Made by a program: the position numbers and the translations under genes. The notes under the pieces were generated by a model. The model ran no database searches. It was not told where the DNA came from and saw only the letters and a list, made by a program, of their open reading frames with translations. This document shows, piece by piece, positions 1 to 64,000 of a stretch of DNA of 64,000 nt. Numbering within the stretch: position 1 is the first letter of the stretch; each line of letters starts with the position of its first letter. The stretch comes from an uncultured Alphaproteobacteria bacterium (GTDB lineage Bacteria > Pseudomonadota > Alphaproteobacteria > UBA6615), in assembly GCA_943787445.1 (NCBI GenBank), contig CALSML010000026.1, positions 1 through 64,000 of the forward strand, read 5' to 3'.

Positions 1-467
1 CGATTGCAGGCGCTCGCGGGTCGGGCGGCGGTGGTGTCGGTCTTGAGCCACGGCTCGACCGAGGCGAGCTGGGCGTAGACGTGCTTCAGGTCCGGCACCA
101 GGTCCTTGACCACCGGCATGATGGGGCAGCGGATAGACGGCACGTCGCCCTTGCATCTCGTCGATGGCCTTGGTGCAGGCCAGCGTGTTGGTGCCGTCGA
201 TGTTCATCGCGCAGGACCCGCAAATCCCCTCGCGGCAGGAGCGCCGGAAGGTCAGGGTCGAGTCGATCTCGTTCTTGATCTTGATCAGCGCGTCCAGAAC
301 CATCGGGCCGCATTCGTCCATGTCGACTGAAGGTATCGAGCCTGCGGGTTCTCGTCGTCGTCCGGCGACCAGCGGTAGACCTTGAAGGTCCGCGGTCTTG
401 GCGTCGCCGGGTATGCCTTCTTGCCCGTCTTGACCTTGGAGTTCTTCGGCAGCGAGAATTCAGCCAT
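1..467 (-). CDS. sdhB: Succinate dehydrogenase iron-sulfur subunit (SdhB), 3' end beyond window, frameshifted
   Basis: Iron-sulfur subunit of respiratory complex II, carrying electrons from the SdhA flavin to the membrane quinone site. The start at 467 gives [17 protein letters not shown], then FKVYRW, typical of alphaproteobacterial SdhB. Further along, in other frames, one reads [20 protein letters not shown], the [2Fe-2S] cysteine cluster of the family. At least two indels separate these pieces (near 310 and 150), so no single ORF covers the gene. It is the last gene of the minus-strand sdhCDAB order, and the C-terminus with the other clusters lies partly off the window. The conserved motifs in all frames argue for sequence errors rather than decay. 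Confidence 0.9.
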
Positions 468-500
468 GGGTTTCTTCCTCTTATGCCGTCTGCCAGCGGC

Positions 501-2287
501 TTAGTAGACGCGCGCCTTGCGGCGCGATGTACTCGACCTCGTTGGTCAGGGTGTCAGTGTGCACGGGCGGTAGGTCGACGTCGCCTTGGTCTTCGATACC
601 AGGCCAGCGTATGCTTCATCCATTTCTCGTCGTCGCGATCCGGATAAGTCCTCGCGCGCATGGGCGCCGCGGCTTTCCTTGCGCGATTCGGCCGAGATCA
701 TGGTGACCGATCGCCTGGCCATCAGGTTGTCCAGCTCCAGCGTCTCCACCAGGTCCGAGTTCCAGATCAGCGAGCGGTCGTTGACCGACAGATCCTCGCA
801 TGCCCGAGGCATGCTCTGATCTTGCGTCACGCCTTCGTCCAGCAGCTCATCGGTGCGGAACACCGCGCAGTGATTTGCATGGCGCGCTGCATGTCGAGAC
901 GCGCGATTCGGCCGTCGCCGTATCGCCCTTGGCGTTGCGGAACGTGTCGAGCCGGGCGACCGCGTTGTCGCCGGCATCGCCGGGCAGTGGCTTTGCTGCT
1001 CGCCCTTGGGCACGGTCTCGGCCAGCGCGTAGGCCGGCCGCGCGGCCGAACACCACCAGATCGAGCAGCGAGTTGGAGCCCAGCCGGTTGGCGCCATGCA
1101 CCGAAACGCAGGCCGCCTCGCCGATCGCCATCAGGCCCGGGCAGACCGGTCCGGATCGCTCGGCGGTCGGGGCGAGCACCTCGCCGTGATAATTGGTCGG
1201 GATGCCGCCCATGTTGTAATGCACGGTCGGCAGCACCGGGATCGGCTCCTTGGTGACGTCGACGCCGGCGAAGATGCGTCGCGGTCTCGGAGATGCCCGG
1301 CAGCGCAGTTCGCCAGCACGTCCGGGTCCAGATGCTCGAGATGCAGAATGATGTGATCGCTGTTCGCGCCGACGCCGCGGCCTTCGCGGATCTCGATCGT
1401 CATCGAGCGGCTGACCACGTCGCGGACGCCAGATCCTTGGCGGTCGGCGCATAACGCTCCATGAAGCGTTCACCTTCGGAATTGGTGAGATAGCCGCCTT
1501 CGCCGCGCGCGCCCTCGGTGATCAGGCAGCCTGCGCCGTAAATGCCGGTCGGGTGGAACTGCACGAACTCCATATCCTGCAGCGGCAGGCCGGCGCGCGC
1601 ACCATGCCGTTGCCATCGCCGGTGCAGGTATGCGCCGAGGTGCAGGAGAAATAGGCGCGGCCATATCCGCCGGTCGCCAGCACCGTCTTGTGCGCCTGAA
1701 AGCGGTGCATGGTGCCGTCGTCCATGTTCCAGGCCATGACACGCCCGGCACTCGCCGTCTCGTCCATGATCAGGTCGATGGCGAAATACTCGATATAGAA
1801 TTCCGCGTGTTGCGCAGGCACTGCTGATAGAGCGTGTGCAGCATCGCGTGGCCGGTGCGGTCGGCCGCCGCGCAGGCGCGCTGGGCCGGTGCCTTCGCCG
1901 TAATCCGTGGTCATGGCCGCCGAACGGGCGCTGATAGATCTTGCCTTCTTCGGTGCGCGAGAAGGGCACGCCGTAATGCTCCAGCTCGATCACCGCCGGG
2001 ACGGCCTCGCGGCACATGTATTCGATGGCGTCCTGGTCGCCCAGCCAGTCCGAGCCCTTGACGGTGTCGTACATGTGCCAGCGCCAGTTCGTCCTCGCCC
2101 ATATTGCCGAGCGCGGCCGCGATCCCGCCCTGGGCGGCCACGGTGTGGAGCGGGTCGGAAAGACCTTGGTGATGCACGCGGTCTTCAGCCCTTCCAGGGT
2201 CATGCCCAGGGTGGCGCGCAGACCGGCGCCGCCGGCCCCGACCACGACGACGTCATAGGTATGATCGACGATCTCGTATGATTTCAT
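501..2287 (-). CDS. sdhA: Succinate dehydrogenase flavoprotein subunit (SdhA), multiply frameshifted
   Basis: Catalytic FAD subunit of complex II, oxidising succinate to fumarate. The ATG at 2287 gives [20 protein letters not shown] with the FAD dinucleotide-binding GxGxx[32 protein letters not shown] and an in-frame-shifted C-terminus ending in ARVY before the TAA at 501-503 identify the family. The span of about 1787 nt matches the usual 595-600 residues. At least six indels break it; one removes a C in the Arg-Ser-His stretch that normally precedes TVAAQGG. It lies just downstream of sdhD and 34 nt upstream of sdhB. The reading frame as given could not make a working enzyme, but conservation is full length. 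Confidence 0.92.
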
Positions 2288-2298
2288 GGTCTTGTATC

Positions 2299-2682
2299 CT
2301 ATAGGGCGAGCTTGAGCACGGAGAACACGGCACCGACGCCGAGTACTAGGAAGATGAATTTCATCGTGATGAGCCAGCAGAATTTCCAGCCCTCGTGATG
2401 GATGTAATCCTCGACGACCACCTGGACGCCGAGCGCGGCGTGATAGAGGGTCGCGACGACCATCAGGATCACGGCGATGGCCACCAGGGGTTGCGCCAAC
2501 CATTCCGCCGTTTCGGCGTGTCCGGCGCCGGCGAGGCCGGCCACCGAGGCGACGAACCAGAGGATCAGGGGAACCAGCGCGATGGCGGTCAGGCGCTGCA
2601 TCCACCAGTGATGGACGCCCTCCTTTGCGGAGCCCATGCCGCGCACTCGGCCGAGATCGGTTCGCATGCTCTTGTCACTCAT
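2299..2682 (-). CDS. sdhD: Succinate dehydrogenase membrane anchor subunit SdhD
   Basis: Hydrophobic membrane anchor of complex II, 127 residues, the usual size. Three membrane segments are visible at roughly residues 30-52, 63-85 and 100-122. The [20 protein letters not shown] segment is the conserved quinone- and haem-proximal region of alphaproteobacterial SdhD, and [17 protein letters not shown] carries the haem-ligand His of helix II. The frame is intact, unlike sdhA and sdhB downstream. It lies 18 nt after sdhC and 11 nt before sdhA on the minus strand, clearly one operon. Confidence 0.93.
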
Positions 2683-2700
2683 ATCGGCATTCCTTCCCGG

Positions 2701-3084
2701 CTAGCCCGCGAGCCCGATGGCCCAGGCCACGGCTGTCAGCACAACGGAACCCGCGACGGTCGCCCAACCGGACTTGTAGGCGGTTTCAAGCTCGAAGCCA
2801 TAGCCGGCGTCCCAGAACAGATGCCGGATGCCGTTGCACAGATGAAAGAAAACCGCCCAGGAAAATCCCAAAAGGATCAGCAGGCCAAGCCAAGACCCCA
2901 TGATCCCCTGGACATAGACGAAGTAGTCGGGGCCCGCGCCGGCGGCGACAAGCCACCAGACCAGAACAATTGTCCCCACCGCCAGCGCGACACCCGTCGC
3001 CCGATGGGTAATCGACAGCACCGAGGTCAGCTGTGGCCGATAGACCTGCAGATGCGGGGAGAGCGGTCTGTTGTCGGTCGCCAT
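2701..3084 (-). CDS. sdhC: Succinate dehydrogenase cytochrome b556 subunit SdhC
   Basis: Cytochrome b subunit of complex II, 127 residues. The N-terminus RPLSPHLQVYRPQLTSVLSI with THRATGVAL is the classic SdhC signature, where His and Arg contact quinone. The HLCNGIRHLFWD segment supplies the haem-b His ligand. Three hydrophobic segments are predicted by eye at about residues 30-50, 65-85 and 105-125. It is the first gene of the minus-strand sdh operon, preceded by a good sigma-70-like promoter. The frame is intact. Confidence 0.94.
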   Translation of the reverse strand: MATDNRPLSPHLQVYRPQLTSVLSITHRATGVALAVGTIVLVWWLVAAGAGPDYFVYVQGIMGSWLGLLILLGFSWAVFFHLCNGIRHLFWDAGYGFELETAYKSGWATVAGSVVLTAVAWAIGLAG

Positions 3085-3198
3085 GAGACCCCCTGTCTGT
3101 AAAACAAAGATCGGAAGAAACCAGCCGATCTCGAAGCTTTGGTTACCATCTGCGTTCCGGCGGTCAGTTCTGCCAGACCAAGATGACGAAGAGGTTTG

Positions 3199-3227
3199 GA
3201 TGTAACCTGCCCGTACCGGTTCGTCAA
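3199..3227 (-). promoter_or_regulatory. Predicted promoter of the sdhCDAB operon
   Basis: On the minus strand TTGACG (3222-3227) is followed after 17 nt by TACATC (3199-3204), about 115 nt upstream of the sdhC start. Spacing and -35 are near consensus and the -10 is fair. Prediction by eye only. Confidence 0.45.
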
Positions 3228-3309
3228 TGTCACAGCGGGCCCAGGTCCTTGGATTTCAGGGAAATGTTTGACGAATTCTGATGTCCGGCCACGGCTCGCG
3301 CGGTCCGGA

Positions 3310-3358
3310 TGTGGAAAACCTGTGGAGGGATTGTGATCAGTGTCCCGAGTTTTGCACA
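3310..3358. promoter_or_regulatory. Two DnaA-box-like nonamers upstream of the structured RNA
   Basis: TTTTCCACA on the minus strand (3310-3318) and TTTTGCACA on the plus strand (3350-3358) both fit the relaxed DnaA-box pattern TTWTNCACA. They lie between the divergent sdhC promoter and the putative RNA gene. About four such matches are expected by chance in a window this size, so only their closeness and intergenic position make them worth noting. Confidence 0.25.
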
Positions 3359-3438
3359 GAAATCTCTCTTTCAGTCGTGATTGCGCGTTGCTCGCCGGTG
3401 CCCGGGCGGCCGAACATAATGGCGCATTTATTGGCGTG

Positions 3439-3468
3439 TTGACGTGTCTCTCGTCAGGCCGGAATCAC
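3439..3468 (+). promoter_or_regulatory. Weak candidate promoter for the structured RNA
   Basis: TTGACG at 3439-3444 is followed after 17-18 nt by GAATCA/AATCAC, a poor -10. Initiation near 3475 would place the first stable hairpin (3477-3504) right at the 5' end. Another possible -10, CATAAT at 3415-3420, has no good -35. The start of the RNA is therefore uncertain by about 50 nt. Confidence 0.22.
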
Positions 3469-3469
3469 C

Positions 3470-4281
3470 GTTCGTGGGGGTTCAGGCATTGCGGAGCGGA
3501 CCCCGAGGGGCCGCACCGGAGGATTGAGGCGGGACGCCGGATTCGAGTGAAGGCCGTAAGGTCATTGCATGAAGATGGGGGAAGTCAGCAGACGAACAGG
3601 GTTCTTCGGAACCACTCCCCTCGGTGGAGGTTCGTCACAACGTCCGGGTGTCCGATGCGGGAAACCGTGTTTGGGCAGGCCGGGCAAAGCCAGTTCATCT
3701 GCGCCGCGTCAGGCCGTCTTCGGACGACCGGATCGTGACAGGGTGAAACGGCGGGGAAGGTATCGTCACGCAGGTGGCGGTCGTTCTGGCAGGGTTTTCC
3801 GTTCGCGGAGGATGCTGTCGGTGAAACAGGCTTCGGCCTGATTTTGCAGGAATGTCCGTTGCGCTCTGCTCCAGGCTCTCGCCGGCCAGGAATTCAGAGA
3901 TGGCGCACCAGGATGAAAAGGCTGCCTCCGGGTGGCTGGATTGGAACGGGGTGGCACAGTGGCAGGACCGGACCTAAGGTTTCGGGTTCCTTCGGGAACG
4001 CGGACAGGGTGGTGGAAACACCGCCAAGTTCGGAAGTGACGTCGGATGGACCGTATCGGCCAGGGGTATGTTCCATCGGTGAAGCTGAACGAAGCTTTCG
4101 TTGGTAGATGCAAAGGGTCTGAAGCACCGGGGGCAACTCTGGCGCAGGAAGATCGGGAAGGCGTCAGGCGTTGAGGGCTCCGCGTCCATGCACCTGGCGC
4201 CTTCTGCTTTTCGGCTGCAAGTTCGGCGCAGGTTATACTGGACCACAAAAAAAGCCCGGTGCTTTGGCACCGGGCTTTTTG
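3470..4281 (+). ncRNA. Large structured non-coding RNA candidate (~0.8 kb), class not recognised
   Basis: No ORF here looks like protein, but the plus strand is full of hairpins with stable RNA tetraloops. C(UUCG)G loops cap perfect stems at 3600-3613, 3715-3726, 3827-3840 and 3986-3999; a G(UUCG)C loop caps a 7-bp stem at 3795-3812. GNRA loops cap 3552-3563 (GUAA), 3654-3671 (GAAA) and 4008-4025 (GAAA, 7 bp). Larger units: 3591-3597 pairs perfectly with 3630-3636 and encloses two hairpins (three-way junction); 3649-3653/3673-3677 and 3644-3647/3680-3683 extend the second GNRA hairpin; 4001-4005/4028-4032 stacks under the third; 4045-4050/4072-4077 and 4193-4201/4225-4232 (one bulge) form outer helices; 3477-3483/3498-3504 opens the RNA. 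An intrinsic terminator follows. RNase P, tmRNA, SRP, 6S and group II intron cores were looked for and not seen. Function unknown. Confidence 0.75.
4252..4280 (+). terminator. Strong intrinsic terminator, possibly bidirectional
   Basis: An 11-bp perfect stem (4252-4262 with 4267-4277) has a TTTG loop and is GC-rich, with five T on the plus strand and a seven-A run before it, which reads as U on the minus strand. It closes the structured RNA and insulates it from the pyridoxal kinase-like gene, whose start is 123 nt further on. Confidence 0.9.
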
Positions 4282-4403
4282 TCAGGCGTCAGAACCGGGC
4301 TCCGCATCCAGGCAAATGTATACTTCACGGGTATCAAGCCGGTTTCGCTTCGGTCAAACGAATTCTTGTGTACAGACGTGATTCCGTCGCATGAAGGTTG
4401 CCG

Positions 4404-5297
4404 ATGGTCGGAATTCTCTCAATCCAGTCGCACGTGGCTTTCGGTCATGTAGGCAATGCTGCGGTGGCATTTCCGCTGCAGACGCTCGGTCATGACGTTT
4501 GGACGGTGCCGACGGCCGTGCTCTCCAACCATGCAGGTTACCGGGAAACCAGCGGCGCGGTTTTACCAGTCGAAACGGTTCGCGATCTTCTCAACGGGTT
4601 GATCCCACGCGGAGTGGACGCGAGATGTGAGCTGATCCTGTCGGGATATCTAGGTTCTGTTCCCGTCGGGAGGGCTGTTCTGGAGACCGTGGCGCAGTTT
4701 CGTGCGACCCGCAGTGATGTCCGGTATTGTTGTGACCCGGTTATCGGGGATCGTGACAGCGGTGCGTATGTCGCCGATGGACTGTCCGAATTTTTTCGTG
4801 ATGTGGCACTTCCCGCGGCGAATATTCTGACCCCGAATCTCTTCGAACTCGAATGTCTGACAGATTGTACGCCTGGCGCGCTTGAAGGGGCGGCTCCCGG
4901 AGAGGTCATCCGTGCGGCCCGGCATCTGCTCGCGCGCATGCAGCCGGGTGGTTGTGTTCTGGTGACCAGCGCCGCAATGCCGGGTGGCTTGCCGGATCAC
5001 ATCGCCATGCTGGCGATCGAGCCTGAAACGGCATGGGGCGTGGAGACTTCACGCTATGGCTTCACGATACCGCCCCATGGCGCCGGGGACCTGGTTGCAG
5101 CCTTGTTTGCCGCGAATTATGTGCAAACTGGTGATGCGGCTACGGCGCTGGGGGATTGTGCCGCACGGCTGCATGGGGTTTTCGCCCAGACTGCCCGATG
5201 TGATGGTGCCGAACTTGAACTGGTCGCTGCGCGGACCGGAATTGTATCTCCGGATCAGAAATTCGAGGTCAGGTCCCTCGAACCCCGTGGCGCGTAA
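4404..5297 (+). CDS. pdxY: Pyridoxal kinase-like protein (PdxY/PdxK family)
   Basis: Ribokinase-superfamily kinase that phosphorylates pyridoxal to PLP in vitamin B6 salvage. The N-terminus MVGILSIQSHVAFGHVGNAA matches the IQSHVxxGHxGN start of PdxY. SNHAGY, SGYLGS, CDPVIGD, the LTPNLFELE segment and a C-terminal HGAGDLVAALF (catalytic Asp in GAGD) follow in the right order. Length is about 297 residues against about 287 usual. I prefer the ATG at 4404 over the TTG at 4398 because GAAGG lies six bases before it. It is a lone gene after the terminator of the structured RNA; LysE follows 94 nt later on the same strand. The symbol is by family similarity. Confidence 0.85.
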   Translation: MVGILSIQSHVAFGHVGNAAVAFPLQTLGHDVWTVPTAVLSNHAGYRETSGAVLPVETVRDLLNGLIPRGVDARCELILSGYLGSVPVGRAVLETVAQFRATRSDVRYCCDPVIGDRDSGAYVADGLSEFFRDVALPAANILTPNLFELECLTDCTPGALEGAAPGEVIRAARHLLARMQPGGCVLVTSAAMPGGLPDHIAMLAIEPETAWGVETSRYGFTIPPHGAGDLVAALFAANYVQTGDAATALGDCAARLHGVFAQTARCDGAELELVAARTGIVSPDQKFEVRSLEPRGA

Positions 5298-5391
5298 TTT
5301 GGCATGCGCGGGGAATCTGCTAAGAACGGGTGCAAGCTGGCTCGCGCGTGGGTGAGGGCAAAGTGAGTATAGGCAAACCAGCGGACAGTTC

Positions 5392-6066
5392 GTGACCGAC
5401 TACATTCTGATACAGGGCATCGTTTTTGGATTTTTCCTCGCCCTGCCGGTCGGGCCGGTCGGGGTGCTGTGCGTCCAGCGGACACTGGCTGAAGGTCGCA
5501 TGCATGGTCTCTTGTCGGGCCTTGGTGCGGCTTTTGGCGATGCCCTGTTCGGGGCTGTTGCGGCCTTCGGCATCAGCGCGGTCAAGGACTGGCTCGAAGC
5601 CCATCAGGAGGACCTGCGCATTGTTGGCGGCGTCATTCTTCTGGTTCTCGCCGCGCGGACGCTCTTGGGAAAAAGCGGTCACACCCTGCGAAGCTCGAAA
5701 CATGACGTCAATGAAAACCGGGTGGTCACTCATTCCCTGGTCAAGGATTTTGTCTCGACCTTCATGCTGGCAGTGACGAACCCGATCACCCTGATTGCCT
5801 TTGCCGGTCTGCTGGCGACGTTGGGCATCACAGAGGCCGGCGCTTCGGTTGGCAATGCCTCGATCCTCGTGGTGGGTGTGTTTGCGGGTTCGGCAGTCTG
5901 GTGGATTGCGATTTCGACCACCGCGGGCATTTTGCGACCTTTTGTCGATGGAACCTATCAGGCCTGGATGAACCGGGTTTCGGCGATGATCCTGCTTGGC
6001 TTCGGAATCTATGCGTTGCTGAGCGGTTTCGGGTTCACGCCCTTTATCTACAACCTGTTCGGTTAG
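5392..6066 (+). CDS. LysE family amino-acid exporter
   Basis: Inner-membrane translocator of the LysE/RhtB family, 224 residues with about six hydrophobic segments. The N-terminal FFLALPVGPVGVLCVQRTLA is the family hallmark (GPVG..C..R..), and FGDALFGAVAAFG and TNPITLIAFAGL are the usual second and fourth conserved blocks. It starts at GTG 5392. It ends convergently with the cupin gene, sharing four bases. Substrate is unknown; the family exports amino acids or small metabolites. Confidence 0.85.
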   Translation: MTDYILIQGIVFGFFLALPVGPVGVLCVQRTLAEGRMHGLLSGLGAAFGDALFGAVAAFGISAVKDWLEAHQEDLRIVGGVILLVLAARTLLGKSGHTLRSSKHDVNENRVVTHSLVKDFVSTFMLAVTNPITLIAFAGLLATLGITEAGASVGNASILVVGVFAGSAVWWIAISTTAGILRPFVDGTYQAWMNRVSAMILLGFGIYALLSGFGFTPFIYNLFG

Positions 6067-6503
6067 GCCGTTTCCGGCGCCCAGCCTGCGGGTGCGAGCT
6101 CCCAATATTTGAATTCAAACGCCGGCGATACGGTGCAGCCAACAAGGGTCCAGTTGCCGCGTGACACGGCCATTTGCCAGTGATTCGCCGGGATTGCTGC
6201 CTGCGGTCTCTGGCCGGCACCAAGGTCATTACCCAGTTCGATCGTGTGCGCCCGACCGTTGGGTGCGGCCGTCGAGAGCGCAAGAGGTGCCCTGCCATAC
6301 CAGTGCCAGATTTCGGCGGTGTCGATCACCCGGTGCCAGGCCGAAACTTCTCCGGCCGGCAGCAGATAGTAGATTGCCGAACAGGCACCGCGATGGGAGG
6401 CATCTCCATCACGGAAGGTCTCGATATAGTGACCCCCTTCCGGGTGAGGTTGCATGCCCAGCAGTCTGACCACGTCATCCGCGGAGAACCCCTCCAACGT
6501 CAC
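6063..6503 (-). CDS. Cupin_5 / DUF985 protein
   Basis: Small single-domain cupin, 146 residues. The N-terminus carries LGMQPHPEGGHYIETFRD, the diagnostic DUF985 motif (HPEGG), followed by AIYYLLPAGEVSAWHRV and EIWHWYGRAPL, which form the cupin barrel with its metal-binding histidines. The reaction is not established for the family. The GTG start at 6503 overlaps the stop of the upstream GST gene by four bases, so translation is probably coupled. Confidence 0.85.
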   Translation of the reverse strand: MTLEGFSADDVVRLLGMQPHPEGGHYIETFRDGDASHRGACSAIYYLLPAGEVSAWHRVIDTAEIWHWYGRAPLALSTAAPNGRAHTIELGNDLGAGQRPQAAIPANHWQMAVSRGNWTLVGCTVSPAFEFKYWELAPAGWAPETA

Positions 6504-7108
6504 CCCTGGGCCTCAGGATCGGTCCCGGTCATGGAACTGCGTTGCGCGAAGGTCGCATACCATGTCGCGAGTTTGGGATGGGATGCACGCCAGTCGATTT
6601 CGGCGAAACGGAAGTCGCGATAACCGAGGGCACAGGCAACAGCAATCTGGCCGATGGTCACGGGGTCATCGAGATCAGATATCTCGCTCTCCAACTGGTT
6701 CAGCGCTTCGTCAACGGAGAGTTCCTGCCGGTCGACCAGTTTCTGTGCCACGGTATCGCCTTCATGGAACATGCCTTCCATGCGAATGAGCACGGAGGCG
6801 TCGAGAATGCCGTCCGCTGCGGCCAGCTGCCGAAGTGCGGTCCAGCGATCGGGTCCGGTAGCGGGATAAACCCTAGTGTCGCCCTGAGCGTCGAGATATT
6901 CGCAGACCACATTCGACTGATAGAGCGCAGGACCATCATCGCGGAGCAGGGCCGGGACCTTGCCGACCGGGTTAACGTCGCGATACCCGTTCGGGTCGGC
7001 CCAGGGGTTGATTTCTTCCATTTCGATCCTGTCCGCCAGACCGGTTTCGATGACTGTTGCACGTGCCTTGCGGGCATAGGGAGAGGCGCCGGAATAAATC
7101 AGTTTCAT
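6500..7108 (-). CDS. Glutathione S-transferase family protein
   Basis: 202 residues with a thioredoxin-fold N-domain. LIYSGASPYARKARATVIE has the S-P-Y-(A)-R-K segment seen in GSTs where Ser contacts glutathione, and NPVGKVPALLRDDG with LYQSNVVCEYLD contains the cis-Pro and the E-S/Q-N glutathione gamma-glutamyl contact. An all-alpha C-domain follows with the N-cap segment VTIGQIAVACAL. Substrate unknown. Transcribed with the cupin; divergent from the methyltransferase at 7206. Confidence 0.87.
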   Translation of the reverse strand: MKLIYSGASPYARKARATVIETGLADRIEMEEINPWADPNGYRDVNPVGKVPALLRDDGPALYQSNVVCEYLDAQGDTRVYPATGPDRWTALRQLAAADGILDASVLIRMEGMFHEGDTVAQKLVDRQELSVDEALNQLESEISDLDDPVTIGQIAVACALGYRDFRFAEIDWRASHPKLATWYATFAQRSSMTGTDPEAQG

Positions 7109-7205
7109 CAGAAGTCCTTTCGGTCGTTTGGCTGCGACCTGAGCTTGGGTTGCGGTGAGTATATGGTGCCGTATCGTCCTTCGTCACCTGTGGTAACGTC
7201 CACAG

Positions 7206-7955
7206 ATGTCGCTCGATGTTGTCGATATTCGCGATTTTTACGCGACCAGTCTGGGGATCGCCGCGCGCCGTATGGTCCGCCGTCAGTTGCGTGCCTTGTG
7301 GCCGGATGTGTCCGGGATGACTGTTCTCGGTTTTGGCTATGCCACACCCTATTTGCACACCTTCATGAATGAAGCAGACCGGGTCTGCGCCGTCATGCCG
7401 AACCGGATGGGGGTGTTGCCATGGCCCGACCGGACAGCCGGCGAACAAAACCTCGCCATGGTTGCGCGCGAGGATGAAATCCCCCTGCCGGACCTCTCGG
7501 TCAACCGTATACTGATGGTACATGGTCTCGAATCCACGGAGAATGCCCGACAATTGTTGCGCGAAATGTGGCGGGTGCTGTCGGATGGTGGTCGTCTGAT
7601 TGTCGTGGTCCCCAATCGGCGTTCGATCTGGGCGCGTGGGGATCACACGCCCTATGGGCATGGGCATCCGTATTCGATGGAGCAGCTCAACCGCATTCTA
7701 CGCCAATCCATGTTCACGCCGGTGCATGAGCATCGCGCATTGTTTTTCCCGCCCTCCCGGCGACGGTTTTGGCTGACAGCTGCGCCTGCATGGGAACGAC
7801 TGGGCGAACGGTGGTTCAGCCCGTTGGGTGGGGTCGCGATCGTGGAGGCTACGAAGCAAATCTACGGCGGCGAAGTGGCAGGTCAGAAACAGCGCCGGCA
7901 CGCCTATGCGCAGGCACCGGCCGGGCAGGTCGTGCGCGAATCTATTTCCGGGTGA
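7206..7955 (+). CDS. SAM-dependent methyltransferase (class I)
   Basis: 249 residues of Rossmann methyltransferase type. The SAM-binding region is TVLGFGYATPYL (motif I-like), followed by LSVNRILMVHGLE and the MWRVLSDGGRLIVVVPNRR block typical of Methyltransf_11. It is divergent from the GST gene and its end overlaps metW by 14 bp in convergent orientation. In related genomes such a gene often sits next to a glyoxalase II gene, but none is present here. Substrate unknown. Confidence 0.82.
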   Translation: MSLDVVDIRDFYATSLGIAARRMVRRQLRALWPDVSGMTVLGFGYATPYLHTFMNEADRVCAVMPNRMGVLPWPDRTAGEQNLAMVAREDEIPLPDLSVNRILMVHGLESTENARQLLREMWRVLSDGGRLIVVVPNRRSIWARGDHTPYGHGHPYSMEQLNRILRQSMFTPVHEHRALFFPPSRRRFWLTAAPAWERLGERWFSPLGGVAIVEATKQIYGGEVAGQKQRRHAYAQAPAGQVVRESISG

Positions 7956-8574
7956 TCACGAAGACGGCCTGCTCGGTCAGCAGGTTCGACCAATGGCCGA
8001 TCCGGCCCCGCGTGTTCGCCTTGCCGTTCCCATCGATGGTCACGATCCGTTCGGTCTTCAGGCCCAATTCGGCCAGAAGGTCGGTGAAGTCGGTAAGCGT
8101 GAAGAACCGGATGTTCGGGGATTCGTACCATGTATAGGGCAGGCTTTCGGAGTTCGGGCTGCGGCCCTGAAAGGCCAGACCGGCGCGGATGCGCCAATAG
8201 CCGAAATTCGGAAAGCTGACCACGGCGCAGCGGCCGATGCGCAGCATCTCATGCAGCACGCCTTTCACGTCGAAGATGGCGGGCAGGGTCTGGGACAGGA
8301 TCACATAGTCGAATGCATTGTCAGGGTAGTTGTGCAAATCCGTCTGGGCATCGCCCTGGACCACCGCCAGACCGCGCGACACGCAGCCATTCACGCCTTC
8401 CTGACCCAGCTCGATTCCGCGCCCATCCACCTGCCGGTCGTGTACCAGCAGGTCGAGCAGAATGCCGTCGCCGCAGCCGACATCGAGCACGCGGCTGCCC
8501 GGTGTGATCATCTCGGCAATGAGTTGCTGATCGACACGAATGCGCGCGGCATTGTTGGTTTCGCTCGGCGTCAT
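7942..8574 (-). CDS. metW: Methionine biosynthesis protein MetW
   Basis: 210-residue methyltransferase-fold protein that works with MetX in homoserine acylation for methionine synthesis. [15 protein letters not shown] is motif [13 protein letters not shown] with [13 protein letters not shown] and [19 protein letters not shown] are characteristic MetW blocks. Its ATG overlaps the metX stop by four bases, the conserved metX-metW arrangement, so the two are co-translated. Confidence 0.95.
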
Positions 8575-9773
8575 GACGGGCCTGCCAGCTTGCGTTGGTC
8601 GGCGGCACCACGCAGGAACCCGGCGAGAATTCGAAAGAACTCCGGCTCGTTCAGAAGGAACGCGTCGTGACCGGATTCGGTTTCGATTTCCACGAAACTG
8701 ACAGAGGCCGCGACGGCGTTCAGGGCGTGCACAATCCGACGGGACTCGCTTGTCGGGAACAGCCAGTCCGAGGTGAAGCTGATCAGACAGAATCGCACCG
8801 GCGAATTCTCGAAGGCGGGGGGGAGGCTGTCATTGTATTCGGCCGCCAGATCGAAGTAGTCCATGGCGCGGGTGATATACAGATAGGAGTTCGCATCGAA
8901 CCGCTCTACGAACGAGCGGCCCTGATGGCGCAGATAACTCTCAATCTGGAAATCCGCATCGAAGCCGAATGTGATCGCCTGACGATCCTGCAGGTTCCGT
9001 CCAAATTTGGTGTGCAGCGCGGAACCCGAAAGATAGGTGATATGGGCAGCCATACGCGCCACCGCGAGCCCGCGCTCGGGTGCATCATTGTCATTGTAGT
9101 AGTCGCCGCCAGCCCATTTGGGGTCTGCCATGATGGCCTGGCGCCCCACCTCGTGAAAGGCGATGTTCTGTGCTGAATGACGGGCCGCGCCCGCGATGGG
9201 GATCGCGCAATAGACCATTTCGGGATAGCGGGAGGCCCATTCCAGCGTCTGCATGGCGCCCATCGAGCCGCCGATCACGGCGAAGAGCTGGGTGATTCCC
9301 AGATGTTCGACTACGAGCCTCTGGGCGGCCACCATGTCGGTGATGGTAATCAGGGGGAAATTCAGTCCGAACTGCGCGCCGGTGCGCGGATCAATGTCCT
9401 TTGGTCCGGCCGAGCCCATGCAGCCGGCCAGCACGTTCACGCAGATGACAAAGTAGTCATCGGTGTTGATGGTCAGGCCCGGGCCGACAAGGCGTTCCCA
9501 CCATCCCGGGCGTCCGGTCACCGGGTGGGATTCAGCGACATACTGATCACCGGTCAGGGCATGGCACACCAGAATGGCATTCGACTTGTCTGCGTTGAGC
9601 TCTCCATAGGTCTGATAGGCCACCGTGAAGGGCCCAAGCAGCTGGCTGGAGACGAGACGCATGGGGTCTTCTGCGCCCAGCACGAGGCGGTGCCCGGGCA
9701 GATCCGTGACTGCAGGTTCCACTGCGATGCTTTCGCCGGTGTTACCGACACCGTCATGTGTGTTTGTTGTCAT
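8571..9773 (-). CDS. metX: Homoserine O-acetyltransferase MetX
   Basis: Alpha/beta-hydrolase fold acyltransferase that activates homoserine for methionine biosynthesis; 400 residues, a normal length. [11 protein letters not shown] forms the oxyanion region. [12 protein letters not shown] holds the nucleophilic Ser. [14 protein letters not shown] and [13 protein letters not shown] carry the catalytic Asp and His. First gene of the metX-metW pair. Some MetX proteins use succinyl-CoA, and the sequence alone does not settle the acyl donor. A candidate promoter lies about 60 nt upstream; I did not recognise a SAM-II riboswitch. Confidence 0.95.
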
Positions 9774-9830
9774 ATTCGTGAGTGCTGTTGGGCTCGTGCC
9801 GCATCGTCAAGGGCTGATGCAACTTTGCCA

Positions 9831-9860
9831 TAGCTAGGTGGCGTGCGTGAGGGGTGTCAA
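9831..9860 (-). promoter_or_regulatory. Predicted metX promoter
   Basis: Minus strand TTGACA (9855-9860) is followed by an 18-nt spacer and TAGCTA (9831-9836). A short 5-bp hairpin lies in the resulting leader just before metX. The -35 is perfect; the -10 is weak. Confidence 0.4.
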
Positions 9861-9917
9861 CGTTTTCTTTGCCAAAATTCCGCCTTAGGGATACAAGCTT
9901 AGCCGGTTTTTCCCCGG

Positions 9918-10791
9918 ATGAGTATGACGATGGCCAATGCGTCCGACAGCTTGGCGCTCCTGCGCCGCGAGATCGATTCCATCGATGAAAATTTGCACGA
10001 TTTGCTGATGCGTCGTGCAGAGATCGTTGGAGAGGTTGGACGGCTAAAAGCGTCCGATGGCGGTCCCACATTCCGCCCTGCCCGCGAAGCCCAGCTTTTG
10101 CGGCGTCTTCTGGCACGCCATGAAGGAGCCCTGCCCAGGGGCGCCTTGGTGCGTCTTTGGCGTGAAATTGTCGCCTCGTCCACACGGCTGCAGGGGGCGT
10201 TCTCCGTCGGATATTGCCCGATAGACGGGAATGGCGATGCACTGCATCTGGCCAATTCGCAGTTCGGAATGGATGCCGATGTCCTGCGATTTGCCTCGGC
10301 AGCGCAGGTGGTCTCGGCCGTGGCGCGCGGCGATGCCTCGGTCGGTCTGGTTCCCCTGCCTCATGATTCCGATACCCCGGAGTGGTGGGCCGAAATGGAG
10401 AATGTGCCCAAGGTTCAGATTGTGGCGCGCCTGCCCTGGTATGTGGCTTCACCGAATGCCGAGGACGTGACCGGGGCTCTCGTTGTTTCCACGGGCACGC
10501 CGGAAGAATCCGGCAATGATCGAAGCGTCCTGACCTTCGCCTGCGATGACGGTGTCAGCCGTGCGCGGTTTGCCGAACTGGCACGCGAGAACAAGCTGGA
10601 TGCCGAAACCCAGGCCGTGGCGGCACGGCCGGACGGGGCAGGCGGTCGCACACATCTGGCTCGATGTGGCGGGTTTCGTGGCCGCCGATGATCCCGCGTG
10701 CGCTGGGCCTGGCCGGCATTGCTTGGCGACGCCGAGCGTGCGTCTGCTGGGAGCCTATGCCGCACCATTCATCGATTCACCTGACACCTGA
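9918..10791 (+). CDS. Chorismate mutase domain protein, frameshifted near the C-terminus
   Basis: The N-terminal 90 residues form an AroQ chorismate mutase domain: LLRREIDSIDENLHDLLMRR, then VGRLKA and the RPAREAQLLRRLL segment carry the expected Arg/Lys residues. Residues from about 95 on resemble the periplasmic-binding-like fold of prephenate dehydratase (SVGLVPLPHD in place of the usual VPIENS), but I see no Thr-Arg-Phe catalytic motif, so dehydratase activity is doubtful. The frame breaks near 10640 and probably again near 10710; the real C-terminus (RLLGAYAAPF) ends at 10791 in another frame. It precedes hisC and tyrC, so a role in phenylalanine/tyrosine synthesis is likely. Confidence 0.8.
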
Positions 10792-10806
10792 TACGGAGTA
10801 GAGCCG

Positions 10807-11898
10807 GTGGCCCCACCGAAAGCAAAGCCGGGTGTTCTTGCGATAACCCCCTATGCCGGCAGCGCAGCCGGACTGGGTGGACGCGATCGCATTGTCATCA
10901 GCTCGAATGAAAGCGCATTCGGAGCGTCCTGGCGCGCCATGGAGGCCTATTCCGGTGCCAGCGAGGATGTTCGTCGCTATCCGGAGATCGACGCCCGTTC
11001 GTTGCGGCAGGCGCTCGCCGATCATCATGGGCTGGATGTGGACCGCATCATCTGTGGGTGCGGGTCCGACCAGATCATCGACCTCCTGACGCTCTGCTTT
11101 GCCGGACCGGGTGACGAAACCCTCTACACCGAGCACGGTTTCACGATGTACCCGATCGCCACGCTGGGGGTCGGTGCCACACCTGTCGCCGTGCCGGAGA
11201 CAAATCTGACCACGGATGTGGATGCCATTCTGGCGCGAGTGAACGAACGCACGCGCATCGTGTTTCTGGCCAATCCGAACAACCCGACCGGAACCTATTT
11301 GCCGGAAGACGAACTGCGGCGCCTGCATGCCGGTCTGCCCGAGGATGTCCTTCTGGTGCTCGACGGGGCTTACGCCGAGTTCGTTGTCGAGGAGGATTAC
11401 GTGGCGGGTGAAGCGCTGGTGCGCGAGGCCTCCAATGTCGTCATGACGCGAACCTTTTCCAAGATTTACGCTCTGGCCAGTTTGCGGGTCGGCTGGGCCT
11501 ATGCGCCGGTTGAGATTATCGATGTACTCGACCGGGTGCGCCCGCCCTTCAACGTCTCCGCGCCGGCCATCGCCGCGGCCAAAGTGGCGCTGGAGGATCG
11601 TGAACACACAGAGCGCTCACGGGCGCACAATGCGGAGATGCTGCCCTGGTTCTCAAAGCAGGTCGAAGCGCTGGGGCTGCAGGTCAATCCGTCGGTCGCA
11701 AATTTTGTTATCGTTCGGTTCGATCCCGACAGTGCCCACACTGCGGAGGCCGCGTATCGCTTCTTGTTTGAACGGGGAGTCGTCACCCGCCGTGTTGCCG
11801 GTTACGGCTTGCCGGACTGGGTGCGCATGTCCATCGGGACCCGCGCGGAAATGGAAGAAGTTGTGGTGACGCTGAAGGCGTTTCTGGAGACGTCATGA
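10807..11898 (+). CDS. hisC: Histidinol-phosphate / aromatic aminotransferase (HisC family)
   Basis: Class I/II PLP aminotransferase, 363 residues. ISSNESAFGAS, FLANPNNPTGTYLP, VLDGAYAEF and TRTFSKIYALASLRVGWAYA (PLP-binding Lys in FSK) are all present. It starts at GTG 10807 after a GGAG. Its TGA overlaps the tyrC ATG. Sitting between a chorismate mutase gene and a cyclohexadienyl dehydrogenase gene, it probably serves tyrosine/phenylalanine transamination as well as or instead of histidine synthesis. Confidence 0.92.
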   Translation: MAPPKAKPGVLAITPYAGSAAGLGGRDRIVISSNESAFGASWRAMEAYSGASEDVRRYPEIDARSLRQALADHHGLDVDRIICGCGSDQIIDLLTLCFAGPGDETLYTEHGFTMYPIATLGVGATPVAVPETNLTTDVDAILARVNERTRIVFLANPNNPTGTYLPEDELRRLHAGLPEDVLLVLDGAYAEFVVEEDYVAGEALVREASNVVMTRTFSKIYALASLRVGWAYAPVEIIDVLDRVRPPFNVSAPAIAAAKVALEDREHTERSRAHNAEMLPWFSKQVEALGLQVNPSVANFVIVRFDPDSAHTAEAAYRFLFERGVVTRRVAGYGLPDWVRMSIGTRAEMEEVVVTLKAFLETS

Positions 11899-12854
11899 AT
11901 GAAGAGGTTCGATTTCAACGCATCGCGATCATCGGCTTGGGTCTGATCGGATCTTCCCTCGCGCATGCCACACGTGCACAGGGGCTTGCCGCCCATATTG
12001 CCGGACATGACGCGGATGCGGATATTCGCGTCCGCGCGGAGGCTATTGATCTGGTCGACAGCATGCATGCCGAGATCGGCGAGGCTGTTGCGGGTGCCGA
12101 TCTGGTGATTGCCGCCACGCCGGTTGGCGCCTGTGAGGCTGTGGCGATGGCGATAAAGGATCATCTCGCACCGGGTACGATCGTGACGGATGTCGGCTCG
12201 GTAAAAGGTGCGGTCATCACGGCCATGGCACCGCATATACCCGAGGATGTTCATCTGGTGCCGGGGCATCCGGTTGCCGGAACCGAACATTCCGGTCCCG
12301 AGGCCGGGTTTGCCGAATTGTTTCGCGACCGGTTTTCGATTCTCACACCGCCGGTCGGCGCAGCGGGTTCTGCTGTCGATCGTCTGGCTGCATTCTGGCG
12401 TGCGTTGGGAAGCGACGTGGAAATTATGGATTCCGAGCATCACGACCGGGTTCTGGCCATCACCAGTCATTTGCCGCATCTGATCGCCTACACGATTGTG
12501 GAAACCGCGGCCGATCTGGAAACCGAGCTTGAGGCTCAGTCCCGGGAAGACGACGTGGTCACCACGCGGGAAGTGATCAAGTATTCGGCGGGGGGGTTTC
12601 GCGATTTCACCCGGATCGCGGCATCGGACCCCACCATGTGGCGGGATGTCTTTCTGCTCAACAAGGACGCGGTTCTTGAAATGCTAGGCCGGTTCACCGA
12701 AGACCTGACTGCGCTTCAGGATGCGATTCACGATGACGATGGAGACACGCTGTTCGAGCTGTTCACGCGCACGCGTGCCATTCGTCGCGGCGTTATCGAG
12801 GCCGGGCAGGCTGGGCGCTTCCAGTACACCGAAAATGGTGACAGCGAGGACTGA
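11895..12854 (+). CDS. tyrC: Prephenate / cyclohexadienyl dehydrogenase (TyrC/TyrA)
   Basis: NAD(P)-dependent enzyme of tyrosine synthesis, 319 residues. IAIIGLGLIGSSLAHATR is the Rossmann fingerprint. DVGSVKGAVI and VPGHPVAGTEHSGP supply catalytic-site residues including the His. SHLPHLIAY and GGFRDFTRIAASDPTMWRDV are standard for the family. The ATG overlaps the hisC stop (ATGA), so translation is coupled. Preference for prephenate or arogenate cannot be read here. Confidence 0.93.
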   Translation: MNEEVRFQRIAIIGLGLIGSSLAHATRAQGLAAHIAGHDADADIRVRAEAIDLVDSMHAEIGEAVAGADLVIAATPVGACEAVAMAIKDHLAPGTIVTDVGSVKGAVITAMAPHIPEDVHLVPGHPVAGTEHSGPEAGFAELFRDRFSILTPPVGAAGSAVDRLAAFWRALGSDVEIMDSEHHDRVLAITSHLPHLIAYTIVETAADLETELEAQSREDDVVTTREVIKYSAGGFRDFTRIAASDPTMWRDVFLLNKDAVLEMLGRFTEDLTALQDAIHDDDGDTLFELFTRTRAIRRGVIEAGQAGRFQYTENGDSED

Positions 12855-12864
12855 CCGGTCCGGA

Positions 12865-13905
12865 TCAGTTCCAGATGATCGGGTCCAGCGTCAGCAGGGG
12901 AATGGGGCCAATCGACAGAACGCGATCCTGAAGGGTGACCGGCAGGCGCGCTTCCGCAGGTCCGCCATTTGCGGGCGTACGCAGGAGGACTGCCAGGCCG
13001 ATCCGGGCGAGCGCAGCCTGTTGCCTTGGGATCTGGCCGCGTGCTTCGAGCAGATCGAGTAATCTGTCGAGCCCGGCAATGCGGGCGGAGAATGCGCCGA
13101 CCGGCTGTAACGTCGGATCGACGCTCAGTGTGCCGTCTCCTGCTATTCGCAGCGGTCCCCAGATCAGATTGAAGCTTTCCAACTCCAGGGTTCCCCCGCT
13201 GTCCCGCCAGCGGGTCAGGCTGGCCGCATCGGGGGCCGCCGGATCGAGCGGGCCGCGCAGGGTGGCGCGGACTGACACGGTCTGAATGGTTTGGCCGAAT
13301 GTGGTTGCCACGGTCTCGTCCACGGGGATGGCTGTCAGATCGATCTGTTTTAGAACGACCGACAGGCTTTCCCCGGCGGATGGATCGGTGTGCATCTCCC
13401 AGTCGAACGCCGTTTCTGCAATGGTGATCTCCGGACCATCTTCGAGGCGGGCGGTGAGTGGCGCGGCGCGTCCGCGCAGGCCTCGGGGCTGCCCGAAGGT
13501 GTCGAAGGCCAGACGCCCCTGCAATGAGTCTGCGTTTGTATCGATCGAGATGTCAGTATCACGGTTTCGTATATGAAACTGGTGCCGTCCCGGGGCATCG
13601 AAAGAGACGATGCCGGGACCTTCGATGAAAGGCCGAATAGCGGTGGTTGCACCAGCCCAGGAAATACGGGTGTCTGCCGTTGTCCGCGTAGCTTGCGGGT
13701 TTTCGAAGGTTGTATCGAACCGGATCGGGAAACCCGAAATGCGCATGTCGGACCAATCAAGAACGATCCCGTTGTCCCGCTGCGCGTTTACAAAGCTGGC
13801 GATGTCACTGCGCAGTTTGTCCGCAAGCCAGAACCAGCCGCCGGACCATGCGAGAGCGACTGCGCTCAGAACAGCCAGAAAAATCAGATACTTTCGCTGG
13901 AACAT
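12865..13905 (-). CDS. DUF2125 family protein, membrane-anchored
   Basis: 346 residues. An N-terminal hydrophobic segment (YLIFLAVLSAVALAWSGGWFW) is followed by the DUF2125 opening GIVLDWSDMRISGFPIRFDT and a long beta-rich extracytoplasmic region. The family is common in alphaproteobacteria and its function is not known to me. It converges with tyrC, 10 nt apart, and is divergent from chaC. Confidence 0.85.
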   Translation of the reverse strand: MFQRKYLIFLAVLSAVALAWSGGWFWLADKLRSDIASFVNAQRDNGIVLDWSDMRISGFPIRFDTTFENPQATRTTADTRISWAGATTAIRPFIEGPGIVSFDAPGRHQFHIRNRDTDISIDTNADSLQGRLAFDTFGQPRGLRGRAAPLTARLEDGPEITIAETAFDWEMHTDPSAGESLSVVLKQIDLTAIPVDETVATTFGQTIQTVSVRATLRGPLDPAAPDAASLTRWRDSGGTLELESFNLIWGPLRIAGDGTLSVDPTLQPVGAFSARIAGLDRLLDLLEARGQIPRQQAALARIGLAVLLRTPANGGPAEARLPVTLQDRVLSIGPIPLLTLDPIIWN

Positions 13906-13996
13906 GCGGCCTTGTTTGCACTAGAAGCGGAGCCAGCAGCCTAGCGATGTCCCGTTACCGGGTCGAGTTATCGCGACCCGTTGAATCCGGAGTTCC

Positions 13997-14644
13997 ATGT
14001 CACAGAAATCCCAGCAACCCGATCTGCGCCATCTGACCGATCAGTATGAACTGACCGAGGATGAACTGGACACAACCGTCGCTGCGGTGATGGCGTCTCA
14101 TCCCGATGGAGAGGATCTCTGGGTTTTCGGCTACGGGTCACTGATGTGGCAGCCGGAATTCCCGTTTGAAGAACGCACATTGGCAACAATTCACGGCTAT
14201 CACCGCTCGTTTTGCGTTTACTCCCATATCTGGCGCGGTACCCGTGAAAAGCCGGGTCTTGTGCTCGGGTTGGACAATGGCGGCAGCTGTCGTGGCGTGG
14301 CTTACAGGGTGCGGGCGGATCAGGCTGCCACGACCGTCGAGTATCTCATTCGCCGGGAAATGGTGACGCGGGTTTATATTCCACGGTGGGTTACCGCGCG
14401 CATTGGCACACGTGTGGTGCGCGCCCACACCTACACGGCTGCCCGTAATCATGTGCAATATGCCGGCAAATTGTCCGATGGAACCGCCCTGCGTCATATC
14501 CTGCAGGGACACGGTCGTGGTGGTGCCAATACCGAGTATCTGAAGAACACGGTTGGACGTCTGGAAGCTTTGGGAATTGTTGATGGGCCGCTGGCGCGAT
14601 TGCATCGAATAGTGGAACGACAGGCGGACGACTCAGCCTGCTGA
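13997..14644 (+). CDS. chaC: ChaC-like gamma-glutamylcyclotransferase
   Basis: 215 residues of the ChaC/GCG type, which cleaves the gamma-glutamyl unit of glutathione to 5-oxoproline and Cys-Gly. LWVFGYGSLMWQPEFPFEE is the substrate-binding YGSL motif, followed by HGYHRSFCVYSHIWRGT and GLVLGLDNGGSCRGVAY. YLIRREM and the C-terminal YLKNTVGRLEALGI complete the family pattern. Stand-alone gene. Confidence 0.9.
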   Translation: MSQKSQQPDLRHLTDQYELTEDELDTTVAAVMASHPDGEDLWVFGYGSLMWQPEFPFEERTLATIHGYHRSFCVYSHIWRGTREKPGLVLGLDNGGSCRGVAYRVRADQAATTVEYLIRREMVTRVYIPRWVTARIGTRVVRAHTYTAARNHVQYAGKLSDGTALRHILQGHGRGGANTEYLKNTVGRLEALGIVDGPLARLHRIVERQADDSAC

Positions 14645-14963
14645 GTAGTCCGATACCATCGGGTTTTCGCCTGACAAAACCCTGCAGCAGAATTGAAAGT
14701 TATCCACATGAGGTTGCGCGACGGACAAAATCACCCGCCAACAGAGTAATTTACGCGTGCACACAAGTGTCGGAATGAAAACAGCTGTCCGTTCGTGTGT
14801 CAGGAATGCCGGAAATCAGTTCTGCACAAGCAAAGTGAGCCTGAAATTTGCGGGCACTGAAAATAGACACCAAGTAAAACGATAGACCGACTGGGTTTCC
14901 ACGTCACGACATATGGTCTCTCCCAAGATTTATTACGCTCCTATTACAGGGGAATGTCCTGGC
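14645..14963. other. Intergenic stretch between convergent genes with a hairpin and DnaA-type boxes
   Basis: No protein is seen. A 7-bp hairpin (14661-14667 with 14676-14682) follows chaC but lacks a U-run. A perfect DnaA box TTATCCACA is at 14700-14708, and a second identical one is at 14989-14997, just past the plsC stop. The stretch is richer in A/T than its surroundings. Confidence 0.5.
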
Positions 14964-15707
14964 TCAGATGTCGCGTTGTTCCACAACTTTATCCACAGGC
15001 AATCCACCAGCTTCCGCGATCAGTCGATCGGTTACTGTTTCGATTGCTATTTCAAGGCTTTGAACGAATTCCCGGCGCGTCAGATTGCGGGGCAATGGGG
15101 GCAGAATCTGGACGATGATTGTTCCGGGTCGCAATGCGAGCGAGCGCCGCGGCCAGAAAAGTCCTGAATTCAGTGCGACAGGCACGACTGGAACATTCAA
15201 GGCCGAATTCAGAGCTGCGATACCGGCATGATAGGGGTTTTTGAGCCCTGGGGTGACGCGGGTTCCTTCGGGAAAAATGACGATGGAACGTCCTTCGGCG
15301 ATACGTTGCTGGGCGGCCGTGATCATGCCCCGCAGCGCAGACAAGCCACCACTCCGGTCGATGGGCAGGTGTTTGACGCGCAACAGGCACCACCCAAAGA
15401 TCGGTATCCAGGTAAGCTCCCGTTTCAGAACGATGGCGGCATCCTGAACGATCAGATTGATCGCCAGAGTATCCCAGGCTGACTGATGCTTTACTGCAAA
15501 CAGCGCCGGTTTGGCAGGCAGATTTTCGAGGCCGCGCACGTCATGGGTCACGCCGGCCGTGACCTTCAGCAACCACAGCGACGTGCGAACCCAAAACCGG
15601 CTGAAGGCGAGCACCAGATCGCGCGGGCCGAGAAGAAGAGGCAGGACGATGACGGCAGCAAGTGTGCTCCAGCTGTAGAACAGTATCGTGAAAATGACAG
15701 GGCGCAT
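14964..15707 (-). CDS. plsC: 1-acyl-sn-glycerol-3-phosphate acyltransferase (PlsC family)
   Basis: Membrane-bound acyltransferase converting lysophosphatidate to phosphatidate; 247 residues from the ATG at 15707 (MRPVIFTILFYSWSTL). The longer ORF start at 15965 runs into the next gene and is unlikely. An N-terminal membrane segment precedes AVKHQSAWDTLAI (HX4D catalytic motif), and IVIFPEGTRVTPG is the second block. Five nucleotides after ydcF-like, so in the ftsE-ftsX-ydcF-plsC run. Confidence 0.92.
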   Translation of the reverse strand: MRPVIFTILFYSWSTLAAVIVLPLLLGPRDLVLAFSRFWVRTSLWLLKVTAGVTHDVRGLENLPAKPALFAVKHQSAWDTLAINLIVQDAAIVLKRELTWIPIFGWCLLRVKHLPIDRSGGLSALRGMITAAQQRIAEGRSIVIFPEGTRVTPGLKNPYHAGIAALNSALNVPVVPVALNSGLFWPRRSLALRPGTIIVQILPPLPRNLTRREFVQSLEIAIETVTDRLIAEAGGLPVDKVVEQRDI

Positions 15708-15712
15708 CCGAG

Positions 15713-16321
15713 CTAGTCCCTGCTGATGAGTTGCATCAGGAAAACCTGCATGCGCGCGGCCAGATATTTGGAGTATTCGCCCGCGAGCAACCATGCGGTC
15801 CCGCCTCGCATCCACCAATGTTGCAAGCTGATGTTTCTGGAACTGACAGGTTCCGGCACGATCCGGATATGCGGCAGCCGGCGATTGAATTCGAGCATGC
15901 TGCGCGGCATATGGAAGTCGGAGGTTACCAGCCGGATGCTGGAAATGTTGTGACTGGCGGCCCACCCGGCTGATTCAATGGCGTTTTCGCGTGTGTCTCT
16001 GGCTGCCCGCCCAAGAGTGACGCAGCAATCGATCATCTGTTGCGACAAATCCTGTGCCGAGATCAAGTCGTGTACAGGCACATCGGCACCAACGCCCGAT
16101 ACCAGCATGAATCGCGCCTTCTTGGCCGCCAGCAATTCATTGCCTCTGTTGATGCGCCCGGGCCCACCTGTGAGAACAACAACGGCATCCGTGATGTCCG
16201 TATTCGTGGCGCTTTGTGGAATTCTTTCGACGAAGACGAACAGGCCAATCAGCCAGCTTATCGCGAGGATTGGGGTGATGATGGCGATCAGGCGCCAGCG
16301 TCGGGGTTTGCGTCGGCGCAT
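15713..16321 (-). CDS. YdcF family membrane protein
   Basis: 202 residues from MRRRKPRRW at 16321. One N-terminal membrane helix is followed by a DUF218/YdcF domain: AVVVLTGGPGRINRGNELL, LVSGVG and TRENAIESA, then VTSDFHMPRSMLEF. The family may bind nucleotides or act on envelope polymers, but its activity is not established. The start overlaps the last base of ftsX, indicating co-translation. Confidence 0.88.
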   Translation of the reverse strand: MRRRKPRRWRLIAIITPILAISWLIGLFVFVERIPQSATNTDITDAVVVLTGGPGRINRGNELLAAKKARFMLVSGVGADVPVHDLISAQDLSQQMIDCCVTLGRAARDTRENAIESAGWAASHNISSIRLVTSDFHMPRSMLEFNRRLPHIRIVPEPVSSRNISLQHWWMRGGTAWLLAGEYSKYLAARMQVFLMQLISRD

Positions 16322-17193
16322 CAGGGCATCCGTGCAAGGGTACGCAGAACTGTCACCCGCGCGGTAAGCATGGCAATGGTGACCGCGCCTGCGGGAACCA
16401 GCAGCAGGAAAATCCAATCCAGCAGTGACAGACTCAAGGACGGGAGGAAGGCCGCATCGATGCCGCGACCAATCCAGCCGAAAAACAGTAAAACGATCAC
16501 GGCGGCAGCCCCGCCGGCGACTCCGCCGCGCAGGGAAAGCATGAGTGCCTGAAGCTGGAACTGGCTGGCGATATAGCTATCGCGTGCACCCATCTGGTGG
16601 AGCAGTTCGATAATCGCGGCGTGCACAGCCAGCCCGCTTTGGGTTGTGAAAATCACCGCGACCACGGCTGCGGAAGCAATCAGCGCAAGTATGGCAAAGG
16701 CCAGAATTTCTGCCGTCCGGGCAAGATCGATCAGGGCGGAAAGCCATGCGCGATGATCGTTCACAGCCACATTCGGAGCAATCTCCGCGAGACGTGCTTG
16801 GAGCAATACCGGATCAATGCGGCTGCCCGCGTCGATTTCGACGTCGATCAGAGACGGGATCGGAAGACCGGATTCCACCACACCTTCGCCAAGCCAGGGA
16901 ATCAGCAATGCGCGTGCTTCCGCGTCGGGGACGATCCGGACGGAGGTGATGTCCTTTACGGTTTGGAGGGCTTCGGTCAGTTTCGGGATGGTGTCGCCGG
17001 GCGTCTCGTTTTCGGGAATCTGGATGGTCATGCGCCCGGTCAGGGAACTGTCCCAGGTGTCGACCGCATCGGAAACGACCAGCGCGGCCGCGAACATCAG
17101 GGCCCCCAGGAACACCATCAGAGCGACAATCCAGGGCAGAAAGCGCGTCGATTGATCGCGTTCGAATGGCAGATCGCTGTGTCGACTGAACAC
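16321..17193 (-). CDS. ftsX: Cell division protein FtsX
   Basis: Permease-like partner of FtsE that couples the divisome to peptidoglycan hydrolase activation. 290 residues with one N-terminal membrane segment, a periplasmic domain, and three C-terminal membrane segments (about residues 170-190, 215-240, 258-280), the FtsX topology. TVKDITSVRIVPDAEARALL and LPIPSLIDVEID are typical of the extracytoplasmic loop. The start abuts the ftsE stop at 17193. Confidence 0.92.
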   Translation of the reverse strand: MFSRHSDLPFERDQSTRFLPWIVALMVFLGALMFAAALVVSDAVDTWDSSLTGRMTIQIPENETPGDTIPKLTEALQTVKDITSVRIVPDAEARALLIPWLGEGVVESGLPIPSLIDVEIDAGSRIDPVLLQARLAEIAPNVAVNDHRAWLSALIDLARTAEILAFAILALIASAAVVAVIFTTQSGLAVHAAIIELLHQMGARDSYIASQFQLQALMLSLRGGVAGGAAAVIVLLFFGWIGRGIDAAFLPSLSLSLLDWIFLLLVPAGAVTIAMLTARVTVLRTLARMP

Positions 17194-17876
17194 TAGCTCG
17201 TTTCCTTGGTATCGAGCTTGCGCCGGACCGACAATTCCCCGTCATCGAGCCGTAGAATGGGGTGTCCGAACTTTTCCACCAGCGCATTGTTGTGAGTGGC
17301 AATCACAACGGTGGTACCGGTCTTGTTCAGTTCTTCGAACAGATACATCAGCCGGACCGCGATCCGGTCATCCACGTTTCCGGTGGGTTCATCCGCCAGG
17401 AGAAGCCGTGGGCGGTTGATGACGGCACGAGCGATCGCGACACGCTGTTGCTGTCCGCCCGAAAGTGTCGATGGCCGTGCATCGAGCCGTTCCCCCAGAC
17501 CGACCCAGCTCAGCAATTCACGCACATGGCTGTCAATTTCCACGTGTTTTGCTCCACCCACGCGCAATGGCAAGGCAACATTCTCGACGGCCGTCAGGTG
17601 ATTGATCAGGCGAAAGTCCTGAAACACGACACCGATGTTCTGGCGCAGATCGGGCAATTCTGTCCGGGGTGTCATCGACACATCCTGACCAAAGACATGG
17701 ACAAGTCCGCGGGTCGGTCGCAGAGCGAGATACATCAATTTCAGCAGGGTTGTTTTGCCAGCACCGCTCGATCCGGTCAGGAAATGGAATGAGCCGGGTG
17801 CAAGCGCAAAGCTGACATCACGCAGAACCTCAGGGCCAACGCCATATCGCATGCCGACGTTTTCGAAGCGCAGCAA
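17193..17876 (-). CDS. ftsE: Cell division ATP-binding protein FtsE
   Basis: ABC-type ATPase, 227 residues. [14 protein letters not shown] is Walker [21 protein letters not shown] is the Q-loop region with the FtsE-typical wording, [14 protein letters not shown] is the signature, [12 protein letters not shown] is Walker B, and [10 protein letters not shown] holds the H-loop. First gene of the minus-strand ftsE-ftsX-ydcF-plsC run, divergent from the zinc-ribbon gene. Confidence 0.95.
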
Positions 17877-18031
17877 GGGGTTCGACTCCGGTCCGGTGCA
17901 TATGTGCCGTGCGGCCGCAGAATTGCGACTCGGAGGCTGTTCCCGACAACGTTGGCACGATGAATTTCACCCGTAAACCCGTTGCTGGTGCCCGGTAGGT
18001 CTTGTCCGGCGATCGGGGGAAAACTCATTGC

Positions 18032-18061
18032 TTGCCACGTTTTTACCGACCCCCCTATAAA
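18032..18061 (+). promoter_or_regulatory. Predicted promoter upstream of the zinc-ribbon/DUF3426 gene
   Basis: TTGCCA (18032-18037), an 18-nt spacer and TATAAA (18056-18061) give a good sigma-70-like pair about 75 nt before the gene start. Confidence 0.45.
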
Positions 18062-18140
18062 TCGCTATTCGGGTTGTGGCCGTCCTATGGGCTATAGTTC
18101 ATCCACAAATGGTTTTTTATAGGTTTGTTCTGGTCTGAAG

Positions 18141-18758
18141 ATGATTCTCAGTTGTCCGGATTGCAGTACGCGCTTTGCGATTGATGCCGATAAACTCGGC
18201 CCGGATGGGCGTCGGGTGAAATGCGGTAAATGCGCTCATGTGTGGTTTGAGTCGGCTCCTGAGCTGACGGCGGACGAGGCCGAGGATCGGGTGCTGCGGG
18301 TCACGCCTCTGGAGCCTGAAGAGCAATCCCGGATTCCTGTGCGAAATCTGCCTGCGTTGCAGCGTGAGAAGAAGGCGCGCAGTGCAAAAACCGGCTGGAT
18401 TGTCTCGGTTGTGCTGTTGATCGCGGTTCTGGCGGTTCTCTGGTGGGGCCGGGAACCCATTGCACGCACATTCCCGCAAATGCAGGCGGTCTATGACGCC
18501 GTCAACATCTCTGCGATTCCGCACCCTGTCGATCAAAGGTGAAATCATTAACACCAGCAGTGGTGTTCGCGAGGTGCCGCGTCTGCGCGTGCAGGTCAGC
18601 GATGACAAGGATCTGCCCATCAAGTTCTGGGAGTTCAGCGTGAAAGTCCGTAATTTGGGGCCTGGTGAAGAGTCCCCTTCACGACGAATGCCGATTCCAT
18701 CATCGAAGATGCAGCCAGCATTAATATTTCGTTTACCAATCCAGACAATAATCGTTAA
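18141..18758 (+). CDS. MJ0042 zinc-ribbon and DUF3426 membrane protein, two frameshifts
   Basis: The N-terminus MILSCPDCSTRFAIDADKL with VKCGKCAHVW is an MJ0042 four-cysteine zinc ribbon. A membrane helix (IVSVVLLIAVLAVLWW) follows at about residues 92-108. The frame then breaks near 18535, continuing in another frame as RTLSIKGEIINTSSGVREVP (DUF3426), and again near 18680 at a CCCC run, ending FTNPDNNR at 18758. Read through, it is about 205 residues, normal for the family. It lies divergent from ftsE and upstream of cpdR, a common alphaproteobacterial order. Function unknown. Confidence 0.85.
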
Positions 18759-18885
18759 CGAAGATCGTTCCCCTTCCTGCCGGTGTTGAATCTGCAGAAG
18801 ACAATCATCCAGCCGCTATCGGGACATGCCTTCAGGATCCCGTTCCGGCGTGATTCTGGCATCAAATGGGGAAGGGTAACCGGAT

Positions 18886-19257
18886 ATGGCACGAGTTCTC
18901 ATTGCTGAAGACGATACCGCGGTTCGTGAATTCGTGCGGCGTGCCCTGATCCATGGCGGGCACGAGGTGGCCACAGCCCATGACGGGCTGGATGCACTGG
19001 ATCGTCTGATCAATGAAGATGAATTCGACCTGCTGATCACCGATATTGTGATGCCCGGCATGGATGGGATCGCGCTCGTGCTCAAGGTTTCCAAGGACTA
19101 TCCGCGAACCGCCATTCTGATGACCGGCTTTGCGGCGGAACGCCAACGCGCCCACAATCTCGAGGAACTGATCCACGAGGTGGTGCCCAAGCCGTTTAGT
19201 TTGAAGCAGATCTGTGACGCGGCGGAGGGGGCTCTGGCCGATCGCCAGCGACACTGA
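18886..19257 (+). CDS. cpdR: Response regulator CpdR
   Basis: Stand-alone receiver domain of 123 residues. MARVLIAEDDTAVREFVRRAL carries the acidic pair; DLLITDIVMPGMDGIAL contains the phospho-acceptor Asp; ILMTGFAAERQRAHN and VPKPFSLKQIC carry the Thr and Lys switch residues. The ERxRAHNLE segment and the absence of an output domain match CpdR, which in Caulobacter controls ClpXP-dependent proteolysis during the cell cycle. Neighbouring ftsE/ftsX fits a cell-cycle setting. Confidence 0.9.
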   Translation: MARVLIAEDDTAVREFVRRALIHGGHEVATAHDGLDALDRLINEDEFDLLITDIVMPGMDGIALVLKVSKDYPRTAILMTGFAAERQRAHNLEELIHEVVPKPFSLKQICDAAEGALADRQRH

Positions 19258-19278
19258 CGCCCTGATAGGTTCACCCAA

Positions 19279-21777
19279 TCAGAACCGGCGCAACAATCTC
19301 AACAAATAGTCGATTTCGGATTCCGGACGTCCCTGATCGCGCAGACGCCCTCGCAATTCTTCAAGAATTTCCAATGCTCGGGCGGCCTGATCGCCATCCC
19401 CGATGGCCTGTTGCCCGTTCGAGAGAAATCCCTCCGCCGAATTGTCATCTGGCTGGGTCGGGCGTCCGAGCGGGTCAAACCCATCTTCGCCCGGTTGGAA
19501 CAGGCCTTCGGCCTGACCAGGCCCCTGACCTTGTCCGCGCTGCCGCATGATCTGCAGGGCCATTTGCTGGCCACCCTGCCGCAATTCCTCGAGTGCGCGT
19601 GCCTGCGCGCCCAGTGCGGATTGCAGGTCTCCTTCGCCCAGGGCGCGCTCTGCTTCGCCCATCGCGCTTTCTGCGTCGCCCAGATTCTCCGGAATCTGGT
19701 TGGACAGTTCTCCCAGTCGCCGCATCAGCTCACCGAGTTGGCGGCGGATGTCATTCTGGGCCTCCCGGGCCGCCTGGGATTCCGACGGCGTCATCTGCGC
19801 GACCTGCTGGTCGCGCTGGAATGTCTCGTCGTGCAGGCCTTCCTGGTTCCGCAAGACCTGCTGCAACTCGCGCATGAATTGTTGTGCGAGAGATGATGGC
19901 TGCTGCTGAAGATTGTTCGGGGCGTTCTGGAGTGCCTGCAGCATCTGTTGCATGCGTTCGAGCAGTTCCTGAACGCTTTCGGTGTCTCCGAGCTGTGCCA
20001 TCTGTTCCAGCTGATTGAGAATGTTTTCGATGGCTTCGCGATCGATGAGGTTCATTTCCTCACCGGCTTCTGGGAGGGTGGAAAGGTCCATGCCTTCGAG
20101 CGCCTGAGACAAATTCTGTGCCAGGGCTTCGAGATACCGGTCGAGCGCCGCACGCAACTCATCCATGATCTCACGCAATTCTTCTTCCGACGCGCCGTTC
20201 TCGATGGCCTCGCGCAGGCGCTCCTGAAGTTCGGCTACATCTCGTTGTGCCAGAGACAGGGAGCCGTCTGCCAGGCGCAGTGCCGTGTCCCAGAGAAGTG
20301 ACAGCACGGAAACCACACCTGCCGATTGGGGTTCGTGGATGAGTCGGGACCGTGCCGTCATGAGTGCGAGGAACACCGCATAGTCATTGTCGAAGCGGTC
20401 GGGGAAGCGCCCGAGATTATGCAGTGATCGGGCGACATCACGCCGATTTTCCGGAGACAGCGCCAGGACCCGGCGCTGTTCGATGATCTCGCGGGCAACC
20501 GGGTGATTGAAGCTGCGCTCCGGCAGGAACACCGAAAGACGGTCTGTCGTGCCGGTCTGGTCGTTCCCGTCTCGTGCCGTCAGCTGGACATCGACTTCGA
20601 GTCCCGCCCAAGGATGCGCTGTCAGGTCATGGATGCTCGCCGCTGTGCCGCTGCGGCGGTCGGGCCGGGGCAGGGGCATCTCCAGATCGATGGGCGGGAT
20701 TCCGGTGGCTTGCGGGTTTCCCGGCCACGTGATCCGCGCCTGGACACCGACAACGCCATAATCATCCCGGCTTTCATAACTCAGGCGCAGCGAATTGCTT
20801 TCATTGGCATCAGGAGATTCGGCAAAACGAATATCCGGAGTGCCATCGGTCATGATGACAACGTCCCAATGACCCAGCATCGTACCGGATTGTTCGAGGG
20901 TGAGTGTCTTTGAACCGGGGTCGTCCAGAGTGGTTTCGATGTGCCAGGCTTTGTCGGAAACTTCGTTCAGGGCCTGAGTTGTGTCGCCGACGCCCAGTTC
21001 AGGCTTGCCCCGTCCGGCATTGACCTGTGCCAGCAAGGTGCTGCCAACCGGGACGGAGATTTTGCCGTCTGCGGAATCTGTTGGCGTCGAGGCGCTGTCG
21101 GTATCTGCGCTGGCCAGCAACAGTGGAGGCAGATTGGTGTATTCGGGCGGGGTGATCCAGAGTTCCACGCTTGCGCTCGTGCGCTGTGTGAATGTGCTCA
21201 GATCCGGGGATATTGATCTTGCGATGCGCGATGTCGCATCGGGACCGGCGACCAGTGCGGCCACGAAAAGGGCCAGGACAAGGGCAATGCGCAGGGCATA
21301 TGGGTCGCGGGCCGCGAGGTTGGGGTGAGGCCATCGCAGATGGATATTACGGGCTGCCGCAGCCGCTCGATCAAGATGGGCCTGCCAGAGCTGCGCAGTC
21401 TGGGCATCGACCACACCCGTGGCCGGACGATCCGCGATCGTGGTCAGGGGACGATGGGCGAGGTTTGAATCCGTTTCCAGCTTGCGTGTGGCCGATGTGG
21501 CATCCGGCAGGCGAATGCTGCCTATGCTGCGCCATGTGATCAGGGCGAGCGCGAGCGCAAACCCGATCAGGACAATTGCATGCAACCATCCGGGTAGCAG
21601 CGGCAGGAGATTGAACAGCGCGAATGTGATGAACAGACCAATGATTGCGACAACAGGCCAGAGATGGGGCCAGCTGCGTTCCCAGAGGAGCGACAGCCAG
21701 GCAAGACCACGGCGCACCAGAAGATGCCGGGGTGATCCTGCGGATGGGGCTGTTTGCGTGTTTGTTGTTCTGCTCAA
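19279..21777 (-). CDS. TIGR02302 family (DUF4175) membrane protein
   Basis: 832 residues. Two or three membrane segments lie near the N-terminus (about residues 40-60, 65-82, and one near 165-185). A middle extracytoplasmic domain (VELWITPPEYTNLPP, then LRLSYESRDDYGVVGVQARI) follows, and a long Gln/Glu-rich, coiled-coil C-terminal half ends in DYLLRLLRRF. The family is conserved in alphaproteobacteria next to lysA and has no assigned biochemical role that I know of. It is downstream of lysA on the same strand. Confidence 0.88.
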   Translation of the reverse strand: MSRTTNTQTAPSAGSPRHLLVRRGLAWLSLLWERSWPHLWPVVAIIGLFITFALFNLLPLLPGWLHAIVLIGFALALALITWRSIGSIRLPDATSATRKLETDSNLAHRPLTTIADRPATGVVDAQTAQLWQAHLDRAAAAARNIHLRWPHPNLAARDPYALRIALVLALFVAALVAGPDATSRIARSISPDLSTFTQRTSASVELWITPPEYTNLPPLLLASADTDSASTPTDSADGKISVPVGSTLLAQVNAGRGKPELGVGDTTQALNEVSDKAWHIETTLDDPGSKTLTLEQSGTMLGHWDVVIMTDGTPDIRFAESPDANESNSLRLSYESRDDYGVVGVQARITWPGNPQATGIPPIDLEMPLPRPDRRSGTAASIHDLTAHPWAGLEVDVQLTARDGNDQTGTTDRLSVFLPERSFNHPVAREIIEQRRVLALSPENRRDVARSLHNLGRFPDRFDNDYAVFLALMTARSRLIHEPQSAGVVSVLSLLWDTALRLADGSLSLAQRDVAELQERLREAIENGASEEELREIMDELRAALDRYLEALAQNLSQALEGMDLSTLPEAGEEMNLIDREAIENILNQLEQMAQLGDTESVQELLERMQQMLQALQNAPNNLQQQPSSLAQQFMRELQQVLRNQEGLHDETFQRDQQVAQMTPSESQAAREAQNDIRRQLGELMRRLGELSNQIPENLGDAESAMGEAERALGEGDLQSALGAQARALEELRQGGQQMALQIMRQRGQGQGPGQAEGLFQPGEDGFDPLGRPTQPDDNSAEGFLSNGQQAIGDGDQAARALEILEELRGRLRDQGRPESEIDYLLRLLRRF

Positions 21778-21833
21778 TTCGGTCTCGTTGTTCCCGAGAC
21801 CGCACGCTGGGCCGTTCTGCCTGCGATCTCGAC

Positions 21834-23102
21834 CTAATTCTGCCAGTCAGCGAGGGTCTCGTAACCCATAAATGTGGCAGGTTCCTGACGTGCCCGTACA
21901 ACGGCGAAGGAATCGTCATGAACCAGAACCTCTGCGACGAGCGCCCGGCTATTGTAGACCGAGCTCATGACAGCGCCATAGGCGCCGGCATCGCGCATCA
22001 CGAGAAGTGCACCTTCCGAAAGTGCGGGCAATTGGCACCCCTTGGCAAAGGTGTCGCCGGTTTCACAGACCGGACCCACCACATCCCAGTCCTGCAGTGC
22101 GCCGTCTGTGGCCGGTTCCCGGACGGTTTCGATCCTGTGTACGGCGTCATAGAGTGCGGGCCGGATCAGGTCGTTCATGGCGGCGTCGACAATCGCAAAG
22201 CGGCGGGCTTCGGCCTCCTTGGCGTAGATCACCTGGGTCATCAGGATGCCGGCCGGGCCAGCTAGGTAGCGCCCCGGCTCGAACATCAGTTCGCACTCCA
22301 GATCACCAACGGTTTCCGCCACCACGGCGACATAGTCTTCCACCGGTGGCGGAGTCTGTCTGCCATAGTCGATCCCGAGGCCGCCGCCGAGGTCGAGCTT
22401 GCCGATGTTGTGGCCGGCGGCCCGAAGCTCTCTGGTGAGTTCTGCCACACGCGCAAAGGCGGCGCGGAATGGCGCAACATCGGTCAGCTGGCTGCCGATA
22501 TGCACAGCGATGGAGACCGGCGCGATGCTCGGCAGTTCGGCCGCGCGGGCATATATGTCTCCCGCACGCGCGATATCGATGCCGAATTTGTCTTCCTGGC
22601 GTCCGGTCGAAATCTTGTGATGGGTGTTGGCGTCCACATCAGGATTGACCCGGATGGCAATGTCCACGGTTGCGCCCATAGAGGTGGCCACATGGGATAG
22701 CATTTCGAGCTCAGGAATGGATTCGACGTTGAACTGACCGATTTCGGCGGCGATGGCCTGACGCATTTCGCCCGGGGTCTTTCCGACACCCGAGAAGACT
22801 ATATCGGGACCACTGACACCTGCGGCCAGAGCGCGTTCCAGTTCACCACCCGAGACCACATCCGCACCGGCGCCCAAATCTGCCAGCGTCCGGATGACGG
22901 CGATGTTGGAATTTGCCTTCATGGCGTAGCACACGCGCGCGTTCAGGTCGGCTGTGGACAGCGCGCTGGAAAACCGCGTGTAGGCCTCGGCGAGCGCGCC
23001 GGCCGAGTAGACATAGACGGGTGTCTCGGCGACTTCCGCGATTCGCGAAAGGGCCACACCCTCGGCATGCATTTCGCCGTTCCGGTATTCAAAATGGGTC
23101 AT
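21834..23102 (-). CDS. lysA: Diaminopimelate decarboxylase
   Basis: PLP-dependent fold III decarboxylase making lysine from meso-diaminopimelate; 422 residues. CYAMKANSNIAVIRTL holds the PLP Lys. IRVNPDVDANTHHKISTGRQEDKFG and LDLGGGLGIDY bind the cofactor phosphate and substrate. MFEPGRYLAGPAGI and CETGDTF (Cys of the active site at the dimer interface) are also present. It lies between the small lipoprotein gene and the TIGR02302 gene. Confidence 0.96.
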   Translation of the reverse strand: MTHFEYRNGEMHAEGVALSRIAEVAETPVYVYSAGALAEAYTRFSSALSTADLNARVCYAMKANSNIAVIRTLADLGAGADVVSGGELERALAAGVSGPDIVFSGVGKTPGEMRQAIAAEIGQFNVESIPELEMLSHVATSMGATVDIAIRVNPDVDANTHHKISTGRQEDKFGIDIARAGDIYARAAELPSIAPVSIAVHIGSQLTDVAPFRAAFARVAELTRELRAAGHNIGKLDLGGGLGIDYGRQTPPPVEDYVAVVAETVGDLECELMFEPGRYLAGPAGILMTQVIYAKEAEARRFAIVDAAMNDLIRPALYDAVHRIETVREPATDGALQDWDVVGPVCETGDTFAKGCQLPALSEGALLVMRDAGAYGAVMSSVYNSRALVAEVLVHDDSFAVVRARQEPATFMGYETLADWQN

Positions 23103-23132
23103 AATTGGTCCTGCCAGACAGGCCCCGTGCGC

Positions 23133-23279
23133 TCAGCGTGTGGGGTAGGTTCGCGGATAGGTGACCGGTTCGTCTTCCGGCGGCACGGGCGGGCCTTCCT
23201 TGCCGCAAGCCGCAAGCCCAACGGCCAGCAGCATGGCAATGATAAGGCTTCGGCCCAGATTCAGCGTTCGGGGTGTCAT
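23133..23279 (-). CDS. Small lipoprotein (YifL/LptM-like), 48 residues
   Basis: Too short for the ORF track. The ATG at 23279 gives a short charged N-terminus, a hydrophobic run (SLIIAMLLAVGLAAC) ending in a lipobox LAAC, then GKEGPPVPP and a Pro/Tyr-rich tail to TGA at 23133. Such a lipoprotein between argH and lysA is common in proteobacteria. It lies two bases after the argH stop and 30 nt before lysA, within the operon. Confidence 0.8.
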   Translation of the reverse strand: MTPRTLNLGRSLIIAMLLAVGLAACGKEGPPVPPEDEPVTYPRTYPTR

Positions 23280-23281
23280 TC

Positions 23282-24700
23282 TCAGTCCCTCATGAACCGC
23301 TTGCGCGAATCAGCTGCGGCGGCACGAACATTGTCCGGTGCTGTCCCGCCAAAACTGGTTCGGCTTGCGACCGAAGCCTCGACAGACAGGACATTGAAGA
23401 CATCATCTGTGATTCGGTCGTCGATCGCCCGCATCTCCTCGAGCGAGAGATCGATCAGGTCAACGCCCTTGTCCTCGGCATGTTTCACCACGGCACCGGT
23501 GATGCCATGGGCATCCCGGAACGGAACATTGGCAACGCGCACCAGCCAGTCCGCCAGATCGGTGGCGGTGGAGTAGCCCTTGCCCGCTGCGGCCCGCATG
23601 TTCGCGATCACCGGTTCCATATCGGATATCATCCCGGTCGTGGCGGCCAGCGCAAGGGCCAGCGAATCCGCAGCATCGAAGACAGGCTCCTTGTCTTCCT
23701 GCATATCCTTGGAATAGGCCAGCGGCAGCCCTTTCATGACGGTCAGCAGGCCCAGCAGGTCACCGAAAACCCGCCCGGCTTTCGCCCGTGACAATTCGGC
23801 GGCATCGGGGTTCCGCTTCTGGGGCATCATCGAACTGCCGGTCGTATAGGCATCGGACAGCGCCACGAACCGGAAGCCGTCGCTGCACCAGATCACGATC
23901 TCTTCGGCGAAACGCGAGATATGCGTCATGCTGATCGACGCCGCGCTCATGAATTCCAGCGCGAAGTCCCGGTCCGACACCGCGTCGAGCGAGTTCGCCA
24001 CCGGGCGGTCAAAGCCGAGATCTTCTGCGACGGCGTGCCGGTCGATCGGGAAGGAGGTACCCCCGCCAGCGCGCCGGCACCCAGCGGCAGTTCGTTCAGC
24101 CGCGCCCGCGCATCCGCAAACCGGCCCCGGTCACGTCCGAACATTTCCACATAGGCCAGCAGGTGATGGCCGAAGGTGACCGGCTGTGCCGTCTGCAAAT
24201 GCGTGAAATCCCGGCATGATCGTTCCGGCATGGGCTTCGGCCTTGTCGAGCAATGCCGATTGCAAGGCCTGCAGTTGCATGTCGAGCTGCGTCGATTTCA
24301 TCACGCACCCAGAGCCGGAAATCGGTCGCCACCTGATCATTGCGCGAGCGTGCCGTGTGCAGCCGTCCCGCCGCATCGCCGATCAGTTCCCGCAAGACGG
24401 ACCTCGATATTCATGTGGATGTCTTCGAGCGCAGCTGAAGAGAAGGTGAAGTCTCCGCTCTCGATCTCTCGCGAAATCGTGTCTAGACCGGCATCGATGG
24501 CACCCCCATCTTCCGATGACAGGATGCCCCGCGCGACGAGCATCCGGGCATGCGCCCGCGAACCCGGCGATGTCCTGGGCGAACAGGCGCTGGTCGAAAC
24601 CGATGGACGCATTGATGCGCTCCATCACCTCCGAAGGTCCGGAGGCGAAGCGACCACCCCATTGCGCGTTGGCGGGCTTGCGTGTTTCGTTTGTGCTCAT
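23282..24700 (-). CDS. argH: Argininosuccinate lyase, N-terminal part multiply frameshifted
   Basis: Last step of arginine synthesis, releasing fumarate. The ATG at 24700 gives [20 protein letters not shown], the ArgH opening. [21 protein letters not shown] and TVDREAL-like pieces appear in shifted frames. The intact C-terminal 239-residue ORF carries [24 protein letters not shown], the fumarate-lyase signature with the catalytic Ser loop. At least five indels lie between 24000 and 24600, but the full span (about 473 codons) is normal. First gene of argH-lipoprotein-lysA-TIGR02302; divergent from the TlpA-like gene. Confidence 0.92.
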
Positions 24701-24739
24701 CGTTTTGGGCTCGTTTATCTGGGAGCGACGTTTAACGCC

Positions 24740-25339
24740 ATGATGCGCCGGATGAAAGGTTTTCTGTTCATTGCTCTTGGTGCTTTTGCGCTGGGGAGCG
24801 GGTTTTCCGGTGCCGTTCTGGGCGGAATCCGGGCCTCCTATCGAAGGTCAGGTGCAGAATTTCGAGGCGTTTCCCGAACCGCTCGAGACTGCCGATGTGC
24901 CGGTTCTGACCAAATCCGGCGGCACGACGACTCTTGCGCAGTTCAGGGGCAAGTTCGTGGTCCTCAACTTCTGGGCCACCTGGTGCGGCCCGTGTATCCG
25001 CGAACTGCCATCGCTGGAGCGCCTGGATGCGGCTCTGCCTGATGGTACCGGGCCCAGGTTGTTCTGATCAGCCAGGACCGTGGCGGCTTCAAGCAGACCG
25101 AGCGTTTCCTCAGGAAGCTCGAGCGTCAGCTTCCCCGACAATTTCGTTGACGAGCGCTTGAAGTTTTCCCGCGCGATCGGCGTGGTCTCACTGCCGACCA
25201 CTGATCCTGATTGCGCCGGACGGCAAGGAGATCGGCCGCCTTGTCGGCACCGCGGAATGGGATTCCCCCAGAAGCGCTGGCCGTGGTGAACTGGTATCTG
25301 GACCGCGACACGGCCGCGATGGAGAAAAGCGGCAGCTAG
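24740..25339 (+). CDS. TlpA-like thioredoxin-fold protein, multiply frameshifted
   Basis: The N-terminus [20 protein letters not shown] is a membrane anchor or signal. After an indel near 24830 comes [20 protein letters not shown] with the redox-active WCGPC motif. The next frames give [10 protein letters not shown] and a C-terminus of [15 protein letters not shown] followed by VVNWYL, ending at TAG 25339. At least four indels are present. The complete product would be about 200 residues, a periplasmic thiol-disulfide reductase of the TlpA/ResA kind. Its end overlaps the hbd stop codon. Confidence 0.85.
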
Positions 25340-26226
25340 CGCGTGGGCACCGGCGTTTCGCCGGAATAGTCGTAGAAGCCGCGTCCGGTCTTGCGGCCGA
25401 GCCAGCCGGCCTCGACATATTTCACCAGCAGCGGGCAGGGCCGGTACTTGGAATCGGCCAGCCCCTCATACAAGCACGTGCATCACCGCCAGGCAGGTAT
25501 CGAGGCCGATGAAATCCGCCAGTTGCAACGGCCCCATCGGGTGGTTGGCGCCGAGCTGCATGGCGGTGTCGATCGAGTCGACGTTCCCGACGCCCTCGTA
25601 GAGCGTGTAGACCGCCTCGTTGATCATCGGCAGCAGGATGCGGTTGACGATGAAGGCCGGGAAATCCTCGGCCACCGCCACGGTCTTTCCGAGCCGCTCG
25701 GTCGAGCTCGTTGACCGCGCGTAAAGGTGTCATGATCGGTCGCGATGCCGCGAATCAGTCTCCACCAGCTGCATCACCGGCACCGGGTTCATGAAATGCA
25801 TGCCCATGAACTTACCGGGCCGATCGGTGACCGCCGCCAGGCGGGTGATCGAGATCGACGAGGTGTTGGTCGCGATCAGCGCCGTCTCGGACAGGTGCGG
25901 CACCAGGTCCTTCGAGGATCTGCGCGCTTGATCTCCTTCGTTCTCGGTCGCCGCCTCGATGACCATGATCGCAAGTCGGAGAGACGCGGCGTGATCCTGG
26001 CCGGTGGTAATCCGCCCCATCGCGGCGCGTGTCATCGGCGTCGGCGATCTTACCGCGACTGGCCTGGCGCGACAGATTACGCTCGATCGAGGCAAGCGCG
26101 CCGGATAGCGCGGCTTCCTGAACGATTCCAACAGGTGACCACGTCAAGCCTCCGACAGCGCGCTGACATGCGCGATGCCCGACTGCCCATCTGCCCGGCG
26201 CCGATGATGCCGACACGCTGGATCAT
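25336..26226 (-). CDS. hbdA: 3-hydroxybutyryl-CoA dehydrogenase, multiply frameshifted
   Basis: NAD-dependent dehydrogenase of 3-hydroxyacyl-CoA. From the ATG at 26226 the frame gives [16 protein letters not shown], the Rossmann start. Other frames hold [18 protein letters not shown] and [17 protein letters not shown], then [20 protein letters not shown] and [21 protein letters not shown], and [11 protein letters not shown] at the end. These appear in correct order across at least five indels. The span fits the usual ~293 residues. It follows etfA in the conserved etfB-etfA-hbd order. Confidence 0.92.
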
Positions 26227-26281
26227 TGAGTTAACTCCCGTTGGCGGCGCGCCGGGTTCGGCGCCCTGCCGGGCCCCTAAA

Positions 26282-27240
26282 TCAGGAGCCGAAGCCTTGC
26301 TTGCCGAGCTCTTCGTCCAGCTCCGGCACCGCCTTGAACAGATCGGCGACCAGGCCGAAGTCGGCGACCTGGAAGATCGGCGCCTCTTCGTCCTTGTTGA
26401 TCGCGACGATCACCTTGCTGTCCTTCATGCCAGCGAGATGCTGGATCGCGCCGGAGATGCCGACGGCGATATACAGATCCGGCGCCACCACCTTGCCGGT
26501 CTGGCCGACCTGGTAGTCATTCGGGACGTAAGCCGGCGTCAACCGCCGCCCGCGAGGCACCGACCGCCGCGCCGAGCTTGTCGGCGACGGCTTCGATCAG
26601 CGGCGAAATTCTCGCCGGACGCCATGCCGCGTCCGCCGGAGATGATCACCCGGGCGGAGGTCAATTCGGGGCGCTCGGACGAGCTGAGCTCGGCGCCGAC
26701 ATAGCTGGACAGACCGGAATCACCCTTGCCGTCCACGGCCTCGATCGCGGCGGAACCACCCTCGGCGGCAGCCGCCTCGAACGCGGTGGTCGCGAACCGT
26801 GATCACCTTGGTGGCGTCGGAGGATTTCACCGTCGCCATGGCGTTGCCGGCATAGATCGGGCGCACGAAGGTGTCGCCGTCGACGACCTCGGATCTCCGA
26901 GATCTGCTGCACGTCCAGCAGCGCCGCAGCGCGGGGCATGAAGTTCTTGCCCTCCGCCGTGGTCGCGGGCCAGCACGTGGCTGTAGCCTCGGCCAGCGCG
27001 ATCCACCAGATTGGCGACATTCTCGGCCAGGCCGTTGGCGTAGACCGCCGTCATCGGCGACCAGCACCTTTGAGACAGCCGGCCACCTTGGCCGCCGCTC
27101 GCCAACTCCGGCGCAACCGCTTCCGGCGACGAGCAGGGTCGATGTCGCCACCATTTCAAGCCTGGGCGGCGGCCACCGCGTTCAGGGTCGCGGCCTTGAG
27201 GGATTCCGTTGTCGTGTTCGGCTATGACGAGAACGGCCAT
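26282..27240 (-). CDS. etfA: Electron transfer flavoprotein alpha subunit, multiply frameshifted
   Basis: FAD-binding subunit that passes electrons from acyl-CoA dehydrogenases to ETF-quinone oxidoreductase. The start [12 protein letters not shown] is typical. The C-terminal ORF gives [31 protein letters not shown] and [20 protein letters not shown], the FAD domain. In between, FTVRSGRTRA-like stretches are broken by several indels. The ATG lies just upstream of, and close-packed with, the etfB stop. Confidence 0.93.
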
Positions 27241-27997
27241 CTAGATCACCTTCGCTTCGTTCTTCAGCTTTTCGACCAGTTCGGCGACGGATCTCGACCT
27301 TCACGCCGGCTTCGCGCTTCGGCGGCTCGTCGACGCTTCAGGGTCGTCGAGCCGCGGCGCCACATCGATCCCAGATCGTCCGGCGACATCTCTTCGATCG
27401 GCTTCTTCTTCGCCTTCATGATGTTCGGCAGCGAGGCGTAGCGCGGCTCGTTCAACCGAAGATCGGTGGTCATGCATCGCCGGCAGCTCGATGTTCGATG
27501 GTCTCAAGGCCGCCATCGACCTCGCGGATGACGCTGGCCTTCGCCTTCGCAGATTCGACACCTCGAGCGAAGGTGCCCTGCGGCCAGCCCAGCAGCGCGG
27601 CCAGCATCTGACCGGTCTGGTTGGAATCGTCATCAATCGCCTGTTTCCGCCGAGGATCACCAGATCGGGTGCTTCCTTGTTGACCAGTGCCTTGAGCAGC
27701 TTGGCGACGGCGAGCGGCTGAAGTCTCGTCATCGCATTTCACGTGGATGCCGCGATCGGCGCCCATGGCGAGCGCGGTCCGGATGGTTTCCTGGCACTGC
27801 TGCACGCCCATGGAGACGGCGATGATCTCCTCGGCGGTGCCGGCTTCTTTCATGCGCACAGCTTCTTCGACCGCGATTTCATCGAAGGGGTTCATGGACA
27901 TTTTGACGTTCGAGGTTTCGACGCCGGTGTTGTCCGATTTGACGCGGACCTTCACGTTGTAGTCGATCACCCGTTTGACTGGGACAAGCAGTTTCAT
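27241..27997 (-). CDS. etfB: Electron transfer flavoprotein beta subunit, multiply frameshifted
   Basis: AMP-binding subunit of [23 protein letters not shown], then [20 protein letters not shown] and [13 protein letters not shown] are the classical EtfB sequence in an intact N-terminal frame. The rest ([14 protein letters not shown] and a C-terminus with [16 protein letters not shown]) is spread over other frames. The span of about 252 codons is right. Part of the HIG1-cobalamin adenosyltransferase-etfB-etfA-hbd order. Confidence 0.94.
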
Positions 27998-28125
27998 GCG
28001 GTTTTCCTGCGTTTTCTGATCGGTGGCTGTGTCGTTATTGCCGTTTTATTGCATTGCAACATGCCCAAGCTGCTGTGGGGAGTCAACAAACCGGGGTGGC
28101 AAGTTCAGTTGTTGAGACGGCAAAT

Positions 28126-28710
28126 TCAGCTGCGGTTCTGGCCTGGTTTCCAGAGGACATCTGCCTGCCCGCCATCGTTGAGATGGCGTCCGAGCACGAA
28201 CAAATGGTCGGACAAGCGGTTGATGTATTTCAGCGCATGGGGATTTACGTCTTCCCGGCTTGCCAGTTCGGTCATCAGTCGCTCTGCCCGCCGTGCAATG
28301 GTGCGTGCCATGTGCAGATGTGCTGCGGCGGCGGTGCCACCGGGAAGAATAAACGAGGTCAGGGCCGCGATATGTTCATTAAGCCCATCGATTTCCTGTT
28401 CAAGCCGGTCGACCTGTTCGGGAACGATGCGCAGGGCGCCTTCGCTTTTTCGAGCAGCGCGGGCATCACCTTCGGGGGTGCACAGATCGGCGCCCAGATC
28501 GAACAGGTCGTTTTGGATACGGGAAAGCATGTCGTCGATGTCGGGGTCTTCCCGCGTGTACAGACGGGCCAGACCGAGCGCGGCATTGGCTTCGTCCACC
28601 GTGCCGTAAGCGGCGACGCGCAGATCATGCTTGGCGATGCGATCCCCCGAACCCAATGAGGTTTCGCCGGCGTCACCACCGCGCGTGTAGATGCGATTGA
28701 GTTCGACCAT
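28126..28710 (-). CDS. ATP:cob(I)alamin adenosyltransferase (PduO type)
   Basis: Makes adenosylcobalamin from cob(I)alamin and ATP. 194 residues from the ATG at 28710. IYTRGGDAGETSLGSGDR is the ATP-binding N-terminal motif, YGTVDEANAALGLA follows, and ARTIARRAERLM and KYINRLSDHLFVLGR are the C-terminal helical motifs of the PduO family. Upstream of etfB with 128 nt between; the linkage with etf genes is common in alphaproteobacteria. Confidence 0.93.
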   Translation of the reverse strand: MVELNRIYTRGGDAGETSLGSGDRIAKHDLRVAAYGTVDEANAALGLARLYTREDPDIDDMLSRIQNDLFDLGADLCTPEGDARAARKSEGALRIVPEQVDRLEQEIDGLNEHIAALTSFILPGGTAAAAHLHMARTIARRAERLMTELASREDVNPHALKYINRLSDHLFVLGRHLNDGGQADVLWKPGQNRS

Positions 28711-28720
28711 GGTGGTTTCC

Positions 28721-28924
28721 CTATGTCCCGCCCTGTGAGGCGACAAAGACGAAAAGCAGAACCAGAACCACGGCGAGGGCCTGAATGGCGACGCGCCAGC
28801 GCATCAACTTGTTGCCGTATTTCTGATTGAATTCCCCGCCTCGTGACATGGCGATAATTCCGAAAACAAGAATGATGATGACGGCGCCAAGAGCGAGGGC
28901 GAGGAGGACAGCGAGAATATTCAT
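28721..28924 (-). CDS. Twin-transmembrane HIG1-domain small protein
   Basis: 67 residues from the ATG at 28924. Two membrane helices (NILAVLLALALGAVIIILVFGI and AIQALAVVLVLLFVFVA) flank a loop with GGEFNQKYGNKLMRWRV, the HIG1-type QxxxNxLMRxRV motif. Relatives assist or modulate respiratory supercomplexes; that role is inferred. It lies 10 nt upstream of the adenosyltransferase. Confidence 0.88.
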   Translation of the reverse strand: MNILAVLLALALGAVIIILVFGIIAMSRGGEFNQKYGNKLMRWRVAIQALAVVLVLLFVFVASQGGT

Positions 28925-29131
28925 GGGGGGATCATATCGCTGCACATGGCAGATGACGAGAGGGGGAATCGATGCCTTCGCTTGACCGGAAATCCGGGGC
29001 TTTGTAGGTTCGCGGCGCTATGAACGGTACGCGGTTCATTCTTATTGGCAGCCCGGCGCACGCCCGACTTACGGGACGGCGACAGGGAAGACGTGCTCAC
29101 AAACTGCCAATTCGAATGGGAACTGTTCATC

Positions 29132-29452
29132 ATGACTTTAGAAAATGCACCGCATACTGATCCTTCCAAACCTTCGTTGACCCGCCTGGCACCTGTGAAT
29201 TGCTATTCTGTGACCGGCGTTGCAGGTTCAGGATTGATGCCGCTGATCATGGAACTCTGGGCCAAGCCTGGCTTGATACCGGAACGCTGGCATGGCGGCC
29301 GAATGGGCCAGGGAGCGCGCGAGATGTATATCGATATCGAAACGTCGGAACTGGACGCGGCTGGTGCGCGGCATGTGGCAGAGTCCATGCGTTGCGTCTT
29401 CGGGGTGACTCAGGTGCTTCTCTCCGAGAAGCGTTTTGCGGCGACGGCTTGA
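29132..29452 (+). CDS. Conserved-looking hypothetical protein, ACT-like
   Basis: 106 residues from the ATG at 29132; the upstream extension in the ORF track has no protein-like sequence. The core APVNCYSVTGVAGSGLMPLIM and MYIDIETSELDAAGARHVAE reads like a beta-alpha-beta ACT-type fold, ending in an amphipathic stretch TQVLLSEKRFA. It lies 15 nt before the NUDIX gene on the same strand. I do not recognise the family. A regulatory small-molecule binding role is only a guess from the fold pattern. Confidence 0.6.
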   Translation: MTLENAPHTDPSKPSLTRLAPVNCYSVTGVAGSGLMPLIMELWAKPGLIPERWHGGRMGQGAREMYIDIETSELDAAGARHVAESMRCVFGVTQVLLSEKRFAATA

Positions 29453-29467
29453 GGTCGTGACTCCCTG

Positions 29468-30319
29468 ATGGCGCTCTACGATCATATTGTTGCGTGTAAC
29501 ACCCATAGTCTGGCCGGGCGTCGCCCTTTCCATGTCGCTGGTGTTCAGGTGGGCTGGGTGTCCGACGACATCGCCGAGCGCATGACGCGATGGCACGAGT
29601 ATTTCGCCATTTCCAAGGATTCCGTGGCATTCCGTGACAGTCTGAACGATGTCGAAACACGTTCGAAAGCACTGGCCGAAGCCGGTGCTGCTCTGGTTGT
29701 GCACCAGGCGCTGTCACGAAACCGCAAGGAGCTTTGCCCCGTAATGGAGACATTCGGTGACCCGAATCTCCTGCGGATCGACCGCGCATGGCTGGAATCT
29801 TTCGGCGTGGTGTCTTACGGCGTACACGTGAACGGATATGTGGAAACCGCCGATGGGCCTGAACTCTGGATCGGCGTTCGCGCGAACAATCGGATCATGT
29901 CCCCGGGTAAGCTCGACAACATGGTCGCAGGTGGCCTGCCGGTGGGTCTAAGCCTGGCCGAAAACGTCATCAAGGAAGCGGGCGAGGAAGCTTCAGTGCC
30001 CGAAGAGCTTGCAGCGACCGCGATGCCCACGGGTGTTGTCACCTATATCAAAGACACTGATCGCGGCCTGCGCCGCGACATGCTGTTCGTTTATGACCTG
30101 CTGCTTCCGGCTGATTTTGTGCCAGAGAATGCGGATGGAGAAGTCAGCGGTTTTGTCCGCTGGCCGGCTCGTCAAGCGTTGCGGGTGGTCGAGGAAACCG
30201 ACGAGTTCAAGTTCAATGTCAATCTGGTGATCATCGATTTTGCGATCCGACATGGTCTGATCAGGCCCGACCGACCCGACTACGCGAAACTGGTTCACGG
30301 ATTGCGGGCCTGGAGTTAA
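29468..30319 (+). CDS. NUDIX hydrolase with DUF4743 N-terminal domain
   Basis: 283 residues. The N-terminal ~120 residues (RRPFHVAGVQVGWV, VAFRDSLNDVETRSKAL) match DUF4743, found on eukaryotic-type thiamin pyrophosphokinase-related NUDIX proteins. The NUDIX box is GGLPVGLSLAENVIKEAGEE, with the KEAGEE core where most members have REAxEE. Probable nucleotide-diphosphate-type hydrolase; substrate unknown. Confidence 0.85.
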   Translation: MALYDHIVACNTHSLAGRRPFHVAGVQVGWVSDDIAERMTRWHEYFAISKDSVAFRDSLNDVETRSKALAEAGAALVVHQALSRNRKELCPVMETFGDPNLLRIDRAWLESFGVVSYGVHVNGYVETADGPELWIGVRANNRIMSPGKLDNMVAGGLPVGLSLAENVIKEAGEEASVPEELAATAMPTGVVTYIKDTDRGLRRDMLFVYDLLLPADFVPENADGEVSGFVRWPARQALRVVEETDEFKFNVNLVIIDFAIRHGLIRPDRPDYAKLVHGLRAWS

Positions 30320-30326
30320 GGCCGCG

Positions 30327-31232
30327 TCAGATCCCGTCCGTCGCGGCCTGGCGCGCGATCTGGCGGATCGACATCGCCCATATCTCTTCGGGATCTGTTC
30401 CGGCCTCGCGCATGGCGCGCAATGTGAAGGCCTTGTCGCGCTTGGCAAGGCGCGAGCCCTTGTTGTTCACCAACAGAACCGTGTGGTGCCATTCCGGCAC
30501 GTCGAGATTCAGCAGGGCCTGCAGCAGGCGGTGGATATGGGTTACGGCGAACAGGTCGTCACCTCGGGTCACCAGCGTGATGCCCTGTGCGGCATCATCC
30601 ACGGTCACGGCGAGGTGATAGCTGGTCGCGACTTCCTTGCGGGCGAGAACGATATCTCCGAACAACTCGGGCTGGGCGGTTTGTTCGCCCCGCGTCCGAT
30701 CGTGCCAGGTCAGGGTACCGGCGGCGGATACAGCTGCGTCCATATCCAGTCGCAGGGCGTGGGGTTCGTTGTCGGCGATGCGCCGGGCGCGTTCGGATGC
30801 GCTCAGCTGTTTGCAGATGCCCGGGTAGAGTGGGCCATCCGGGCCGTGATGGCTCAGATGCGGTGCAGCACCGGCGCGTGCGATTTCGGCGGCGATATCC
30901 GAGCGGGTACAGAAACATGGATAGAGGAGCCCTGCTGTATCAAGTTGTGCAAGCGCGTCGGCATAGATCGGAAGCCGCTCGGACTGGCGCAGGAACGGCT
31001 CTTCCCATTCGAGGCCCAGCCAGGCGAGGTCCTCGACAATCCCGTCTTCGAATTCAGGCTTACACCGGCCCGGGTCGATATCCTCGATCCGCAGAATGAA
31101 GCGCCCTTCGCCGGACACAGCCAATCGGTGCGCGAAGAGCGCTGAATAGGCATGACCGAGATGCAGCAGACCCGATGGTGATGGGGCAAACCGGGTTGCA
31201 ATTTTCGAACTGGCGGTCGCGCTGGCATTCAT
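30327..31232 (-). CDS. gluQ: Glutamyl-Q tRNA(Asp) synthetase
   Basis: Truncated GluRS-like enzyme that glutamylates queuosine in tRNA-Asp. 301 residues from the ATG at 31232. TRFAPSPSGLLHLGHAYSAL has the HIGH-class motif and RIEDIDPGRCKPEF is the glutamate site. YPCFCTRSDI and HLSHHGPDGPLYPG-C mark the zinc region of GluQ, and SRLAKRDKAFTLRA takes the KMSKS place. It lacks the anticodon-binding domain. Converges with the NUDIX gene. Confidence 0.93.
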   Translation of the reverse strand: MNASATASSKIATRFAPSPSGLLHLGHAYSALFAHRLAVSGEGRFILRIEDIDPGRCKPEFEDGIVEDLAWLGLEWEEPFLRQSERLPIYADALAQLDTAGLLYPCFCTRSDIAAEIARAGAAPHLSHHGPDGPLYPGICKQLSASERARRIADNEPHALRLDMDAAVSAAGTLTWHDRTRGEQTAQPELFGDIVLARKEVATSYHLAVTVDDAAQGITLVTRGDDLFAVTHIHRLLQALLNLDVPEWHHTVLLVNNKGSRLAKRDKAFTLRAMREAGTDPEEIWAMSIRQIARQAATDGI

Positions 31233-31271
31233 CGAGGTTTCCTGGTTTCGGCGGAAAGCGCACAATCGGCT

Positions 31272-31910
31272 GTGCTGGAACGGGACAATGATGCGATGAA
31301 AACAACCAAACGGCTAGAGGCAGGGCTCACGGAGCTGGGAAATCTCGACCCCCGCATGGCTGCGCTGTGGGAACAGGCGGGCACGCCGGGGCCGCGGGCT
31401 CGACCGCCGGGCTTTTCGACCCTGCTACGGGTGATTGTTGGTCAGCAATTGTCGACCCATGCGGCAGCGGCGATCTGGAAACGCATGGAGGTTGCCGGGG
31501 TGGCCAAGGACCCTGTGGCCTATGTGACGATGGATGATGACGGGCTGCGCGCTTTGGGGCTGAGCCGTCAGAAAATCGCCTATGGGCGCGGTTTGGCTGA
31601 AGCTGTTGTCAGCGGCGGACTTGATCTCGCAAAGCTGCGGCGTATGGAGGATGAACCGGCGATCGAAGCGCTGGTAGCGTTGAAGGGCATCGGACGCTGG
31701 AGCGCGGAATGCTATTTGCTTTTTGCACTCGGGCGGACAGACATCATGCCGGCAGATGATCTTGCGCTTGTCGCTTCGGCTGGCCGGCATCTCGGTGATG
31801 GTACACGTTGGACGCCGGGGCAGTTGCGCAAGGAATCTGAAATCTGGCGGCCATGGCGGAGTGGGGCGGCGCGACTCCTCTGGCACGCCTATCATATTGA
31901 AGCGATCTAA
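31272..31910 (+). CDS. DNA-3-methyladenine glycosylase (AlkA-like, HhH-GPD)
   Basis: Base-excision repair glycosylase of about 204-212 residues (GTG 31272 or ATG 31296). LRVIVGQQLSTHAAAAIWKRM and LRALGLSRQKIAYGRGLAEAV lead to the helix-hairpin-helix LVALKGIGRWSAECYLLFALGRTDIMPADDLAL, with the catalytic Asp in PADD. It lacks the AlkA N-terminal domain. Divergent from gluQ. Confidence 0.9.
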   Translation: MLERDNDAMKTTKRLEAGLTELGNLDPRMAALWEQAGTPGPRARPPGFSTLLRVIVGQQLSTHAAAAIWKRMEVAGVAKDPVAYVTMDDDGLRALGLSRQKIAYGRGLAEAVVSGGLDLAKLRRMEDEPAIEALVALKGIGRWSAECYLLFALGRTDIMPADDLALVASAGRHLGDGTRWTPGQLRKESEIWRPWRSGAARLLWHAYHIEAI

Positions 31911-31938
31911 GCGGCGATTTGGAAAACGGAGACCGATC

Positions 31939-32607
31939 ATGACGGACGCACTTCTGACCGGACCAAGCCATGCGCCTGCGACGGGCAATGCACCGAAACA
32001 GCTGGTTGTCTCTCTGCATGGGCGCGGCGCCAATGGTGATGACCTGATTGGACTGGCACCGGTCATGGCACAGCATCTGCCAGATGCGATGTTCCTGTCG
32101 CCCGATGCGCCGCTTCCGGTCGATGGGTTTTCGACCGGGCTGCAATGGTTTGATTCCAGCAACCGTGACCCGGCGCATATGGCTGCGGGTGTGCGTGCGG
32201 CCGCGCCGGCGATCGATGCGTTCCTCGATCATCATCTGGCGGCCCACGGGCTGACCGATGCCAATCTTGCGATCTTCGGGTTCAGTCAGGGGTGCCGCAT
32301 GACATTGCATGTGGGGTTGCGCCGCCAGAATTGTCCGGCTGTGCTTCTCGGCTTTTCGGGGTCGCTCGCCGCGCCGGAATCGCTTGCTGATGAGATCACA
32401 GTGCGACCACCCGTGCTGCTGGTCCATGGCGAAGCGGATGACATCGTGCCTCACAGTTCGCTTGCCATTGCCGAAGCCGCGCTAAAGGATGCCGGGGTTG
32501 CGGTTGAGGCGATCTCACGTCCGGGTCTGGGGCACGGTATCGACAATGAGGGTTTCGGATATGCGATTGCCCACACCATGCAGGCTTTCGGGATCGAGAC
32601 GAGCTGA
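31939..32607 (+). CDS. Phospholipase/carboxylesterase family alpha/beta hydrolase
   Basis: 222 residues from the ATG at 31939 (the longer ORF overlaps alkA). VVSLHGRGANGDDLIGL is the oxyanion strand, ALFGFSQGC-type GFSQGCRMTL holds the Ser nucleophile, LLVHGEADDIVPHSSL the Asp and GLGHGIDNEG the His. Belongs to the acyl-protein thioesterase/carboxylesterase group; natural substrate unknown. It follows the glycosylase by 28 nt. Confidence 0.9.
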   Translation: MTDALLTGPSHAPATGNAPKQLVVSLHGRGANGDDLIGLAPVMAQHLPDAMFLSPDAPLPVDGFSTGLQWFDSSNRDPAHMAAGVRAAAPAIDAFLDHHLAAHGLTDANLAIFGFSQGCRMTLHVGLRRQNCPAVLLGFSGSLAAPESLADEITVRPPVLLVHGEADDIVPHSSLAIAEAALKDAGVAVEAISRPGLGHGIDNEGFGYAIAHTMQAFGIETS

Positions 32608-32749
32608 GCCGGATTTGAGGCCACAGAGAGATGTATGTAAATAATTGAAAAAAAATAATAATTGTTTGGTCTTGTGAAGAAGGTTTTGCCCTGAATCGAT
32701 TGCGTTTCTAGTATTTGACCGTGCGAAGAATGAACTCGGGAGAGGAGTG

Positions 32750-33310
32750 ATGGACGTCGCGTTGGAAAAATGCCCGGCTCTGGTGCTGAACGCGGATTTT
32801 CGTCCGCTGAGCTATTTTCCACTTTCGCTCTGGCCCTGGCAGGAGGCGGTGAAGGCTACCCTGATGGGCCGCGTCAACACCGTTGCCGAGTATGATCGGG
32901 TCATTCGTTCGCCAAATCTTGAAATTCCGCTGCCCAGTGTGGTCTCGCTGAAGGAATATATCCGCCCGGCCGAGCGACCCGCATTCACCCGCTTCAATGT
33001 GTTTCTGCGTGATCGTTTCACCTGCCAGTACAGCGGTCAGCGACTGCCTGCCCATGAACTGACTTTCGATCACGTGATGCCGCGTTCGCGCGGTGGCCGG
33101 ACCTGCTGGGAAAATGTGGTCACGGCGTCGAGTGACTGGAACCTGCGTAAGGCCAATCTCACGCCGCAGGAAGCTGGTATGCAATTGCTCAATGAGCCGC
33201 GCCAGCCGACGACCCACGAGCTGATCAAAAATGGCCGTGGATTTCCGCCGAACTTTCTCCACGAAAGCTGGAACGATTACCTGTACTGGGATTCTGAGCT
33301 CGACGCCTAG
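32750..33310 (+). CDS. HNH endonuclease family protein lacking the zinc-knuckle cysteines
   Basis: 186-187 residues. FTRFNVFLRDRFTCQYSGQRLP and ELTFDHVMPRSRGGRTCWENVV form the HNH core with Asp-His and Asn. Usual HNH proteins have CxxC before and after; here the partners read CQYSG and ASSDWN, so the structural zinc site appears absent or altered. The C-terminus NFLHESWNDYLYWDSELDA is conserved-looking. Biological role unknown. The upstream 140 nt are strongly A/T-rich. Confidence 0.85.
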   Translation: MDVALEKCPALVLNADFRPLSYFPLSLWPWQEAVKATLMGRVNTVAEYDRVIRSPNLEIPLPSVVSLKEYIRPAERPAFTRFNVFLRDRFTCQYSGQRLPAHELTFDHVMPRSRGGRTCWENVVTASSDWNLRKANLTPQEAGMQLLNEPRQPTTHELIKNGRGFPPNFLHESWNDYLYWDSELDA

Positions 33311-33319
33311 TGCGGCAGG

Positions 33320-33910
33320 CTAGACCCGTGTCGACAACCAGATTGCGGCACGGGATCCGGCTTTGACGGCTTCGGAAAACAGGCGATAGCCGGGGGTCTG
33401 TTCGGCCTCATGCTCGAGGCCGATATCCCGGTGTTCGAGTTCCTCGGCCCGGAATTCCTCGATCATGTCCCGCAGTTCGGCTTCATCATCGCCGAGTTGG
33501 GCGGCCTGCTCGGCATAGTGTTCCTCGATCACCTCTTCGACCGCGACGGTACAGGCCATGGCCGCACGTTCGCCCAGAACCGCGCTGGCGGCACCCAGTG
33601 CGAAGCCTGCGGCGTTCCAGATGGGGGAGAGCGCGGTGGGGCGAACGCGTCGTTCCACGATCAGGCGGTTGAATCCGTCGAGATGCTTTTGTTCCTGTTC
33701 GGCCATGTGCCGAATGGTGTCGCCGACCGGACTGTTGCCCAGCACGGCCAACTGACCTTCATAGATGCGCGCGGCGCCGAACTCGCCCGCCTGATCGACA
33801 CGGATCATGCGCTCGACAAGGGTTCGGGGGTCCGGGTCCCCGGGCAAACGGTCTTCCCCGGTAATTCGGGGAGGTTTGCGCTCAGGCTGCGGAGACTTGT
33901 TTTCGGTCAT
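33320..33910 (-). CDS. coq7: 5-demethoxyubiquinol hydroxylase Coq7
   Basis: Di-iron hydroxylase of the late ubiquinone pathway, 196 residues from the ATG at 33910. MIRVDQAGEFGAARIYEGQL, HMAEQEQKHLDGFN, ACTVAVEEVIEEHYAEQ and FRAEELEHRDIGLEH give the expected Glu/His iron ligands (E, ExxH, E, ExxH). The ATG overlaps the dsbB stop by four bases. Confidence 0.95.
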   Translation of the reverse strand: MTENKSPQPERKPPRITGEDRLPGDPDPRTLVERMIRVDQAGEFGAARIYEGQLAVLGNSPVGDTIRHMAEQEQKHLDGFNRLIVERRVRPTALSPIWNAAGFALGAASAVLGERAAMACTVAVEEVIEEHYAEQAAQLGDDEAELRDMIEEFRAEELEHRDIGLEHEAEQTPGYRLFSEAVKAGSRAAIWLSTRV

Positions 33911-34428
33911 GCTGCTTTCCGCCAGAACATTCGTGTCGCCCATATCGATGCGAGAGCAAACACCACAGATGCGATGAAATTGTAGCCTGCCAGCGAAATC
34001 CCGAACAGGGACCATGGCACGTCGTCGCAGCGCACGACCGGTGCGGCAAGAAGGCGAGCCCTCAGTTCGGCAATCGACATGCTCGGGTCGTCGAGGCCCC
34101 CGCCGCCGCAGGCTGCGAGGCCTTCCCACCAATGCTGCTCCACACCTGTATGGAAACCGGCCACGCCGGCACCAGCCAGAAAAATGACCGCACAGAGGGC
34201 TGTGACAAGGGCCATGCCACGTGCGCCGAGCTGGCGCGCGCCGAGGGTTGCCAGACCGGCAATCACGATCACGGCCCAATAGGGCCAGCGTTGGTAGAGA
34301 CACAGGGTGCAGGGGTGCAATCCGCCGAGCAGCTGAAACCCCCAGGCGCTGCCCAGCATGATTGCGCTGGCCAGAAAGGTCAGTGCTGGCCAGATGTACA
34401 ATCTTGATGTGAATGCGGTCGTCGACAT
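33907..34428 (-). CDS. dsbB: Disulfide bond formation protein B (DsbB)
   Basis: Four-helix inner-membrane protein, 173 residues. LLGGLHPCTLCLYQRWPYW carries the first redox Cys pair (CTLC) and the following quinone-proximal Arg. A periplasmic loop holds two further Cys (GLAACGGGG and VVRCDDVPW) that exchange with DsbA. No dsbA is in this window. Overlaps coq7 by four bases. Confidence 0.93.
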   Translation of the reverse strand: MSTTAFTSRLYIWPALTFLASAIMLGSAWGFQLLGGLHPCTLCLYQRWPYWAVIVIAGLATLGARQLGARGMALVTALCAVIFLAGAGVAGFHTGVEQHWWEGLAACGGGGLDDPSMSIAELRARLLAAPVVRCDDVPWSLFGISLAGYNFIASVVFALASIWATRMFWRKAA

Positions 34429-34460
34429 GTCCCCGATATAGGGGTTGGAACGCGTCAGCG

Positions 34461-35042
34461 CTAGAAGACGAACTTGATCATGGCAAAGCCACCGATGAGA
34501 ACGACCATGAAGGCCAGCGCGACCCAGCCGAGATATTTTTCAACAAAGGTCCGGATAACCGGGCCGAAATACCAGATCAGAGCAGCGACAAGGAAAAACC
34601 GCAGGCCGCGGGCGGCAAGGGATGCAAGCCCGAATACGGCGGGGTCGAGCTGAGTGACACCACTGGCAATCGTCACCACTTTGTAGGGAAATGGTGTGAC
34701 CCCGAAGGTGAAGACGATCCAGGCGCCGAGTTCGTTATAGCGTGCCGTAAAGCTCTCGAATGTGTGTTCGAAACCGTAAAACGCGATGATGGGCTGGCCG
34801 ATCGTGTCGAACAGGGCATAGCCGATCAGATATCCGAAATAGCCGCCAGCCACGGACATCACGGTGCAGATCCCGGCCAATCGCCAGGCCTTTTTGCGGG
34901 CGGCGAGGATCATCGGGATCATCAGCAAGTCGACCGGGATCGGAAAGAACGAGCTTTCGATGAAAGCGATCGCCGCCAGTATCCAGACAGCATGGGGTGA
35001 CGCGCTTAACCGCATCGTCCAGTCGTAAGTGGCCCGTAACAT
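34461..35042 (-). CDS. YqaA family (VTT-domain) membrane protein
   Basis: 193 residues with about five hydrophobic segments. FIESSFFPIPVDLLMIPMILA and GAWIVFTFGVTPFPYKVVTIASG are the two conserved VTT/DedA-like motifs (F/Y-P-x-P). Members move lipids or maintain membrane integrity; a specific role cannot be assigned. Upstream of dsbB-coq7 on the same strand, 32 nt apart. Confidence 0.87.
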   Translation of the reverse strand: MLRATYDWTMRLSASPHAVWILAAIAFIESSFFPIPVDLLMIPMILAARKKAWRLAGICTVMSVAGGYFGYLIGYALFDTIGQPIIAFYGFEHTFESFTARYNELGAWIVFTFGVTPFPYKVVTIASGVTQLDPAVFGLASLAARGLRFFLVAALIWYFGPVIRTFVEKYLGWVALAFMVVLIGGFAMIKFVF

Positions 35043-35139
35043 GTTCCGACGGAGACCCCGGGTGATTCATGGTGATCGAATTATCCCGCGCCGTGTAACA
35101 GGCCGGTTCCGTCACTGTCCATGGTCGCATCGCCAGGGA

Positions 35140-35382
35140 TTACCGGCGGCGGATGTCACGCACTAAGGTTGATGTGTCATCAGCGCCGATTTCGGCGACC
35201 CAGAGCCCGGTATGCACAAAGGACTGGGTGTCGCGCAATTGCGAGTCAAGGGCACCGATATGGCCCTGGTCAGCGGCGTGGACCGTACGCAATCCGGAGG
35301 CTTGCGGTGCCAGCGTCATCAGCGCGATGACAGCCAGCCAGACCATTACCAATGCAGTCAAAACTCTGAGATGGGTACGCAT
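35140..35382 (-). CDS. Hypothetical small secreted protein
   Basis: 80 residues from the ATG at 35382 (GGAG nine bases before it). Residues 1-30 form a signal-like segment (LTALVMVWLAVIALMTLAPQASG) and the remainder is polar, ending DIRRR. It reads like a real exported protein, but the overlapping plus-strand ORF is almost as long, and I recognise no family. Lies between yqaA and the tRNA. Confidence 0.45.
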   Translation of the reverse strand: MRTHLRVLTALVMVWLAVIALMTLAPQASGLRTVHAADQGHIGALDSQLRDTQSFVHTGLWVAEIGADDTSTLVRDIRRR

Positions 35383-35535
35383 CTTTGTTTGCTCCACGAA
35401 TGATCGTTGCGCCTTAACTTAGGGGCAGAGATGCAATCGCGAAGTGACCCGTGTCACAGGGTGCAAAGATTCTCGGAGAGCCAATGGTTGACCTCGGGTA
35501 TGTCCCGGAACTATGGAGTGATCTGGCAATCCGGC

Positions 35536-35622
35536 GCCCCTGTGGCGGAATTGGTAGACGCGGCAGACTCAAAATCTGTTTCTCGCAAGGGAGTGGGAGT
35601 TCAAGTCTCCCCGGGGGCACCA
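35536..35622 (+). tRNA. tRNA-Leu (anticodon CAA)
   Basis: Class II tRNA of 87 nt with encoded CCA. The acceptor stem is 7 bp with one G-U. The D-arm region GGCGGAATTGGTAGACGC is typical of Leu. The anticodon stem GCAGA/TCTGT closes the loop CTCAAAA, which places CAA at 34-36 (reads UUG codons). A long variable arm and the T-loop GTTCAAGTC follow. Genes downstream look more AT-rich by eye than the upstream block; no duplicated 3' tRNA end was found. Confidence 0.96.
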
Positions 35623-35707
35623 TTTTCATCGAACTAAGCCGTTGATAGTGCAGCGGGTTTGTTTGCTTCCTCGAATTAAAGATTTCTGCGCACGAAGGAA
35701 TACCGCT

Positions 35708-36529
35708 ATGCCTGTTATCGTTCGAAATGCCGATCAGTCATTATCCCCAATGGCGCCGGGATGCGATGCTGCAGCGCTCCTGACACCGGATGTAATTGGC
35801 AGTGACCATATATTCCTCGAACGGGTTATACTTGAGGAGGGGGCGGCATACGAAATTGAGCTGGACACGAAAATGGTCGGCTGGGTGCAGGCACTTTCGG
35901 GAGAGGGTATACTAGCGGATGTAGAAATTTCCCCGAAAACGGTCACATATCTGCCGCTAGGCTTTGCTGGCAAACTTGCTGCTGTTGGCGGCGAGACCGT
36001 GCTGTTGGTGGCGCGCGTTCCTGACGCCGGGCGGTTTGACCCTGAAATCGGGGATATGCCCGGCGAATTGCGGCAGGTCGACTGGACCCGCGAGCCGGTG
36101 CTGGAATCCGAACATGACGCTCGGAAGCGTATATACATGGCCACAAAGGCTCTGGCCGGTACCCATGCCTTTAAAGGTGAGATGATTTCTTATCCGCCGG
36201 GGACTGCCGCTCCGGAGCATCACCATATTGGTGCAGAACATTTTCAATACGTGATTTCTGGTCGTGGTACGGCTTTGCTGGATGGCACCGGCCATGTGCT
36301 GGAGGCTGGTGATCTGCTCTACAATTACGAGCATGAGCCCCACGCTTTCATCAATCAGTCGGATGATGATTTTGTTTTTGTGGAGTTCTTTGTGCCGGGC
36401 CCGTGCGAGACCATTTGGTCGCAGGGAGCCAGTGTTTGCGCGTGGTTGCCGACCGGGGTTGACAGCGCGGGGCGTAAGCCGTCCCGTGAGATTGGGTATC
36501 ACGTGCACGGGCAGGACGACGGTCTTTAA
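35708..36529 (+). CDS. Bicupin protein, (S)-ureidoglycine aminohydrolase-like
   Basis: 273 residues, two cupin domains. The first half (ERVILEEGAAYEIELD) is a degenerate barrel. The second half has AAPEHHHIGAEHFQYVISGRG with HHH/E metal ligands and HEPHAFINQSDDDF with the final His. The architecture and length resemble AllE/UGHY-type ureidoglycine aminohydrolases, but no other ureide gene is nearby, so the substrate is open. ATG at 35708 after AAGGA. Base composition looks lower in GC than the sdh-argH part. It stands upstream of the CoxG/M/S/L genes by 310 nt. Confidence 0.7.
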   Translation: MPVIVRNADQSLSPMAPGCDAAALLTPDVIGSDHIFLERVILEEGAAYEIELDTKMVGWVQALSGEGILADVEISPKTVTYLPLGFAGKLAAVGGETVLLVARVPDAGRFDPEIGDMPGELRQVDWTREPVLESEHDARKRIYMATKALAGTHAFKGEMISYPPGTAAPEHHHIGAEHFQYVISGRGTALLDGTGHVLEAGDLLYNYEHEPHAFINQSDDDFVFVEFFVPGPCETIWSQGASVCAWLPTGVDSAGRKPSREIGYHVHGQDDGL

Positions 36530-36839
36530 AATTCGTTCTTCGGTAGTTGCGGTTGCGCGAGTGTGCGGCTCTAGACCTTCTTCGCCCGTTGGAATGACGA
36601 TCTAAATGCGGTCCACCAACCAGCAAGGACGCGCGACCCACACCGCGGCAAGATCAATCAAACAAGTCAAACGGGGAATGAGACCGATGCCTGTCGAGTA
36701 AACCGGAAAGTCCGGCCATGAGCTGGGCGGCGACATTGTTGCTGTAGGCGATGGTGTGACAATTGTGACCTTGAATTATGCGTGAGAGTGGGTACATGAA
36801 GACATGCTATTATAAAGCCATCACAAGACAGGTTGCCTG
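36530..36839 (+). other. Intergenic stretch of 310 nt before the cox-like operon
   Basis: Contains an alcohol dehydrogenase relic (separate entry), a 5-bp perfect hairpin (CCGGA/TCCGG) near 36703-36715, and an AT-rich TATTAT at 36808-36813 that may serve as a -10 for coxG. No good -35 was seen. Nothing else is recognised. Confidence 0.4.
36702..36785 (+). pseudogene. Short relic of a zinc-type alcohol dehydrogenase
   Basis: Between two stop codons, 27 codons read TGKSGHELGGDIVAVGDGVT and a few more. This matches the zinc alcohol dehydrogenase signature GHE-x2-G-x5-[GA]-x2-[IVSAC] exactly. There is no room for the rest of the ~340-residue enzyme and no start, so it looks like a remnant left by deletion. 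A chance match of this pattern is unlikely but cannot be excluded. Confidence 0.45.
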
Positions 36840-37439
36840 ATGCAGCTCAACAATAGTTTCAATGTGCCGGCAGCGCCGGACGCGGCATGGAAGGTTCTTC
36901 TGGATGTACCGCGGATCGCTCCGTGTATGCCGGGTGCCGAACTGACCGAAGTGGTTGGCGAACATGCTTATAAGGGCAATGCCAAACTGCGAGTTGGTCC
37001 GGTTAATTTGACGTTTTCCGGTGAAGCTAAAATTACAGAACTTGATGCGACGGAGCGAAGGGCTACGTTGCATGCCCGGGGCAACGACACCAAGGGCCGC
37101 GGCGCAGCGGAAGCTGATGTTGTGTTTGCGCTGGTCGAGAGTGATGGGCAGACCCGGGTCGATATCACGACAGAGTTAAACCTGACCGGATCGGTGGCGC
37201 AGTATGGTCGCGCATCGGGTCTAATTGATGCCATTGCGGGTCAGATAATTTCTGACTTTGCCAAGAACCTTGAAGCCGAAATTGGTGCCGGTGCGGATGC
37301 GCCAATCGAGATGATGGGGGACGCTGCGGCAGAGCCAGATCTGCAGCCCGCTGCGCAAATGGCACCGTCCGACAACAGCATTTCTGCTATCAGCCTGTTT
37401 TTTCGCGCGATTTGGGCGATCATTCGCGGCAATCGGTAG
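36840..37439 (+). CDS. coxG: CoxG-type SRPBCC protein
   Basis: 199 residues. The SRPBCC/START fold opens with NNSFNVPAAPDAAWKVLLDVPRIAPCMPGAEL, the CoxG hallmark, and GRASGLIDAIAGQIISDFAKNLE ends the domain. A C-terminal hydrophobic tail (ISLFFRAIWAIIRG) may anchor it to the membrane. In Oligotropha CoxG recruits CO dehydrogenase to the membrane; by analogy it would anchor the hydroxylase encoded just downstream. The gap to coxM is only 14 nt. Confidence 0.88.
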   Translation: MQLNNSFNVPAAPDAAWKVLLDVPRIAPCMPGAELTEVVGEHAYKGNAKLRVGPVNLTFSGEAKITELDATERRATLHARGNDTKGRGAAEADVVFALVESDGQTRVDITTELNLTGSVAQYGRASGLIDAIAGQIISDFAKNLEAEIGAGADAPIEMMGDAAAEPDLQPAAQMAPSDNSISAISLFFRAIWAIIRGNR

Positions 37440-37453
37440 GGAAAGATAAATAC

Positions 37454-38320
37454 ATGAAACCAGCACCATTCATTTATCACGATCCAGCAACGCCGGAAGA
37501 AGCTGTTGCGCTTCTCAGCCAGCATGAGGACGCCAAGGTCCTAGCCGGTGGTCAGTCGCTGATGCCGATGCTCAACATGCGTTTCGTTGTGCCCGATCAC
37601 GTAATTGACCTAAATGGCGTTGCGGAAATTTCTGGCGTAATCGATACGGGCAACACGCTGGAGATTGGTGCGATGACCCGACAGTGTGACTTGATGCGCG
37701 ATCCGGGAGTGAATGCGAAAACCCCGATCATCCCCGAGGCGCTCAATTGGGTGGGGCATTTTCAGACCCGCAATCGCGGTACTGTCGGTGGAAGCCTGTG
37801 CCACCTCGATCCGTCAGCTGAGTTGCCTTGTCTCATGTCTGCTTATGACGCGGTGTTGACGGCCCATGGACCGGACGGCGCGCGGGATATCCCGTTCGCC
37901 GAATGGCCGTTGGCCTACATGATCCCGACACTGGGGCCAGATGAATTGCTGACGAAGATCACAGTTCCGTATTGGGCAGCGGGCCATGGCTATGGCTTTG
38001 TCGAATATGCCCGGCGTCACGGTGACTTTGCTTTAATCGCGGTGGCCGCGCTGCTAGAAACGGACGGGGACACTATCCGCCGGGCTTCCATTTCCATCGG
38101 CGGGGCGGATGTTTCTCCGGTCCGTCTGACGGCGGCCGAAACAGCTCTGGTTGGTGCAAGCCTTGGGGCGGATGCGTTTAAGGCTGCCGGCGAGATGGCT
38201 CGCGGCATAGAAGCTATGTCAGATGCCTATGTGTCCTCTGCCTATCGTCAGCGGCTTGCCGCAACGCTCGTTGAACGGGCCCTCATCAAGGCCGGCGAAT
38301 GCGCTACAGGGAGTGCCTGA
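37454..38320 (+). CDS. coxM: Molybdenum hydroxylase FAD-binding medium subunit (CoxM-like)
   Basis: 288 residues from the ATG at 37454. VLAGGQSLMPMLNMRFVVPD is the first FAD-binding motif, and NRGTVGGSLCHLDPSAELPC the second (usual form TIGGxxxxxxPAxD/E). VEYARRHGDFALIAVAA continues the CO-dehydrogenase flavoprotein C-terminal domain. Transfers electrons from the Fe-S subunit to the acceptor. Followed by coxS, two nucleotides apart. Confidence 0.9.
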   Translation: MKPAPFIYHDPATPEEAVALLSQHEDAKVLAGGQSLMPMLNMRFVVPDHVIDLNGVAEISGVIDTGNTLEIGAMTRQCDLMRDPGVNAKTPIIPEALNWVGHFQTRNRGTVGGSLCHLDPSAELPCLMSAYDAVLTAHGPDGARDIPFAEWPLAYMIPTLGPDELLTKITVPYWAAGHGYGFVEYARRHGDFALIAVAALLETDGDTIRRASISIGGADVSPVRLTAAETALVGASLGADAFKAAGEMARGIEAMSDAYVSSAYRQRLAATLVERALIKAGECATGSA

Positions 38321-38322
38321 CC

Positions 38323-38808
38323 ATGGCTGATACCCGCGATATAGAAGTGATAGTGAATGGCGAAAGCCGCGTTGCTAATGTTGAAACCCGGGCCAGCCTG
38401 GGTGATTTCCTGCGCCATGGGCTGGGTCTGACCGGCACCCATATGGGCTGCGAGCACGGTGTGTGCGGCGCTTGCACGGTGATGGTCGATGGTGAGGCGG
38501 TACGCTCCTGTCTGATGCTGGCTGTCCAGGCCAACGGGCACGAAGTGACAACGGTGGAAGGACTGGCCAGTGCGGATGGGAGCATGCACCCGCTGCAGGA
38601 GGCCTTCTGGAAGCATCACGGTCTGCAATGTGGTTTCTGCACACCGGGGATGCTGACCTCGCTGACGGCGTTCCTGCGGGACAACCCCGATCCGAGCGAG
38701 CGCGATATACGTGAAGCCATTTCGGGGAATATCTGCCGGTGCACCGGCTATCAGGGCATCGTTGATGCTGCGCTGGAAGTTGCCAAAACCATGCAGAAGG
38801 GGAGCTAG
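38323..38808 (+). CDS. coxS: Molybdenum hydroxylase [2Fe-2S] small subunit (CoxS-like)
   Basis: 161 residues. The plant-type ferredoxin domain has GCEHGVCGACTVMVDGEAVRSC (four Cys), and the C-terminal helical domain has QCGFCTPGM and NICRCTGYQGI with the second cluster. It is the standard small subunit of xanthine-oxidase-family hydroxylases. The start is ATG 38323; the next gene begins five nt after the stop. Confidence 0.93.
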   Translation: MADTRDIEVIVNGESRVANVETRASLGDFLRHGLGLTGTHMGCEHGVCGACTVMVDGEAVRSCLMLAVQANGHEVTTVEGLASADGSMHPLQEAFWKHHGLQCGFCTPGMLTSLTAFLRDNPDPSERDIREAISGNICRCTGYQGIVDAALEVAKTMQKGS

Positions 38809-38812
38809 AACC

Positions 38813-41153
38813 ATGGGTGTTCGTTATTTGGGCGCAGAAGTTCAGCGCATGGAAGACCCCCGACTGCTGACCGGTCACGGTCGTTACGTCGATGACATCA
38901 CCATGGAAGGCATGCTCCACGCCGCCTTCCTGCGTGCCCCGATGGCGCATGCGAAAATCCGGTCGATTGACGCATCGCACGCGCTCGAATTGGCGGGCGT
39001 GCATCGGGTGTTCACCCATGCGGATCTGGGTGAAAAATATGCGCACCGGATGAACCAGCTCTATCCGGCACCGGTCATAGATCAGAACAAAACCCAGTAT
39101 CCGCTGTCCAAGGACGAAGTCTGCTATGTGGGCGAGGCTGTCGCCGTGGTGGTGGCCGATAGCCGTGCCATTGCCGAGGATGCCCTTGCGCTGATCGACG
39201 TGGACTACGAAGCGCTTCCGGCCGTGGTGGATATCATGACGGCACTTGAAGACGGCGCGCCGCTGGCCCATGCGGACACCACATCGAACCTGATGGGCAA
39301 GATGCGCTCAAGCTTCGGCGATATCGAGGAGTCGTTTTCGAAAGCCGATCACGTGTTCTCGGCCAAATTCATGCAGCATCGTGGCGGTTGTCATTCCATG
39401 GAGACGCGCGGCGTCATTGCCCGCGATGATCCCTGGGGCGACGGTTTGACCCTGTGGACCTCGGCCCAGTCGCCCTATCTGATCCGTCGTGCCCTGGCCA
39501 CCTGGCTGGGCGAGTCCGAGGAACGTGTTCGGGTGATCGCTCCGGATGTGGGCGGCGGCTTCGGGCCGAAAGCCGGGTTCTATCCCGAGGAAATTGCCAT
39601 CACATTGGCGGCGCGTTTCATGGAACGCCCGGTCAAGTGGATCGAGGATCGCCGGGAGCATTTCATCTCCACCACGACCCAGCGGGATCAGCATTGGGAT
39701 CTGGAGGTTGCCTGTACGGCCGAAGGAAAAATTCTCGGCCTGCGCGGCACCGTGACCCATGAGAACGGTGCCTATATCCCTTACGGCATTCTGTTGCCCA
39801 ACAGCTCGCTCACACCCCCTGCCGGGGGCCTACTCCATTCCGGCCATCGATGTGGGAGTGGATATCGTGTTCACCAACACGGTTCCGAATTCCCCGGTGC
39901 GTGGTGCGGGACGACCCTGCGGAATTTATGCCGTGGAACGGATGATTCAGGTTGTGTCACGGGAGCTGGACATTGATCCCGCTGACGTGCGCCGCCGGAA
40001 CTATGTGCGTTCGGACCAGATGCCCTATGAAACCGGCGCCAAGCTGCGAGGCGGGGCACCGTGTATCTATGACAGTGGTGACTACGAGGCCTTGCTCGAC
40101 AAGGTTCTGGAGCTGTCTGATTACAGCAGTTTCAAGGAACGACAGGCGGCCGCGCGCGCCGAAGGTCGGTATCTCGGCATTGGTGTGTCCTCCTGTATCG
40201 AGGACACGGGTATGGGCCCCTATGAAGGGACAACCGTGCGCGTCGAGGCTTCCGGCAAGGTTGCCGTTCGGACCGGTGCTGCAAGCCAGGGGCAGGGACA
40301 CCACACGATGATCGCCATGATCGTGGCGGGCAATCTGGGGGTGAAGCCGGAAGACATCATGTTCGAGTCCGCAGACACGGCGAAGTTCTCCCATGGTGTC
40401 GGGACCATAGGCAGTCGTGTTGCTGCGAATGTGGGACCGTCGGCCCATGATGCTGCCTTCCAGGTTCGCGAAAAAGCCCTGAAGCTGGCCGCGGAGGTTC
40501 TTGAAGCTTCGGAAGCCGATCTGGACATCGAAGACGGCGTGGTTCGCGTGAACGGCGCGCCGGACCTTTCGATCACACTGGGTGAACTTGCCATGCAGCT
40601 GACTCCGATGTCGGCGATGCGCGTTCCCTCGGGTTTTGACCCGGTGCTCGAAGCGACCTCCTTTGACGGGTCCAGCGGTGCCCCGATTGCCTGTGGTTCC
40701 AATGTTGCCGAAGTGGAGGTCGATCCCGGTACGGGCGAAGTGAAGGTGCTGCGTTATTCGGTCGCCCATGATTGTGGTGTGATGATCAATCCGATGGTGG
40801 TGCACGGCCAGATCGTGGGCGGTGTGGTCCATGGCATCGGGAACGCGTTGTTCGAGCGCATGATCTATGACGATCAGGGCCAGCCGCTGACCATGAACTA
40901 TGGTGAGTATCTGCTGCCGCTGGCCAGCGAGATGCCACGGATCGATGTCACGCATATGGAAACGCCATCACCGTTGAATTCGCTGGGTGTGAAGGGTGCG
41001 GGCGAAGGCGGGACTATCCCGGCCGCGGCCGCTATCGTTGCCGCTATCGAGAATGCGCTGACGGAGTTTTCCGTGGAGATCGACTACTACCCGGTTGATC
41101 CGCAATACCTGACCGAACTGATCGACAAGGGAACGGCGCAGGCGGCGGAGTAA
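38813..41153 (+). CDS. coxL: Molybdenum hydroxylase large subunit (CoxL-like, form II), one frameshift
   Basis: Catalytic molybdopterin subunit, about 780 residues if read through. MEDPRLLTGHGRYVDDI opens the a/b hammerhead domain. APDVGGGFGPKAGFYPEE and PVRGAGRPCGIYAVERM lie in the molybdopterin domains, and LGVKGAGEGGTIPAAAAI contains the active-site Glu. The active-site loop is VRGAGR, not the AYxCSFR of true aerobic CO dehydrogenase, so this is a form II or other aldehyde/heterocycle hydroxylase. The frame is broken near 39825, where C5 replaces an expected C4; one base restores LTPLPGAYS. Confidence 0.88.
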
Positions 41154-41162
41154 CCTTCGAAT

Positions 41163-41303
41163 TTAGTCGCTGTCACTGTCGAAGTTGTCGAGCAGGGCAC
41201 GAACGGCGGCGCCGATGCCGCCTTCATGGACGCTGCCGCCTTCGGCCTTGGTGCGCGTTTCATAGGCGTCTTCGCCCAAATCTGAATCTTGTTGATCGTC
41301 CAT
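41163..41303 (-). CDS. Small acidic hypothetical protein, 46 residues
   Basis: Below the ORF-track length. The ATG at 41303 gives MDDQQDSDLGEDAYETRTKA, then GGSVHEGGIGAAVRALLDNF and an acidic end DSDSD. It lies 23 nt after the AI-2E transporter stop on the same strand. The codon bias looks coding, but the family is unknown to me. Confidence 0.5.
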   Translation of the reverse strand: MDDQQDSDLGEDAYETRTKAEGGSVHEGGIGAAVRALLDNFDSDSD

Positions 41304-41326
41304 GCTGCTCTTTCAAAACCTTGCGT

Positions 41327-42382
41327 TCAGAGGTGCTCGATTTCACCGTTGCCTGACAACATGATGGCGATTGGACGTGTCGGCGTAAAATAGGAAAACA
41401 CGATCATGGCGATCATGGTCAGGGGCACCGACAGGAACATGCCGGCCAGGCCCCAGATGCTGCCCCAGACGGCCAGCGAAATCAGCACCACCAACGGGGA
41501 TATGTTGAGAGAGGTGCCCATCAGCCGTGGCTCGACAACATTTCCGATCAGGAACTGCGTGGCACCGCCACCGATCAGCACCGCGAGGACCGGTCCAATG
41601 GTGGCAAACTGCACCACGGCGAGCAGGGTCGGCAGAAGGATTCCGAGCAGGGAGCCGATGGTGGGAATGTAGTTCAACAGGAAGATCACAAATCCCCAGA
41701 ACGCGGCGAAATCGACGCCCACGATCAGTAGAATGCCATAGCTGATCGCACCGGTTGCGACGCTGGCCAGTGTCTTGATGGCCACATAGGACTGGATCTG
41801 GGTCTGCATACGCCGGAGCAGGTCGCGCACGTCCTGGCGTTTTTTCGGATCGGGAAACAGAGCGTTGATTTTCTTCTCGAAACTGCCCTGTTCGATCAGG
41901 AGAAACAGCACATAGACGAGGACGATCCCCAGTGAACCTGCAAATCCGGCAACGGCCGACGCCAGTCCCGAGATCAGTGCACGAATATCTATTTCATCGA
42001 CGATTTTCGCGATATCCGGGGGTTCCTGGAATCCGGCGAATTGCGAGGCACTGAGGACCAGTTTCTCGAAATTGGCCTGATAGAACGGGGCTGCTGCGGC
42101 GACCTGAGAAATGTTGTCGCTGATCAGTTCGGCCACCAGCGCAATGGCGATCACGACAATGACGACCGCGCCAATCAGCCTGAGCCAGAGCGGAAGATGT
42201 TCGCCGACCACGGGGATGCGGTTGAAGAACCGTGCGAGTGCGTTAAGCAGATACCAGATCACGATGGCGACGGCGATCGGGATCAGCAGATCGCGACCCT
42301 CGATCAGGAAGAAGATCGTCAGTGCCGCGATGAGCGCTGCGCCCGCGAAAGCGCCTATCCGGGCCGGTGCTGTGTCGCTCAT
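41327..42382 (-). CDS. AI-2E family transporter
   Basis: 351 residues from MSDTAPAR at 42382, chosen for the GGGGA about ten bases upstream. Eight or so membrane segments are visible. PIAVAIVIWYLLNALARFF opens the family, and NYIPTIGSLLGILLPTLLAVVQF with NVVEPRLMGTSLNISPLVVLISLAVWGSIWGL is the conserved C-terminal AI-2E motif. Members export AI-2 or act as Na+/H+ antiporters; substrate not predictable. Confidence 0.92.
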   Translation of the reverse strand: MSDTAPARIGAFAGAALIAALTIFFLIEGRDLLIPIAVAIVIWYLLNALARFFNRIPVVGEHLPLWLRLIGAVVIVVIAIALVAELISDNISQVAAAAPFYQANFEKLVLSASQFAGFQEPPDIAKIVDEIDIRALISGLASAVAGFAGSLGIVLVYVLFLLIEQGSFEKKINALFPDPKKRQDVRDLLRRMQTQIQSYVAIKTLASVATGAISYGILLIVGVDFAAFWGFVIFLLNYIPTIGSLLGILLPTLLAVVQFATIGPVLAVLIGGGATQFLIGNVVEPRLMGTSLNISPLVVLISLAVWGSIWGLAGMFLSVPLTMIAMIVFSYFTPTRPIAIMLSGNGEIEHL

Positions 42383-42580
42383 CTGTTCCATTCCCCGCAG
42401 GTTTTCAGACTTTGTGCAGGCGCTGTCACGCAAACACGCCATAGCGTTTAACATAGCTGAGGCTGATTTGGCCTGTCAGCGTTGACGTGTCTGATCCGTT
42501 GGTGGTTTTCTGCCTGCCAGCAGAACGCATGTTTCGGAAATGGAGGATGCGCAACCGGACCCGATTTGGAGGACAAGTAC

Positions 42581-43153
42581 GTGACAACAAAGTTGGAAGG
42601 ATCGCGCCTGGGGCGCGTGGAACGTGAGGATTGCCCGGCAGAATATCTCGACGCCTATGACGAGGTTTTACGTACCCGCGGCATGGAAAAAATGCCGAAT
42701 GTGTTTGCCCTGCTTGCCAACAGTCCCGGTGCACTGTCCACGGTTTGCCCGGTTGGCGCCCATGTGCGTTACGGCACCGACTTTGATGATGCGCTGCGCG
42801 AATTCGTGATTCTGACCGTCGCGCAGGAACTGCGCTGTACCTATGAATGGGTTCATCACCACGTGGTGGCCAAGAAAATCGGTGCCTCGGAGGACCTGCT
42901 GAAGAAGATTGGCACGCCAGAGATCGAGGCGGAGCCTGGTGAGCTTGGGCTGGCAACGCGATATGCGCGGATGCTGACCCGGAATGAAGACATTCCCGAC
43001 GGGATGGTCGATGCGCTCAAGGCGGCATTCGGCATCGAAGGCTTTGTCGATATGACCGTGATGATCGGCTATTATGGCATGCTGGCGCGGTTCATCAACA
43101 CGGTCAAAATTCCGATTGAACCCGAGTACGAAATCCCACCATTCATTGTTTAG
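42581..43153 (+). CDS. Carboxymuconolactone decarboxylase family protein
   Basis: 190 residues from GTG 42581, with GGAGGA eight to nine bases before it. The CMD helical core is DDALREFVILTVAQELRCTYEWVHHHVVAKKIG. The E-W-x-H-H motif replaces the CxxC of AhpD-type peroxidases, as in CMD-like ring-cleavage or detoxifying members. First gene of the 42.6-62 kb catabolic region; a second CMD protein lies at 45477. Confidence 0.87.
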   Translation: MTTKLEGSRLGRVEREDCPAEYLDAYDEVLRTRGMEKMPNVFALLANSPGALSTVCPVGAHVRYGTDFDDALREFVILTVAQELRCTYEWVHHHVVAKKIGASEDLLKKIGTPEIEAEPGELGLATRYARMLTRNEDIPDGMVDALKAAFGIEGFVDMTVMIGYYGMLARFINTVKIPIEPEYEIPPFIV

Positions 43154-43227
43154 GTGTCTGCACCGTTGATGCAATCGGGATCGGGTTGCACCACCGGTGC
43201 TGCCTGTTTCCCTGAGGTTTGAAGTCG

Positions 43228-44821
43228 ATGTTGAAATCCACTTACGCGTCCAACGGAATGGTCGTTGCGCCGCATCACCTGGCTGCAGAATCCGGTCTGG
43301 CCGTCTTGCGAGAAGGCGGCAATGCCCTTGAGGCGATGATCGCGGCAGCTGCATCGATCGCTGTGGTCTATCCTCACATGAATTCGATCGGTGGCGATGG
43401 ATTCTGGGTGATCTCGCCCGCCGATGGAGACCCCATTGCCATTGATGCCTGCGGTGTAGCGGGCCGTGGTGCCACCATTGTGCGCTATCGCGAAGAAGAA
43501 GGGTTGGACGAAATTCCGGCGCGTGGGCCGCTGGCGGCTCTGACGGTGGCCGGCACGGTGTCTGGCTGGGGATTGGCCAAACAGATGTCGGAGCAATGGG
43601 GCGGGACAATGCCGCTCGACCGGCTGCTGGAAGATGCCGTGGGCTATGCCCGTGATGGCGTGGCCGTCACGGAAGGTCAGGCGCGCCTGACAACGGAGAA
43701 GCTGCCGGAGATGGGGCTGGCCGCCGGCTTTACCGAGGTTTACACGCCTGGCGGGGCCCGTGCCCGGATGTGGTGATGTCTTTCGCCAGCCGCGTCTCTC
43801 GGCCACTCTGGAACAGATTGGCCGCGCCGGGACGGAAGATTTCTACCGGGGCGATCTGGCGCGTATGATTACGGCTGATCTGGAGAATGTGGGAAGCCCC
43901 GTCCATGGCAGCGATCTGGCGGCGCATCAGGCCAAAGCTGTCACGCCGCTTTCGCTGCGCGTCGGGGATGCCACGGTCTACAATATGCGTCCGCCCACCC
44001 AGGGGTTGGCCTCGCTGCTGATTCTGGGCGCTTTCGCGAAGATGGAGTGTGCCGAGGCGGATGGCTGCGATTTCGTGCATCTTCTGGTCGAGGCCAGCAA
44101 GCAGGCATTTGCCATCCGCGATCGCCATATCACCGACGAAGACTATATGAGCCCGCCGCCGGAATCCTTCCTGACCGAAAAGGTCGTGGCCAAACTCGCC
44201 GCCGGGATCGATCCGAAGACGGCATCGGTTTGGAAGCGCGGCGGCATCGACAGTGACACCATCTGGATGGGGGTGATGGACCGACACGGGAATGCGGTCA
44301 GTTTCATTCAAAGTGTCTACTGGGAATTTGGAGCCGGCGTGGTCCTGCCCGAGAGCGGGATCACTTGGCAGAACCGCGGTGCGAGCTTTGCGCTCGACCC
44401 GGACGCCCTCAACCCGCTGCAGCCGGGACGCAAGCCGTTCCACACACTCAACCCTGCCCTAGCACGCCTCGACGATGGGCGGGTGGTCTCCTATGGCACC
44501 ATGGGCGGTGAAGGCCAGCCGCAGACCCAGGCGGCGGTGTTCAACCGCATTGTCCGTTACGGACAGCCTGTACAGCAGGCGCTTACAGCGCCGCGCTGGT
44601 TGCTGGGCCGCACCTGGGGCAGCGACAGCACCAATTTGAAAGTCGAGTCCCGCTTCCCGGATGAGGTGATCGAGGCTCTGCGGACCGCCGGTCAGGATGT
44701 CGAGGTGGTTGGGCCCTACAGCGATCTGATGGGCCATGCGGGAGCGCTGGTGCGTCGGCCGGACGGCATGATCGAAGCCGGGTTTGATCCGCGCAGCGAT
44801 GGCGCCGCGCGGGGCTTCTGA
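43228..44821 (+). CDS. ggt: Gamma-glutamyltransferase family protein, one frameshift
   Basis: Ntn-hydrolase of the GGT family, about 530 residues when joined. The first frame has VVAPHHLAAESGLAVLREGGNALEA and GGDGFWVIS. After an indel near 43765 the second frame has DVFRQPRLSATLEQIGRAG and NMRPPTQGLASLLIL. DSDTIWMGVMDRHGNAVSFIQSVYWEFG holds the candidate nucleophile Thr in the DT-I position, and FHTLNPALARLDDGRVVSYGTMGGEGQPQ ends it. No signal peptide is seen, unusual for periplasmic GGTs, so a cytoplasmic acylase-like role is possible. Confidence 0.88.
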
Positions 44822-44822
44822 T

Positions 44823-45458
44823 GTGAGCAGGGCCGAACTCAGTTTTCTTCCCGAACATTTTGCGCGTAAGGACGAGGATGATGATGCCACGTTCTATGAG
44901 CCACCGCGTATGGTGCATCATCTCGACGAACCGGCACGCACTGCCCTGACGTCCTTCTATACCGGAATTTTGCCTGGACAAGCCCGGGTTCTCGATCTGA
45001 TGTCGAGTTGGGTCTCGCATCTGCCCGAGATGACGTTTCAGGAAGTCTCCGGCCTCGGCATGAATGCCGCGGAACTGGAAGCCAATCCCGTGCTGACGGC
45101 GCGGTATGTGCAGGATCTGAACGCCGATCCGGTATTGCCGTTTGATGATGCCAGCTTCGATGCCTGCCTCATCGCGCTGTCGGTGCAGTATCTCACCCGG
45201 CCATCGGAAGTGTTTGCCGAGATCGGACGGGTGCTGGTCTCTGGCGGCGTCTGTGCCGTCAGCTTCTCCAACCGTTGTTTTCCGACCAAGGCGGTGGCGG
45301 TGTGGCACGCGCTGGATGATTCCGGCCATATCGGGCTGGTCACAACCTATCTCCGTCAGGCGGATCTGTTTGAAGAGCCAGTCTATGCGGATCTCTCGCC
45401 CCATCCCGGGCGCAGCGATCCGCTCTTCGTCGTGACAGCCAAGCGAAACGGACACTGA
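44823..45458 (+). CDS. SAM-dependent methyltransferase domain protein
   Basis: 211 residues from GTG 44823, adjoining the ggt stop (coupled translation). ARVLDLMSSWVSHLPEM stands at the motif I position, though the glycines of DxGxG are replaced by M-S-S, and FDACLIALSVQYLTRPSEVFAEIGRVLVSGGVCAVSF is the later methyltransferase block. Such a degenerate motif is typical of a small alphaproteobacterial family. Substrate unknown, and catalytic competence is not certain. Confidence 0.78.
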   Translation: MSRAELSFLPEHFARKDEDDDATFYEPPRMVHHLDEPARTALTSFYTGILPGQARVLDLMSSWVSHLPEMTFQEVSGLGMNAAELEANPVLTARYVQDLNADPVLPFDDASFDACLIALSVQYLTRPSEVFAEIGRVLVSGGVCAVSFSNRCFPTKAVAVWHALDDSGHIGLVTTYLRQADLFEEPVYADLSPHPGRSDPLFVVTAKRNGH

Positions 45459-45476
45459 ACAAAAGGTACGAATGGA

Positions 45477-46058
45477 ATGACACAGGCAACATCCGATGAT
45501 GGCATGGACGGCCGGCTCAAACTGCTGACCGACGCCGATATGGACGATGCGCAGCGGGCGCTGGCTGCGCATATGATTGCGAGTAAAACGGGACGGATAA
45601 TCGGGCCGATGAATGCCTGGTTGCGCAGCCCGTCCTTGGCAAAGCACGCCTTCGGACTCGGCGACTACGCACGTCACGGCACAAGCCACGAGAAACGCAT
45701 CTCCGAGCTGGTGATCGTGATGACCGCGCGCCATTGGTCAGCGCGACTCGAATGGTGCGTTCACAAGGTCGAAGCGTTGGTTGCTGGGCTCGATCCGGCG
45801 ATCATCGATGCGATCGAGGACCGCACGCGGCCCAGCTTTGCGCATGCCGATGAGGAACTGGTCTACGATCTGATCTCTGAGCTGCTCGACACCAGACAGG
45901 TCAGTGACGCGGTTTATGACCGGGCCATTGCATTGTTCGGTGAGGCGAAGCTGGTCGAGTTGATTGCCATTTTCGGCCACTACAATCACGTGGCCGCTGT
46001 GCTCAACACGTTTCGCGTGAAGGTACCTGAGGGCTGGGCCGAGCCGCTGAAGGACTAG
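45477..46058 (+). CDS. Carboxymuconolactone decarboxylase family protein
   Basis: 193 residues. KRISELVIVMTARHWSARLEWCVHKVEALVAG is the CMD core with the E-W-x-x-H motif, and VELIAIFGHYNHVAAVLNTF ends the domain. Second CMD-type gene of the cluster; it follows the methyltransferase by 18 nt. Converges with the hydrolase gene. Confidence 0.87.
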   Translation: MTQATSDDGMDGRLKLLTDADMDDAQRALAAHMIASKTGRIIGPMNAWLRSPSLAKHAFGLGDYARHGTSHEKRISELVIVMTARHWSARLEWCVHKVEALVAGLDPAIIDAIEDRTRPSFAHADEELVYDLISELLDTRQVSDAVYDRAIALFGEAKLVELIAIFGHYNHVAAVLNTFRVKVPEGWAEPLKD

Positions 46059-46107
46059 GTGCCCCGGACTATCGCAAATACGGGACCGTCAAACGGCCCA
46101 CGCGTTT

Positions 46108-47108
46108 CTATCTCCCGGTGGCTGCGCCTTCTCCGTTAAAGGCCCGCATCAGGAAGGCGCCGACCTCGGCGTTGGAGCGGGCGCGGATGGCGTCGTCCCG
46201 GCCGATCAGATAGCCCTCACTGCCGACACAGGCACTTAAGAACAGCTTGCGGAGGAACGGCCCGGTCATGGGTAGAAAGGTGAATGTGTCCCGGACTACA
46301 CCCTTTTCGTTCACATTGAATTCGCAGGGGGGCAAGGTTCCGGCCAATGGTGCGCGGTCCGGCGAACCTGCCATCCCATTGATGATAGGCACCTTCATAG
46401 ATTGTGAAGGCCGCCTCTGCGCCACCTTCGCGCAGATCCTCGACGATCTCGTTGCAGCGCTCCGGGTCAACGATTTCGTCTTCGGCACCGGCGAGCAACA
46501 GGACCGGAGCGCCGGTCGCGCGCGTGTTGTCGAAACGCGCCAGGCAGGGGCCATAAAACGAGATGTGGGCGGCAAACCGCGGTCCGTCCGGACTCAACGT
46601 GGCGGCGGTCTGTTCGAAGGCGGCCAGCATGGTGGACATGCCGCCATAGGAAAATCCCATGAGTGCGACCTTGCTGTAGTCGATCTGAGGCAGGCTGTCG
46701 AGATGGCGCAGACCTGCATATGCATCCGCGATCAGCATGGTTTCGGTGACTTCAAGCAGGCGGTCGATAAAGCCTGTGGCCCAATCCCGGCGTGCGCCGA
46801 AGGCGTCCACCACCAGCGCTGCGACACCCATCTCGGCAAACTGCGCTCCATAGGTCAGTTCGCGCGCGCCGAGAACACCGGCAGCGCCGTGCAACAGAAC
46901 AACTGCGGGCACCGGATTCTCCGCGCTGGCCGAATCCGGCAGGAAGAGCGTGGCCTGTGCATCGGTCGGCGGATCGAGCTGTTCGCTCTTTCCGACTTCC
47001 CACAGTGTGAAAGGGCTGTGGCTTGGATAGCTGATCCGCTCCCCTGTAGTGCGGTTCAGGGAGTCCGGATCATAGCGGCAATGGCAGCCGAAAAAAAAGA
47101 CGGTTCAT
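46108..47108 (-). CDS. Dienelactone hydrolase family protein, two homopolymer frameshifts
   Basis: Alpha/beta hydrolase. The central frame has PAVVLLHGAAGVLGARELTY, VALMGFSYGGMSTML (nucleophile in GFSYGG, Ser where classic DLH has Cys), and LLLAGAEDEIVDP and EGAYHQWD (Asp and His). The N-terminus (ERISYPSHSPFTLWEVG) continues upstream without ATG unless one T of a T8 run near 47090 is dropped, which connects it to the ATG at 47108. The C-terminus (CEFNVNEKGVVRDTF) follows a C6 run near 46335 that also needs one base removed. Converges with the CMD gene. Confidence 0.82.
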
Positions 47109-47215
47109 ATCAGTTCTGCAAATACGGAACGGGGACGTGGCGGCCCCAGATTGATATAAACAGATTAAGCGCGGCGTTCAGATCGTGCGATTCAACTTGT
47201 CGGGAGAAACAGCGC

Positions 47216-47989
47216 ATGGCGCTTGAGCTTTACCATTCAGGACATTCGACGTGCAGTCAGAAGGTTCGGATTTGTCTGGCCGAAAAAGGCATCGACTGGG
47301 TCAGCCACGAGCTGCATTTCGCCACTGGCGATCACCTGACACCGGAATACCTCAAGCTCAATCCGAACGGCGTGGTGCCCACACTCGTTCATGACGGTGA
47401 GCCGGTCATCGAATCCTCGGTGATCGTGGAATATCTCGACGAGATTTATCCCGAGCCACCGATGGTGCCGCGTGACCCGTTGGGCCGGGCCCGGTTACGG
47501 TCCTGGATGCGATACATGGAAGAGGTACCGACACCGGCGGTCCGGGTGCCGTCCTTCAACGAAGTATTCCGGCCACTCCGCTATGAGAATGCTACCGATG
47601 AGGAGTTCGAGGCCCGAGTTGAGAAGATGCCCCTGCGCAAGGCCTTTTATCGCCGCATGGGACGGACCGACGGGTTTGGCGACGCCGAGGTCGACAATGC
47701 CCTGGCCCAAATTCGACAGACGGCCGAACGGATCGACGAGGCAGTCTCGAGCTTAGGCGGACCCTGGATTCTGGGTGAGCAGTACACCCTCATCGATGCC
47801 ACTCTCACGCCGTTGATCCAGCGCATGGCCGATCTGGGATATGCCCGGATCTGGCAGGATGACTTGCCGGAGATGGCCAGATGGTTCGAACGGATCAAGG
47901 CGCGGCCGTCCTTCGACATTGCGTTCTATCCGGGCACCAATGTCAGTGAGAAGTATCCGCAGTTTTTCGAGAAGGAAACGTCAGCATGA
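47216..47989 (+). CDS. Glutathione S-transferase family protein (LigF-like)
   Basis: 257 residues from the ATG at 47216; the 580-residue ORF in the track is an upstream open frame. ELYHSGHSTCSQKVRICLAEKG is the thioredoxin-fold start with STCSQ in the glutathione-contact loop, and LNPNGVVPTLVHDGEPVIESSVIVEYLDE includes cis-Pro and the E-S-S motif. The C-domain has GGPWILGEQYTLIDATLTPLI. Resembles the beta-etherase/LigF subgroup in length and domain layout, but activity cannot be assigned. Overlaps the next GST by four bases. Confidence 0.85.
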   Translation: MALELYHSGHSTCSQKVRICLAEKGIDWVSHELHFATGDHLTPEYLKLNPNGVVPTLVHDGEPVIESSVIVEYLDEIYPEPPMVPRDPLGRARLRSWMRYMEEVPTPAVRVPSFNEVFRPLRYENATDEEFEARVEKMPLRKAFYRRMGRTDGFGDAEVDNALAQIRQTAERIDEAVSSLGGPWILGEQYTLIDATLTPLIQRMADLGYARIWQDDLPEMARWFERIKARPSFDIAFYPGTNVSEKYPQFFEKETSA

Positions 47990-48789
47990 CCTTTGAAATG
48001 TATCAGGCCCCACAATCGACCTGCAGCCAGAAGGTGCGCATCACGCTGGCGGAGAAAGGTCTGCTGGAGATGAACAAGGACTGGATTGAGCACGATGTGG
48101 ATCTTGGGAAGTTTGAACAGCTCGAGCCAGATTATCTGAAGCTCAATCCCAATGGTGTGGTCCCGACGTTTGTTCACGATGGCACGATCCTGATTGAGTC
48201 TTCCGCCATTCTCGAATATCTCGAAGAGGTCATTCCCGACCCGGCACTCGCACCGGGCGATGCTGTGGGGCGCGCCCGGATGCGGGCCTGGATGCGTTAT
48301 ATCGATGAAGTTCCCACCGTCGCGGTGCGGGTGCCGACCTTCGCCAACATGCTGGCACCCATGCGCTTTGCAAAATCCAATGACGCGGAATTTGCCGCGC
48401 ATGCGGACCGGCTGCCGCTGCGCAAACAATTTTATCAGCGCATGTCGCAGAACGGTTTTGGGAAATCCGAACTGGAGTATGCCGAATTCCAGATTCGTCA
48501 GACCTGCGAACGGATCGAGGCAGCGATTCAGAAGAATGGCGGTCCATGGATCATGGGCAAGCAGTACACGATGGTCGATGCGCAGGTAACGCCACTGATC
48601 GACCGGATGGAAGATCTCGGCTACGGGTTTCTGTGGGAAGACGATCTGCCGGTGATGACAGCCTGGTTCAGGCGCCTTCAGGAACGTCCCTCTTATGCGG
48701 CCGCGTTCTATCCCGGGGCGCGTATTTCTCAGCGCTATCCCGAAGTGTATCGTACCGCGAGCGACCTCAAGGCCGAACGAGGCTTTTAG
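47986..48789 (+). CDS. Glutathione S-transferase family protein, tandem paralogue
   Basis: 267 residues, clearly a paralogue of the upstream gene: APQSTCSQKVRITLAEKGL, LNPNGVVPTFVHDGTILIESSAILEYLEE and GGPWIMGKQYTMVDAQVTPLI align block for block. The ATGA overlap implies co-translation and possibly a heterodimer. Tandem, diverged GST pairs suggest enantiomer- or substrate-specific lyase activity, which is inference only. Converges with the isomerase gene by four bases. Confidence 0.85.
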   Translation: MTFEMYQAPQSTCSQKVRITLAEKGLLEMNKDWIEHDVDLGKFEQLEPDYLKLNPNGVVPTFVHDGTILIESSAILEYLEEVIPDPALAPGDAVGRARMRAWMRYIDEVPTVAVRVPTFANMLAPMRFAKSNDAEFAAHADRLPLRKQFYQRMSQNGFGKSELEYAEFQIRQTCERIEAAIQKNGGPWIMGKQYTMVDAQVTPLIDRMEDLGYGFLWEDDLPVMTAWFRRLQERPSYAAAFYPGARISQRYPEVYRTASDLKAERGF

Positions 48790-49097
48790 AGCGGCGGGAA
48801 GGGGCCAATGCGCTCCTCATATGCCTTGGTTGCCGGATGTTCGATAATCGGTGTGACATCCACGCTCATCCAGGGGTGTAGCGGGAAAGACGAGATCAGT
48901 GCGTGGAACTCTTCAAGCGTGTCGGTCTCCCAGACCGAGTAGTTTTCCCGCGCGCCGACAATTCGCCAGATTTTGCGCAATTGCCCGGCGTTGATGGCCT
49001 CAATCGCCCGTTCGGATTCTGCTTCTCCGAGTTTCTGGACTTTCTTTGGGTCCATGTCGCCGGGCAGGTCAACCTTGATATGCACCATGAACTGCAT
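48786..49097 (-). CDS. Muconolactone delta-isomerase-like protein
   Basis: 103 residues with the CatC/muconolactone isomerase pattern: MQFMVHIKVDLPGDMDPKKV, an E-x-E-R-A helix, GQLRKIWRIVGARENYSVWE and FPLHPWMSVDVTPIIEHP. The ferredoxin-like alpha-beta barrel forms decamers in known members, which isomerise muconolactone to 3-oxoadipate enol-lactone. No catA or catB is in the window, so the actual lactone is open. Co-directional with the transporter gene downstream of it. Confidence 0.85.
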   Translation of the reverse strand: MQFMVHIKVDLPGDMDPKKVQKLGEAESERAIEAINAGQLRKIWRIVGARENYSVWETDTLEEFHALISSFPLHPWMSVDVTPIIEHPATKAYEERIGPFPPL

Positions 49098-49127
49098 GTG
49101 ATATTTCCTTGGATGTTGCGAGGATGA

Positions 49128-50535
49128 TCAGGGGTAAATGCCCAGCATACGACCCCAGAGATACTGCAAGGGCAATACGATGATGAGCCCAATCACGAAA
49201 TAGACAGCAAGCAGCCGCAATCCCTCTCGCATGGGCACGCCGCCAAGCGCCATGGCAATGGCGACGGGCGGGGCTTCGTGCGGAAAAGGATAGATCATCC
49301 AGCTGGGAACCTGAGTTAGAAGGACCGATTGCAGGGGCCAGCCGGTGGCTTGTGCGATGGCATCGGAAAATGATGTGACGATGGGAGGGGCCGCGGGAAA
49401 GGTAGTGACCAGACCAACGGCAGCGCTTACCGCAAAGATTTCATAGAAAGTAACGATCCCACCGTCCTTGGTCAGTGGAATGTTGGCGAGCAACCATTCT
49501 CCGATGGCGCCGCCCAGACCTGAATCATTGGCGATGGCGCCAACTGCAATGACCCCGGCGACAAACAGCCAGGATCCGTAGTTGATGTCCGAATTCATGC
49601 ATGAAGCCGGCAGCATTCCGATTTTCGGGGTGATGCAGAGCAGCGCGGCGGCGAGAGCCACCCAGGCAGGCGAAATGCCGTGCAGTGAATCAGTCATCCA
49701 GAATGCCAGCGCGATGAGCATGATGCCCATCAATCGGCGCTCACCGGCGCTCCACGCGGACAGGGTTTTCTCGGCGTTGTGTGGTTGCGGTTTGGCGCCA
49801 AAGAGCAGTGTGATCAGCAGGATCACGACCAGAACCCCCAGAACGCCAAGCACCGGGAAGTTGAGGAAGGTGTACCCGAAATAGGTAAAGCCAATGCCGA
49901 AGATGCTCTCTGAAGCACCGACGAAGGCCATGTTCACGACATTGGAAGGCAGGATGCCAAAAGCGGGAATGGTTGTCCCCCAGCCCGCCGCGATGACAAG
50001 TCCGTGACGAGCACGGGTGTTTTCTGCGAAACCAAGCTGGGTTGCGAGGGCAACGGCCAGGGGCGCCATCAACACAACCCGTCCGGACGCCGATGGCATG
50101 ATGAAACTCAGCAACATGCCGGCAACGGCAAGTCCTCCGGCCATGGCCATATAGCGCCCGGGCAGATGGATCATCATCAATTGAACCAGGCGGGCGGCGA
50201 GGCCGGAGCGATTTGCGGCCAGCGAGAGAATCAGGCCGCCGAAAACCAACCATGTGGCTGAAGCATGGAAGCCGGAAAAAAACGATTTCCGGTGGCGCGA
50301 TCGCAAACACCACAGAAATCAGAAACAGCAACAATGCTGTGATGTGTTGCGGCATGGCGCCGGTTGCCCAGTTCGCGATGGCAAACATGACAATACCGGC
50401 AGCTGGCAGAACACCGGGCGTGTCTGTCCAGAGCGGTGCGGCGAGCAGTACGCCGGATAAAATCGTGATGATGCCGGCCGAGATGTGCGACAGGCTGGGG
50501 CGCGCGATGCTGGTGGTCGCCATCGGGGTTTCCAT
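49128..50535 (-). CDS. SLC13/DASS-type anion or dicarboxylate transporter, one frameshift
   Basis: About 470 residues with around 11 membrane segments. The N-terminal frame begins METPMATTSIARPSLSHIS and has NWATGAMPQHITALLLFL. A break near 50280 at a run of seven A (T on the sense strand; six expected) joins to VFGGLILSLAANRSGLAARL, IMPSASGRVVLMAPLAVALA and the C-terminal FPAAPPIVTSFSDAIAQ. It resembles the citrate/dicarboxylate/sulfate anion transporter group with SNT-like turns. Likely importer for a cluster-related acid. Confidence 0.82.
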
Positions 50536-50711
50536 GGGGCGAAGAAAGAAGGCCCCGATACTAGCAGTCAGGGTGATGATGTGCGAGCGGCGGGCCATTC
50601 CCTGTCTGCGCGCCTGCCATACCGTTTCGGGTTGACCGGGATTTGCCCGGGGAGCGACCTGTGGTGTACTGCTGAAGGTAGAATTGGATGTGCCAGACTT
50701 CGGGGGAGGCC

Positions 50712-52841
50712 ATGGCCGTTACAAATGGAAATGCCGCTGTGCTGTTTCGGCAGAGCGGTGGCGTCTGCGTGATTTCGATCAACAATCCGCCGGTCAACAC
50801 CTTGGCCAAACAGGTGCGGCTCGCAATTGCCGAGCTGATCAGCCTGTCGCAATCCGATCCGGCCATCAAAGCCATCGTGATTTGCGGTGCGGGCCGAAAT
50901 TTCTGCGGTGGTGCAGATATCCGGGAATTCAACACGCCTGATCGGCAAGTGCGCCCGATGACGCGACACCTGATGAACATCGTCGAAGACTGCGAGAAGC
51001 CTGTCGTGGCCGCTATTCATGGTCCCACGCTGGGAGGGGGACTCGAACTCGCGCTTGGCTGTCACTATCGCATTGTCGATGCCGATGCTCAGCTGGGGTT
51101 GCCGGAAGTCCATCGGGGGGTGGTTCCAGGTGCTGGAGGCACGCAGCGATTGCCGCGATTGGTCGGGTTTCGCAAAGGGCTGGAGATGATCACGAGCGGG
51201 ACACCGGTTGATGCTGCAACAGCGCTGGAGATCGGACTTGTCGACAAGGTGGTGCGCGACGTGGATCTGGTTGAAGCTGCGATTTCCTATGCCACCAAAC
51301 TGATTGAACAGCGAACCCCGACCCGTCGCACAAGTGGAATCGCGATTGATGTGACCCCCTCTGAAGGAGAGGCCATTGTGGTCGAAATCCGGGCTTCGCT
51401 TGAAAAATCCGCCCGCGGCATGCAGGCGCCGTTTCGTTGCCTTGAAAGTGTCGCGAATACGCTCACCATGTCCTTTGAGGACGGCTGGGCGCGTGAAGCA
51501 GAAATCAGTGAAGTTGCCGTTGCATCCGATGAATCGCGTTCGCTGGTACATGCGTTCTTTGCGGAACGACAGACGTCCAAAATTCCCGATATTCCGGCCG
51601 ATATTACCCGCCGTGAAATCGAAAAGGTCGCAATTCTCGGCGCCGGGACCATGGGTGGTGGCATTGCCATGTCCTTTGCCAATGCCGGGATGAACGTGAC
51701 GGTGATCGAGGCATCACAAGAGAATCTCGACAGTGGGCTGGCCCGGATCGAAGCGAATTATGACGCGACCCGCAAGCGCGGCCGCCTGTCAGATGACGCG
51801 ATGGTGGCCCGTAAGTCCTGCATTCAGGGCGCGGTTGGAATGGACGCGATCGCAGACGCCGATCTGGTGATCGAAGCAGTGTTCGAGGAGATGGACGTCA
51901 AAAAGCAGGTCTTCTACGAACTCGACCGTCAGGCGAAATCAGGGCGCGATTCTGGCCACAAACACCTCACGCTGGATGTGGATGCGATTGCGGCCGTGAC
52001 GCAGCGGCCCGAGGACGTGCTGGGAATGCACTTCTTCAGTCCGGCGAATGTCATGACGTTGCTGGAAATTGTTCGTGCCAGGAAAACCTCGCCCGACATT
52101 ATCGCGACGGTCCTCGATCTCTCCCGCAAACTCGGCAAGACCGGTGTGGTCGTCGGGGTGTGCGACGGGTTTGTCGGTAACCGGATGCTGGCGCCATATT
52201 TCCGGCAGGCTGATTTTCTCGTCGAAGAAGGGGCGTTGCCTCAGGATGTGGATCGGGTAATCGAGGCCTTCGGCTTCCGCATGGGGCCGTTCCGGGTCTA
52301 CGATCTGGCCGGTCTGGATATCAGCTGGGCGATCGAGAAACGTCGCGCGGAAACGCGCCCTTCGGATGAACGTTTCTCACCCCTGCTGGAGCGTATTTGT
52401 GACCAGGGTCGTTACGGACAGAAGACCAATGCGGGCTGGTATGCCTATGAGGATGGTCGGACCGCGCGTCCCGACCCGTTGATCGAAGCCATGCTGACGG
52501 ATCGCTCGGCAGAAATGGGAATCAACCGCCGGGATATCTCCGACACGGAAATCCTTCAGCGCTGTGTCTACGCACTGATCAATGAGGGTGCCAAAATTCT
52601 CGAAGAGGATCTGGCGATCCGCTCCTCGGACGTCGATGTGATCTGGCTGCACGGCTATGGATTTCCGCGATGGCGCGGTGGGCCCATGTTCTACGCAGAT
52701 ACCGTTGGTCTGGCTGAAGTCGTTACGACTCTGGATCGGTTCCATGCCGAATGGGGGGACAAATGGGCGCCGACAGCCTTGTTGCGGGATCTCGCCGAAG
52801 CGGGTTCGAGCTTCAAGGAATGGGACAAGACCCGCGGCTGA
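50712..52841 (+). CDS. Fused enoyl-CoA hydratase / 3-hydroxyacyl-CoA dehydrogenase (FadJ/FadB-like)
   Basis: 709 residues from the ATG at 50712, with GGGGGAGG just before it. Crotonase half: VICGAGRNFCGGADIREF (oxyanion hole) and GVVPGAGGTQRLPRLVG. Dehydrogenase half: IEKVAILGAGTMGGGIAMSFANAG (NAD), DLVIEAVFEEMDVKKQVF, EDVLGMHFFSPANVMTLLEI (catalytic His) and DGFVGNRM. Segment RDSGHKHLTLDVDA near 51950 should read [14 protein letters not shown]: two compensating indels (about 51943 and 51968) scramble about eight residues. It would carry out two beta-oxidation steps on a CoA thioester. Confidence 0.92.
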   Translation: MAVTNGNAAVLFRQSGGVCVISINNPPVNTLAKQVRLAIAELISLSQSDPAIKAIVICGAGRNFCGGADIREFNTPDRQVRPMTRHLMNIVEDCEKPVVAAIHGPTLGGGLELALGCHYRIVDADAQLGLPEVHRGVVPGAGGTQRLPRLVGFRKGLEMITSGTPVDAATALEIGLVDKVVRDVDLVEAAISYATKLIEQRTPTRRTSGIAIDVTPSEGEAIVVEIRASLEKSARGMQAPFRCLESVANTLTMSFEDGWAREAEISEVAVASDESRSLVHAFFAERQTSKIPDIPADITRREIEKVAILGAGTMGGGIAMSFANAGMNVTVIEASQENLDSGLARIEANYDATRKRGRLSDDAMVARKSCIQGAVGMDAIADADLVIEAVFEEMDVKKQVFYELDRQAKSGRDSGHKHLTLDVDAIAAVTQRPEDVLGMHFFSPANVMTLLEIVRARKTSPDIIATVLDLSRKLGKTGVVVGVCDGFVGNRMLAPYFRQADFLVEEGALPQDVDRVIEAFGFRMGPFRVYDLAGLDISWAIEKRRAETRPSDERFSPLLERICDQGRYGQKTNAGWYAYEDGRTARPDPLIEAMLTDRSAEMGINRRDISDTEILQRCVYALINEGAKILEEDLAIRSSDVDVIWLHGYGFPRWRGGPMFYADTVGLAEVVTTLDRFHAEWGDKWAPTALLRDLAEAGSSFKEWDKTRG

Positions 52842-52854
52842 TTTCTTTCCTGTC

Positions 52855-53635
52855 CTAGACAGGGACGGTCGCACCACCATCGATCACAAGGGTCTGGCCG
52901 GTCATCCAGCGACCGGCATCCGAGGCCAGAAAGACAGCGGCGCCGGCGATATCTTCCGGGTCGCCCAGGTGGCGCAACGGTGTTGCGGCGATCCGGGGGT
53001 CGGCGAATTCCGGGTTCTCCCACAAGGCACGTGCAAAATCGGTTTTGACGAGACCGGGGGCGATGGTGTTGACGCGGATGTTGTCGGGTCCCAGTTCCAC
53101 GGCGAGATTCTTCGCAAGCTGAATGTCGGCGGCCTTGGAAATGTTGTAAGCGCCGATCACGTCACTGCCGCGCAATCCGCCGATGGACGAGACGAATACA
53201 ACCACACCGTCGCGGGCTGTTTTCATGTCCGGGACTATCATCTGTGTCAGCCACAGCTGGGCCTGAATATTGGTGTGCATGATCTTGGCGAAGATATCGT
53301 CGGGGATTTCCATTGCCGGACCGTAATAGGGGTTGATGGCTGCGTTGCAGATCAGGATATCGATGGGCCCCCATTCAGCTTTCGTGGAGGTCAACCAGAT
53401 TCTGCAGTTCGTCCTTGCGCCCCACATTGCAGGGAATGCCCAGCACCGTGTGCCCGGCGTCTTGTAGGGCCTGTGTGGTTTCGGAGACCCGGCCTTCATC
53501 GCGGCTGGAGATGGTGACTTTCGCGCCGGCTTCGGCCAGTGCGACGGCAATGGCCCGCCCGATTCCCTTGGTCGAACCGGTGACGATTGCGGTCTTACCG
53601 GACAGATCGAACGGCGATTTTGCGGAACTGGTCAT
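52855..53635 (-). CDS. Short-chain dehydrogenase/reductase, one frameshift
   Basis: About 260 residues. The N-terminal frame has LSGKTAIVTGSTKGIGRAIA (TGxxxGIG cofactor motif), and the second ILICNAAINPYYGP (NAA in place of NNAG), VVFVSSIGGLRG and GAYNISKAADIQ (Ser-Tyr-Lys triad), ending WMTGQTLVIDGGATV. The break at about 53390 is a CC run where one C restores NLVDSTKAEWG. Converges with the fused hydratase gene; a hydroxyl/keto-CoA or aryl-alcohol substrate is plausible. Confidence 0.9.
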
Positions 53636-53730
53636 GACAACTCCCTTTGAGGCCCTGTTGGCGGTATCCTAGGATAAGTCGTGCGGCGGAACACCTGCCG
53701 CGACAGCTGTTTTATCGTTGGGGGAATGAC

Positions 53731-54966
53731 ATGGATTTTGAACTGAGTGCGCGATGCCGGGAGATGAGGGCCGATCTCCTCGCCTTCATGGACGAGTTTA
53801 TCTACCCCAATGAGGAGACCTTCGAGGAACAGCTCAACACCCAGGGCACACGCTGGCAGACTCCCCGGATCATGGAAGACCTGAAGGTCGAGGCCCGCAA
53901 GCGGGGCTTGTGGAACCTGTTTCTGCCCGATGCCCATCATGGCGCGGGGCTGACCAATGCGGAATATGCCCCTCTCTGCGAGATCATGGGCCGGGTCGAC
54001 TGGGCGCCCGAAGTGTTCAATTGCAACGCGCCCGATACCGGCAATATGGAGGTGCTGCACATGTACGGCACCTCGGCGCAGCAGGAGGCCTGGCTCACGC
54101 CATTGCTGAACGGCGAAATCCGATCCGCCTTTGCGATGACCGAACCGGATGTGGCGTCCTCGGATGCGACCAATGTGGAATGTGCGATCACCCACGACGG
54201 GGACGAGTATGTGATTAATGGCCGCAAATGGTGGATTTCGAACGCGGGCAATCCGCGCTGCCAGATCATGATCGTCATGGGCAAGACAGACCCGACAGCC
54301 GACCGCCACAAGCAGCAGTCACAAATCCTCGTGCCGCGTGACACACCGGGTCTGACGGTCAAGCGTACCTTGAACGTGATGGGCTATGACGATGCACCCC
54401 ATGGTCATGCGGAGGTTATTTTCGAGAATGTCCGTGTGCCCGTGGAAAACCTGATCCTGGGTGAAGGACGCGGGTTCGAGGTTGCTCAGGGGCGGCTGGG
54501 ACCGGGACGCATCCATCACTGCATGCGGGTGATCGGGGTGGCCGAACGCGCTCTGGAAGCGATGTGCAAGCGGGCGACCGAACGCGAGACCTGGGGCAAA
54601 TTGCTGGCGGAACGAGGGATCACCGAAGAACGAATCGCTCAATCCCGGATCGAAATCGAAATGTGTCGCCTGCTGGTCATGAAGGCCGCCTGGATGATCG
54701 ATGCGGTGGGCACCAAGGAGGCGCGTCAGGAAATCGCGATGATCAAGGTGGCCGCGCCCAATATGGCCCTGGGTGTGATCGACCGGGCTCTTCAGCTACA
54801 TGGCGGCGGCGGCATGTCCGATGATTTCCCACTGGCAGCCATGTATGCGCGAACCCGTGCCATGCGTCTTTTCGATGGACCGGATGAGGTCCATCGACGT
54901 CAGATTGCCCGGCTCGAGCTGCGTCGCCAGGTCGACGACTGGCCGCGCAATCGCGGCGTCGCCTAG
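53731..54966 (+). CDS. Acyl-CoA dehydrogenase (ACAD10/11-like)
   Basis: 411 residues from the ATG at 53731. [21 protein letters not shown] and [24 protein letters not shown] form the FAD/acyl site; [29 protein letters not shown] and [17 protein letters not shown] are the C-terminal domain with the expected G-G-G-M-S block. These wordings are those of the ACAD11-type subgroup, often paired with an aminoglycoside-phosphotransferase-like partner, and such a partner occurs at 58501. Electrons would pass to ETF (etfAB in this window). Confidence 0.92.
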
Positions 54967-54970
54967 CATT

Positions 54971-55492
54971 GTGATCTGGCGCCAGGTCAAGGTTCTACTC
55001 ATCCTGCCGGGCAGTGTCCTGGTGCTGGCACCCGCGCTGATCCTCTGGGTGACATCGAACACGGATGCTGCAGCCCGCTATATCGGTCCGGCCGATCCGG
55101 GATTCTGGGTGGGCGTGATCTGTGGCGCCATCGGTCTGGGCATCGCGATCTGGACAGTGTGTCTGTTTGTGGAGCTGGGCGATGGCACGCCGGCACCCTG
55201 GGACCCGCCGCAGCAACTCGTTCTTCAGGGTCCCTACCGGCATGTGCGCAACCCGATGATCTCCGGCATCTTTATGATGTTGCTCGCCGAATCCCTGATC
55301 CTGAACGCGTGGAGCATCGCGATCTGGCTGGGAGTCTTCTTTCTGGTGAACGCGCTCTACATTCCTCGTAAGGAAGAGAAGGCGCTCGAGGCTCGGTTCG
55401 GCGAAACCTATCTGCGGTACAAGGCAAATGTGCCGCGCTGGTTGCCCAATCCCTTTCCATGGAATCCTGACGATACCGGAGACAATGCATGA
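54971..55492 (+). CDS. Isoprenylcysteine carboxylmethyltransferase-family membrane protein
   Basis: 173 residues from GTG 54971, five bases after the acyl-CoA dehydrogenase stop. Four to five membrane segments. QLVLQGPYRHVRNPMISGIFMMLLAE is the PEMT/ICMT signature (PYRHVRNPM) and EEKALEARFGETYLRYKANVPRWLP the C-terminal SAM-binding part. It probably methylates a lipid or small hydrophobic acceptor; substrate unknown. Its end overlaps the next gene by four bases. Confidence 0.85.
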   Translation: MIWRQVKVLLILPGSVLVLAPALILWVTSNTDAAARYIGPADPGFWVGVICGAIGLGIAIWTVCLFVELGDGTPAPWDPPQQLVLQGPYRHVRNPMISGIFMMLLAESLILNAWSIAIWLGVFFLVNALYIPRKEEKALEARFGETYLRYKANVPRWLPNPFPWNPDDTGDNA

Positions 55493-55728
55493 TCGCTGTC
55501 ATATTCGAGGTGTGGCCTGCCGAGGGGCGGAAAGACGATTACCTGAACATTGCCCATGAACTGCGCGCTGAACTGGACCGGATCGCCGGGTTCCTTTCGG
55601 TCGAGCGGTTCGAGAGTATCTATGAGCCCGGCAAGTATAATGAAGTCGAGGATGTGACACCGAAATGGTCGACCGCTGGTGGGCAGGTGCCGCTGGGCGC
55701 GATTCTGGAACTGGCGACAACCGCCTAG
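55489..55728 (+). CDS. Antibiotic biosynthesis monooxygenase-like protein, C-terminus truncated
   Basis: 79 residues. MIAVIFEVWPAEGRKDDYLN and IAGFLSVERFESIYEPGKY are the first half of an ABM (ferredoxin-like) domain. The usual continuation (SFWxxEEAV..WR...H) is missing, and the tail is unrelated; no other frame restores it. Thus either a truncated relic or a recombination scar. Co-translated with the methyltransferase gene by overlap. Confidence 0.65.
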   Translation: MIAVIFEVWPAEGRKDDYLNIAHELRAELDRIAGFLSVERFESIYEPGKYNEVEDVTPKWSTAGGQVPLGAILELATTA

Positions 55729-55731
55729 AAC

Positions 55732-56814
55732 CTATTGCGTGGCCGTGTAGTCGCGGATCGCTTCATCGGTGAATGTCATTCCGTGGCCGGGACGGTTCGG
55801 CGGTGCCATATGCCCGTCGATGATTTCCGGTCCGACCTCCCACAGATTGTCGGGTGATCCTGCCAGCACTTCGACCAGTGACGCGTTCGGGATGGCGGCC
55901 AGAACCGAAATCGACAGTTCGGGCACCAGATGCGGCGCAATTTTGATGTCATAGGCTGCGGCCAGATGGGCAATGCGCATCATTTCCGTGAAACCACCGC
56001 ACCGATGGATGTCCGGGTTGAGATACTGGGCTGCCCCGGCATCGATCAGGTCCCGGAAGCCATAGCGGGTGTATTCATTCTCTCCCGTTGCGACGGGGAT
56101 GGAGATCGCGGCGGCCACTTCGGCACATTGATCGATATTGTCCGCGAGCACCGGTTCTTCGTACCAGAACAGATTGCAGTCCTCGAGGGCGTGCCCGACG
56201 CGGATATTTGTTGCCACGTCCCAGCGTTGGTTGGCATCGACGAGGATTTCCATGTCGTCGCCAAGGGCCGCGCGGACCTGTCGGACACGTTCGACATTCT
56301 CCATCACATCGTCGCGCCCCAGCTTGAACTTGTAGTGGCGGCAGCCCTGTGCCCGGAAGCCTTCGGCCTCCTCGACGATCTGATCGACCGTATAGGGCAG
56401 AAATCCGCCGCTGCCATAGACCGGGATGGACTCGTTATGTGCGCCGAGCAGGTGCCAGACGGGCCGGTCGACAGACTTTCCCAACAGGTCCCAGAGGCCG
56501 ATATCGATGGCGCTCATGGCGTAGACGGGAATGCCCTTCTTTCGCAGGCCCCTGTCGTTCTCGTACATGTCCCGCCAGATGGCACCGATCCGGAGCGGGT
56601 CCCGCCCGAGGATCAGGGGTATGATGCTTTCCTCAAGATAGGTGCGCACCGCACCGGCCCCCATGCCGCCGATCAGCATCGTGTAGCCAAGCCCTTCAAG
56701 GCCCTCATCGGTGCGGATGCGGGCCACCACATAGGTGTTCGCGCCGTAATATGCGCTGACCGGAGGGCCGTTCGGCACGATCACCGTGGAGGTCACGATC
56801 TCGGTGATTTTCAT
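55732..56814 (-). CDS. Mandelate racemase / muconate lactonizing enzyme family protein
   Basis: Enolase-superfamily enzyme of 360 residues. HYKFKLGRDD contains the KxK base; MEILVDANQRW, FWYEEPVLADN and ATGENEYTRYGFRDLI provide the three metal-binding acids (D, E, E); NPDIHRCGGFTEMM and IAPHLVPELSI the second catalytic set. Acts on a carboxylate alpha-proton; the sequence resembles mandelate-racemase-like sugar or aryl acid dehydratases. ATG at 56814 overlaps the GMC stop by four bases. Confidence 0.9.
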   Translation of the reverse strand: MKITEIVTSTVIVPNGPPVSAYYGANTYVVARIRTDEGLEGLGYTMLIGGMGAGAVRTYLEESIIPLILGRDPLRIGAIWRDMYENDRGLRKKGIPVYAMSAIDIGLWDLLGKSVDRPVWHLLGAHNESIPVYGSGGFLPYTVDQIVEEAEGFRAQGCRHYKFKLGRDDVMENVERVRQVRAALGDDMEILVDANQRWDVATNIRVGHALEDCNLFWYEEPVLADNIDQCAEVAAAISIPVATGENEYTRYGFRDLIDAGAAQYLNPDIHRCGGFTEMMRIAHLAAAYDIKIAPHLVPELSISVLAAIPNASLVEVLAGSPDNLWEVGPEIIDGHMAPPNRPGHGMTFTDEAIRDYTATQ

Positions 56815-58472
56815 GACGCGTTCCTTGCTGGTTCATATTCGGCTGTGTGGGGAAGCTCTGCGGCGGGTGGCGGTTGCTTGCCGAGGATCATGTCCGATGC
56901 TTTTTCCGCGATCATGATCGTGGCCACATTAGTGTTGGTCGAATGGGCAGCCGGAATGACCGAGGCGTCCACCACACGCAGGCCCTCGGTTCCGCGCACA
57001 CGCAATTCATCGTCGACCACGGCATTGGTGTCATTCTCCGGACCCATCCGGCAGGTGCCCATCAGGTGAAACACGGTCGTGCCATAGGCGCGCGCGAAAT
57101 CCAGCAGCTCGTCGTCACTCTGCACTTCAGCGCCCGGCGTGATTTCATGGTCGAACAGGTGGGACATCTCCGGGGACTGGATCATTTGCCGTCCCAGGCG
57201 CAAACCGGCGATGGTCAGTTGCTGGTCGTATTCATGATCGAGGTAGTTCGGCTGAATGGCCGGCTTGTCGTGGCTATCGGACGTCCTGGCGCGCACAGAA
57301 CCCCGGCTCCGGGGCCGCATTGGCCAGCTCGCGATCGTCATGCCGGGATATTCTTCCAGTTGCGAAGGCACGCCTTGCTTGTAGCTGGCCGGGGTGAAGA
57401 TGAAATTCAGATCGCCGTGATCAAGCGAGGGGTCGGACTTCCAGAAGGCATAGGTCAGCGAAGGGGAAAGGGTGAGGATGCCTTTTCGACGCGTTGCGAA
57501 ATTCGCGATTTCGGATATCAGCGCCAGACCGCGCGCACGTTCGTTGAGGGTGGCCGCATTCCTGACCCGCGACGCGTTGCGCGCGAGATAGTGATCCACG
57601 AGATTTTCACCAACTGCGGGCAATTCGTGTTGCACCGGAATGCCGAGATCCTGAAGCAGCGCACCGGGACCGATGCCTGAAACCTGCAGGAGTTGCGGTG
57701 ACGCCACGGCGCCGCCGGAGAGAATGATCTCACGGCGGGCGTGAATTTCGATCACTCGTCCGTTGCGTTGGTATCGGACGCCGGTTGCCCGACGTCCTTC
57801 GAACAGGATGCGTTCAACATGTGCACGGGTGCGGATGTCGAGGTTTCGGCGGTGTTTCACCGGGTTCAGGAAAGACACTGCCGCGCTTCTTCGACGGCCC
57901 TTGTGGATGTTGCGCTGGTAATAGCCAACGCCTTCGTGGGTTGCGCCGTTGTAATCCGGGTTTCGTGGAATGCCCAGTTTGACACAGCTTTCGATGAAGG
58001 CTTCGCAGATCGGGTGCGGGGCGTCGATATCGGTGACGGGAAGTTCACCTTCTCGACCGCGGTAGAGTTCATCTCCCTCTCCAATCCGTCGTTCACTGCG
58101 ACGGAAATACGGCAAGATGTCCGCATAGCCCCAGCCGCGATTGCCCATTTGGGCCCAGCTGTCAAAATCCAGTCGCTGACCGCGGTTGTAGACATGACCG
58201 TTGATGGAACTGGAGCCACCGAGGGTTTTACCCCGTGGTGCAGGAATGCTGCGTCCGGCTGTACCCGCGCTGGGCTCGCTGCTGTAGAGCCAGTTCATGG
58301 CGGGGTTGGTGAGGGTATTCATGAACCCGGCCGGTATGTGAATCATCGGATGGGTGTCCCGGCCGCCCGCTTCCAGCAGGCAAACGGTCGCGTCTCCTGC
58401 TGACAGTCGATTGGCGAGGACAGAACCGGCAGAACCGGCGCCGATGATGATGTAGTCAAACGCGTCGGGCAT
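56811..58472 (-). CDS. GMC-family FAD oxidoreductase (choline dehydrogenase-like)
   Basis: 553 residues. FDYIIIGAGSAGSVLANRLS is the FAD fingerprint, GKTLGGSSSINGHVYNRGQ the first GMC signature and IILSGGAVASPQLLQVSGIG the second. VFHLMGTCRMGPENDTNAVVD and VVDASVIPAAHSTNTNVATIM hold the catalytic His-Asn/His pair region. Oxidises a primary alcohol or similar group. Operon with the enolase-superfamily gene. Confidence 0.93.
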   Translation of the reverse strand: MPDAFDYIIIGAGSAGSVLANRLSAGDATVCLLEAGGRDTHPMIHIPAGFMNTLTNPAMNWLYSSEPSAGTAGRSIPAPRGKTLGGSSSINGHVYNRGQRLDFDSWAQMGNRGWGYADILPYFRRSERRIGEGDELYRGREGELPVTDIDAPHPICEAFIESCVKLGIPRNPDYNGATHEGVGYYQRNIHKGRRRSAAVSFLNPVKHRRNLDIRTRAHVERILFEGRRATGVRYQRNGRVIEIHARREIILSGGAVASPQLLQVSGIGPGALLQDLGIPVQHELPAVGENLVDHYLARNASRVRNAATLNERARGLALISEIANFATRRKGILTLSPSLTYAFWKSDPSLDHGDLNFIFTPASYKQGVPSQLEEYPGMTIASWPMRPRSRGSVRARTSDSHDKPAIQPNYLDHEYDQQLTIAGLRLGRQMIQSPEMSHLFDHEITPGAEVQSDDELLDFARAYGTTVFHLMGTCRMGPENDTNAVVDDELRVRGTEGLRVVDASVIPAAHSTNTNVATIMIAEKASDMILGKQPPPAAELPHTAEYEPARNAS

Positions 58473-58500
58473 ATCTGTTCCGTTCGGTAATACGCAAAAT

Positions 58501-59578
58501 CTATTGGCTGCGATTGGTGACCAGTTCCCACGCGCGGAGGGACAGCTGCTGGGTCAGGTCCCGGCGCAACAGCGCCTCGGGGGATGACGCATTGCCCTGC
58601 AAGCCCCGGTAATAGACGCCCTGAATGATGGCGGCGAGACGGAACAGGGAAAGGACAAGATAGAAGGTCCAGTTCTCGATTTTGTCCCGACCGGTGTGAC
58701 GGCAATAGGCCGCCACGTAGTCCTCTTCAGACGGTATGCCGGGCAAGGACGCATCGAGACCGCGCATGTCCCCGAAGGATTCTTCGGGCCAGTGATAGGG
58801 CAGGCAGTTATAGGCAAGGTCCGAGAGCGGATGGCCGAGCGTGGACAACTCCCAGTCCAGAACCGCGACCACGTCGGGTGCGTCATCAGCGACAATCAGA
58901 TTCTCAAGTCGGAAATCGCCATGGACAATCGTCGTCTCGCTGTCATCGGGCATGTTCTCCGGCAGCCAGATCATCAGTTTGTCCATTTCGACCAGATCGT
59001 CCGTCTTGCTCGCTTCGTACTGCTTCGACCAGCGCGCCACCTGGCGACCCATATAGCCGCCGACCCGTCCGTAATCGCCCAGACCCACGGCCTCGAAATC
59101 GACCTGGTGCAGGGCCGCAAGGGTCGCGATCATCGAATCGTAGACAGCGGCGCGCTCCCCGGCCGTGGATTCGGGCAGAGAGGGATCGTGAAACACCCGG
59201 CCATCCGCATGATCCATCAGAAAGAATTCGGTCCCCACAATCGAGGTGTCTTCACATAGCGCCAGCGTACGAACGACGGGAACCGGCGTTCCCCCGAGCG
59301 CGCTGGTGATCTTGTGCTCGCGGTCCACGGCATGGGCCGACGGCAGCAACTCCCCGGGCGGCTTCTTGCGCAACACGTAACGGGTACCGTTCGTGTCGGT
59401 GATCAGGAAGGTCGGGTTGGACATCCCGCCCTGAAATTGTGCGATTTCGATGGGCGCGGCGAAACCCTCGATATGCGCCTCCATCCATGCCACCAGCGGG
59501 GTGGTGTCGAACCGGTGCTGTTCGAGGACCGGGACCACCTGGTCGGTGCGCGAAAAGGTGCGGTCAGAGGGGACTCAT
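58501..59578 (-). CDS. Aminoglycoside phosphotransferase-like kinase family protein (ACAD10/11 partner type)
   Basis: About 355 residues. FQGGMSNPTFLITDTNGTRYVLRKKP, then TTIVHGDFRLENLIVADD (Brenner motif HGDxxxxN) and VVAVLDWELSTLGHPLSDLAYN (metal-binding DWE) define the APH fold; wording is that of the ACAD10/11 kinase-like domain. The annotated start GTG 59538 leaves a short gap. Dropping one C of a CCCC run at about 59572 gives an ATG at 59578 (MSPSDRTFSRTDQ), which would overlap the MaoC stop by design. Likely phosphorylates a hydroxyacyl-CoA for dehydration. Confidence 0.85.
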
Positions 59579-59579
59579 G

Positions 59580-60050
59580 TCAGTGGCCGGGCGTCGGGTA
59601 GAGCCGGCGGATGCTTTCGGCGACCATCGCCGGGCGTTCGCTGCCTTCTAGATCCATGGTGCTGTCGAACATCAGGTGAACGCTGCCATCAGCGCGTTTC
59701 TCTGCAGATTTCAGGGTCTGGCGCAGGCGGACACGGGAATCGACCGGGACCATCGCCGTGAAGCGTAGTTTATTGAGCCCGTAATTGATCGTGTTGTTCA
59801 GATTGTCGACATCGAACAGCGAGGCCGCGAGGTCCGGGATCAGGGACAGGATCAGGAATCCATGAGCGATGGTCTTGCCGCTAGGCATTTCCCGGGCCGC
59901 GCGTTCCGGGTCCACATGCAGCCACTGATGATCACCGGTGGCATCGGCGAATTTGTCGATCTGTGCCTGGGTGATGGTGTGCCAGTCGCTGACCACGATT
60001 TCCTCGCCGACAAGATCGAGAAAGGCGTCCGGGTGTGGATATTTTGCCAA
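59580..60050 (-). CDS. MaoC-like dehydratase
   Basis: Hot-dog-fold (R)-hydratase of 156 residues. ITQAQIDKFADATGDHQWLHVDPERA has the conserved D-x4-H catalytic pair, and GKTIAHGFLILSLIPDLAAS contains the second conserved block. It hydrates enoyl-CoA or dehydrates hydroxyacyl-CoA. Lies directly upstream of the phosphotransferase gene. Confidence 0.9.
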   Translation of the reverse strand: MAKYPHPDAFLDLVGEEIVVSDWHTITQAQIDKFADATGDHQWLHVDPERAAREMPSGKTIAHGFLILSLIPDLAASLFDVDNLNNTINYGLNKLRFTAMVPVDSRVRLRQTLKSAEKRADGSVHLMFDSTMDLEGSERPAMVAESIRRLYPTPGH

Positions 60051-60179
60051 AGTCTTTGCTCCGTTTGATTGTCCCTTCGCCGCCCGGTTTGACCGGATAG
60101 GCGGGGATGCGCATCATGCGTTCCTACAATCCATTTGGGCAGATTTTTCGCAGTCTGTCACGGGAATCAGGGGTGCGGT

Positions 60180-62276
60180 ATGAGTGACGTTGTCGGTTAC
60201 GAGCTGGAGGGTCAGGTTGCTGTCCTGACCATCGACAATCCGCCGGTGAACGCGTTGGGGATCGCGGTCCGCGAAGGACTCATGACGCAGATCGAACGGG
60301 CAGTCGCGGATTCGGCTGCTGCTGCGATTGTCATTCTGGGGCGCGGGCCGTACCTTTCCGGCTGGTGCGGATATTCGTGAATTCGATCAGCCGACCCGCG
60401 AACCGCATCTGATCGCCGTGGTGGATTATCTCGATACGGTCGAGAAACCGGTTGTGGCCGCGATCCACGGCACGGCTCTGGGTGGTGGCCTGGAGCTGAC
60501 CCTGAGCTGTCATTTCCGGGTTGCGTCCCCTGACGCCCGAATGGGAACGCCGGAGGTCAATCTGGGGATATTTCCCGGTGCTGCCGGAACCCAGCGTCTG
60601 CCCCGCGTGGCCGGGCTGGATCACGCGCTGGAACTGATCGTGACGGGGAAGCCGGTCGGGGCGACAACGGCAAAAGAGTATGGAATCGTGGATGCGATCA
60701 TCGAAGGTGATCTGCGCGCAGGGGCTGTGGCTTTTGCCAAGCAGGTCGTGACCGAGGGAAGACCGCTGCGGATTTCGAGTGAGCCCCGAAACGGTATCGG
60801 TGCGCCCGAAGACCATGCGGAGGTCATCGCGAAATATCGTGATCTGGCCAATCGGCGCATGCGCGGTCAGGACTCGCCGCATCAGGCAATGGACAGCGTG
60901 ATTGATGGCTTGACGATGTCTTATCCGGAGGCCGTCGCGGCGGATCGCAAGCGGTTTTGAAACCTGCAAGAACAGTGGCCAGTCCAAGGCTCTTCGTTAT
61001 GCGTTTTTCGCCGAGCGCGAGGCATCGAAAATCCCGGATATCGGCAAGGATATCGCGACACGGGATATTGCTACCACCGGCGTCATCGGCGCGGGCACGA
61101 TGGGGCGCGGGCATTATCATCAGCCTTGCGGATTCCGGCTTGCCGGTCACCGTGGTCGAAACCAGTCAGGAAGCGATCGACAACGGCATCCTGGCGATGG
61201 CAAAGACCTATGACGGCATGGTACAACGCGGGCGTATTGATACTGCGGAGAAGGACAGCCGGCTTGCGCGCATTACCGGGGCCGTTGGTTTTGAGGCTCT
61301 GGCAGATGTTGATCTGGTGATCGAAGCCGCGTTCGAGGACCTTGACGTCAAGAAACAGATTTTCGGCGAGCTGGACACCATCGTCAAACCTGGAGCCATT
61401 CTGGCCACCAACACTTCATATATGGATATCGATGCAATCGCAGCGGCGACATCACGCCCGCAGGACGTAATCGGACTGCACTATTTCGTGCCGGCTAATG
61501 CCATGCGCATGCTCGAGGTGGTGCGCCCGGCAAAGGCGGCACCGGACGCCATCGCCACCGGCATGGCGCTGGCCAGGACGACCGGCAAGGTCGGCGTCCT
61601 GGCCCGGGTTTGTCATGGCTTCATCGCCAACCGCTCCCGACTGCCGCTGGTGCGCGAGGCGACATTCCTGGTGGAGGAGGGTGCATCCCCGGCGCAGGTG
61701 GATGCGGTTCTGACGGGACTGGGCATGCCCATGGGGCCACTCGCCGTCAGTGATCTGTCAGGTCTCGATGTGAGCTGGCGGATGCGCCAGTCCCTAGCCG
61801 ATCAGCACGATCCGGAGGAGCGCTACATGCACCTGGCCGACCGGATGTGCGAACGGGGGCGTTTCGGCATCAAGGCCGGACAGGGCTGGTATCGCTATGA
61901 GGATGGCGGGCGTCGTCCGATACCCGATCCGGAAACCGAGGCGATCGCGATGGAGGTCGCTAAGGAACGGGGTACGGTCCGGCGCGATATCTCCGATGAT
62001 GAGATTCGGGAGCGGTGCCTCTACGCCGCGATCAATGAGGGAGCGAAAATTCTCGATGAGGGGATCGCGGCACGCGCGTCGGACATCGATGTCATGTGGC
62101 TCTACGGCTTTGGATATCCGCGCTGGCGGGGCGGCATCATGTTCACCGCGGATGAGATCGGATTGGAAAAAATCCATGAGCGCGTCTGCGCGTTTCACGC
62201 CGAACACGGCAAGCAATGGGAACCCTCGCCATTGCTGGCAAAGCTGGCATCGGAGGGTGGCAGTTTCACCGGTTAG
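60180..62276 (+). CDS. Fused enoyl-CoA hydratase / 3-hydroxyacyl-CoA dehydrogenase, frameshifted
   Basis: A second FadJ/FadB-like multifunctional gene, about 698 residues when read through. The first frame ([16 protein letters not shown]) breaks near 60350 at a G run; the second has [14 protein letters not shown] and [17 protein letters not shown]. It breaks again at 60953 (TTTT; three T would read [14 protein letters not shown]) and near 61108 (GGG; two G would read [12 protein letters not shown]). The dehydrogenase half has [38 protein letters not shown] and [10 protein letters not shown]. Probably intact in the organism. Confidence 0.9.
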
Positions 62277-62403
62277 ACCTGCTGTGGTACTGCGAATGTG
62301 ACTATTGCGATTGCGTAGAACGAAAGACGGATAGGGTGCCTGCTTTTCTTATGGCTGGCGTTGTGGTCCGATAGCGAAAATTTTTTCTGGGAGGAGACTG
62401 AAA

Positions 62404-63585
62404 ATGTTGAAAAAACTCATGGGATCAGCGGCATTGCTGACCCTTCTGGCCGGTCCGGCAGTGGCCGATACGGTCAAGATTGGTTTCGTCACGACCCTGA
62501 CGACACCTGTGGCCGTGATCGGCAAGGATATGCGCGACGCAGTCGATCTCGCGGTCGAGCATATCGGTGGCAAAATGGGGAATCTGGATGTCGAGATCGT
62601 CTACGCCGATGACGAGTTCAATTCCCAGAAGGGCAAGCAGGCGACCGAACGTCTCGTGCTCAGCGACAAGGTCGATATTGTGGCCGGTTATATCTGGTCC
62701 AATGTGCTGCTGGCCTCCGCGCCGGTCGTGCTGGGTGAAGGCAAGATTCTGATCAGCGCCAATGCCGGTCCGTCGCCGCTTGCCGGCGCCCAGTGCAACG
62801 AGAACTTCTTCAACATCGCCTGGCAGAACGATCAGACACCGATGGCACTGGGTGAGCTGCTCAACCAGCAGGGGGTGAAGTCGCTTTATCTGGTGGCACC
62901 GAACTACGCCGCGGGCCAGAACATGGTCGCGGGCGTCGAGCGTACCTTCAAGGGCAAGGTCGTTGGCAAGGACATGACCGTGTGGCCATCTCAGCGGGAC
63001 TGGTCGGCCGAACTGACCAAGGTCAAATCCGCCAAGCCCGAAGGTGTCTTCACCTTCTATCCGGGACCGGCCGGGCCGGCCTTCATCAAGCAGTACCAGC
63101 AGGCGGGTCTCGCCGGTGACGTGCCGCTGTATTCGGTCTATACGCTGGATTCGATCAGCCTGCCGCTGTTCCAGAAGGCAGGTATGGAAACCGTTCTCGG
63201 CACCAAGATGACCCAGTTCTGGGCGCCGGATCTGGACAATGCAACGAACAAGAAGTTCGTGGCGGATTTTCGAGCCAAATATGGTCGCTACCCGTCCTTC
63301 TATGCAGCCCAGAGCTATGACTCGATCATGTATATCGCGTCGGCTGTGAAGGCGGTGAATGGTGACGTGAAGAACACCGATGGTATGCGCGCGGCGCTGA
63401 AAGCGGCGAACTTCGATTCTGTTCGCGGTCCGTTCAAGATGGGGAACAATCATTTCCCGATCCAGAACTTCTACGAGCGCACCGTCGTCAAGGATGCTGA
63501 TGGCAACTGGACCACCGCCGTGGGCCGGGCCGTCCTGAAGGGTCATCAGGACCCCTATGCCAGCCAGTGCAAAATGAAAGGCTAG
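62404..63585 (+). CDS. ABC transporter substrate-binding protein (branched-chain amino-acid type)
   Basis: 393 residues with a signal peptide (KKLMGSAALLTLLAGPAVAD) and a Peripla_BP_6 fold: TVKIGFVTTLTTPVAVIGKD, VDIVAGYIWSNVLL and YGRYPSFYAAQSYDSIMYIA. RBS GGGAGGAG is strong, so the protein is probably abundant. It is followed by a permease gene (livH-like) at 63668. In this catabolic context the ligand is more likely an aromatic or organic acid than a branched-chain amino acid. Confidence 0.92.
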   Translation: MLKKLMGSAALLTLLAGPAVADTVKIGFVTTLTTPVAVIGKDMRDAVDLAVEHIGGKMGNLDVEIVYADDEFNSQKGKQATERLVLSDKVDIVAGYIWSNVLLASAPVVLGEGKILISANAGPSPLAGAQCNENFFNIAWQNDQTPMALGELLNQQGVKSLYLVAPNYAAGQNMVAGVERTFKGKVVGKDMTVWPSQRDWSAELTKVKSAKPEGVFTFYPGPAGPAFIKQYQQAGLAGDVPLYSVYTLDSISLPLFQKAGMETVLGTKMTQFWAPDLDNATNKKFVADFRAKYGRYPSFYAAQSYDSIMYIASAVKAVNGDVKNTDGMRAALKAANFDSVRGPFKMGNNHFPIQNFYERTVVKDADGNWTTAVGRAVLKGHQDPYASQCKMKG

Positions 63586-63609
63586 TCAGCCGCTAATCTG
63601 ATGTGTACG

Positions 63610-63631
63610 CGGGGGTGCCTCGGCATCCCCG
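63610..63631 (+). other. Intercistronic hairpin between solute-binding protein and permease genes
   Basis: A perfect 9-bp stem (63610-63618 with 63623-63631, one G-U) with loop CTCG lies between the two genes and is followed only by a short T run. Such hairpins commonly attenuate or stabilise so that the binding protein is made in excess over the membrane parts. Confidence 0.6.
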
Positions 63632-63667
63632 TTTGCGTGCCAACTGACGAACGGCCAGCGTAACGCG

Positions 63668-64000
63668 ATGGACTACGTCCTTCTCACCGAACAGTTTCTG
63701 AACGGCTTTCAACTCGGCATCATCCTGTTTCTGATGGCGGCGGGTCTGACGCTTGTCTTCGGGATCATGGATCTGGTGAACCTGGCCCATGGTTCGATGT
63801 TCATGATCGGAGCCTTTGTCGGCGGCACGATTGCTCTGCTGACCGGATCCTTCGTGGTGGGCGTGATCCTGATGGTGCCGGCGATGCTGGTGATCGGCGT
63901 GGTCGTCGAAATGACCGCCCTACGCACGCTCTATCCGCGCGATCACCTGGATCAGGTGCTGGCAACCTTCGGTTTGATCCTGTTCTTCAACGAGGCCACG
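63668..64000 (+). CDS. livH: Branched-chain amino-acid-type ABC permease (LivH-like), 3' end beyond window
   Basis: Not in the ORF track because the frame has no stop before the window edge. The ATG at 63668 gives MDYVLLTEQFLNGFQLGIIL, then AGLTLVFGIMDLVNLAHGSM, the LivH hallmark, FMIGAFVGG and the membrane segment of helix 2. Hydrophobic throughout. Partner of the substrate-binding protein upstream. Confidence 0.93.
   Translation, partial: MDYVLLTEQFLNGFQLGIILFLMAAGLTLVFGIMDLVNLAHGSMFMIGAFVGGTIALLTGSFVVGVILMVPAMLVIGVVVEMTALRTLYPRDHLDQVLATFGLILFFNEAT

Follow-up and report, generated by a model that had tools for sequence, protein, structure and literature searches.

Does the stretch of about 0.8 kb between sdhC and a pdxY-like gene, in DNA of an uncultured alphaproteobacterium, encode an RNA, and what could such an RNA do? 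The initial annotation had placed a large standalone structured RNA at 3470-4281 of the window (the whole analysed stretch of 64,000 nucleotides) and described it as devoid of a credible protein, dense with tetraloop-capped hairpins and closed by a strong intrinsic terminator. The locus was compared with its relatives by a whole-genome search for the large RNA, including the 24 genomes of the window's family (handle f1), and by a sampled survey of 385 genomes with strict filters. The elements assigned to the large RNA are as follows.

3388..3417, plus strand: putative promoter of the large RNA, with -35 TTGCTC (3388-3393), 18 bp and -10 GAACAT (3412-3417).
3424..4205, plus strand: large structured RNA of ~780 nt, supported by column-shuffle energies and helix mapping, without an Rfam match.
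4036..4085, plus strand: helix capped by GUAUCGGCCAGGGGU, a motif near-invariant in the window's family.
4247..4281, both directions: intrinsic terminator common to the large RNA (plus) and a small RNA (minus).

Between genomes of the window's genus (84% identity), mismatches were distributed evenly over codon positions (0.17/0.15/0.17), and indels, nearly all of 1–2 bases, preserved the frame in only 2 of 35 cases in three genome pairs. Because of these even mismatches and frame-breaking indels, we consider the product to be an RNA and not a protein; a protein or small peptide in 3470-4281 was rejected on the same grounds, as the initial annotation had supposed. A blast of all-frame ORFs was uninformative since nucleotide conservation yielded matches in every frame. 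The start at 3470 could not be maintained: conservation, the promoter and the closing helix 3424-3436/4099-4111 place the inferred 5' end near 3424, about 45 nt earlier. TTGC and GAACAT of the promoter were near-invariant in the window's family, and TTGC following a T-tract was also kept in other families. At the other end lies the terminator (GC stem at ~4254-4277, A run before, T run after, position conserved in the family). Another RNA gene, convergent with the first, occupies 4247-4360. Full-length members of the window's family were 783–982 nt long.

The predicted tetraloop hairpins were present at their mapped positions. Four loops were of the C(UUCG)G type (3605-3608, 3719-3722, 3832-3835, and 3991-3994), a further UUCG loop closed by G-C was located at 3802-3805, and the GNRA loops were GUAA (3556-3559), GAAA (3661-3664 and 4015-4018) and GCAA (4133-4136). 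The fold of 3400-4285 had an energy of -411 kcal/mol vs. -369 ± 6 in dinucleotide shuffles (z = -7.3). Three clades of the window's family were folded separately, with column-shuffled alignments as the control. The folds comprised 296–331 base pairs, and their energies were better than those of the control (z = -16.9, -16.5, and -21.3). Compensatory changes between homologues, on which the first reading of the locus had been staked, were found in 68, 69, and 112 pairs vs. 33, 31, and 73 in the shuffled alignments (1.5–2.3 times the expectation, >5 sd in each clade). Among 65 aligned Rhodobacteraceae RNAs, 49 of 89 pairs showed compensatory changes (9.8 ± 2.9 in shuffles). Shuffle controls account for phylogeny only partly. 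Short motifs, e.g., CGTATCGGCCAGGGGT and the 3' hairpin, were near-invariant across family RNAs of 42–76% G+C, including where the G+C of the aligned RNAs drops from 0.65 to 0.42. The GUAUCGGCCAGGGGU motif was retained by nearly all family members, AT-rich ones included, and was not conserved outside the window's family. GGGCTCCGCRTCCA was considered as a genome-wide repeat and dismissed, its exact copies being concentrated in the locus itself.

According to cmscan of the whole window against Rfam 15 at the gathering threshold, there was no match at the large RNA and only a distant tRNA elsewhere; region 3100-4450 at E ≤ 10 gave only terminator-like or chance matches, and 18 related loci gave no match at the RNA. 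The covariance models of OLE, ROOL, and GOLLD matched neither the whole window at the gathering threshold nor 3100-4450 at E ≤ 10. Models of RNase P RNA (RF00010) and tmRNA (RF01849) did not match at the locus, and those of 6S and SRP RNA matched neither in the window nor at the RNA in the 18 related loci. The annotators' failure to recognise any of these classes was thus borne out. Like OLE, ROOL, and GOLLD, this RNA is long, hairpin-rich and non-coding, with tetraloop-capped stems. Unlike them, it matches none of their Rfam models, its conserved essence is a single 3' hairpin, its body ranges over ~100–980 nt, and it has a DnaA-box promoter and an antisense small RNA (sRNA) partner. No description of the locus was found in the literature, open-access papers only.

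The large RNA was carried by 20 of the 24 family genomes. It was not detected in G007, G010, G012, and G016, two of which are <80% complete. Full-length relatives occurred in four other genomes of the window's genus (70–82% identity), and parts of the RNA in most others. At family loci with flanks at hand, the RNA had a divergent sdhC on one side and, downstream, a gene resembling pdxY or lysE; in family genomes without pdxY it still preceded lysE. Outside the window's family, this whole-genome search returned only terminator look-alikes. Loci L020 and L022 are terminator-only matches. Structure, covariation and synteny together make a standalone structured RNA gene without an Rfam match, representing an RNA family, a well-supported conclusion; its transcription is inferred.

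Beyond the family, the part of the RNA that could be followed was its 3' end.

4155..4207, plus strand: widely conserved 3' hairpin, AAGGCGTCAGG..CACCTGGCGCCTT; its loop is GGGCTCCGCGTCCA (4175-4188), and T-rich sequence comes next.

The R3 model scored 66 bits at this hairpin. All 11 pairs of the stem were formed in every one (100%) of 25 diverse sequences, and the loop carries CCGCGUC and usually also GCACCUG. The cross-family R3 model gave 40–52 bits in members of f65, f113, f124, f68, and f23 absent from its training set, and a 3'-domain model matched weakly in f23 and in f66, another alphaproteobacterial family. The f66 locus has the same plan in other letters: DnaA boxes, ~420 nt of tetraloop hairpins, a 3' hairpin (GAAGGTGTCAGG..CACCTGGCGCCTTC), and a terminator. 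The convergent sRNA is also there and contains CAGGUGC and GACGCGGAC, the counterparts of GCACCUG and GUCCGCGUC in the loop. The hairpin pattern occurred in at least 120 genome stretches; those listed were almost all from Rhodobacteraceae, plus Kiloniellaceae, f66 and the window's family, and a match in Desulfovibrio (L101) was treated as chance. The 3' hairpin with a DnaA box and usually an sRNA was found at ~115 sampled loci, mostly in Rhodobacteraceae but also in Kiloniellaceae and others; the RNA has relatives throughout marine alphaproteobacteria. Some f handles may coincide with named families. Absences in this class-wide survey mean little because few candidates were scored per genome.

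Judging from ORFs, the neighbours of the RNA are lepA and an alpha/beta hydrolase gene in Rhodobacteraceae, and panC and a phosphoribosyltransferase gene in Kiloniellaceae; since neighbours differ between families, the RNA gene is freestanding. The sequence and length of the body also vary between families, from ~100 nt (f65) to ~980 nt (one clade of the window's family). The 3' hairpin and the upstream DnaA box persist across families, and the sRNA in most of them. The RNA had been called ornate, which is true of its structured body; the body is not the conserved essence, because in some relatives it shrinks to ~100 nt while the hairpin, the DnaA-box promoter and usually the sRNA remain.

Two parts of the locus had escaped the initial annotation, the DnaA boxes before the TTGC promoter and the convergent minus-strand sRNA. 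The boxes are located as follows.

3310..3362, no strand assigned: DnaA-box-like cluster of TGTGGAAAA (3310-3318), CTGTGGAGG (3320-3328), and TTTTGCACAGAAA (3350-3362).

The cluster was near-invariant in 20 aligned family loci. Boxes of the window's family are degenerate (TGTGGAAAA, CTGTGGAGG, TTTTGCACA) yet lie in the equivalent place, where relatives have TTATCCMCAAGAAATTT. Of 107 related loci, 41 contained a perfect TTATCCACA within the upstream 280 nt, where 0.1 would be expected judging by the remaining parts of these loci; boxes with at most one mismatch numbered 144 (3.0 expected). A module of TTATCCMCAAGAAATTT, a spacer and TTTTTnnTTGC was recognisable in f23, f65, f124, and Rhodobacteraceae, and with variations in f66, f68, and f113. 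The boxes thus recur at a constant position before the promoter, and their location ~30 bp ahead of the -35 element suggests that DnaA acts on the large RNA as an activator or a repressor, both binding and its effect on transcription being inferred. An oriC at the locus was rejected by GC skew, which does not switch sign near the locus in either G009 or G004. In a Roseovarius chromosome, the main skew switch (the inferred origin) was ~1 Mb from the locus, and two skew samples beside the locus were near zero or negative. Elsewhere in the window, two perfect boxes (TTATCCACA) 289 bp apart, at 14700-14708 and 14989-14997, lie in and beside the gap between ChaC-like and PlsC-like genes; no hairpin of the new RNA family was found at this site.

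The second gene converges on the large RNA from the other side of the terminator.

4247..4323, minus strand: putative sRNA of ~75 nt, ending at the shared terminator.
4330..4357, minus strand: putative sRNA promoter, with -35 TTGACC (complement of 4352-4357) and -10 TGATAC (complement of 4331-4336).

The region just beyond the terminator (4282-4360) was near-invariant in the window's family. The sRNA promoter was conserved in all clades of this family, and GTTGAT..TATNNT occupied the equivalent place in Rhodobacteraceae. Some Rhodobacteraceae loci (e.g., L141 and L106) have a conserved inverted-repeat-like CAAnATnTnGTTG overlapping the sRNA -35 element, maybe an operator. In 18 family genomes, the R2 model of the sRNA matched the locus with E < 1e-12. 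The seed TGGATGCGGAGCCCG (complement of 4296-4310) is complementary to the loop of the 3' hairpin with one G.U pair (UGGAUGCGGAGCCCG to CGGGCUCCGCGUCCA). A second block, CTGACGCCT (complement of 4284-4292), is complementary to the 5' arm AGGCGTCAG of the hairpin (CUGACGCCU to AGGCGUCAG). Complementarity exceeded the maximum of shuffled controls in 59 of 115 loci, and the seed of the Rhodobacteraceae sRNAs coincides with their inferred 5' end. The base preceding CCGCGUC varies with pairing kept (A:U, U:A, C:G) and is unpaired in 37 of 100 loci; intermolecular covariation is confined to such flanking positions because the CCGCGUC:GACGCGG core hardly varies. The locus therefore has what an antisense pair requires, i.e., a convergent small RNA gene, conserved complementarity, and a conserved minus-strand promoter and terminator; expression, duplex formation and binding in the cell are inferred. 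The loci of f68, f8, and f60 revealed no sRNA complement in linkage, so the sRNA is either not essential to the family or encoded elsewhere. An apparent trans copy in f68 was dismissed, as it sits in a seemingly conserved coding gene.

We propose, with a probability of about 0.45, that this is a two-RNA regulatory locus in which the large RNA, timed by DnaA, acts as a decoy (sponge) that captures the sRNA, and both decay jointly. DnaA would control transcription of the large RNA and tie its level to the replication state. The sRNA would invade the 3' hairpin and form a duplex of ~20 bp; with its protecting or terminating hairpin gone, the large RNA would be lost together with the sRNA. The variable hairpin-rich body may mainly stabilise or scaffold the RNA. 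A bolder version, a class-wide DnaA-clocked switch in which the decoy sequesters a dedicated sRNA with targets tied to replication initiation and without a downstream protein regulator, seems doubtful to us at present.

Nearly as likely as the decoy is the possibility that the large RNA is itself the effector, acting on targets of its own as a scaffold or regulator, and that the sRNA is a mere antisense brake, without a peptide. The antisense RNAs of plasmid copy control or of type I toxin-antitoxin systems offer the comparison. This tentative alternative would explain the antisense geometry with the seed at the 5' end of the sRNA, the strong structural selection on the body, and the retention of the 3' hairpin where no linked sRNA was found; it is less easily reconciled with a body that differs in sequence and length from family to family, and with the lack of a conserved peptide. 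A type I toxin-antitoxin system proper was rejected: codon-position mismatches and indels within the window's genus leave no conserved toxic peptide.

The conserved boxes could also act as DNA. DnaA boxes beside an AT-rich stretch, conserved as a module in several families, might form a titration or reactivation site (datA/DARS-like) with an incidental transcript. We consider this improbable in view of the 68–112 compensatory pairs per clade downstream (about twice the expectation), the 49 vs. 10 in Rhodobacteraceae, the promoter spacing and the conserved antisense partner. The roughly ten-fold variation in body length, the many tetraloop hairpins and the second copy in a few genomes would suit a mobile or repeat-derived hairpin array without host function; such an origin is very hard to uphold, being largely refuted by the synteny fixed across the family and opposed by near-invariant motifs in RNAs of 42–76% G+C and by the ordered succession of promoter, RNA, terminator, and sRNA. 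A divergent housekeeping RNA (RNase P, tmRNA, 6S, or SRP), for which size and structure alone would speak, can practically be discarded, with the RNase P RNA (G000:C18:2811-3215, 290 bits) and alpha tmRNA (22 of 24 genomes) encoded at other loci of the family genomes and no match to Rfam at the gathering threshold or a relaxed one.

In ColE1 (RNAI/RNAII) and R1 (CopA/CopT), the target of a small antisense RNA is a loop in a hairpin of a larger, structured RNA, and the context is related to replication. The proposed two-RNA locus resembles these plasmid pairs in the antisense recognition of a loop and differs from them in being chromosomal, in lying away from the origin, and in that its antisense RNA comes from a separate downstream convergent repeat, not from the strand opposite the target site.

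In alphaproteobacteria, EcpR1 (PMC4414408) and CcnA (PMC8959179) are non-coding RNAs tied to replication and the cell cycle; their abstracts mention neither a DnaA-box promoter nor a large partner RNA. A Caulobacter RNA sponge is reported to sequester an sRNA by base pairing (PMC12559287), a principle that the decoy proposed here would share. The Rhodobacterales motifs HRC-8-4 (cco operons) and uORFC-8-2 (cysS) (PMC8632094) belong to other loci. The R. pomeroyi trans-RNAs of 311 and 351 nt (PMC4809877) could be this RNA, and for conserved Paracoccus sRNAs (PMC5107571) the question is undecided.

The family, new to Rfam, occurs in cultivable, manipulable genera (Ruegeria, Roseovarius, and Shimia). 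Its locus joins a large structured RNA, a conserved antisense partner and putative DnaA-box control, which are not usually seen together, and the 3' hairpin with its sRNA gives a visible handle on one of the large bacterial RNAs of unknown role. If the DnaA link is true, an RNA would connect replication control directly with gene control in alphaproteobacteria, by a route open to testing.

Three genomes already having the 3' hairpin contain it a second time, at G326:C23 (L270), G206:C8 (L271), and G030:C10 (L272); the copy in G326 immediately precedes a LysE-family gene, the arrangement known from the window's family. Four Rhodobacteraceae loci (L098, L166, L180, and L193) contain a variant with the same stem and another loop (..CCGCTGCCGTCCATCACCTG), preceded by TTATCCACA ~625–700 nt upstream, which is perhaps a paralogous RNA.

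Follow-up and report, generated by a model that had tools for sequence, protein, structure and literature searches.

A large structured RNA with a DnaA-box-like array upstream and a candidate antisense partner in uncultured marine Alphaproteobacteria

Results and discussion

The region between sdhC and a pdxY-like gene in the window (the whole stretch of DNA analysed, 64,000 nucleotides) contains a large non-coding RNA whose fold is maintained by paired substitutions among homologues. It is preceded by a DnaA-box-like array with conserved spacing and followed by a candidate small convergent RNA complementary to its 3' terminator hairpin. The three-way junction and the GNRA hairpin from which this analysis started are read here, with a probability of roughly 0.6, as a domain of a large RNA of an undescribed alphaproteobacterial class, which would be linked to DnaA, controlled by an antisense RNA and active as a regulator or a scaffold. 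Concerning the general plan, the locus would begin with a 5' control element (a DnaA-box-like array in most families) and a promoter, followed by a structured RNA body that is long and evolves rapidly; a conserved terminator hairpin would form the 3' end. The features are collected in Table 1.

Few large structured bacterial RNAs of unknown role have been found and, to our knowledge, none carries a conserved DnaA-box array or has a dedicated antisense partner against its terminator. No description of this RNA class was found in the literature, in a search limited to open papers.

Table 1. Position of the features at the locus (coordinates of the window)
Feature	Position	Strand	Remarks
sdhC	2701-3084	-	Upstream neighbour; Pfam PF01127; conserved neighbour across the family
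DnaA-box-like array	3310-3358	+	TGTG-type boxes at 3310, 3321 and 3332, inverted box TTTTGCACA at 3350-3358; conserved spacing
Promoter-like region	3387-3420	+	GTTGC at 3387-3391 (-35-like), GAACATAAT at 3412-3420 (-10-like); predicted from sequence
Large structured non-coding RNA, about 790 nt	3424-4212	+	Predicted 5' end; covarying consensus fold; no shared ORF
Closing helix, 5' strand	3424-3436	+	Pairs with 4099-4111; 12 bp, 96% paired, 5 double changes
Neighbouring domain	3437-3590	+	Closed by 3437-3443/3584-3590; 7 bp, 99% paired, 2 double changes
Three-way junction	3591-3636	+	Outer stem 3591-3597/3630-3636; 97.8% paired, double changes at 4/7 pairs
First inner hairpin	3600-3613	+	3600-3604/3609-3613, UUCG-type loop; double changes at 4/5 pairs
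Second inner hairpin	3615-3629	+	3615-3618/3626-3629, loop with CCUC; double changes at 3/4 pairs
Long irregular hairpin	3640-3687	+	GNRA loop GAAA at 3661-3664; double changes at 13/18 pairs
Hairpin motif CTCCAGGCTCTCGCCGGCCAGGAATTCAG	3869-3897	+	Strongly conserved
Motif CGTATCGGCCAGGGGTATG	4052-4070	+	Strongly conserved
Closing helix, 3' strand	4099-4111	+	Pairs with 3424-3436; consensus fold of 12 homologues
3' hairpin and U-rich tail	4156-4212	+	Hairpin 4156-4205, loop GGGCUCCGCGUCC; predicted intrinsic terminator; R3 matches
Candidate antisense RNA, small (about 78 nt) and convergent	4247-4324	-	Predicted 5' end; complementary body, covarying terminator
Antisense terminator	4247-4276	-	Double changes at 10/14 pairs; 238/245 cells paired
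Antisense body	4285-4313	-	Complementarity with the hairpin at 4156-4205, from duplex energies
Antisense promoter-like element	4331-4359	-	GTTTGACCG...TTGATAC; conserved in 18 loci
pdxY-like pyridoxal kinase	4398-5297	+	Downstream neighbour; absent in L031, L040 and L044

Genomic context and distribution

The genome of the window is an uncultured marine alphaproteobacterial assembly, and the homologous loci were drawn from assemblies of a similar kind. The large RNA is present in 22 of the 24 genomes of the window's family, 21 of them recognised by the model and one more (G005, locus L018) in which it is cut by the contig end. The two genomes without it are G010, which is 79% complete and in which sdhC was not found, and G012. 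No match appeared in the plasmid and viral collections. The RNA element is duplicated in some genomes, with the two copies located apart from each other (L189, at G016:C10:29093-29176; L210, on G030:C10; G087:C8:3302).

The gene order sdhC, RNA, pdxY is conserved in the window's family. The location between these two genes would fit a leader or 3' UTR of one of them; however, both the large and the antisense RNA stay in the three loci where the kinase was lost, and the RNA locus has different neighbour genes in other families. A divergent housekeeping RNA is opposed by the fact that RNase P RNA and 6S RNA are encoded elsewhere in most family genomes (20/24 and 21/24, respectively, with several 6S matches below the curated cut-off), and no Rfam match corresponds to the RNA. 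The Rfam 15 scan of the window detected only a tRNA, together with weak sub-threshold matches at terminator hairpins, and the scan of the RNA loci of other families gave no match over the RNA. A coding region is not favoured either, because no ORF on the RNA strand has a common start and stop in at least 6 of the 12 homologues. Taken as a group, these conventional explanations (housekeeping RNA, leader or UTR, coding region) are very improbable.

Several other observations were made around these loci. Two short ORFs on the minus strand (start/stop 4076/4009 and 3431/3338) are common to 6 of the 12 homologues. In L083 the RNA hairpin is followed, about 440 bases further on, by a borderline Rfam match to the rpsB sRNA (940-1062, minus strand, 40.5 bits for a threshold of 40), and L086, a locus reached only through a weak match of the model R1, carries 5_ureB_sRNA at 305-589 (90 bits). 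Furthermore, sdhA (window 1-2600) is split over several overlapping frames. Since the ORF of the homologous loci is intact (about 597 aa) and the start of the contig is close by, assembly or sequencing errors are suggested as the origin of these apparent frameshifts.

The three-way junction and the GNRA hairpin

The initial annotation had proposed a three-way junction at 3591-3636 followed by a bulged hairpin with a GAAA loop. The fold of the single sequence in this region is mildly unusual (z = -2.1, with 6 of 200 shuffles equally good); as this was not persuasive, the junction was judged by its homologues. A set of 39 pairs was tested in 13 aligned homologues against 500 shuffles, with a control in which the partners were slid by 1-3 columns. 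Pairing was retained in 82.2% of the cells (73.9 ± 1.0 in the shuffles), 24 of the 39 pairs showed double changes (14.4 ± 2.1 in the shuffles) and the covariation score was 0.408, a value reached by none of the 500 shuffles (0.256 ± 0.016). When the partners were slid, pairing dropped to 34-44%. A wider alignment of 19 sequences gave the same outcome.

These results revealed that the junction is real, with pairs exactly at the positions first proposed. The outer stem (GACGAAC with GTTCGTC, 7/7 pairs) passed the check for paired substitutions (Table 1), and it is not a case of conserved sequence without paired changes. The first and second inner hairpins are paired in 92% and 83% of the cells, respectively, and the CCTC columns of the second are invariant in the alignment. 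Regarding the adjacent hairpin, the irregular stem and the GAAA loop were both found, while its extent is slightly longer than the 3644-3683 initially given; 84% of its cells are paired, and the tetraloop is kept as a GNRA (GAAA, GCAA or GTAA) in 18 of 19 sequences. RNAalifold, applied to the same 13-homologue alignment, recovered the outer stem together with the GNRA hairpin and, of the two inner hairpins, the first; a two-pair variant took the place of the second. In the deeper clade L013-L019 the seven-pair outer stem is built from different bases in a slightly shifted register, with 6-7 of the 7 pairs held.

An additional outer stem, 3585-3589/3688-3692, was included among the 39 pairs and discarded, as it is mis-registered (45% paired in this test); the true partner of 3584-3590 is 3437-3443.

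The same region had also been put forward as the most suitable one for anchoring a covariance model, and this expectation did not hold. The model of the junction domain (R2) matches the window and L013-L015 (E values from 2e-4 to 5e-4), which is a part of its own family, and gave no match in any other family, while the model of the 3' hairpin (R3) reaches many families. Since the body of the RNA cannot be aligned between families, the junction itself is family-specific.

Fold of the whole RNA

The conserved stretch extends from about 3310 to 4216. The consensus fold of this region, obtained with RNAalifold from 12 homologues, contains more than 30 helices and has an energy of -234.6 kcal/mol, whereas shuffled alignments reach -114.2 ± 5.7 (z = -21). 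The junction is placed between the neighbouring domain and the GNRA hairpin, all of them within the long-range closing helix (Table 1). In L107, from genome G016, the RNA body at about 1200-1500 presents a run of CCTTCGGG-type hairpins resembling expanded repeats.

The DnaA-box-like array and the promoter-like region

Three TGTG boxes at relative positions 0, 11 and 22 are followed by an inverted box at 40, which ends in CACA at 45-48. This spacing is exact in 21 of the 22 loci of the window's family and in seven loci of five other families (two in f8, two in f59 and one each in f109, f67 and f110). The boxes of f1 deviate from the strict TTATNCACA; those of the window differ from it at one or two positions, the third box at more. 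The families f65, f64, f23 and f123 have related arrangements that are not identical. In f65 (L169-L172) the RNA is preceded by several DnaA-type boxes that are placed differently from those of the usual array.

The array is linked to the RNA. Its pattern occurred three times in 2.16 Mb of background strand-bases, each time at an RNA of the present class. Moreover, a search of 171 genomes with the array pattern alone found three loci, all with the 3' hairpin downstream. Two of them were already known to carry it; in the third (L210, on G030:C10) the hairpin lies 483 bases downstream, at a place that the hairpin search had not reported.

An RNA hairpin formed by the array itself (3320-3333/3346-3359) was rejected: its pairs never change on both sides, and the conservation is better explained by the spacing of the boxes.

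A cluster of DnaA-box-like sequences with a T-rich stretch behind it, as seen in several families, would also fit an origin of replication, where DnaA boxes accompany AT-rich DNA. However, the GC skew does not switch at the RNA locus and thus the locus is not taken as an origin: no sign change occurs there in G009 and G011, the skew does not flip in either G287 or G361, and in G171, assembled as a single contig, the locus is inside one arm and far from both switch points. An origin at this position is extremely improbable.

The array could instead act mainly at the DNA level, titrating or reactivating DnaA in the manner of datA and DARS. The RNA would then be secondary, for example a transcript by which the site is cleared or exposed. 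In favour of this, several families have a fixed array away from the origin, and the inverted box opposite tandem boxes is in general terms also found in DARS. DARS promotes the release of ADP from DnaA, and its geometry is that of three DnaA boxes at fixed spacing, with box I opposite and head-to-head to boxes II and III. Nevertheless, the E. coli DARS1 and DARS2 candidates are head-to-head at 0/14/26, whereas the present array has three tandem boxes and a diverging last one at 0/11/22/40, and a titration site needs neither hundreds of bases of covarying RNA structure nor an antisense partner. We consider this explanation unlikely.

Downstream of the inverted box, GTTGC is conserved about 37 bp away in several families, and either GTTGC or TTATTG occurs at a near-constant distance; the motif would fit a -35 element. 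The -10-like GAACATAAT of the window would place the start of the RNA at about 3424, which is the first base of the closing helix.

The 3' terminator hairpin and the antisense RNA

R3, built from f1 and f65 loci, has matches in many alphaproteobacterial families. The core of the 3' loop is invariant in 18 family loci. The weak R3 matches at L181-L184, which have no box array, may be chance terminators. In many of the other matches the hairpin has the form GTCAGG-[UUCG hairpin]-...CCCCGCGTCC...GCACCTGACGC followed by a T-rich tail. The loop carries CCCC in several families and CUCC in that of the window.

A minus-strand promoter-like block, a short body and a terminator are found just downstream of the large RNA in all 18 aligned loci. 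The duplex between the antisense body and its cognate hairpin was more stable than those of shuffled bodies in the 21 cases tested (z from -2.7 to -6.5), a significant complementarity of small RNA and target such as characterises an antisense pair; a pair of this kind is further defined by an effect of the pairing on the level or activity of the target. For the small RNAs of f1 and f65, the best partners are the hairpins of their own family, with the exception of G007, whose cognate duplex is no better than the non-cognate ones. A peptide encoded on the minus strand at 4285-4330 was discarded, since the frame is not kept in the alignment, as read by eye.

The antisense element is present in four families (f1, f65, f64 and f109). 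In G008 there is no antisense RNA at the locus and the 3' loop is changed. Adjoining the large RNA, no antisense RNA was found in f67, f8, f59, f23 and G016; the loop core is nevertheless conserved in f67, f8 and G016, so the loop must serve a different role there, unless the antisense gene is located elsewhere in the genome. The 3' loop probably has a second partner.

The relation could also be reversed, with the small RNA as an effector on mRNAs and the large RNA as its sponge or decoy target. The strong complementarity in all tested pairs and the invariant loop core would agree with it. On the other hand, a sponge would need the hairpin and not the entire folded body, and the large RNA exists without a neighbouring small RNA in the five groups just mentioned. 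In the window's genome the exact loop core GGCTCCGCRTCC occurs only at the 3' hairpin and in the antisense RNA, and no other exact 12-base partner of it was found. This reversed relation is also considered improbable.

A possible mode of action

Returning to the reading of an antisense-regulated large RNA, DnaA or another protein that reads DnaA boxes would bind the array and set the transcription of the large RNA. The transcript would then fold into a compact multi-domain structure and act as a structured regulatory or scaffold RNA, while the antisense RNA, by pairing with the 3' hairpin in both its loop and its arms, could lower the stability of this hairpin or block its target-binding loop. 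In this way, a promoter read by DnaA and a 3' hairpin checked by an antisense RNA would tie the status of the replication initiator to a cellular process; this complete scheme is put forward as tentative, at somewhat less than even odds. If DnaA sets the transcription, the replication initiator would have the large RNA as a direct output. Since this RNA class recurs in several alphaproteobacterial families, these ideas should be testable in a cultured relative.

Comparison with known systems

DARS1, DARS2 and datA of E. coli are DnaA-control sites made of non-coding DnaA-box clusters outside the origin (PMC5742627). The present locus shares with them a non-coding cluster of boxes away from the origin; nevertheless, those are DNA sites with another box geometry, and here a structured RNA follows.

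CcnA of Caulobacter is a 182-nt non-coding RNA at the origin, near DnaA boxes, whose CCCC loop is the active part (PMC8959179). Both are alphaproteobacterial non-coding RNAs near DnaA boxes. The present RNA is set apart by its length (about 790 nt) and by its position away from the origin. The CCCC loop of CcnA is a lead worth following, since several families carry CCCC in the conserved 3' loop described above.

In the RNA I/RNA II pair of ColE1, a small RNA shows complementarity with a structured segment of a longer one, as is the case here. In contrast to ColE1, the small RNA would be encoded by a separate convergent gene that does not overlap its target gene, and its body looks like the terminator hairpin of the target copied in reverse.

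Finally, GOLLD, ROOL and OLE are recognised by forming RNA-only homo-oligomers. They are large ornate bacterial RNAs with intricate folds and a largely open function (PMC12286853). The present RNA is likewise large, structured and non-coding, with an intricate fold deduced from comparative folding; it differs from them in its lineage, and none of them was matched in the Rfam scan of the window. Compared with these RNAs, the DnaA-box array upstream and the antisense partner at the terminator are features of the RNA described here.
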